Below, one piece after another: positions 1 through 32,166 of a stretch of DNA of 32,166 nucleotides. The stretch is from assembly GCF_001696715.1 (NCBI RefSeq), contig NZ_MBFM01000004.1, forward strand, positions 353,046 to 385,211, read 5' to 3'. Positions within the stretch are counted from its first letter, which is position 1. Each line of letters opens with the position of its first letter. The translations under genes were made by a program, and so were the position numbers. The notes below the pieces were generated by a model. The model saw only the letters and a list, made by a program, of their open reading frames with translations, was not told the origin of the DNA and did no database searches. This DNA is from Thauera phenolivorans (GTDB lineage Bacteria; Pseudomonadota; Gammaproteobacteria; Burkholderiales; Rhodocyclaceae).

Positions 1-285
1 CACGGTGCGCTGCAGCGGGCGGAATCGCCAGGGCAGGTCGTGGAGGTTGGCATCGAACTGGATGGTGACGCTGCGGCTCGGGTCGACCTGGGTGTTGGCC
101 GCCGCGCGCGCGCCCCGTTCCGCCTCCGGACGCAGGAAGTTGTTGATGCCGGTCGCTTCGCAGATCTGCTCGTAGAAGGGCACGAGCAGGAAGCCGAAAC
201 CGAACATCATCGCCGCGGACAGGCCGAGGCGAACGAGCAGTCGCCGGTTCTCGCCGGTGCGGAAATCGCTGCGCCGCGCGCTCAT
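1..285 (-). CDS. ctaG: Cytochrome c oxidase assembly protein CtaG/Cox11 (N-terminal part, cut by window edge)
   Basis: Only the first 95 residues are inside the window. Cox11/CtaG is a membrane-anchored copper chaperone that delivers CuB to subunit I of the oxidase. A basic N-terminus (MSARRSDFRTGENRRLL) is followed by one membrane helix (about residues 17-37) and then VPFYEQICEATG, the family's post-helix motif with its conserved Cys. The start of the periplasmic beta domain follows (VDPSRSVTIQFDANLHDLPW). The copper-binding CxC motif would lie outside the window. Its ATG overlaps the stop of the upstream 39-aa gene (ATGA), so translation is probably coupled. Third gene after coxA in the cox operon. 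Confidence 0.9.
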   Translation of the reverse strand, partial: MSARRSDFRTGENRRLLVRLGLSAAMMFGFGFLLVPFYEQICEATGINNFLRPEAERGARAAANTQVDPSRSVTIQFDANLHDLPWRFRPLQRTV

Positions 286-401
286 CGGCCGAACACCTTG
301 TACTTGACGATGACGAAGAGGAAGAAGCCGAGGGCCACCGCGCCGAGCAGCAGCCCGGTGCGGATGTTGGCGGCACGGCGGCGGTCGGGTTTCACGCTCA
401 C
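282..401 (-). CDS. Cytochrome oxidase small assembly protein, 39 aa
   Basis: A 39-codon gene between coxA and ctaG. The product begins MSVKPDRRRAANIRTG, has one hydrophobic helix (about residues 16-33, LLLGAVALGFFLFVIVK) and ends YKVFGR. The GTG start overlaps the coxA stop (GTGA) and its stop overlaps the ctaG start (ATGA), so it is locked into the operon by two four-base overlaps. Short single-helix proteins are commonly found at this position in betaproteobacterial cox operons and are annotated as oxidase small assembly proteins. The exact role is not established. Assignment rests on position, length and topology. Confidence 0.8.
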   Translation of the reverse strand: MSVKPDRRRAANIRTGLLLGAVALGFFLFVIVKYKVFGR

Positions 402-1984
402 CTCACCACCGGGGCGACCTCAAAGGTGTGGTGCGGCGCCGGCGAGGGCACGGTCCACTCGAGTCCCTCGGCGCCCTCCCAGGCACGGGCCTCGGCCTTC
501 CTGCCGCCACGCACGCACTTGACCAAGACGACGAGGAAGATCAGCTGCGACAGGCCGAAGCCGAAGGCGCCGACGCTGGCCATGGCGTTGAAGTCGGCGA
601 ACTGCAGCGCGTAGTCGGGAATGCGGCGCGGCATCCCGGCCAGGCCAAGGAAGTGCATCGGGAAGAAGGTGATGTTGAAGAACACCATCGAGCACCAGAA
701 ATGCAGCTTGCCGAGGAATTCGCTGGGCATGTGCCCGGTCCATTTCGGGAGCCAGAAGTAGGCCCCGGCGAAGAGCGCGAACAGCGAGCCGGCGACCAGC
801 ACGTAGTGGAAGTGCGCGACCACGTAATAGGTGTCCTGCACCTGGATGTCGATCGGCGCGATCGCGCAGATCAGCCCGGTAAAGCCGCCGATGGTGAACA
901 CGAAGAGGAAGCCGGTGGCCCACAGCATCGGCGACTCGAACGTGAGCGCGCCGCGCCACATCGTCGCCACCCAGTTGAACACCTTCACCCCGGTGGGCAC
1001 GGCGATCAGCATCGTCGCGTACATGAAGAACAGCTGGCCAGCCGCCGGCATGCCGGTGGCGAACATGTGGTGCGCCCACACCGCGAAGGAGAGGATCGCG
1101 ATAGACGCGGTGGCATAGACCATCGACGCGTAACCGAACAGCGGCTTGCGCGCGAAGGTGGGGATGATCTGGCTGACGATGCCGAAGGCCGGGAGGATCA
1201 TGATGTAGACCTCCGGGTGACCGAAGAACCAGAAGATGTGCTGGTACATCACCGGGTCGCCGCCGCCGGCGGCGTTGAAGAAGCTGGTGCCGAAGTGGCG
1301 GTCGGTGAGGATCATGGTCACCGCGCCGGCGAGCACCGGCATCACCGCGATCAGCAGGTAGGCGGTGATGAGCCAGGTCCAGCAGAACAGCGGCATCTTC
1401 ATCATGGTCATGCCGGGCGCGCGCATGTTGAGCACGGTGACGACGATGTTGATCGCGCCCATGATCGAGCTGATGCCCATGATGTGGATGGCGAAGATGG
1501 CGAGGTCCATGCCCATGCCCATCTGCACCGACAGCGGCGCGTACAGCGTCCACCCGGCGGCGGTGGCGCCGCCCGGCACGAAGAAGGAGCCGAGGAGCAG
1601 GATCGCCGCCGGCGGCAGCAGCCAGAAGCTCCAGTTGTTCATGCGCGCGAAGGCCATGTCGCTGGCGCCGATCATCAGCGGGATCATCCAGTTCGCGAAG
1701 CCGACGAAGGCCGGCATGATCGCGCCGAACACCATCACCAAGCCGTGCATCGTGGTGAGCTGGTTGAAGAACTCGGGCTCGACCACCTGCAGGCCGGGCT
1801 GGAACAGCTCGGCACGGATCGTCAGCGCCATCACGCCCCCGGACAGGAACATGATGAAGCTGAAGATCATGTACATCGTGCCGATGTCCTTGTGGTTGGT
1901 CGTGGTGAGCCAACGCATCAGGCCGGTGGGGCCGTGGTGGGCGGCGTGTCCGGCGTGGATCGGATCATGGGTCAGGGTGGCCAT
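398..1984 (-). CDS. coxA: Cytochrome c oxidase subunit I (aa3 type, A-family)
   Basis: Catalytic subunit of the proton-pumping terminal oxidase in the inner membrane; it reduces O2 to water at the heme a3-CuB site. 528 residues, full length. Ligands are visible: H80 (TTMHGLV, heme a), H256 with cross-linked Y260 and gating E258 (GHPEVY), H305-H306 (AHHMF, CuB), H391 and H393 (VAHFHYV, hemes a3 and a). K334 in PTGVKVFNW fits the K-channel lysine. E258 in the GHPEVY motif places it in the A1 subfamily. A strong ribosome site (AGGAGG) lies 8 nt before the ATG. It follows coxB by 66 bp and overlaps the 39-aa gene downstream. Confidence 0.98.
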   Translation of the reverse strand: MATLTHDPIHAGHAAHHGPTGLMRWLTTTNHKDIGTMYMIFSFIMFLSGGVMALTIRAELFQPGLQVVEPEFFNQLTTMHGLVMVFGAIMPAFVGFANWMIPLMIGASDMAFARMNNWSFWLLPPAAILLLGSFFVPGGATAAGWTLYAPLSVQMGMGMDLAIFAIHIMGISSIMGAINIVVTVLNMRAPGMTMMKMPLFCWTWLITAYLLIAVMPVLAGAVTMILTDRHFGTSFFNAAGGGDPVMYQHIFWFFGHPEVYIMILPAFGIVSQIIPTFARKPLFGYASMVYATASIAILSFAVWAHHMFATGMPAAGQLFFMYATMLIAVPTGVKVFNWVATMWRGALTFESPMLWATGFLFVFTIGGFTGLICAIAPIDIQVQDTYYVVAHFHYVLVAGSLFALFAGAYFWLPKWTGHMPSEFLGKLHFWCSMVFFNITFFPMHFLGLAGMPRRIPDYALQFADFNAMASVGAFGFGLSQLIFLVVLVKCVRGGRKAEARAWEGAEGLEWTVPSPAPHHTFEVAPVVR

Positions 1985-2050
1985 GCGGGGCGCCTCCTGT
2001 CGGCGTGCGGGTCGGGGTGGGGTTCGGGGCGGGAAGACCGGCGCTGGGCG

Positions 2051-2872
2051 TCAGCCCGGATCGGCCGGCGCCTGGGCGACGGCCATCTTCGACTTCTGCT
2101 CGGCGACCCAGGCGGCGTAGCGCGCCTCGGACACCACGTGCACCTCGATCGGCATGAAACCATGGTCGCGGCCGCACAGCTCGGCGCAATTACCGCGATA
2201 GACCCCCTCCTTCTCGGCGAGGAACCAGGCGTCGCGGATGAAGCCGGGAATCGCGTCCTGCTTGACGCCGAAGGCAGGCACCCACCAGGAGTGGATGACG
2301 TCGTTGGCGGTGAGCACGACGCGGATCTTCTTGCCCACCGGCACCACCACCGGGTTGTCCACCTCGAGCAGGTAGGCATCGCCCTTGGGCGCGGCGCCCT
2401 CGATCTGCTCGCGCGGGGTCGACAGCGCGGACAGGAAGCGGATCCCCTCGCCCTCGCCCTGCAGGTAGTCGTAGCCCCACTTCCACTGATAGCCGGTAGC
2501 CTTGATCGTGATGTCGGGGTTGGAGGTGTCCTTCATCGCGATCACGGTCTTGGTCGCCGGCCAGGCCATCCCGAGCAGGATCAGGATGGGGATGACCGTC
2601 CACGCGATCTCGACCCCGGTGTGCTCGTGGAAGTTGGCCGCGACCGCGCCACGCGACTTGCGGTGACGGATCACCGACCAGAACATGACGCCGAACACGC
2701 CGATGAAGATCACCAGGCAGATGATCAGCATGAAGGTGTGCATGTCGTCGATCTGCGCCGCGATCGTGGTGACCGGCGCCTGCAGGTTGTAGCGCGCGTG
2801 CGGCTCCTGTGCGAGCGTCGGCGCCGCGGCGAGAAAGAGGGAAAGGCCTGCGATGTGGCCGGTACGTCCCAT
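2051..2872 (-). CDS. coxB: Cytochrome c oxidase subunit II
   Basis: Carries the CuA centre that takes electrons from cytochrome c and passes them to subunit I. 273 residues: an export signal to about residue 21 (cut near TLAQ-EP), two membrane helices (about 45-68 and 86-105), then a periplasmic cupredoxin domain. The aromatic patch GYQWKWGYDY (127-136) is the electron entry region. CuA ligands H194, C229, E231, C233, H237 and M240 are all present. There is no C-terminal heme c (CxxCH) domain, so this is the simple aa3 form, not caa3. The start is supported by GGGGAGA 4 nt upstream. First gene of the cox operon, with an FNR-type palindrome about 86 bp before the ATG. Confidence 0.97.
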   Translation of the reverse strand: MGRTGHIAGLSLFLAAAPTLAQEPHARYNLQAPVTTIAAQIDDMHTFMLIICLVIFIGVFGVMFWSVIRHRKSRGAVAANFHEHTGVEIAWTVIPILILLGMAWPATKTVIAMKDTSNPDITIKATGYQWKWGYDYLQGEGEGIRFLSALSTPREQIEGAAPKGDAYLLEVDNPVVVPVGKKIRVVLTANDVIHSWWVPAFGVKQDAIPGFIRDAWFLAEKEGVYRGNCAELCGRDHGFMPIEVHVVSEARYAAWVAEQKSKMAVAQAPADPG

Positions 2873-2951
2873 GTTGTCTCCCCGGATTTATCGTTATCGG
2901 CAGATGCAGCTGATGTTGCCATAGCGAATTTGGCACTCGCAACACGCATAT

Positions 2952-2965
2952 TTGATGAAAATCAA
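2952..2965. promoter_or_regulatory. Perfect FNR/Anr-type box between coxB and the phosphate transporter gene
   Basis: TTGATGAAAATCAA is an exact match to the FNR/Anr consensus TTGAT-N4-ATCAA in a locally AT-rich stretch (about 2940-2985) of a GC-rich genome. Its centre is 86 bp upstream of the coxB ATG and about 160 bp upstream of the divergent transporter. If it acted as a class II activator site (centre near -41.5), coxB transcription would start near 2917 with a leader of about 45 nt. No good -10 is visible there, so repression of coxBA by overlap with the promoter is equally possible. Confidence 0.75.
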
Positions 2966-3104
2966 TATATTGCATTGCAATAAGTGCTAGATGACCCACA
3001 CGCTGCGGCATTGGGTCGCAGCTTCGGGGTTTTCCCACGGGTTTTTTTGCTGCAGCGCGACAGGAACCTGCGCCTGGAGCCGCTTCCGCGCCCGGCTCAT
3101 TCGG

Positions 3105-3110
3105 TATTAC
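3105..3110 (+). promoter_or_regulatory. -10-like hexamer immediately before the transporter start
   Basis: TATTAC ends 7 nt before the ATG at 3118, and no Shine-Dalgarno sequence is visible. A transcript starting at the usual distance would begin at or next to the start codon, giving a leaderless mRNA. No clear -35 is seen. Candidate only. Confidence 0.35.
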
Positions 3111-3117
3111 GCTATCG

Positions 3118-4836
3118 ATGCCTGCCGCGCTCGCCCCGGAGTCCGCCCTGGAAACCCAAGTCCTGTCCACCTTCGACGTCGTCGCCGGCCTGCTCGGCGG
3201 CATCGGTCTGTTCCTGATCGGCATGCACATGCTGACCGAGGGGCTCAAGCTGGCCGCGGGCCGCGCCCTCGAGGGGCTCCTCGAGCGCGGCACCGCGACC
3301 CGTCCGCGCGGGCTCGCAGCGGGCGTACTGATGACCGGCCTGGTGCAGTCCTCGACCGCGGTGACGGTGGCGAGCATCGGCTTCGTCAACACCGGCCTGC
3401 TCTCGCTGCAGAACGCGCTGTGGGTGGTGTTCGGCTCCAACCTCGGCACCACGATGAACGCCTGGCTGGTGGCGGCGCTCGGCTTCGGCTTCAGGATCGA
3501 CGCCTTCGCCCTGCCCTTCGTCGGCGTCGGCGCCACCCTGATGCTCGCCGGGCGGACGCTCCGCGCGCGCGCGCTGGGACAGGCGCTGGCCGGCTTCGGC
3601 CTGCTCTTCCTCGGCATCGATGCGCTGAAGGACACCTTCGCCGGTTTCGGCAGCGCGATCGACTTCCACGACTTCCTCGCCCCGGGCATCGCCGGCTGGC
3701 TCACCCTGGTGGCGATCGGCACCCTGATGACGGTGCTGATGCAGGCCTCGGGCGCGGTGATCGCGATCGTGATTACCGCCGCCCAGGGCGGGCTGATCTC
3801 GGTGGAAGCGGCCTGCGCGATCGTCATCGGCACCAACATCGGCACCACCTCCACCGCGATCCTGTCGGCGATCGGCGCCACCTCGAGTGCGCGCCGCCTG
3901 GCCGCCGCCCACGTCATCTTCAACTTGGTCACCGGCGCGGTCGCGCTGGCGATCCTGCCCCTGCTGATCGGCCTCCTCGATCTGCTGCGCAACTGGCTGG
4001 AAACGCCCGCAACGCCGGCGGTGATGGTGGCGATGTTCCACACCGTGTTCAACCTGCTCGGCGTGCTGCTGATGGTGCCGCTCGCCACCCCGATGCTGAA
4101 GGTGCTGAGCGGCCGCTTCCGAGGCCGCGAGGAGGCGCTCGCCCACCCACGCCACCTCGACGACAATTCGCTGGCGATCCCCGACCTCGCGCTCCACGCG
4201 CTGCGCATGGAGCTCGGCCGCACCCAGGGCTTCGCCACCACCGCGCTCGACGCCTCCGCGCGCCGGCCGCAGGATGAGGCGACGATCGAGCGCGAAACCT
4301 CGGCGCTCGAGACGCTCGCCCCCGCGATCGCCGACTACACCCGCCGGCTAAGCGGCGCCAGTCTGCCGCCGACCCTGGTCGAGGCGCTGGCACGCTGCCT
4401 GCGCGCGCTGCAGTATCAGGAAAACGCGGCGGCCGCCCTGCGCGAGGCACGCACCCTGGGCGCCGCGCTCGGCAGGGCGGAGAGCCCCGAACTGGCGAGC
4501 GCAGCGAGCGCCTTCGTCGAAGCGACCGCCGCGCTCGCCCGCGCCGCCGACGCCAGCCGCGAAGACTTCAACACCGGCGCGGTCGAGCTCAGGCTGCAGG
4601 AGGCGGAGGCGCGCTATCAGGCCCTCAAGGAGGCACTCTTGCTGAGCGGCGCCCACGCCCGCCTCGACATCCGCAGCATGCAGGACTGGCTGCGCCTGGC
4701 GAGCCTGCAGCGGCGCGCCGCCGAGCAGGTGGCGAAAGCCGCGCGCATGATCGCGGTGCTCGAAGGCGTGGCCCCTGCGCAAGCAGCGCGCCTGGACGGA
4801 GACCACGGCGACGCGATCGCCAACCACGGCGGCTGA
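3118..4836 (+). CDS. Na+/phosphate cotransporter family protein with C-terminal PhoU-like domain
   Basis: 572 residues. The N-terminal ~330 residues are membrane helices with two inverted Na/Pi-cotransporter repeats: the first has QSSTAVTVAS (77-86) then GSNLGTT, the second MQASGAVIAIVITAAQGG (about 208-225) then GTNIGTTSTA. The second repeat has QAS where the family usually has QSS, a mild deviation. From about 350 the protein is soluble and helical (four-helix PhoU-like), as in bacterial NptA/YjbB-type proteins. Expected role is Na+-coupled phosphate movement across the inner membrane; direction cannot be read from sequence (YjbB is an exporter). The ATG at 3118 is chosen because the next in-frame Met would remove the first helix. 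Divergent from coxB; recQ follows 94 bp downstream. Confidence 0.9.
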   Translation: MPAALAPESALETQVLSTFDVVAGLLGGIGLFLIGMHMLTEGLKLAAGRALEGLLERGTATRPRGLAAGVLMTGLVQSSTAVTVASIGFVNTGLLSLQNALWVVFGSNLGTTMNAWLVAALGFGFRIDAFALPFVGVGATLMLAGRTLRARALGQALAGFGLLFLGIDALKDTFAGFGSAIDFHDFLAPGIAGWLTLVAIGTLMTVLMQASGAVIAIVITAAQGGLISVEAACAIVIGTNIGTTSTAILSAIGATSSARRLAAAHVIFNLVTGAVALAILPLLIGLLDLLRNWLETPATPAVMVAMFHTVFNLLGVLLMVPLATPMLKVLSGRFRGREEALAHPRHLDDNSLAIPDLALHALRMELGRTQGFATTALDASARRPQDEATIERETSALETLAPAIADYTRRLSGASLPPTLVEALARCLRALQYQENAAAALREARTLGAALGRAESPELASAASAFVEATAALARAADASREDFNTGAVELRLQEAEARYQALKEALLLSGAHARLDIRSMQDWLRLASLQRRAAEQVAKAARMIAVLEGVAPAQAARLDGDHGDAIANHGG

Positions 4837-4916
4837 GTGGACGCATCGCCTCCCTGCCGCAGGGCGCCGCGCAGCGGAACGTCCACCGCCGCGCCGTAGC
4901 GAGGCCCCCGAGCCGG

Positions 4917-4922
4917 TACAAT
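4917..4922 (+). promoter_or_regulatory. -10 element of recQ (probable leaderless start)
   Basis: TACAAT ends 8 nt before the recQ ATG at 4931. No Shine-Dalgarno sequence separates them. A transcription start at the normal distance falls at 4929-4931, that is, at the start codon. No convincing -35 is visible upstream. Confidence 0.5.
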
Positions 4923-4930
4923 TGCGCGCC

Positions 4931-6778
4931 ATGAGTGCTCCGTCGCCGACTTCCGCCCCGCCCGCCGCCCGATCCGCCCTCCATGTTCTCGAACACGTCT
5001 TCGGCTACGCGGCCTTCCGCGGCGAGCAGCAGGCGATCGTCGAGCACGTGGCCGCCGGCGGCGATGCCCTGGTGCTGATGCCCACGGGCGGCGGCAAGTC
5101 GCTCTGCTACCAGATCCCGGCGCTGCTGCGGGAAGGCACGGCGATCGTGGTGTCGCCGCTGATCGCGCTGATGCACGACCAGGTCAGCGCGCTGGTCGAG
5201 GCCGGCGTGCGCGCCGCCTTCCTCAACTCCAGCCTCGACATGGATGCCGCGCGCGCGGTGGAGCGGGCGCTGCACGACGGCGCGCTCGATCTGCTCTATG
5301 TCGCCCCCGAGCGCCTGATGACGCCGCGCTTCCTCGATCAGCTCGACTACCTGCGCGACACCGGCCGGCTCACGCTGTTCGCGATCGACGAGGCGCACTG
5401 CGTGTCGCAGTGGGGGCACGACTTCCGCCCCGAGTACCTGCAGCTGTCGATCCTGCCCGAGCGTTATCCGGCGATCCCGCGCATCGCGCTCACCGCGACC
5501 GCCGACCGCCAGACCCGCGAGGAGATCGCCGATCGGCTGAACCTGCAGGACGCGCGCCGCTTCGTTTCCAGCTTCGACCGCCCCAACATCCGTTACACGA
5601 TCGTCGAGAAGGACGATCCGCGCCGCCAGCTGCTGCACTTCCTGCGCGAGGAATTCCCGTCCGACGCCGGCATCATCTACTGCCTTTCGCGGCGCAAGGT
5701 CGAGGAGACCGCGGCCTGGCTGCAGGAGCAGGGCCTCAACGCCCTGCCCTATCACGCCGGCCTGCCGCAGGAGGTGCGCGCCGAACACCAGACCCGCTTC
5801 CTGCGCGAGGACGGGCTGATCATGGTGGCGACGATCGCCTTCGGCATGGGTATCGACAAGCCCGACGTGCGCTTCGTCGCCCACCTCGACCTGCCGCGCT
5901 CGATCGAGGGCTACTACCAGGAGACCGGCCGCGCCGGCCGCGACGGCCTGCCCGCGCAGGCGTGGATGGCCTGGGGCGCGCAGGACGTGGTGCAGCAGCG
6001 GCGGATGATCGACGAATCCGAGGCGAGCGAGGAGTTCAAGCGCCTGGCGCGCAACCGGCTCGACGTGCTGGTCGGCCTGGTCGAAGCCACGACCTGCCGC
6101 CGCCAGCACCTGCTCGCCTACTTCGGCGAGGACTCCACCCCCTGCGGCAACTGCGACAACTGTCTCAACCCGCCACAGACCTGGGATGCCACCGAGGCCG
6201 CGCGCAAGGCGCTGTCCTGCGTGTATCGGACCGGTCAGCGCTACGGCGCCGGCCACCTGATCGACGTGCTGCGCGGCGAGCTCACCGACAAGGTGATCGA
6301 GCGCGGCCACCAGGACATCACCACCTTCGGCATCGGCAGCGAACTCGACGAGAAGCGCTGGCGCACGGTGTTCCGCCAGCTGGTGGCGCGCGAGCTGGTG
6401 GCGGTGGACCACGAGCGCTACAACGCGCTGCGCCTCACCGACGCCGCCCGCCCGCTGCTGCGCGGCGACGCGGAATTCCACCTGCGCCTCGAGCGCGAGC
6501 GCAGCAAGGGGCGCGCCCGGCGCAGGACTGCCGCCGCGCTCGACATCCCGGGCGGCATCCCCACCACGCTGTTCGATCGCCTGCGCGCGTGGCGGGTGGC
6601 GACCGCGAAGGAGCGCAACGTGCCCGCCTACGTGGTGTTCCAGGACGCCACGCTGCGCGAAATCGCGATCGCGCGACCGCAGTCGCTCGCCGAGCTGGGC
6701 GGCATCAGCGGCATCGGCGATCGCAAGCTCGAGGCCTACGGCGAGGCGATCCTGGAGATCGTCGCCTCGACGAGCTGA
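4931..6778 (+). CDS. recQ: ATP-dependent DNA helicase RecQ
   Basis: 3'-5' superfamily 2 helicase of recombinational repair and stalled-fork processing. 615 residues, normal for RecQ. Walker A MPTGGGKSLCYQ (K56), DEAH box at 153-156 followed by the RecQ aromatic-rich loop (CVSQWGHDFRPEY), and motif VI YYQETGRAGRDG. The zinc site comprises C near 389 and the CGNCDNC cluster (about 404-410). A winged-helix (RQC) domain follows, and an HRDC domain lies at about 530-610 (SLAELGGISGIGDRKLEAYGEAIL). The reading frame could extend to a TTG nine bases upstream (4922), but that codon overlaps the -10-like TACAAT, so the ATG at 4931 is preferred. It is convergent with the FKBP gene, 27 bp away. Confidence 0.97.
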   Translation: MSAPSPTSAPPAARSALHVLEHVFGYAAFRGEQQAIVEHVAAGGDALVLMPTGGGKSLCYQIPALLREGTAIVVSPLIALMHDQVSALVEAGVRAAFLNSSLDMDAARAVERALHDGALDLLYVAPERLMTPRFLDQLDYLRDTGRLTLFAIDEAHCVSQWGHDFRPEYLQLSILPERYPAIPRIALTATADRQTREEIADRLNLQDARRFVSSFDRPNIRYTIVEKDDPRRQLLHFLREEFPSDAGIIYCLSRRKVEETAAWLQEQGLNALPYHAGLPQEVRAEHQTRFLREDGLIMVATIAFGMGIDKPDVRFVAHLDLPRSIEGYYQETGRAGRDGLPAQAWMAWGAQDVVQQRRMIDESEASEEFKRLARNRLDVLVGLVEATTCRRQHLLAYFGEDSTPCGNCDNCLNPPQTWDATEAARKALSCVYRTGQRYGAGHLIDVLRGELTDKVIERGHQDITTFGIGSELDEKRWRTVFRQLVARELVAVDHERYNALRLTDAARPLLRGDAEFHLRLERERSKGRARRRTAAALDIPGGIPTTLFDRLRAWRVATAKERNVPAYVVFQDATLREIAIARPQSLAELGGISGIGDRKLEAYGEAILEIVASTS

Positions 6779-6805
6779 GCGAACCGCGTCGCCAGCGCCG
6801 AGAGG

Positions 6806-7150
6806 TCAGATCACCTTCAGCAGCTCGACCTCGAACACCAGGGTGGCGTTGGGCGGGATCACGCCGCCGGCGCCGCGCGCGCCGTAGCCGAGCTCGGGCG
6901 GAATCGTCAGCTTGCGCTTGCCGCCGACCTGCATGCCCTCGACCCCCTCGTCCCAGCCGCGGATCACGTGGCCGGCGCCGAGCGGGAAGTTGAAGGGGTC
7001 GTTGCGATCCTTGCTGGAGTCGAACTTGCGGCCGTCGGTGAGCCAGCCGGTGTAGTGCACCGACACCATCTTGCCCTTCACCGCGGTGTCGCCGGTACCG
7101 ACCTCGATGTCGTCGATGACGAGGCCGCTGGGGGTGGTAGTCTGGGTCAT
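6806..7150 (-). CDS. FKBP-type peptidyl-prolyl cis-trans isomerase, 114 aa
   Basis: A single FKBP domain with no signal peptide, so cytoplasmic; it catalyses cis-trans isomerisation of Xaa-Pro bonds. Family motifs: [53 protein letters not shown], and [14 protein letters not shown] at the C-terminus. The aromatic residues of the binding pocket are present (Y33, F43, D44, W66, Y89 by alignment-free reading). The ATG at 7150 is chosen over longer in-frame extensions because AGGAG sits about 8 nt upstream and the family starts with this short N-terminus ([18 protein letters not shown]). A TAGAAT -10 element lies 32 bp upstream, so it is probably a single-gene unit. Confidence 0.95.
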
Positions 7151-7181
7151 GCGATTGCTCCTGCGGGTTGGGAAAGGGCGG

Positions 7182-7187
7182 ATTCTA
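7182..7187 (-). promoter_or_regulatory. -10 element for the FKBP gene
   Basis: On the minus strand TAGAAT, in the context GGGTAGAATCCGC, lies 32 bp before the FKBP start. The same GGTAGAATCCGC string occurs before rpe (24953-24958), which supports both as real promoters of this genome. The -35 is poor. Confidence 0.5.
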
Positions 7188-7235
7188 CCCGCCCCGCCCG
7201 CGCGCCGTCCTTTCCTGGTGCCGCGCGGCTCGGCC

Positions 7236-8285
<1,050 letters not shown>

Positions 8286-8351
8286 GCTTGTCTCCTTCCT
8301 CATGGGATGGTGGGTGATGATTGCTGCATGAACTGCCGGGTAGGCAGGGGC

Positions 8352-8380
8352 GACCGGCGCCGCGGATGGCGGCGCCGGTC
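8352..8380 (-). repeat. Perfect 12-bp inverted repeat between the ferredoxin oxidoreductase and dehydrogenase genes
   Basis: Arms GACCGGCGCCGC and GCGGCGCCGGTC enclose a 5-nt loop (GGATG). On the minus-strand transcript the hairpin comes 30 nt after the oxidoreductase stop and 66 nt before the dehydrogenase start. No U-run follows in either direction, so it does not look like a standard intrinsic terminator. It may partially terminate, or protect the 3' end of the upstream message and set the expression ratio of the two genes. Confidence 0.6.
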
Positions 8381-8410
8381 GGATGGGATTGCCTGGCGCC
8401 GGCCGAGGGC

Positions 8411-11400
8411 TCAGCCGGCGACGATCGGGATCAGCTTGTGCACTCGTGCGGCGGGCTCGGCCGCAGCCGGCGCGCCGCCGCGAAAGCGCGCGAGCAGCGC
8501 GGCCTCGCGCTTGCGGGCACCGGCGAGGTAGCGCTCGCGCACGTGACCGAAGCCGCGGATGTGCTCGGGCAGGGCGGCGAGCTGCACCGCGAGGTCGTGG
8601 TTGGCGGGCTGGAGGCCGGCGAGAAGCTCGTCGACCAGGCGCTCGTAATCCGCGATCAGGGCACGATCGAGCCGGCGGTCGTGGCTGCGGGCGAAGGGAT
8701 CGAGCACGCTGCCGCGCAGGTGGCGGAACTTCGCCAGCACCCGCATCGCCTTCAGCATCCAGGGACCGTAGTCCTTCTTCCTGAGCTCGCCGGTGTGCGG
8801 ATCCTTGTCGGCGAGGGTCGGCGGGGCGAGATGGAAAACCAGCTTGTAGTCGCCCTCGAACTGCTCTTCGACCCGCTTCAGGAAGTCGGTGGCGGTGTAC
8901 AGCCGCGCCACTTCGTACTCGTCCTTGTAGGCGAGCAGCTTGTGGTAGCCGCGCGCCACCGCCTCGGTCAGCGTGGTCACGCCCGGCACCACGCGCGCCT
9001 CGGCGGCGCGCACCCGCTCCACCAGATGCGCGTAGCGCGCGGCGTAAGCCGCGTTCTGGTATTCGCGCAGATGAGCCTTGCGCCGCGCCACCAGCTCGTC
9101 GAGGCTGGCCGACAGCGCGTGGTGCGCGGGCGTGCCGTGCTGCGGCCGGGCGGCCTCGGCGACCGCCTGCGGATCCACCGCGGCGCGGCGCCCCCACAGG
9201 AAGGCGGCCTTGTTGGCCTCGGCCGCGGCGCCGTTGATCTCGATCGCGCGCAGGATGGCCTCGCCGCCGAGCGGCACCAGCCCCTTCTGCCAGGCGTAGC
9301 CGAGCATGAACAGGTTGGTGGCGATCGAATCGCCGAGCAGTGCGGTGGCGAGCCGGCTGGCGTCGATGAATTCGGCGCGCCCGGCACCGACCGCGTCGAC
9401 GATCTGCGCCTCCATCGAGCCCGCGGGGAACTGCGGATCCGGATTGGCGGCGACATCGCCGCTGCGCGCCTGGGCGGCGAAGCCGCGCACGAACTCGCTG
9501 GTCATGGTCTGGTCGCGGTTGATCACCACCCGGGTGTGGCCGGCGCGCATCTTGGCGAGCGACTCGTCGCCGGCCGCCACCACCAGGTCGCAGCCGATCA
9601 CCGCATTCGCCTCGCCGGCGGCGACGCGGGCGGCGTGGAGCTGCTCGGGGCGGTCGGCGATGCGCACGTGCGACCACACCGCGCCGCCCTTCTGCGCCAG
9701 CCCCGCCATGTCGAGCACCGAGATGCCCTTGCCTTCGAGGTGGGCGGCCATGCCGAGCAGCGCGCCGATGGTCACCACGCCGGTGCCGCCGACGCCGGTG
9801 ATCAGGATGCCCCACGGCGCGGCGGTCGAAGGCAGCTGCGGCTGCGGCAGCGGCAGCTCGGCGAAGCCCGCGGCCGCGGTGCCCGCCGCGCTGCCCTTGC
9901 GCAGCCGGCCGCCCTCGACGGTGACGAAGCTCGGGCAGAAGCCCTTCACGCAGGAGAAGTCCTTGTTGCACGACGACTGGTCGATCGTGCGCTTGCGGCC
10001 GAACTCGGTCTCGACCGCGGCCACCGACATGCAGTTCGACTTGTCGCTGCAGTCGCCACAGCCCTCGCACACGAGCTCGTTGATCACCACACGCTGCGCG
10101 GGGTCGGAGAAGGTGCCGCGCTTGCGGCGGCGGCGCTTCTCGGCGGCGCAGGTCTGATCGTAGATGATCGCGGTCACCGCCGGCAGTTCGCGCAGCTCGC
10201 GCTGCACCGTCTCGAGCTCGTCGCGGTGGCGGATGGCGATGCCGTGCGGCAGATCGGCGGGGCCGTAGGCGCGCGGGGTGCCGTCATTGACCACGACCAC
10301 CGTGCCGACGCCCTCGGCCAGCAGCTGGCGCGCGATGATCGGCACCGACAGCGCGCCGTCGTGGGGCTGGCCGCCGGTCATCGCCACCGCGTCGTTGTAG
10401 AGGATCTTGTAGGTGATGTTCACCTTCGCCGCCACCGCCGCGCGGATGGCGAGGATGCCCGAGTGCATGTAGGTGCCGTCGCCGAGGTTGGCGAACACGT
10501 GCGGGGTGTTCGTGAATGGCGCCTGGCCGATCCAGGGCACGCCTTCGCCGCCCATCTGGCAGAAGGTCTGGGTGTGCTCGGGCGACAGCCAGGTCGCCAT
10601 GTAGTGGCAGCCGATGCCGGCGATCGCGCGCGAGCCCTCGGGCACCCGGGTCGAGGTGTTGTGCGGGCAGCCGGAGCAATAGTGCGGCACGCGGGCGATC
10701 GACTGCCGCGGCCTGGCGAGCGCCGCCTCCTTGGCTTCGAGGAAGAGCAGGCGCGCCTTGATGCGGTCTGAGGTGTAGAAGCGCGCGATGCGGGCGGCGA
10801 TCGCGCGCGCGACCATCGCGGGGGTCAGTTCGCCCGCGGCCGGCAGCAGCCAGTCGGCGTGGGGCAGGCTCCACTCGCCCTTCTCGTCGAACTTGCCGAT
10901 GACGCGTGGACGCACCTCGTCCTTCCAGTTGTAGAGCTCCTCCTTCAGCTGGTACTCGAGGAACTGGCGCTTCTCCTCGACCACCAGGATCTCCTCGAGG
11001 CCCTCGGCGAAGCGGCGCACGCCCTCGGCCTCGAGCGGCCACACCATGCCCACCTTGTAGACGCGCAGGCCGATTTCGGCCGCCAGGCGCTCGTCGATGC
11101 CGAGGTCGTCGAGCGCCTGGCGCACGTCGAGATAGCTCTTGCCGCTGGTGATGATGCCGAGCTTCGCATGCGGGCTGTCGATCACCGTCCGGTTGAGCTG
11201 GTTCGCTCGGCAGTAGGCGAGCGCGGCATACAGCTTGTGATGGAGCAGGCGCTCCTCCTGCACCAGGGGCGGATCGGGCCAGCGCAGGTTGAGGCCGTCG
11301 GCGGGCAGCGGGAAGGCCTCGGCGGAGGGGATCACGGTTCGCACCTTGAACGGATCGACATCCACCGAGGACGAGGTCTCCACGGTGTCGGTGAGCGCCT

Positions 11401-12004
11401 TGAACGCCACCCAGCAGCCCGAGTAGCGCGACAGCGCGAAGCCGTGCAGCCCATATTCCAGGTATTCCTGGATGCCGGCCGGCACCAGCACCGGCATCAT
11501 CAGCGCCTTGAACACATGTTCGGTCTGGTGCGGCAGGGTCGAGGACTTGGCGGCGTGGTCGTCGCCCGCGATCACCAGCACGCCGCCGTGCTCGGAGGTG
11601 CCGGCGGCATTGGCATGGCGGAACACGTCGCCGGTGCGGTCGACGCCCGGGCCCTTGCCGTACCAGATCGAGAACACGCCGTCGTATTTCGCATTGGGGT
11701 CGAGCGTGACCTGCTGCGTGCCCCACACCGCGGTCGCGGCGAGATCCTCGTTGAGGCCGGGCTGGAAGCGGATGTCGAGCGCGTCGAGGAATTTCTTCGC
11801 CTTCCAGAACGCCTGGTCGACATTGCCGAGCGGCGAGCCGCGGTAGCCGGTGACGAAGCCGGCGGTGTTCAGCCCGGCGGCCTCGTCGCGCAGCTTCTGC
11901 ATCATCGGCAGACGCACCAGGGCCTGGATGCCGGTCATCCACGCGCGACCGGACTTCAGGGTGAATTTGTCGTCCAGACGGACATTGGGCAGTATGTTCG
12001 ACAT
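8411..12004 (-). CDS. Indolepyruvate:ferredoxin oxidoreductase, fused alpha/beta type
   Basis: TPP- and Fe-S-dependent oxidation of aryl- (or branched-chain) pyruvates with CoA to acyl-CoA, CO2 and reduced ferredoxin, in the cytoplasm. 1197 residues: pyrimidine-binding half at the N-terminus ([16 protein letters not shown]), then TPP pyrophosphate region near 430-530 ([28 protein letters not shown]). A cysteine cluster near 645-690 ([31 protein letters not shown]) binds [4Fe-4S]. A gamma/IorB-like domain runs from about 729 ([16 protein letters not shown]), and a C-terminal helical extension continues to the end. All are joined in one chain, as in many proteobacteria. The ATG at 12004 has no clear Shine-Dalgarno sequence; the N-terminus ([19 protein letters not shown]) fits homologues. 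Divergent from an amino-acid transporter and next to a deaminating dehydrogenase. Confidence 0.95.
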
Positions 12005-12140
12005 GGTGGTGTGAACCGCCGCGCCCCGCCTTGCGCCATGATGGTGTCACGGGCTGCGGGACTGCCGGCGTCGTCTCCTTTTATGATTGAATGCGCGTCC
12101 GCGAGCGCCAACGCGGAAAACAATGCTAAGGAGTACCGGC

Positions 12141-12195
12141 AGGAAAATTTTTTCTCAATTGAGGCCACGGAGGCCGTTATAAGAAAAATTTTTCC
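12141..12195. promoter_or_regulatory. Paired AT-rich Lrp-like palindromes and bidirectional -10-like TTATAA
   Basis: Two related near-palindromes, AGGAAAATTTTTTCT (12141-12155) and AAGAAAAATTTTTCC (12181-12195), are inverted copies of each other (13 of 14 core positions match) with centres about 40 bp apart, close to four helical turns. Both resemble the Lrp consensus YAGHAWATTWTDCTR. Between them lie a perfect palindrome CTCAATTGAG (12154-12163) and TTATAA (12177-12182), which can serve as a -10 on either strand. The AT content is far above the surroundings. An Lrp/AsnC gene lies 2 kb away, beyond the transporter. Probable operator/promoter for the divergent oxidoreductase and transporter genes. 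Confidence 0.5.
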
Positions 12196-12217
12196 ACTCA
12201 TCACAAATTACGATCAC

Positions 12218-12267
12218 GCCTCCCTGCCGGGCTGCGCCGCCCGGCAGGCAACGAAACGCAGGGAGGC
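12218..12267 (+). repeat. Two mutually exclusive perfect 10-bp hairpins in the transporter leader
   Basis: Hairpin A pairs CCTGCCGGGC (12223-12232) with GCCCGGCAGG (12239-12248) around a 6-nt loop. Hairpin B pairs GCCTCCCTGC (12218-12227) with GCAGGGAGGC (12258-12267). They share bases 12223-12227, so only one can form fully. The element lies about 93 nt before the transporter start. Overlapping perfect pairings are typical of switching RNA leaders, but no known riboswitch class is recognised and no U-run follows. Confidence 0.5.
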
Positions 12268-12359
12268 AACGGCGCCGACGCGCGACTCCCGCCCGCCGTG
12301 CACCGCCCAACCCTGCCGATGACGCCACGAGCGTCGGCATACGAGAGGAGACCTCAGCA

Positions 12360-13754
12360 GTGACCACATCCACCTCAATCACGCGAGACCCGCAGCGGGG
12401 CTCGGGTTCCATACCGGGGGCCCCGGGCCACGCCCAGTGGTCGTCCCGGATGGGCTTCGTGCTCGCCGCGACCGGCTCCGCGGTCGGCCTCGGCAATATC
12501 TGGAAGTTTCCCTACATGGTCGGCCAGAGCGGCGGTGGCGCCTTCGTCGCCGTCTATCTCGCCTGCATCCTGCTGATCGGCGTGCCCATCCTGGTATCGG
12601 AATGGCTGATCGGCCGCCGCGGCCAGAAGAACCCGATCAACACGATGTCGCAGCTGGCGCGCGAAAACGGCCGCCATCGCAGCTGGGCGCTGGTCGGCGT
12701 GATCGGCGTGCTCGCGGCCTTCCTGATCCTCTCCTTCTACAGCGTGATCGGCGGCTGGGCCCTCGCCTACACCGGCGACGCGGCTTCGGGCGGCTTCACC
12801 GGTCTCGACAAGACGGCGATCGGCGCTGCCTTCGAGAGCTTCCTCGCCGGCCCGGGCAGCCTGCTCGGCTGGCACTCGGGCTTCATGCTGCTGACGGTGG
12901 CGGTGGTCGCGATGGGCGTGTCCGGCGGCCTGGAGCGCGCAGCCAAGCTGCTGATGCCGGCGCTTGCGCTGATCCTGCTGATCCTGGTCGGCTACGGCAT
13001 CAGCAGCGGCGGCTTCGGCCAGGCGGCGCAATACCTGTTCAACCCAGACTGGAGCAAGCTCAACGGCGAGGTGGTGCTGGCCGCCCTCGGCCACGCCTTC
13101 TTCACCCTGTCGCTCGGCATGGGCATCATGATGGCCTATGGCTCCTACCTCGGCGAGGACGTCAGCCTGCTGCGCGCGGCGAGCACCGTGGTCGCCTTCG
13201 ACACCGCCTTCGCGCTCTGCGCCGGCCTGGCGATCTTTCCGATCGTGTTCGCGAACGGCCTCGACCCCGCCGCCGGGCCCGGCCTGGTATTCGTCACCCT
13301 GCCGATCGCATTCGGCAGCATCGCCGGCGGCGTGCTGCTCGGTACGCTGTTCTTCCTGCTGCTGAGCTTCGCCGCCCTGACCTCGTCGATCTCGCTGCTC
13401 GAGCCGGTCGTGGAGACGCTCGAGGAGCGCACCCCGCTGAACCGCTTGGGCGCCACCGCGGTGGCCGGCCTCGCGACCTGGGCGCTCGGCATCGGCGCGC
13501 TGCTGTCCTTCAACGTGTGGGGCGATTTCAAGGTCGCGGGCCTCAACCTGTTCGACCTCCTCGATTACGCCACCAGCAAGTTCATGCTGCCGCTCGCCGG
13601 CCTCGGCGCGATCGTGTTCGCCGCCTGGAAACTCGAGCAGCAGGGCGTGCGCGCCGAGCTCGGCCTCGGCCGCGCGGGCTTCGGGGTATGGACCCTGCTC
13701 GCGCGCTACGTGGCGCCGATCGGCATCCTCGTGGTGTTCTGGCACAACCTCTGA
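12360..13754 (+). CDS. Sodium-dependent amino-acid transporter, NSS (SNF) family
   Basis: 464-residue inner-membrane symporter that imports an amino acid with Na+. The N-terminal signature is clear: WSSRMGFVLAATGSAVGLGNIWKFPYMVGQSGGGAFV carries the unwound helix 1 Na+/substrate site (GSAVGLGNIWKFPY), followed by VPILVSEWLIGRR. About eleven membrane helices can be traced, the usual number for short bacterial NSS proteins (Tyt1/TnaT-like). The start is a GTG at 12360, supported by GAGGAG nine bases upstream. The substrate is not determinable, but position opposite the indolepyruvate oxidoreductase and beside an Lrp regulator favours an aromatic or branched-chain amino acid. The leader contains competing hairpins, and a strong terminator follows. 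Confidence 0.93.
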   Translation: MTTSTSITRDPQRGSGSIPGAPGHAQWSSRMGFVLAATGSAVGLGNIWKFPYMVGQSGGGAFVAVYLACILLIGVPILVSEWLIGRRGQKNPINTMSQLARENGRHRSWALVGVIGVLAAFLILSFYSVIGGWALAYTGDAASGGFTGLDKTAIGAAFESFLAGPGSLLGWHSGFMLLTVAVVAMGVSGGLERAAKLLMPALALILLILVGYGISSGGFGQAAQYLFNPDWSKLNGEVVLAALGHAFFTLSLGMGIMMAYGSYLGEDVSLLRAASTVVAFDTAFALCAGLAIFPIVFANGLDPAAGPGLVFVTLPIAFGSIAGGVLLGTLFFLLLSFAALTSSISLLEPVVETLEERTPLNRLGATAVAGLATWALGIGALLSFNVWGDFKVAGLNLFDLLDYATSKFMLPLAGLGAIVFAAWKLEQQGVRAELGLGRAGFGVWTLLARYVAPIGILVVFWHNL

Positions 13755-13801
13755 GCGGGAGCCGCCGCGTGCGTGCGCGCGGCGAAGCGACCCCGACGCC
13801 A

Positions 13802-13833
13802 ACGGCCCTGCCGCTTCACAGCGGCAGGGCCGT
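13802..13833 (+). terminator. Intrinsic terminator of the transporter gene, embedded in the 3' end of lrp
   Basis: Perfect 14-bp stem (ACGGCCCTGCCGCT / AGCGGCAGGGCCGT) with a TCAC loop, followed on the plus strand by TTCGTTCTT. It lies 47 bp after the transporter stop. Bases 13816-13833 are the last six codons of the convergent lrp gene, so the structure is partly coding. On the minus strand no T-run follows, so it should mainly stop plus-strand transcription. Confidence 0.8.
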
Positions 13834-14274
13834 TTCGTTCTTGATCTCGCGCAGCGCCACCGCCGAATTGACGACGTCGATCTCGGGGATCTTGAGCAGG
13901 AAATTGTGCATGAAGGCCGACAGCGCCTCCATGCCGGGCAGATAGAGCTTGAGCAGGCAGTCGGTCTCGCCGAGCAGCTCGTAGCACTCGATGACCTCAT
14001 CGCAGCCTTTCACCACCCGCTCGAAGCGCTCGAGCACGTCGGCGCTGTGCTGCTTGAGCTTCACCCGCACCCACACGCAGGTGCCCAGCCCGATCTTGTG
14101 TCGGTCCACCAGCACCACGTGCGCGCGGATCAGGCCCGCCTCCTCCATTTCCTTCACCCGCCGCCAGCAGGCGGTCGGCGACATGCCGACGCGGTCGGCC
14201 AGCGCCTGGGTGCTGAGGGTGGCGTCCTTCTGCAGCAGGCTCAGGATCTGACGCTGCGTCTGATCGAGCTTCAT
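13816..14274 (-). CDS. Lrp/AsnC family transcriptional regulator
   Basis: 152 residues, the normal length. N-terminal winged helix-turn-helix (about residues 5-60: LDQTQRQILSLLQKDATLST, ALADRVGMSPTACWRRVKEMEEAGLI), then an alpha/beta RAM ligand domain (about 65-145) with the GETDCLLKLYLPGMEALSAF segment. Such proteins bind an amino acid and form octamers that wrap DNA. The last gene of the minus-strand run, 49 bp after msrA and with no visible promoter of its own. Convergent with the NSS transporter gene. Paired AT-rich palindromes between that transporter and the indolepyruvate oxidoreductase are candidate targets. Likely a local regulator of amino-acid catabolism; the ligand is unknown. Confidence 0.93.
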   Translation of the reverse strand: MKLDQTQRQILSLLQKDATLSTQALADRVGMSPTACWRRVKEMEEAGLIRAHVVLVDRHKIGLGTCVWVRVKLKQHSADVLERFERVVKGCDEVIECYELLGETDCLLKLYLPGMEALSAFMHNFLLKIPEIDVVNSAVALREIKNETALPL

Positions 14275-14323
14275 TCACCCACCCCCGAAGTCGTGCGCGA
14301 AGGCGCCGGCGCGCGGCCGACCC

Positions 14324-14881
14324 TCAGCGCTTCCAGCGCACCGGATACCTTGCGCGGTACTTCGCCACCTTAGGCGCCACCACGTACTGGCAGTACGGCA
14401 TGTCGCTATTGTTCTCGTAATAGCTCTGGTGTTCGTCTTCCGCCGGCCAGAACGGCGCGGCGCGCTCGACCCGGGTGACGATCGCCTTCGGAAACACGCG
14501 CTGTTCGCCGAGCTCCTCGATCACCGCGAGCGCGGCATGCAGCTGGTCCTCGTCCTGCGCGAAGATCACCGAGCGGTACTGGGGGCCGACATCGTTGCCC
14601 TGGCGGTCGCGGGTGGTCGGATCGTGGATCAGGAAGAAGATGTCGAGCAGCTTGCGGTAATCGACTTCCGCCGGGTCGAACTCGATCTTCACCACCTCCG
14701 CGTGACCGGTGCCGCCGCTGCATACCTGACGGTAGGTCGGCGACTCGACGTGCCCGCCGCAGTAGCCGGAGACCACCGACCTCACCCCCTCGACCTCGCG
14801 GAACACCGCCTCGAGGCACCAGAAACAGCCGCCACCGAAAATCGCGGTTTGCAGCCCGGGTTCGATCGTCGCGTCAGTCAT
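14324..14881 (-). CDS. msrA: Peptide-methionine (S)-S-oxide reductase
   Basis: Repairs methionine-S-sulfoxide in proteins. 185 residues with no export signal, so cytoplasmic. The active-site motif is GGGCFWCLEAVF with catalytic C19. Other family motifs: GYCGGHVESPTYRQVCSGGTGHAEVV, LDIFFLIHDPTTRDRQGNDVGPQYRSVIF, and FWPAEDEHQSYYENN near the C-terminus. There is no fused MsrB domain. It begins 18 bp after the tamB stop, so it is almost certainly co-transcribed with it, and lrp follows 49 bp downstream. The placement behind an envelope-assembly gene has no obvious functional reason. Confidence 0.96.
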   Translation of the reverse strand: MTDATIEPGLQTAIFGGGCFWCLEAVFREVEGVRSVVSGYCGGHVESPTYRQVCSGGTGHAEVVKIEFDPAEVDYRKLLDIFFLIHDPTTRDRQGNDVGPQYRSVIFAQDEDQLHAALAVIEELGEQRVFPKAIVTRVERAAPFWPAEDEHQSYYENNSDMPYCQYVVAPKVAKYRARYPVRWKR

Positions 14882-14899
14882 CGGTCTTCGCCCTTCTTC

Positions 14900-17800
14900 T
14901 CAACGGAAAGAGAAACCATACTCCAGATCCACCGAGTTGTCGGTGCCTCCCCGCAGGATCAGCGCGAGCCGGCGCGACAGCTGGTAACTCAGCTTCACCA
15001 GCGTCTCCGCTCCGCCCAGGCTCTGCTCGAAGGAGAGGAAGAGATCGGTGTCGAGGCGCTTGCCGAGGCTCAGCACGCTGCCGCCCACGGTCGGCCCGCT
15101 GGCGATCCGCGAGCCGCCGCCGACCACGCTGCTGGTGGCGGTGTGGGAGGTGCTGCCGAGCTCGCCCTGGCCGATCGAGAAGGTGTCGAAGCCGAGGCTG
15201 CGCGACAGCTGGTCGGTCATGCCCCCGCCCGGGCCGCCGAACAGCGCCTGCGCGGCCGGCAGCAACAGGCCGAGGTCGGCGCCGGAGCCGGCGTCGGGCG
15301 CGCGCCCGAGCACCAGCCAGGACAGCTTTTCCGGATCGGGGACGTTGGGCTGGGACACCAGCTTGACCATGGGCCGGCGTGCGCTGCCGGTGACCGCGAC
15401 GCCCGCCTCCACGGCCAGCCCCTTGCGCAGCGCGACCACGTTCAGGCCCGGATTGTCGAGCGGCCCCTGGAAGTTGACCACGCCGCGGTCGATCGTGAGG
15501 TTCTGGCCATAGCCGCGGAACACGCCGCCGACGGTTGACACGCTGCCCACCGCCGCCAGCGGCAGACCGGGGCGCGCTCGCAGCATGAGCTCGCCGGCGA
15601 GCCGGGTCTCGAGCCCCATCGCCGACAGGTGCAGTGCTTCGCCGAGCCGCACCCGCACATCGGCGGTGACGGCGAAGCCACCCTCCTTCGGCGCGTCGTC
15701 GCGGCCGAGCACCACGACGTCGTCGGACAGGCTGGGCGGCGGCGACTCGGCGAACTCGATGTAGCCGGCGTCGGCGACGAAGTCTGCCTCGAGCTTCAGC
15801 GAGGTCCAGGTCGAGCGCGCCTCGCCCTTGCCCGACAGGATCATCCAGCGATCGGGGCGCTGCAGCAGCGGCAGCCGGTCGGCGTCGAAGACGAAGCGGC
15901 CGTCGCCGCTGTCGAGCGCGATTTCCCCCGAGGCGCTCAGGATCCCCGGCGTGGCGGTGAGCGCATCGACCGGGAGGTCGCGCTTGTTCGGCCGGACCCG
16001 GTTGGGCGAGACGAAGGCGAGCCGCTCCAGGCGCACGCGGTCGCGGTCGAAGCCGAGCTCGAGCGCGCCACCGGACAGCACCAGGCCCTGGTCGATCAGC
16101 GCCAGCTCCAGATCACCACCGGAGAGGCGTCCGCTCACGCTCGGATTGCCCACCGTACCGCCGAGGCTGATCTCGCCGGCGATCCGCCCGCCGGTCTCGA
16201 CGCTCTCCTGCATCAGGCGGCCCAGCCACGTGATCGATGGCATGTCGAGCCGTGCCGAGCCGCTGAGCGGTGCCTGCGGGGCGACCGTCCACATGCCGCC
16301 CTCGCCGCGGCTGGCCTGCACCGAGGCGCTGCCTTCGACGCGGCCGAGCTCGGTACCGCGCCCGTCCAAGCTCAGCGATAGGCGGTCGCCGCGCGCCACC
16401 AGCGTGGCCTCGAGCGCCTCGATGCCGAGGCGGGTGCGGATCTCGCCCTCGAGCGTGACATCGCCCGACTCGCGGAACACGCGCGCCTGCCCGTCGAGGG
16501 TGTCGGCCATGCGCAGATCCCACTCGGCGCCGAGCACCAGCGGTCCGGGGCCGCGCCGCGGCCGGCCGTCGGCACGGGTGAGCGGCCCGAGCGCCAGCCC
16601 GCTCATGGTGCCGCGGGCAACGGTCTCTGTCGGCGACCAGCGTGTCTCGCGCAGACGGATGCGGCCGCGCTCGCCGGCCTCGATCTCGGCCGCGCCGAGG
16701 CTGACCCGGCTCGGCGAAAGCTCCAGCTCGGCCGGCGCCTGCAGCCGCGCAGCGACGCGACCGCCGGTCTCGAGCGCGGCGAGGCGGCCTACCCAGTCGA
16801 AGCCGCTCTCGCCGCCGGCGGCGACGCGTTCACGCAGCCCGCCTTCCAGCACCATGCGCACGCGGTCGTCTTCCAGCCCGGTCGCGCTAAGCTCGACACG
16901 GTGCTTCGCGCGCGTGCCCTCGGCGCCGAGGCGGGCGTTGTCGATCAGGTCGGGATGGGCGACGCCGTCGGCATCGGTGCCGGTGCGACCGAGCCCGCTG
17001 AGGCCGAGCGAAAGGTCGAAGCGGCCGTCCTGCCCGGCATCGAGCCGACCGGCCCCGTTGATGCCCGCGAGGCGGAGCTCGCCCGGCAGTCGCAGGGCCT
17101 CGCCGAAGAGCTCGAACTCGCCGGCAGGGGCGGCCATCGTCCCGCTGACCGTGCCCTCGAGACGGGCCTGGCCGCCGAGGCCGTAGCCGAGCGCGCGCAG
17201 CGCGGGCGCGTCGAGCAGCAGCGCGAGGCGATCGCCCGCCCCACCAAAGGCCCCGCTGCTGCGCAGACGGTTGCCGGCGAGGTCGAGCGCGAGATCGACC
17301 TCGGGCAGGCGCTCACCCGCCAGCACCAGGCGCCCCCTGCCCTCCAGCGGCAGCTTGTCGAAGCGACTGGGCGGGATGCGGAAGTCGAGCCGCGCCGCCT
17401 GCGGCAGGCCCGCGGCCGGCAGCTCACCGCTCGCCTCGAGATCGAGGTTGAGCCGGGCCGGCGGCGCGGTGGCGAGCAGCGCGCGTGGATCGACATCGCG
17501 CAACTGGCCGGAAAGATTGAAGCTGCGCGGCGCGCCGGCCTGTTCGCCGGCAAGCAGCTCGGCGTCGGCCTCGATGCGGGCGGCGCCCACGCCGAGCGCG
17601 AGGGTGAGCGCCTGGCGCAGCGCGTCGGCCTCGGCGTCGAGGCGGCCGGCGACCGCCTGGCTCGGCAGTCGACGGTCGAGGCGGGCGGGGTCGATGCCGC
17701 TGAGTTCGAGCGCGGCGACGAGCTGGCCGAAGGCGGTCTGCGCCGCCTCGGATTCCGTTACGGCAGGCGGTGGCCCATCGTCGCCCTCGGCGCCGCCCGC

Positions 17801-19201
17801 CCGCCCTGCTTCGGGCGGCACGGTGTCGACAAGCCCCGCCTCGCCGGTGTCTGCGCCTGCGGTCGCGGGCGGGCGCCACGCGACCCGGCCGCTGATACGG
17901 CCCTCGCCGGGCAGGCGGATGTCGAGTTCGTCGAGGCTGACCTGCGCCGGCTGCCACTCCAGCCGGCCCGCGAAGGATTCGAGCGGCAACTCGCCGGCAT
18001 CGACGGTACCGGGCTGGCGGTTGTCGATCCGTATCGGCCCGGCGAGCAAGGTGTCGCCCGCCACGGGCGCGGCGAGCTCGGCGTCGATGCGCAGCGCCGC
18101 GCGCGGCGCGCCCTCGACGAAGGCCGCCGGATCGAGTTCGCCGGCGCGCAGCGTGAGCGCGCGCAGCAGGCGTTCCTCGAAGGGCGTGGCCGCGGCCTCG
18201 GCCCGGGCGGTCAGGCCTTCGCCCTGCGCATCGAGTTCGATCCGCGGGGTGAGGAGGCTTTCGCCGAGCACCGCCTGGGCGCGGACGCTGCGACCCTCGA
18301 GGCTGGCGTCGATCGCCGCGCGCGCATCGAGCGCGAAAGGCGAAGCGCCGCCGAGCACGGCGTCGGCCGCAATGCTGCCCTGGGGCAGCGTCATCAGCAG
18401 ATAGCGCAGCCGATGGGTGCGACCGTCGCTGACGAGCGAGGCGGAAAGACCGGAGAATCGGAAACCCGCGGCCGCAGCCTCGTCGGCCGCGGAATCGGCG
18501 GCCTCGGCAGGATCGGTCGCCGCCTCGGCCGCCTCCTTCATCGCGGCCGCGGCCCCGCCGGCGGTGTCGGCGGCCGCCTCCGTCTGCGCCGCGGCCTCGA
18601 CCACCGCATCCACCGGCTCCTTGCCCGCGCCTGCCGCCGGCGCCGTCTCGTCGGGTGGCGGAGCACCCTCCGGCGGCCTGACGGCACCCGCGTCGAGGTC
18701 GCCATCAAGCTCGCGCAGCGCGAAGCGCCCGAGCTCGAGCCGGGTGATTTCGACCGCGAGCGGCAGTTCCAGGCTTGCAGGCGCCTCCATCGGACCCGGA
18801 TCGGGCTCCTCGGCCGTGCGTCGCGCGACGTCGACACTCGCCGCGGCGAGACGGTCGATCTGCAGCCGGCGCCCGAACAGCACGCCTGGCTGCCAGAGCA
18901 GTTCCACCTCGCGCACGTCGAGCGTGAGGTCGGGCATGCGATAGCGGACCGCATCCAGGCGAAGCGGGCCGAGCAGGCGGCCGCGCGCGCCCTCGACCTC
19001 GAGGGCGCCGCCGGTCGCACGCGCGCCGAGCCCGAGCGCCGCATGCAGACCGGACTCGGTTCCCAGCAGCCAGCCAAGCGCGCCGATCAGCGCGGCGGTC
19101 GGCACCAGCACGCCGCCCGCGATCCAGGCGGCGATACGACGCTTGCGCGGCGGCGACACGGCCGGCGCGGAATCGGACGCGGGAGCGGGCGGCGCACGCA
19201 T
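14900..19201 (-). CDS. tamB: Translocation and assembly module subunit TamB (DUF490)
   Basis: Very large periplasm-spanning envelope protein implicated in autotransporter insertion and phospholipid transport to the outer membrane. 1433 residues. A cytoplasmic N-terminus with RKRR precedes one signal-anchor helix (about 24-46). A long repetitive beta-rich AsmA-like body follows, and the conserved TamB C-terminal domain occupies the last ~350 residues (GGVFRGYGQNLTIDRGVVNF, ending in DNSVDLEYGFSFR). Two low-complexity inserts stand out: an Ala/Glu/Asp-rich stretch at about 195-245 and an acidic Pro/Gly-rich stretch at about 450-490. It starts 6 bp after the trpC stop, with a poor ribosome site. 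No tamA is next to it, unlike the usual tamA-tamB order. msrA follows after 18 bp. Confidence 0.93.
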   Translation of the reverse strand: MRAPPAPASDSAPAVSPPRKRRIAAWIAGGVLVPTAALIGALGWLLGTESGLHAALGLGARATGGALEVEGARGRLLGPLRLDAVRYRMPDLTLDVREVELLWQPGVLFGRRLQIDRLAAASVDVARRTAEEPDPGPMEAPASLELPLAVEITRLELGRFALRELDGDLDAGAVRPPEGAPPPDETAPAAGAGKEPVDAVVEAAAQTEAAADTAGGAAAAMKEAAEAATDPAEAADSAADEAAAAGFRFSGLSASLVSDGRTHRLRYLLMTLPQGSIAADAVLGGASPFALDARAAIDASLEGRSVRAQAVLGESLLTPRIELDAQGEGLTARAEAAATPFEERLLRALTLRAGELDPAAFVEGAPRAALRIDAELAAPVAGDTLLAGPIRIDNRQPGTVDAGELPLESFAGRLEWQPAQVSLDELDIRLPGEGRISGRVAWRPPATAGADTGEAGLVDTVPPEAGRAGGAEGDDGPPPAVTESEAAQTAFGQLVAALELSGIDPARLDRRLPSQAVAGRLDAEADALRQALTLALGVGAARIEADAELLAGEQAGAPRSFNLSGQLRDVDPRALLATAPPARLNLDLEASGELPAAGLPQAARLDFRIPPSRFDKLPLEGRGRLVLAGERLPEVDLALDLAGNRLRSSGAFGGAGDRLALLLDAPALRALGYGLGGQARLEGTVSGTMAAPAGEFELFGEALRLPGELRLAGINGAGRLDAGQDGRFDLSLGLSGLGRTGTDADGVAHPDLIDNARLGAEGTRAKHRVELSATGLEDDRVRMVLEGGLRERVAAGGESGFDWVGRLAALETGGRVAARLQAPAELELSPSRVSLGAAEIEAGERGRIRLRETRWSPTETVARGTMSGLALGPLTRADGRPRRGPGPLVLGAEWDLRMADTLDGQARVFRESGDVTLEGEIRTRLGIEALEATLVARGDRLSLSLDGRGTELGRVEGSASVQASRGEGGMWTVAPQAPLSGSARLDMPSITWLGRLMQESVETGGRIAGEISLGGTVGNPSVSGRLSGGDLELALIDQGLVLSGGALELGFDRDRVRLERLAFVSPNRVRPNKRDLPVDALTATPGILSASGEIALDSGDGRFVFDADRLPLLQRPDRWMILSGKGEARSTWTSLKLEADFVADAGYIEFAESPPPSLSDDVVVLGRDDAPKEGGFAVTADVRVRLGEALHLSAMGLETRLAGELMLRARPGLPLAAVGSVSTVGGVFRGYGQNLTIDRGVVNFQGPLDNPGLNVVALRKGLAVEAGVAVTGSARRPMVKLVSQPNVPDPEKLSWLVLGRAPDAGSGADLGLLLPAAQALFGGPGGGMTDQLSRSLGFDTFSIGQGELGSTSHTATSSVVGGGSRIASGPTVGGSVLSLGKRLDTDLFLSFEQSLGGAETLVKLSYQLSRRLALILRGGTDNSVDLEYGFSFR

Positions 19202-19207
19202 CGGAAG

Positions 19208-19996
19208 TCAGCCGAACAGGGCGCGAAGGCCCTCGCCCGGATCCGCCACGCGCATGAAGGCCTCGCCGACGAGGAAGGTCTGCACCGCGTTGTCCCGCAT
19301 CAAGGCGACGTCTTCGGGCGCAAGAATGCCCGACTCGGTGACGACGATGCGCTCGGCCGGCACCCGCTGGCGCAGTTCGAGGGTGGTCTGCAGCGAGACC
19401 TCGAAGGTGCGCAGGTTACGGTTGTTGATGCCGACGAGCGGCGTCTGCAACTGCAGCGCGAGCTCGAGCTCGTCGCCGTCATGCACTTCGACCAGCACCG
19501 CCATGCCGTAGTCGCGCGCGATCGCCTCCATCTCCTGCATCTGCGCGAGGTCCAGGCTGGCGACGATGAGCAGGATCGCGTCCGCCCCCATCGCACGCGC
19601 CTCGTGCACCTGCCAGGGGTCAACGAGGAAGTCCTTGCGCAGCGCGGGCAGCGCGCAGGCGGCACGCGCCGCCTGCAGGTACTCGGGCGCGCCCTGGAAA
19701 TACTGGCGGTCGGTCAGCACCGAGAGGCAGGCGGCGCCGGCGCGCTCGTAAGCCGCGGCGATCTCCGCCGGTCGGAAGTCCGCGCGGATGACGCCCTTGG
19801 ACGGGCTCGCCTTCTTGATTTCGGCGATCACCGCCGGACGGCCGGCGGCGTGCCGCGCGCGGATCGCGCCGACGAAGTCGCGCGGCGCGGGCTGGGCCTC
19901 GGCCTCGGCGCGCACCACGGTGAGCGGCCTCGTGGCGCGCGCGGCGGCGACCTCCTCGACCTTGGTCGCACAGATCTTCTGCAGGATGTCGCTCAT
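19208..19996 (-). CDS. trpC: Indole-3-glycerol phosphate synthase
   Basis: Fourth reaction of tryptophan synthesis: ring closure of CdRP to indole-3-glycerol phosphate. 262 residues, a monofunctional TIM barrel with no fused TrpF. Motifs: [15 protein letters not shown] (catalytic Lys), [36 protein letters not shown], and VVTESGI near the C-terminal phosphate site. The ATG overlaps the trpD stop (ATGA), implying translational coupling. The next gene is tamB after 6 bp; trpF, trpB and trpA are not in the window, so the trp pathway is split, as is common in betaproteobacteria. Confidence 0.97.
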
Positions 19997-21036
19997 CACG
20001 CCCCCCCGAAACGACGGGTGTATCGCACGAACTCGTCGAGCTTGGCGCGCGCCGCCCCCGAGGCGAGGATCTCGCGCGCGCGGCCGACGCCTTCCTCGAT
20101 CGAACCGACCAGGTTGGCGGTGTACAGCGCCACGCCGGCGTTGAAGACGACGATGTCGCGCGCCGGACCGGGCTTGTTGTCGAGCACGCCGAGCACCACC
20201 TCGCGCGACTCGGCGGCGTCCTCGACGCGCAGGTTGCGGCTGCTCGCCATCGGCAGGTCGAAGTCCTCGGGATGCACCTCGTACTCGCGCACCGCGCCGT
20301 TCTTCAGCTCGCCGACCATGGTGGCGGCGCCGAGGCTGACCTCGTCCATGCCGTCCAGGCCGTGCACCACCATCACGTGGTCGGCGCCGAGGCGCTGCAT
20401 CACCCGCGCCAGGATGCCGACGAGGTCGGGGTGGAAGACCCCGAGCAGGGTGTTGGGCGCGCCGGCGGGGTTGGTGAGCGGGCCGAGGATGTTGAAGATC
20501 GTGCGCACCCCCATCTCGCGCCGCACCGGGGCGACGTTCTTCATCGCGCTGTGGTAGGCCGGCGCGTACATGAAGCCGATGCCGGTGGCCTCGATGCACT
20601 CGCCGACCTGCTCCGGGCTCATGTTCAGATTGACCCCGAGCGCCTCGATGAGGTCCGCCGCACCCGACTTCGACGACACGCCGCGGCCGCCGTGCTTGGC
20701 GACCCGCGCCCCGGCAGCGGCGGCGACGAAGATCGTGGTGGTCGAGATGTTGAAGGTGTTCGAGCCGTCGCCGCCGGTGCCGACGACGTCGAGGAAGTGC
20801 TCGTGTGGCGGCGGCACCACCACCTTGGTGGACTTCTCGCGCATCACCGTGGCGGCGGCGGTGATCTCGTCGATGGTCTCCTTCTTCACCCGCAGGCCGG
20901 TCAGGATCGCGGCGGTCATCACCGGCGAGATCTCGCCGTCCATGATCTGGCGCATCAGCGACAGCATCTCGTCGTAGAAGATCTCGCGGTGTTCGATGGT
21001 GCGTTGCAGTGCCTGCTGCGGCGTGATCATGCTCAT
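19996..21036 (-). CDS. trpD: Anthranilate phosphoribosyltransferase
   Basis: Transfers phosphoribose from PRPP to anthranilate, the second committed step of tryptophan synthesis. 346 residues. PRPP-binding glycine-rich loop [48 protein letters not shown] and [13 protein letters not shown] are all typical. The start is either the ATG at 21036 (MSMITPQQ) or the second ATG two codons later; the first is used. 47 bp after trpG and overlapping trpC by four bases. Confidence 0.97.
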
Positions 21037-21083
21037 CTGGATGGTCCTTGCATTCAGCTCAAGTGCGACGCGAAAACGCTGTC

Positions 21084-21650
21084 TCAGCGCCGTTCGAGGA
21101 AGTTCCGCAGAAGATCGTGGCCGTTCTCGGTCAGGATCGACTCGGGATGGAATTGAACGCCTTCGACCTCGAGCGTCTTGTGACGCACGCCCATGATCTC
21201 GCCGTCGTCGGTCCAGGCGGTGATCTCGAGGCAGTCGGGCAGGCTCTCGCGCTCGATCGCGAGCGAATGATAGCGGGTGCAGACCAGCGGGTTCGGCAGG
21301 CCGCGGAAGACGCCGCTATCGGTGTGGTGCACCGGCGAGGTCTTGCCGTGCATCATCCGCCGGGCATGGACGATCCGCGCGCCGAAGGCCGCGCCGATGC
21401 TCTGGTGGCCGAGACAGACGCCGAGGATCGGCAGCTTGCCGGCGAATTCGCGGACCGCCGCCACCGAGATGCCGGCCTCGGCGGGGGTACAGGGCCCGGG
21501 AGAGATGACGAGCTGCTCGGGATGGAGGTTCGCGATCTGTTCGAGGGTGATCTCGTCGTTGCGGAACACCTTCACCTTTGCCCCCAGTTCGCCGAAGTAC
21601 TGCACGAGGTTGTAGGTAAAGCTGTCGTAGTTGTCGATCATCAGCAGCAT
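21084..21650 (-). CDS. trpG: Anthranilate synthase component II (glutamine amidotransferase)
   Basis: Supplies ammonia from glutamine to TrpE; such proteins often also serve p-aminobenzoate synthesis as PabA. 188 residues. The class I amidotransferase triad is visible: C79 in LGVCLGHQ, H168 and E170 in QFHPES. The oxyanion motif [12 protein letters not shown] and N-terminal [19 protein letters not shown] match TrpG/PabA. The ATG at 21650 is chosen for AGGAA eight bases upstream; the frame stays open further but homologues start here. 179 bp separate it from trpE, an unusually wide gap for this operon that contains a hairpin. Confidence 0.96.
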
Positions 21651-21733
21651 GGTCGTTGTTCCTGTTCGGACGGCGGAGCGGGCGCGCATGCGCCTGTCCG
21701 GGCCCGGGGGTCTCGCGATCGAATGATTATTGC

Positions 21734-21768
21734 CGTGCGGTCGGATGCTGTGCAGCATTCACCGCACG
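21734..21768 (-). repeat. Hairpin in the trpE-trpG gap
   Basis: Outer arms CGTGCGGT (21734-21741) and ACCGCACG (21761-21768) pair perfectly. An inner stem ATGCTG/CAGCAT with a 2-nt loop sits inside, separated by a small internal loop. On the minus-strand transcript it comes about 60 nt after trpE and is not followed by a U-run. The rest of the 179-bp gap shows no convincing gene. It may be an RNA processing or stability element between trpE and trpG. Confidence 0.5.
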
Positions 21769-21829
21769 ACCACCGCAATGCGCGCGGGCGCCCTCGACAT
21801 CGCGCCCCCGTGCGCCGCACGCCCGCCGC

Positions 21830-23302
21830 TCAAAACCGCGTGTCCAGCCCGCCCTCGGCGATCTCCGCCGCGCGCAGCATGGCCAGCGCCTTGTTCTGGG
21901 TTTCCTGCCATTCCGAATCGGGGTCGGAGTCGGCGACGATGCCCGCGCCGGCCTGGACATGGATCTGGCCGTCCTTGACCACCGCGGTGCGGATCGCGAT
22001 CGCGAGGTCCATGTCGCCGTGGAAGCCGAGATAGCCGACCGCGCCGGCATAGATGCCGCGCTTGACCGGCTCGAGCTCGTCGATGATCTCCATCGCCCTC
22101 ACCTTCGGTGCCCCCGACACGGTGCCCGCGGGGAAGGTCGCGCGCAGCACCGCGAGCGCGTCGAGCCCCTCCTGCAGCCGGCTCTCGACGTTGGAGACGA
22201 TGTGCATCACGTGGGAGTAGCGCTCCACGCTGAAGCGCTCGGTGACCTTCACCGAGCCGACCTGCGACACGCGGCCGGCGTCATTGCGGCCGAGGTCGAG
22301 CAGCTGAAGGTGCTCTGCGAGTTCCTTCTCGTCGGCGAGCAGCTCCTTCTCGAGCGCCAGGTCCTCGGCCAGGTTCGCGCCGCGCCTGCGGGTGCCGGCG
22401 ATCGGCCGCACGGTGACGTTGTCGTCCTCGAGCCGCACCAGGATCTCGGGCGAGGCGCCGACGACATGGAAGTCCTCGAGATTGAAGTAGAACAGGTAGG
22501 GCGAGGGGTTCAGCGAGCGGATCGCGCGGTAGAGCGCCATGGGGCTGGCGGCGTAGGGCTTGCTCATGCGCTGGGAGAGCACCACCTGCATGACATCGCC
22601 ATCGACGATGTACTGCTTGGCGCGCCGCACCGCGTCCTTGAAGGCCGCCTCGCCGAAGCTCGAAACCGCCGGCGCCGACTCGGCGCGCGACTCCTGCGGG
22701 ATGTTCGCCGGCGCGCGCAGGCGTGCGAGCAGCTCGCGCAGGCGCTTTTGGGCGCGCTTGAAGGCACCCGGCACCTCGGGCTCCGCATACACGACCAGGG
22801 TCAGCTTGCCGCTGAGGTTGTCGACGATCGCCAGTTCCTCGGACAGAAGCAGCAGGATGTCCGGCGTACCCAGGGTGTCGGTCTTGTCGGTTTTCGCCAG
22901 GCGGGGTTCGATGTAGCGCACCGTGTCGTAGCCGAAACAGCCGACCAGGCCGCCGGCAAAGCGCGGCAGGTGTTCGCGCGGCGGCACCTTGATGCGGTTC
23001 ATGAACTCGGCGACGAAGTTCAGCGGGTCGCCGTAGTCGCGCCGTTCGACGAGGCGGTTGCCGGTCAGCAGCAGGGCTGAACGCTCATAGACCTCGATGC
23101 GGGTGGGCGAACTCAGACCGATGAAGGAATAGCGGCCGAAGCGCTCGCCGCCCTGCACCGACTCCAGCAGGTAGGTGTAGGGCTCGTTGGCCAGCTTGAG
23201 GTAGATCGAAAGCGGGGTATCGAGATCGGCGAAGGTCTCGAGGGTGACCGGGATGCGGTTGTAGCCCTCGGCGGCGAGGGCGTTGAAGTCTTGTTCGAGC
23301 AT
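21830..23302 (-). CDS. trpE: Anthranilate synthase component I
   Basis: Converts chorismate (with ammonia from TrpG) to anthranilate, the first committed and Trp-inhibited step. 490 residues. The N-terminal feedback domain includes [19 protein letters not shown] (the LLES element of Trp binding). The C-terminal chorismate-binding domain includes [54 protein letters not shown] and [17 protein letters not shown] five bases before the ATG supports the start. Preceded by a 247-bp gap that holds a candidate Trp-rich leader peptide and pairing RNA segments, and followed by a 179-bp gap to trpG. Confidence 0.97.
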
Positions 23303-23370
23303 GGACGCTCCACGTAAAACGATTCGGTTCGGACGGTGCTGTTGCGGGTCCGGGCCGGCGCCTGAGTGCG

Positions 23371-23442
23371 GGCGGGGCGGCCAGCCACCCGCGAGGGTGG
23401 GATGTGCTCAGTGGCCCAGAGGCCAGCGCCAGCCGCCCCGCC
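23371..23442 (-). promoter_or_regulatory. Candidate trp attenuator RNA upstream of trpE
   Basis: On the minus-strand transcript, GGCGGGGCGGC (23442-23432), lying over the first two Trp codons of the leader peptide, is perfectly complementary over 11 bp to GCCGCCCCGCC (23381-23371) after the leader stop. The enclosed loop contains a separate perfect hairpin CCACCC-TCGC-GGGTGG (23400-23385). Part of the downstream arm (GGCCG) can instead pair with CGGCC farther on, near 23350-23355. A ribosome stalled at the Trp codons would block the long pairing. The only U-run is UUUU just before the trpE ribosome site, so control could act on transcription or on translation initiation. Confidence 0.45.
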
Positions 23443-23509
23443 AGCAGGCCTGCTGGGCGGAGGGAGCGGTGGCGGGGAAGCGGTCCGAAACCCGGTTTGC
23501 GAGCGTCAC
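23408..23509 (-). CDS. Putative trp operon leader peptide, 33 aa
   Basis: A short frame in the gap between gph and trpE starts with GTG at 23509 and stops at 23408. Its end reads CWRGGWRWPLGH: three Trp codons within seven (23441-23443, 23429-23431, 23423-23425), while Trp is normally near 1% of residues. Its stop is 105 nt before the trpE start. The ribosome site is weak (GAAGAA about 7 nt upstream); the frame is open farther upstream into gph but with no better start. Clustered Trp codons directly before trpE are the hallmark of attenuation leader peptides. No sequence family is recognised. Confidence 0.5.
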   Translation of the reverse strand: MTLANRVSDRFPATAPSAQQACWRGGWRWPLGH

Positions 23510-23549
23510 GATGCGTTCTTCGATGGAGTCCTGACGGGGGGTGCGCGGC

Positions 23550-24227
23550 TCACGCCGGAGCGATGCGGTCCAGCGCCTGTAGTGCGTTCGATAGTAGCCC
23601 ATCGCATTCGATAGTGTCCACCGGCACCCCCTCCGAATACCCATAGGTCACCAGCAGCACCGGCATGCCCGCGCCGCGCGCGGCCAGCGCGTCGTTGGCG
23701 GAGTCGCCGATCATCAGCGCCTCGTCGGCCGCCACGCCGAGCAGACCGCAGGCATGGACCAGCACTGCCGGGTCGGGCTTCTTCACCGCCAGGGTGTCGC
23801 CGCTGACCACCGCGTCGAAGTGATGGGCGATGCCGACCCGCTCGAGCAGCGGCAGAGTGAAGGCCTCGGCCTTGTTGGTCACCACCGCCAGCCGGAGCCC
23901 GCCCGCGCGCATCGCCTGCAGGGTGTCGATCACCCCCGGGTAGATGCGGGTGCACTCGCCATTGACCACCGCATAGTGGCCGCGGAATACATCGACCGCG
24001 CGCTCGATCTCGGCCTCGGTGGCGCTCGTGCCCTCGGTCATGCAGCGCCGCACGAGATGGGGGATGCCCTTGCCGACGAAGCCATGCACCTCCTCCTGGC
24101 TGCGCGGCGGCCGGCCGAGCTCGGTGAGGGTGCGGTTCGCCGCCTCGGCGAGATCCACGATGGTGTCGAGCAGGGTGCCGTCGAGGTCGAACAGCACCGC
24201 GCGCACCGGGTAGCGCAGCGCCGTCAT
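23550..24227 (-). CDS. gph: Phosphoglycolate phosphatase (HAD family)
   Basis: Dephosphorylates 2-phosphoglycolate, produced in DNA repair or by RuBisCO oxygenation. 225 residues. HAD motif I is [13 protein letters not shown] (nucleophile D14, acid D16), motif II VVTNKAE, motif III KKPDP, motif [20 protein letters not shown] helical cap (C1) occupies about residues 25-95. The ATG overlaps the rpe stop (ATGA). The order rpe-gph-trpE is a widely seen proteobacterial arrangement. The C-terminus ends 40 bp before the proposed trp leader peptide. A general HAD phosphatase role cannot be excluded. Confidence 0.93.
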
Positions 24228-24922
24228 GCCGCACCCGCCTGCGCCAGTTCGGCGCGCAGCGCGGCGATCACGCTGTCGTAGCGGTTGGGATCCTCCTCGC
24301 GACCGGCGCCGAACACCGCGGAACCGGCGACGAAGGTATCGGCCCCGGCGCGGGCGATCTCGGCGATGTTGTCCACCTTCACCCCGCCGTCGATCTCGAG
24401 CTGAATGCGGCGGCCGCTGACCGCCTCGTAGGCGTCGAGCTTCGCGCGCGCGGCGCGCAGCTTGTTGAGCGTCTCGGGGATGAACTTCTGACCGCCGAAG
24501 CCGGGGTTCACGCTCATCAGCAGCACCACGTCGAGCTTGTCCATGACGTGGTCCATGTGGCCCAGGGGTGTGGCAGGGTTGAACACCAGCCCCGCCTTGC
24601 ACCCCGCTTCGCGGATGAGGCCCAGGCTGCGGTCGATGTGCTCCGACGCCTCGGGGTGGAAGGTGATGATGTCGGCGCCCGCCTTGGCGAAATCGGGGAT
24701 GATGCGGTCGACCGGCTTCACCATCAGGTGCACGTCGATCGGGGCCTCGGTGTGGGGGCGGATCGCCTCGCACACCAGCGGGCCGATGGTCAGGTTCGGG
24801 ACATAGTGGTTGTCCATGACGTCGAAATGAACCCAGTCCGCCCCGGCGGCGATGACCCGGGAGACTTCCTCGCCCAGACGGGCGAAGTCGGCGGACAGGA
24901 TGCTGGGGGCGATGCGGAACAT
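24224..24922 (-). CDS. rpe: Ribulose-phosphate 3-epimerase
   Basis: Interconverts ribulose-5-phosphate and xylulose-5-phosphate in the pentose phosphate or Calvin cycle. 232 residues, a metal-dependent TIM barrel. Motifs: [35 protein letters not shown] (metal-binding His and Asp), [38 protein letters not shown] and FVAGSAVFG. First gene of the long minus-strand run, with a TAGAAT -10 element 30 bp upstream. It overlaps gph by four bases. Confidence 0.97.
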
Positions 24923-24952
24923 GCGGCACTCCGAAGAGGTGATCGAGTGCGG

Positions 24953-24958
24953 ATTCTA
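24953..24958 (-). promoter_or_regulatory. -10 element for the rpe-gph-trp run
   Basis: Minus-strand TAGAAT in the context GGGTAGAATCCGC lies 30 bp before the rpe ATG. The same twelve-base context occurs at the FKBP promoter (7182-7187). A plausible main promoter for rpe-gph and possibly the downstream trp genes. No strong -35. Confidence 0.5.
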
Positions 24959-24982
24959 CCCTCTGCCCGCGCCGACGCGGCC

Positions 24983-25750
24983 TCAGAACTCGAGCACTTG
25001 CCCCTGACGAAGCGCGCGCGGCGCGAAGCGGCCGGCGGCCGCGCCGATCTCTTCCATGATCAGCTCGCCGACACCCGGCTTGAGGTGGCTGACATGCACC
25101 TCGGGGCTGACCTCGAGGGCGGCGAGCATCTCGCCGAGGGTGGCCGGACACAGGTGGCGCGAGGCGGCGGCGAGGTCACGCTGGGCGTCGGGGAAGGCGG
25201 TCTCGACGATCAGGTGGCGCAGCGCGGGCTGGCGGTTGATCGCCGCGACCTGCGCCGCGCACGTCGCGGTATCACCCGAATAGAAGAGCTGGCCCGAGCC
25301 GCTGTCGATGCAGTAGGACACCGCGGGCACCGTGTGCAGCGCGGGATGGGCGGTGAAGCGGCGTCCGTCGAGCGCCAGGCTCTCGCCGACGGCGAGCGGC
25401 TCCAGCCGAAGGTAGGGGCGCTCGGGCGCGGGCAGGACGCTGAAATCGGGCCAGATCAGCCAGTTGAAGACATGGGTCCGCAGGATGTGCAGGGTTTCCG
25501 GGCTGGCATGAATGGTGATCGGCGTGCTGCGCAGGTCGCCCACCGAGTCGATCAGCAGCGGCAGCGCGGCAATATGGTCGAGATGGGCGTGAGAGAGGAA
25601 GACGTGGTCGAGGCGCGCAAGCGCGTCGAGCTCGAGTTCGCCCACCCCGGTGCCGCAATCGATCAGGACGTCGTCGTCGATCAGGAACGCGGTGGTGCGC
25701 GCCTGCGCCCCGCCGATTCCACCGCTGCATCCGAGCACCGTGAGTTTCAT
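24983..25750 (-). CDS. MBL-fold hydrolase, class II cyclic-nucleotide phosphodiesterase-like
   Basis: 255 residues with no signal peptide when started at 25750 (MKLTVLGCSGG). The metallo-beta-lactamase metal motif is SHAHLDH (H54, H56, D58, H59). Later ligands fit H near HTVPAVSY, D in FYSGDT and H in HVSHLKPG. The GCSGGIGGAQARTTAFLIDDDVLIDCGTGVGEL start and the HxHLDHI motif resemble PDEase II proteins (3',5'-cyclic nucleotide phosphodiesterases) more than glyoxalase II; an RNase Z-like hydrolase is the main alternative. It lies after the FHA gene behind a 128-bp gap containing a long inverted repeat. If a cAMP/cGMP hydrolase, it would sit in a small signalling group with FHA and PP2C. Confidence 0.75.
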   Translation of the reverse strand: MKLTVLGCSGGIGGAQARTTAFLIDDDVLIDCGTGVGELELDALARLDHVFLSHAHLDHIAALPLLIDSVGDLRSTPITIHASPETLHILRTHVFNWLIWPDFSVLPAPERPYLRLEPLAVGESLALDGRRFTAHPALHTVPAVSYCIDSGSGQLFYSGDTATCAAQVAAINRQPALRHLIVETAFPDAQRDLAAASRHLCPATLGEMLAALEVSPEVHVSHLKPGVGELIMEEIGAAAGRFAPRALRQGQVLEF

Positions 25751-25780
25751 CGAAATTCCGGGCGCGGGCCCCATCATCGG

Positions 25781-25840
25781 GCACCCGGCGCCTGCATCGT
25801 CTCAGTATCTTCGAACAAGAACGATAGCACCGCCGGGTGC
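25781..25840 (-). repeat. 60-nt nested inverted repeat upstream of the MBL hydrolase gene
   Basis: Perfect 10-bp arms GCACCCGGCG (25781-25790) and CGCCGGGTGC (25831-25840) enclose 40 nt. Within these, ATCGT (25796-25800) and ACGAT (25821-25825) pair, and a comparatively AT-rich apex of 20 nt remains. The element fills most of the gap between the FHA stop and the hydrolase start, ending 31 bp before the ATG. There is no U-run, so it does not look like a simple terminator; a 5' leader structure for the hydrolase is possible. Confidence 0.5.
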
Positions 25841-25878
25841 GCCCCGGATGTGCAGCCGGTCACGCCCCGCAGCTGGGT

Positions 25879-26583
25879 TCAGCCTCGTCGGAAGAAGGCC
25901 ATCTTGACCCCCGCGATCTCGATGATGTCGCGCTCGGCAAGGGCCTGAGCGCGCGGCCCGAGCGGCTGGCCGTTGACCAGGGGCGGATTCTCGCCCTCGA
26001 CGTGGCTGAGGAAGTAGCCCTCGGGCCGCCGGCTGACGACTGCGACCGAGCCGCCGGCCTTGCCGAGAGTGGTCAGCGGCTTGCCGAGCTCGAGTTCACG
26101 ACCCGCGTTCGGCCCGCTGAGCAGTTGCAGCACGCCGAAACCGGCAACCGCGGCGCCGCGCTCGAGCACCCCGGTCGCCAGTTGCTGGGTGCTGGTCGTC
26201 GCGGCGGCGACGCCGAGGTCGGCGGTCGGCGACAGATCGAAGGGCTTGAGGGCGGCGGTCTGCACCATCTCCGACGGCGACAGCCCGGGCAGGGAGGCGT
26301 CGGCGAGGAACTTCAAGCGGTACTTGCCGAGCTCGACGACGTCGTTGTTGCGCAGCACGTGCTTCTTGACCGGCTGGCCATTCACGTAGGTGCCGTTGGT
26401 GCTGTTGCGGTCCTCGAGGAAGGCATCGTCGAGGATGCAGGTGATGACCGCATGCTCGCCGCTGATGGCGAGGTTGTCGATCTGGATGTCGTTTCCGCTG
26501 CGACGGCCGATGGTGGTGCGCTCCTTGTCGAGCACGATCTCCTTGAGCACCAGACCGTCCATGCTGAGGATCAACTTCGGCAT
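25879..26583 (-). CDS. Protein with two FHA (phosphothreonine-binding) domains
   Basis: 234 residues, cytoplasmic. The N-terminal FHA domain (about 1-95) has the full signature TTIGRRSGNDIQID, ISGEHAVI (S41, H44) and RNSTNGTYVNG (N60-G64), so it should bind phosphothreonine. A linker rich in Ala/Thr/Ser follows (about 95-145). A second, degenerate FHA-like domain lies at about 148-232 (LLSGPNAGRELELGKPLTTLG, VNGQPLGPRAQALAERDIIEIAG) and lacks the S-x-x-H pair. The ATG at 26583 is preferred to a GTG three codons upstream because AAGG is correctly spaced. It lies 45 bp after the PP2C gene in the same operon. No Ser/Thr kinase is in the window. Confidence 0.9.
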   Translation of the reverse strand: MPKLILSMDGLVLKEIVLDKERTTIGRRSGNDIQIDNLAISGEHAVITCILDDAFLEDRNSTNGTYVNGQPVKKHVLRNNDVVELGKYRLKFLADASLPGLSPSEMVQTAALKPFDLSPTADLGVAAATTSTQQLATGVLERGAAVAGFGVLQLLSGPNAGRELELGKPLTTLGKAGGSVAVVSRRPEGYFLSHVEGENPPLVNGQPLGPRAQALAERDIIEIAGVKMAFFRRG

Positions 26584-26628
26584 TCGATGCACGCCTTGAG
26601 GGAAAAAAGGGTGGGGCCGGCGGCCCCG

Positions 26629-27363
26629 TCAATCGTCATTGTGCACCGCCGGCGCCTCGACGAGAATCAGCGACACGTTGTCCGCGCCGCCATGGTCGAG
26701 CGCGAGCCCGAGCAGCCGGTCGGCGGCCACCTCCGCCGTCGGCGCGGTGGCCAGCACCTGGCCGATCTCCGCGTCCGACACCATGTCGGTGAGGCCATCG
26801 GAGCACAGCAGGAAGCGGTCGCCCGGCAGTACCGGATGGCGCCCGAGCTCGGGGACGACCGCCAGCCCCGCGCCCAGCCCGCGGGTCAGCATCCCTGCGA
26901 GCGGACCGCCCTCGGCCACGTCGAGACCGGCGTCGAGGCGTTCCTGCAGCAGCGAGTGGTCGCGCGTGAGGCGCGCCAGCCGGCCATCCGAGAAGCGGTA
27001 GAGTCGCGAATCGCCGACATGGGCGCACACCACCTGGTGCGACAGGAAGATCGCGGCGACCACCGTCGATCCCATCCCCGCGAGCAGCGGCATGCGCCGC
27101 CCTTCGCGCAGCAGGCCGAGATGAGCGTCATGCACCGCGCGGCGCAGCGCCTGCTCTGCAAGCGCCGGATCGTCGGCGTCGGCGGCATCCGCCGCGAGGC
27201 GCGCGAGCACCGCGTCGACCACCACCCGCGCGGCGACGTCGCCCCCGGGATGGCCGCCCACGCCGTCGGCGAGCACGGCCCAGCCGCGCGCGGCATCGAG
27301 GCCGAGCGCGTCCTCGTTGCGGCTGCGCACCCGGCCGCAATCGGTCCTGCTCGCAATCGCCAT
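26629..27363 (-). CDS. PP2C-family serine/threonine protein phosphatase
   Basis: Metal-dependent phosphatase that removes phosphate from Ser/Thr of proteins; cytoplasmic, no membrane helix. 244 residues from the ATG at 27363; GTG codons at 27372 and 27381 are also possible starts. PP2C motifs are complete: RTDCGRVRSRNEDA (motif 1), VLADGVGGHPGGDVA (metal Asp), GMGSTVVAAIF, CAHVGDSRLYRF, LLCSDGLTDMVSDAEI, and GGADNVSLILV. With the FHA gene 45 bp downstream it forms the writer-less part of a phosphothreonine circuit; the matching kinase must be elsewhere. Such pairs also occur in type VI secretion loci, but no T6SS gene is visible here. Confidence 0.93.
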   Translation of the reverse strand: MAIASRTDCGRVRSRNEDALGLDAARGWAVLADGVGGHPGGDVAARVVVDAVLARLAADAADADDPALAEQALRRAVHDAHLGLLREGRRMPLLAGMGSTVVAAIFLSHQVVCAHVGDSRLYRFSDGRLARLTRDHSLLQERLDAGLDVAEGGPLAGMLTRGLGAGLAVVPELGRHPVLPGDRFLLCSDGLTDMVSDAEIGQVLATAPTAEVAADRLLGLALDHGGADNVSLILVEAPAVHNDD

Positions 27364-27396
27364 CTCGCTCACCCCGGCCACGCGTGGAATCGACGC

Positions 27397-27426
27397 AGAA
27401 GAAAAAGCGCCGGACTCGCCGGCGCT
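27397..27426 (-). terminator. Intrinsic terminator after sucD
   Basis: Minus-strand AGCGCCGG-CGAGT-CCGGCGCT (8-bp perfect stem, 5-nt loop) is followed directly by TTTTCTTCT. It lies 26 bp after the sucD stop and 33 bp before the PP2C start, separating the TCA-cycle operon from the PP2C/FHA genes, which must then use another promoter within or after it. Confidence 0.88.
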
Positions 27427-27452
27427 CGGTCACGATCGGATCGGATCGAGGA

Positions 27453-28346
27453 TTACAGCAGGGCCTTCAACAGCTTGGCCATTTCGGACGGGTTGCGGGT
27501 CACCGTGAAGCCGCACTCTTCCATGATGGCGAGCTTGGCATCGGCGGTGTCCGCGCCACCGGAGATCAGCGCACCGGCGTGGCCCATGCGCTTGCCGGCC
27601 GGAGCGGTGACGCCGGCGATGAAGCCGACGATCGGCTTCTTCATGTTCTCCTTGCACCACATCGCGGCTTCGGCTTCGTCGGGACCGCCGATCTCGCCGA
27701 TCATGATCACCGCGTCGGTGTCCGGATCGTCGTTGAACATGCGCATCACGTCGATGTGCTTGAGGCCGTTGATCGGATCGCCGCCGATGCCAACCGCGGA
27801 GGACTGGCCGAGGCCGATCTCGGTGAGCTGGGCGACGGCTTCATAGGTCAGGGTGCCGGAACGCGACACCACGCCGATGCGACCCTTCCTGTGGATGTGA
27901 CCGGGCATGATGCCGATCTTGATCTCGTCGGGCGTGATCAGTCCGGGGCAGTTGGGACCCAGCAGCAGGGTTTCCTTGCCGCCGGCTGCGACCTTCTGCT
28001 TCATCTTGTTGCGCACGACCAGCATGTCGCGGACCGGAATGCCTTCGGTGATGCAGATCGCCAGATCGAGGTCGGCCTCGCAGGCTTCCCAGATCGCGTC
28101 GGCGGCGCCGGCCGGCGGCACGTAGATCACCGACACGGTGGCGCCGGTCGCTTCCTTGGCGTCCTTGACCGAGCCGAAGATGGGCACGTCGAGGACCTTC
28201 TCGCCGGCCTTCTTCGGGTTCACCCCGGCGACGAAGCAGTTCTTGCCGTTCGCGTACTCGATGCACTTCTCGGTGTGGAACTGGCCGGTCTTGCCGGTGA
28301 TGCCCTGGGTGATGACCTTGGTGTCTTTGTTGATCAGGATGGACAT
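27453..28346 (-). CDS. sucD: Succinate-CoA ligase (ADP-forming) subunit alpha
   Basis: With SucC forms the TCA-cycle enzyme converting succinyl-CoA, Pi and ADP to succinate, CoA and ATP. 297 residues. CoA-binding Rossmann half at the N-terminus ([22 protein letters not shown]), [20 protein letters not shown], and phosphorylated His H256 in [20 protein letters not shown] seven bases before the ATG fixes the start over an in-frame TTG two codons upstream. 12 bp after sucC; a strong terminator follows. Confidence 0.98.
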
Positions 28347-28358
28347 TCGCAACTCTCC

Positions 28359-29519
28359 TTACTTGACCGCAGCGACGATCTTGGTCGCGGCTTCCGCCAT
28401 GGTGTCGGCGGTGATGATCGGCAGACCCGACTCGGCGAGGATCTTCTTGCCGAGGTCTTCGTTGGTGCCCTTCATGCGCACCACGAGCGGGACGGAGAGA
28501 TGCACTTCCTTGGCCGCGGCGACGACGCCGGTGGCGATGGTGTCGCAGCGCATGATGCCGCCGAAGATGTTGACCAGAATGCCCTTCACCTTGGGGTTCT
28601 TGAGCATGATCTTGAAGGCTTCGGTGACCTTCTCGGTGGTCGCGCCGCCGCCGACGTCGAGGAAGTTGGCCGGCTCGGCGCCGAACAGCTTGATCGTGTC
28701 CATGGTGGCCATCGCCAGACCGGCGCCGTTAACCAGGCAGCCGATGTTGCCGTCGAGCGAGATGTACGCGAGGTCGAACTTGGAAGCCTCGATCTCGTCG
28801 GCGTCTTCCTCGTCGAAGTCGCGGAAATCGACGATTTCCGGGTGACGATAGAGCGCGTTGGAGTCGAAGTTGAACTTGGCGTCGAGGGCCTTGATGTTGC
28901 CGTTGCCCTCGAGGATCAGCGGGTTGATCTCCGCCAGCGAGGCATCGGTTTCCATGTAGCAGGTGTAGAGCTTCCTGAAGGCGTCGACCGCCTTGTCGAG
29001 CGAGCCTTCCGGCACGCCGATGCCCTTCGCCAGTTCGAGCGCCTGCTCGTCGGTGAGGCCGACGAGCGGGTCGACGAAGACCTTGATGATCTTCTCGGGC
29101 GTGCTGTGGGCGACTTCCTCGATGTCCATGCCGCCTTCGGAGGAAGCCATGAGTGCGACCTTCTGGGTGGCACGGTCGGTCAGCGCGGCGACGTAGTATT
29201 CCTTCTTGATGTCGGCGCCTTCCTCGATCAGCAGGTTGCGCACCTTCTGGCCTTCAGGGCCGGTCTGGTGGGTCACGAGCTGCATGCCGAGGATGTCGCT
29301 GGCGTGCTGGCGCACTTCATCGAGCGAGCGGGCGAGCTTGACGCCACCGCCCTTGCCGCGGCCGCCGGCGTGGATCTGGGCCTTCACCACCCAGACCTTG
29401 CCGCCGAGTTCCTCGGCGGCCTTGACCGCGCCATCGACGGAAACGCAGTGGAAGCCGCGCGGCGTAACGACGCCGAATTTTCTCAGTAGTTCTTTTGCCT
29501 GATACTCATGGATCTTCAT
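28359..29519 (-). CDS. sucC: Succinate-CoA ligase (ADP-forming) subunit beta
   Basis: 386-residue ATP-grasp subunit that binds nucleotide and succinate. N-terminal [37 protein letters not shown] (nucleotide loop), LAEINPL (metal site), [34 protein letters not shown], and [26 protein letters not shown] for succinate/CoA. The start has AAGGGC seven bases upstream. A perfect TATAAT about 190 bp upstream is the likely -10, so the message carries a long leader. sucA/sucB are not adjacent. Confidence 0.98.
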
Positions 29520-29710
29520 GGTTGCCCTTGGATCAAAGTCACGACGGCAAGCACCGCCGCGAACAGGTTGATGGGACGGTTCGGAGCGCCGCTCCACGGC
29601 AGGCGTCGTCTCCCTCGACCGCCGTCCGCCACCGCCCGCCGGGACGCACTGCCCGGCCTCCCCTCGCGACCACACCCCGATGCAATTGGGGTTTGTCGCA
29701 AGATCGGCGG
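29520..29710 (-). other. Long 5' leader of sucCD
   Basis: If transcription starts just after the TATAAT at 29711-29716, about 185 nt precede the sucC start. No gene is apparent. Small hairpins can form: CCCC/GGGG around AATTGCATC (near 29672-29688 on the plus strand), and GGAGC-GGC-GCTCC close to 29583-29595. Leader RNA motifs are known upstream of TCA-cycle genes in other proteobacteria (sucA, sucC motifs); I cannot match this one to them. Confidence 0.4.
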
Positions 29711-29716
29711 ATTATA
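29711..29716 (-). promoter_or_regulatory. Consensus -10 (TATAAT) for sucCD
   Basis: Minus strand reads CGGTTATAATCCG, a perfect TATAAT in GC-rich surroundings, 51 bp after the DUF2889 stop and about 190 bp before sucC. No good -35 is seen at 17 bp; TTGAAT lies only 5 bp upstream. Activator-dependent use is possible. Confidence 0.6.
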
Positions 29717-29766
29717 ACCGCATTCAAGCCGTTGTTTGGGTGGCGAAGCGCGCCTCGCGCCTGGCC

Positions 29767-30321
29767 TCAGGCAGCGCCCGACCGACCGCGATACCACTTC
29801 GGATAGTAGCGCCGCGCCACCTCGCCCGTGGTGTCCAGTGCGTGACAGCGATCGAGCTGGAAGGGCTTGTGCGGGCTGGCGTCGGCTTCGCGGCGGAAGG
29901 TGGCCATGGTCTGGATCGCCGTGGTGGGGATCGACATGAGCAGCTCGGTCAGGTGCGTGCAGCCGCGCACGTCGCCGAACATCTCCCCGACCTGGCTGCG
30001 AAAGCCGCGCACGAGGTTGAGGCCGATGAGCCGGCGATAGGCCGGGCCGATGGTGTCGCAGAAGCCCGGGTAGGGCACGGCATCCGAGCAGGCGACCGCG
30101 TCGACGATGTTGAACGCCGCATCCACGGTGACCCGCACCCGCAGAAGATGGATCGGTTCGCCCGCGGCCCGCAGGCCGGACTCGAGCGGATAGTCGATGT
30201 CCTTGACGTCGGTCAGCGAGGCCTCGATCTCGAGCAGCCCGTCCTCGCGGACAAAACCCTCGAGTTCGAGGCGGCGCACATGGGCGCGCTGGCGGGGAGC
30301 AGTTGAAGGCGGAAGAGGCAT
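29767..30321 (-). CDS. DUF2889 domain protein
   Basis: 184 residues from the ATG at 30321; a GTG two codons upstream (30327) is also possible. Function unknown. The sequence fits the DUF2889 family: RQRAHVRRLELEGFVREDGLLEIEASLTDVKD, HLLRVRVTVDAAFNIVDAVACSD, PYPGFCDTIGPAYRRLIGLNLVRGF, GDVRGCTHLTELL, and a C-terminal LDRCHALDTTGEVARRYYPKWY. Conserved Cys and His residues (C at SDAVPYPGFC, GCTH, RCHAL) could be metal-binding or catalytic; that is inference. No signal peptide or membrane helix. Single gene between sucCD and a divergent FimV-like gene, with a TATGAT hexamer about 33 bp upstream. Confidence 0.8.
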   Translation of the reverse strand: MPLPPSTAPRQRAHVRRLELEGFVREDGLLEIEASLTDVKDIDYPLESGLRAAGEPIHLLRVRVTVDAAFNIVDAVACSDAVPYPGFCDTIGPAYRRLIGLNLVRGFRSQVGEMFGDVRGCTHLTELLMSIPTTAIQTMATFRREADASPHKPFQLDRCHALDTTGEVARRYYPKWYRGRSGAA

Positions 30322-30353
30322 CGTCACGTACGCTTGCGTATGTCTGGGAGGCG

Positions 30354-30359
30354 ATCATA
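30354..30359 (-). promoter_or_regulatory. -10-like element for the DUF2889 gene
   Basis: Minus-strand TATGAT in GGTTATGATCG, 32 bp before the ATG at 30321. Between it and the start lies the small inverted repeat TACGC-TT-GCGTA (plus strand 30329-30340), which could be an operator or a leader hairpin. No clear ribosome site. Confidence 0.4.
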
Positions 30360-30525
30360 ACCGATCCGCGCGAGGCTCCCACGATGCCCGCCGGTGCCGA
30401 TATGCGAGGACTGCTTCACGGTGCGGCGTTTACTCTGCCCGGATTTGCCCCCGGGCGCTGGAAGGGGTCGGACGACTCTGATACAACCGCGACATGACAT
30501 GCAATGCCAGCGGCACAGACCGATC

Positions 30526-32091
30526 ATGACGAACAACAGGACCTCCCTCGCCACCCTGGTCGCCGCCACCTGCTTCGGCGCCGCGGGCCTCGCCCATGCC
30601 GTTACCCTCGGCGAGGCCAGGCAAGTGTCGGCGCTTGGCGAACCCTTCCGTGCCGAGATCAGTGCCCCGGGCGCGAGCGCAACCGAGGTCGCCGGCTGCC
30701 TGCGGCTCGCCGCGCCGGCGGGCGATCGCGGACTGCCCTGGCTGCGCGAGGGCCGCATCGACGTCCTCGGCAGCGGCACCCAGGCGCGCGTCCTCGTGAG
30801 CTCGCCCGCCGCGGCCAACGAGCCCGCGCTGATGATGGCGATCGAGGACAATTGCGGAACCCGGCTGCGCAAGGAGTATGTGCTGCTGCTGCCCTTCGAG
30901 CGCGACCCGGTGGCGGCCGGACCGGCACCTGCGCCAGCCGTGCGTGCACCGCGCGCACATGCGCCCGCGCCCGGCTTTCGCGCAGAGACTTCACGAAGGG
31001 CCGTACCCAGCGCCGGCACAAACGGACGCCCCCATGCACGCCCGGCGGCCCCAGCGAAACCATCGGCGCCGGCGCGCGCGGTACCGCAGGAGCCGGTGCG
31101 CGTTGCCGCGCTCGGCCGCAGCGCCGTGGCGCTCGGCGCGATCGACACTGCCGCCCAGGAGGCCGCACTGAGCGCCGCCCTGGATCGCAGCATCGAGACC
31201 GAGCTGGCGCTCCAGACCCGCATCCGCCAGCTCGAAGCGATGCAGGGCGAACTGATGGCGCGCGGCAAGGCGCTCGGGCAGAAGGTAGCCTTCAATGAAG
31301 CATCGGGCGAAGCTGCGTTCGCGAGCGCGAAGCCGGCTGCGTCGCTCGCCGCCGGCGCGGCCCGACCGGCCGCCCCCGCCGCAGTCGCTGGCGGACCGAC
31401 TGCATGGTACGGCGCCGGCGCGATGACGCTGCTCGGACTCGGCCTGCTGCTCGCGCGACGCCGACGTCGAGACGCTGCCGCAGTGCCGGCGGACGAGTCC
31501 ACGATGGCTGTCGCCCACGCCTCGCCGGCGCGTGCTGACGCGCCGATCGAACCGACCCAGATGCTCGACGACCCGCGCCAGCGCATCGCACCGATCGAGG
31601 TCGAGGACGACGCCATCACCGAGCAGGATTCGGCGATCGAGCTGGCCAACATCATGCTGAGTTTCGGCCGCGTGCAGGGCGCGGCGGACACCCTCGCCGA
31701 GTTCATCCACCGCCACCCGAAGCAGGCGGTGACCCCCTGGCTGAAGCTGCTCGAGGTGTATCGCGCCGCAGGCATGCGCGCGGAGTTCGAGGAGCTGACC
31801 CGCCGCCTGCACCAGACCTTCAACGTCCGCGAGGTGGCGTGGGAAGACTACGCGCTGTCGCGCCTGTCGCCGATCTCGCTCGAGGCCCTGCCTCACATCA
31901 TGCGCCAGGTGGCGCGACTGTGGGGCACGCGGTCCTGCCAGGTCTACCTGCAGAGCCTGCTGCGCGACAACCGCGGCGGCAAGCGCGAAGGACTGCCGCT
32001 CGCGGTGGTCGACGACATCCTGCTGCTCTCGGCCATGCTCGATCTCGATCTCGGCCCGCTGCCCCTGCCGGAGGAGCAGCCAGAGGCCTGA
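30526..32091 (+). CDS. FimV-like exported/membrane protein
   Basis: 521 residues. Signal peptide of about 24 residues (MTNNRTSLATLVAATCFGAA, cut near AHA-VTLGEA). The mature N-terminus VTLGEARQVSALGEPFRAEIS resembles the start of FimV/HubP proteins (LGEI..SALNQPL.AEI). A Pro/Ala-rich, basic linker spans about 130-190, a coiled-coil-like helix about 215-255 (ALDRSIETELALQTRIRQLEAMQGEL), a membrane helix about 292-311, then RRRRR. The cytoplasmic part ends with a TPR-like helical domain (about 365-440: SAIELANIMLSFGRVQGAADTLAEFIHRHPKQ). It lacks a visible LysM domain and is shorter than classic FimV. The ATG at 30526 is chosen because it directly starts the signal peptide. A polar-scaffold or type IV pilus role is inference. 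Confidence 0.75.
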   Translation: MTNNRTSLATLVAATCFGAAGLAHAVTLGEARQVSALGEPFRAEISAPGASATEVAGCLRLAAPAGDRGLPWLREGRIDVLGSGTQARVLVSSPAAANEPALMMAIEDNCGTRLRKEYVLLLPFERDPVAAGPAPAPAVRAPRAHAPAPGFRAETSRRAVPSAGTNGRPHARPAAPAKPSAPARAVPQEPVRVAALGRSAVALGAIDTAAQEAALSAALDRSIETELALQTRIRQLEAMQGELMARGKALGQKVAFNEASGEAAFASAKPAASLAAGAARPAAPAAVAGGPTAWYGAGAMTLLGLGLLLARRRRRDAAAVPADESTMAVAHASPARADAPIEPTQMLDDPRQRIAPIEVEDDAITEQDSAIELANIMLSFGRVQGAADTLAEFIHRHPKQAVTPWLKLLEVYRAAGMRAEFEELTRRLHQTFNVREVAWEDYALSRLSPISLEALPHIMRQVARLWGTRSCQVYLQSLLRDNRGGKREGLPLAVVDDILLLSAMLDLDLGPLPLPEEQPEA

Positions 32092-32103
32092 GCCGGCGCC
32101 TGT

Positions 32104-32166
32104 TCAGACCGGATTGTCGAGGTCGACGAACTCGGCCTCGAGGCCGCACTCCCCCCGCAGGTGGTG
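32104..32166 (-). CDS. Probable Nif3-like dinuclear metal centre protein (C-terminal 20 residues only)
   Basis: Only the last 20 codons and stop are inside the window. The peptide HHLRGECGLEAEFVDLDNPV resembles the typical end of Nif3/YbgI-family proteins (helix followed by F-x-D-x-x-NP-small residue). Function of the family is uncertain (GTP cyclohydrolase 1 type 2-like hydrolase). It is convergent with the FimV-like gene, 12 bp away. The call rests on a very short sequence. Confidence 0.5.
   Translation of the reverse strand, partial: HHLRGECGLEAEFVDLDNPV

Follow-up and report, generated by a model that had tools for sequence, protein, structure and literature searches.

Attenuation by termination of transcription is classically taught on the trp operon, and E. 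coli carries an attenuator of the terminator type. The translational attenuators of erm and cat are drug-sensing, and in these the hairpins next to the stall site switch. A survey of proteobacterial attenuators from 2004 reportedly covered mainly the alpha and gamma classes. A 2010 survey of premature terminators states that its own method misses translational attenuators and that the method of Merino and Yanofsky could detect them (PMC2965389). According to a 2016 survey of proteobacterial regulons, TrpR is conserved across many groups of Gammaproteobacteria but missing from other classes; the survey calls the E. coli trp leader a case of "translational attenuation" (PMC5343134). Closest in design is the LEU element upstream of actinobacterial leuA, for which the source describes a run of Leu codons pairing with the leuA Shine-Dalgarno (SD) sequence and proposes a pseudoknot (PMC1262725).

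Here we analyse the region upstream of trpE in a stretch of 32,166 nucleotides from Thauera phenolivorans (hereafter the window). The genes surrounding the gap are ordered rpe, gph, trpE, trpG, trpD, trpC, tamB, msrA and a Lrp/AsnC-type gene, with 247 nt between gph and trpE (Table 1). An earlier note on this DNA had placed in this gap a 33-codon frame with a run of Trp directly at its stop. The frame is present and reads VTLANRVSDRFPATAPSAQQACWRGGWRWPLGH followed by the stop; the Trp run is set back from the stop, however, since four residues (P-L-G-H) intervene in the C-terminal end, CWRGGWRWPLGH. Also as described in that note, two 11-nt arms are perfectly complementary, a 6-bp hairpin lies beyond the leader stop, and no long U-run follows the leader hairpins in the gap of the window. 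The gap alone folds no better than chance (z=0.22; 111/200 shuffles at least as good). Rfam returned no match in the window at the gathering cut-off and none in 23250-23600 at E<=1, the T-box and RF00513 included. The start of the leader lies in a conserved AUCGUGAC-like context, both in the window (23505-23512) and in the group-1 loci, group 1 being the group of relatives that contains the window. In the 25 sequences of group 1 the leader start is not preceded by a clear SD, and the leader may be initiated by coupling to gph or without an SD. In the trpE SD, UGGA is invariant and the next G nearly invariant across 25 sequences. The small UGGCC-NNNN-GGCCA hairpin is nearly invariant across the 25 group-1 sequences of alignment A1, where its inner four pairs are standard in 24 or 25/25 and its outer pair in 23/25; the number of compensatory changes is 0.

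Table 1. Features of the trpE upstream region and neighbouring genes, in window coordinates. P1 is the putative stem between the leader start and the trpE ribosome-binding site (RBS).
Feature	Position	Strand	Remarks
gph, phosphoglycolate phosphatase, upstream neighbour	23550..24227	-	NCBIfam NF009695 and TIGR01449 over cut-off
trpE, anthranilate synthase component I	21830..23302	-	TIGR00564 over cut-off
trpG, trpD, trpC, downstream of trpE	19208..21758	-	GATase, Glycos_transf_3, IGPS
Trp leader ORF, 33 codons and stop, GTG start	23408..23509	-	similar frame in relatives
Leader Trp codons 23, 27, 29	23423..23443	-	23443-23441, 23431-23429, 23425-23423
Small hairpin UGGCC-NNNN-GGCCA	23412..23425	-	last Trp codon to just 5' of stop; alignment A1
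Post-stop hairpin	23385..23400	-	six complementary pairs; five at probability 0.72 in window fold
Arms proposed in the earlier note, 23442-23432 and 23381-23371	23371..23442	-	11-nt perfect complementarity
P1 5' strand, upstream of and over first leader codons, including start codon	23481..23531	-	window MFE fold; covariation
P1 3' strand, stretch before trpE including SD	23303..23357	-	window MFE fold; covariation
trpE Shine-Dalgarno GUGGAG	23308..23313	-	

The TrpE of the window was searched against 150 genomes of the same family. There was a match in 145, the window's own included, and 142 upstream regions were taken (loci L082-L223, likewise including the window's own). In each, Trp residues were counted over the final 14 codons of a small ORF upstream of trpE. 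At least three Trp were found in 70/142 regions, compared with 1/142 on the antisense strand and ~0.7/142 expected from Markov shuffles, which bears out the earlier assignment as a Trp leader. With a threshold of at least two Trp the figures are 109/142, 12/142 antisense and ~10.8 expected, and 33/142 family regions have no such ORF. The C-termini in the family are of several types (WRGGWRWPLGH, SWPAGH, AEAWPWRPWR, NEWHGWRRWRP, WWRSPRQH and others); therefore, the Trp cluster is kept whilst the remainder of the leader changes. Beyond the family, at least two Trp occur in 38/59 regions from other families of the order versus 2/59 antisense (60 regions from 138 genomes with a match, L270 being too short to examine). 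For the class the count is 10/29 versus 3/29 antisense, among the best 29 of 86 matches. The named loci give 52/79, a count made without antisense control and for which L032 is too short. Moreover, TGG occurs 491 times in the leader frame versus 27 and 25 times in the other frames of 178 leaders, these being preselected for at least two Trp. By this comparison of sequences, the frame in the window is a conserved candidate Trp leader before trpE.

In four loci (L003, L105, L111 and L113) the leader frame is recognisable and holds a single Trp near its end (GGCGGRSWLGC or GGCGGRSWLLA); the putative Trp sensor of these loci may be decaying. Five Burkholderiales loci (L072, L074, L075, L076 and L080) share a [DG]RGAWPW ending, which is near to the EAWPWR type of the family.

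Pairing was assessed by swap tests, in which the duplex energy of two segments is calculated once with both taken from the same genome and again with partners exchanged between genomes. In the family, 108/142 regions passed (at least two Trp, a trpE start found and a gap of 40-150), from which 99 non-redundant sequences were kept. The leader start window spans -115 to -50 from the leader stop and the trpE RBS window -45 to 0; leader start codons were set individually within group 1. Native combinations of leader start and trpE RBS reach -25.8 kcal/mol, compared with -22.0 kcal/mol for swapped (p=8e-10, n=99) and -22.6 kcal/mol for shuffled segments (p=3.5e-7, n=99). Among the same 99 sequences there was no swap signal for two control stretches at the end of gph (p=0.51 and 0.65), for the Trp cluster with the trpE RBS (p=0.92) or for the leader start with the post-stop segment (p=0.63). 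Native pairing is weaker than shuffles between the leader start and the trpE coding start (p=0.0006, n=99), and weaker than swaps between the post-stop segment and the RBS (p=0.008, n=99). A scan with 26-nt windows placed the best signal between -80 and -55 from the leader stop and -36 to -11 of trpE (z=-7.3), and around it the signal drifts in antiparallel fashion, as a stem should produce. Weaker links (z about -3) connect the middle of the gap with the Trp cluster and with the region after the stop, and neighbouring windows on the same side, within the leader start or the RBS, pair worse than swaps (up to z=+7.5). The family signal between leader start and trpE RBS is z=-9.9 on the sense strand versus -6.9 on the antisense strand, a difference to be expected if G-U pairs in RNA count. 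By group, the sense signal is z=-4.8 in group 1, -2.8 in group 2, -2.2 in group 4, -2.7 in group 5 and -4.6 in ungrouped sequences. In group 3 (n=7) the standard window yielded no swap signal (z=+0.4); its leaders are shorter, so that their start may fall outside this window. When swaps were confined to nearest neighbours, the native combination was the better one in 101 of 142 pairs and the worse one in 38 (p=1e-9); in the class of 70-80% identity the difference did not reach significance (native better in 20, worse in 16, p=0.13). The comparison of genomes shows the leader start to be complementary to the trpE RBS and to covary with it, and we refer to this putative stem as P1.

P1 was not returned by RNAalifold when 25 group-1 sequences were aligned with MAFFT; the 8 pairs that it found, none of them compensatory, comprise the small hairpin close to the stop plus three pairs in the RBS. 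When the two strands were aligned separately and joined by a linker, the consensus energy was zero or near zero in all five groups and no better than permutations. We regard this test as uninformative, either since the register is shifted by bulges or owing to the constraint that was applied. Scanned position by position, group 1 reached no more than moderate scores (best +3.2, worst -2.8). An operator at the DNA level was also considered as the source of the complementarity. This is unlikely, because the sequences diverge between species whilst complementarity stays, and because the sense strand scores better.

The pairing of leader start and trpE RBS recurs outside the family. Of 72 named beta- and gammaproteobacterial loci (L010-L081), 38 passed, a set that may include members of the window's family; here z=-8.1 for the best of three windows and -3.4 for the weakest (n=38; without a control stretch). 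The order and class searches provided 48 regions with a leader, of which 7 had an unusable gap; the remaining 41 give z=-10.1 for the best and -4.1 for the weakest of three windows, with an upstream control of -0.75. For the combined distant set z=-12.5, or -7.8 when the last ten codons are left out (n=76, non-redundant, L237 excluded), whilst the controls give -1.3 (upstream) and -2.2 (leader start with trpE coding start; n=76). A combined rerun of family and distant loci retained 160/177 sequences after removal of redundancy and L237. In the distant set the Trp cluster also pairs with the RBS, more weakly than does the leader start (z=-4.9 vs -7.8). Perfect Watson-Crick helices of at least 8 bp are found natively in 32/99 family, 7/38 named and 15/41 order and class sequences (L237 included in the last), compared with 5%, 2% and 5% of swaps, respectively. 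Examples are TCATAATTTTC/GAAAATTATGA in L011, CTTCGAAGGC/GCCTTCGAAG in L031, CTCCACAAC/GTTGTGGAG in L199 and CGCAAAAAC/GTTTTTGCG in L143. L237, from one genome of the order, contains a 27-nt perfect inverted repeat that joins leader positions -59 to -33 from the stop with trpE -35 to -9; the stem seems here to have been taken over by a repeat element that was inserted.

We calculated the energy required to open the trpE RBS. The family mean is 11.7 kcal/mol with the leader, 6.6 kcal/mol without its 5' part and 7.2 kcal/mol when gph sequence from the same genome replaces the 5' part (n=99). On folding calculations only, closure of the trpE RBS by P1 would thus amount to a mean of about 5 kcal/mol. 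Removal of the leader alters RBS opening by <0.5 in 12% of 178 leaders. In the window itself, the minimum free energy (MFE) fold joins the two strands of P1 with pair probabilities of 0.1 to 0.5, and RBS opening is 13.2 when free, 8.8 without the 5' part and 12.8 with gph sequence in its place. Taken alone, P1 of the window does not reach significance for either opening (p=0.065) or the duplex (p=0.26). The case for P1 is therefore carried by the comparison of relatives and is weak for the window sequence alone.

Ribosomes were represented by equilibrium models with a fixed footprint. In the family, one ribosome on the first Trp codon lowers modelled RBS opening by 0.37 kcal/mol; together with one queued ribosome the total decrease is 3.33 kcal/mol, and with two queued 4.8. 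In the window a single stalled ribosome gives a modelled value of 13.8, which becomes 12.9 when one further ribosome queues behind it and 9.2 when two do. The same model gives a decrease of 2.05 with one ribosome (p=1e-4) and 5.75 with one queued in the order and class set, and of 1.54 with one ribosome in the named set (p=0.14). Over all sets, the longer the estimated distance between the leader start and its first Trp codon, the smaller the one-ribosome effect (Spearman -0.34, p=5e-6). Masking of the first 30 nt, intended as a neutral control, lowered opening in the family alone (by 1.29, p=5e-4); an overlap of the mask with P1 may be the reason. As one stalled ribosome hardly opens the RBS in the family, queueing must be assumed. 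Opening of the RBS by stalled and queued ribosomes is a possible mechanism according to these models.

The earlier note had proposed a different switch, in which the arm over the Trp codons pairs with the arm after the stop and stalling releases the downstream arm. Its 11-nt complementarity is perfect in the window and its arms pair in the window MFE fold with a probability of about 0.5. Moreover, the Trp cluster and the post-stop segment pair slightly better than shuffles in the family (p=0.019, n=99) and, among the distant sequences, better than swapped segments (z=-3.5, n=76). However, these arms do not covary in the window's own family (swaps p=0.63, n=99; z=+0.2, n=84), and we regard this switch as highly improbable. 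The comparison of orthologous gaps that was suggested as its check did recover the Trp clusters, but the arms that covary are the leader start and the trpE RBS, and not those proposed. This covarying pairing is absent from the earlier note and extends past the coordinates that it covered.

Intrinsic terminator-like sites show no excess in the family gaps (6/99 vs 6.0 expected). Therefore, the output is likely translational or Rho-assisted, as had been anticipated from the missing U-run, and the simplest reading is that the leader is read out at translation initiation, perhaps with Rho polarity. Alternatively, the leader may govern Rho-dependent or cryptic intrinsic termination before trpE, with the leader:RBS stem forming part of that switch. 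Rho requires no U-run, and terminator-like sites in the distant loci are somewhat above shuffles (9/60 vs 4.3 expected). Attenuation of trpE and trpGDC has been published for P. putida, as cited in PMC8297930, and a figure legend of the latter paper reports premature 3' ends by a potential uORF at P. aeruginosa trpGDC under one condition. Yet the family count speaks against such termination, as does the position of the covarying 3' strand, which covers the trpE RBS, and we consider attenuation of transcription unlikely here.

It could also be argued that P1 is constitutive and merely insulates trpE from translation by gph readthrough, the Trp codons acting in some other way such as through a trans-acting peptide. 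P1 closes the RBS in the model without any ribosome, and an alphaproteobacterial leader peptide, peTrpL, works in trans (PMC7298713). Against this, the Trp-rich ORFs are conserved over many genomes and the leader start lies inside P1, so that leader translation should affect P1. Constitutive insulation is thus quite improbable.

Taken together, we favour a ribosome-mediated Trp attenuator whose output would be trpE translation initiation, controlled through sequestration of the RBS by P1. We give this reading, which includes a presumed response to Trp, a probability of roughly 0.7 on the basis of sequence comparison and folding models. When Trp is present the leader would be translated fast and then be left empty, allowing P1 to form; trpE would be poorly translated and, by polarity, so would trpGDC. 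The start codon of the leader itself also lies within P1, so that closure of the stem would be self-locking. When charged tRNA-Trp is scarce, a ribosome would stall at the leader Trp codons and the following ribosomes would queue over the leader start. The 5' strand of P1 would thus be masked and trpE could be translated.

More tentatively, and at somewhat less than even odds, we hypothesise that such leaders are widespread in beta- and gammaproteobacteria as queue sensors, in which the RBS pairs with the leader initiation region, and that they replace TrpR together with the terminator-type attenuator. A switch of this type would read the ribosome occupancy of the first leader codons and not a choice between adjacent hairpins. 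TrpR was over the Pfam cut-off in 0/150 family genomes, with one weak match containing stops. If true, many beta- and gammaproteobacteria sense Trp by the same kind of leader peptide, yet control translation initiation. Trp control in a family without a TrpR over the cut-off would thereby be accounted for, and a long-range stem of this sort would escape searches for terminators or local hairpins. The sequence rule, a leader start complementary to the trpE RBS, is testable in any of these species.

Leader-peptide attenuation is a known kind of regulation. From amino-acid leader attenuators the locus has a conserved ORF with Trp codons, and a coupling between the RNA of leader and gene that was detected by swap tests and not by RNAalifold. 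From translational attenuators it would have an SD sequestered by the leader, as suggested by computed opening and by covariation over the family. Titles and the openings of abstracts revealed no translational Trp attenuator before a betaproteobacterial trpE; subscription papers lay outside this search and an earlier description is possible. Subject to that literature, we rate the pairing of leader start with trpE RBS as a new layout.

The enteric trp attenuator (E. coli trpL, RF00513) is similar in having a short ORF with clustered Trp codons before trpE as a presumed stalling sensor. It differs in that the window has no RF00513 match and the family no excess of intrinsic terminators. Across the class, RF00513 was over cut-off in 0/274 genomes, with a weak match somewhere in the genome in 41/274, whilst the E. 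coli control was positive. Moreover, E. coli (one genome) lacks a stem between leader and trpE RBS: opening of its RBS is 1.75, and the duplex of trpL with the RBS is no better than shuffles. The P. putida trpE/trpGDC system (Olekhnovich and Gussin 2001) shares the gene and attenuation, as judged by the title of that paper. The LEU element is alike in carrying a run of regulatory codons within an upstream ORF and in a base stem that involves the structural gene's SD. There, however, the Leu codon run itself pairs, whereas here it is mainly the start of the ORF; in the family the Trp cluster and RBS show no pairing of the LEU kind (p=0.92). For the LEU element, moreover, a pseudoknot is proposed and the amino acid is Leu, compared with a putative long hairpin and Trp in our case. 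Lastly, the erm and cat attenuators likewise sequester an SD that is opened by a ribosome stalled on a leader ORF, but here the presumed signal is charged tRNA-Trp and the strand to be masked lies upstream of the stall site.
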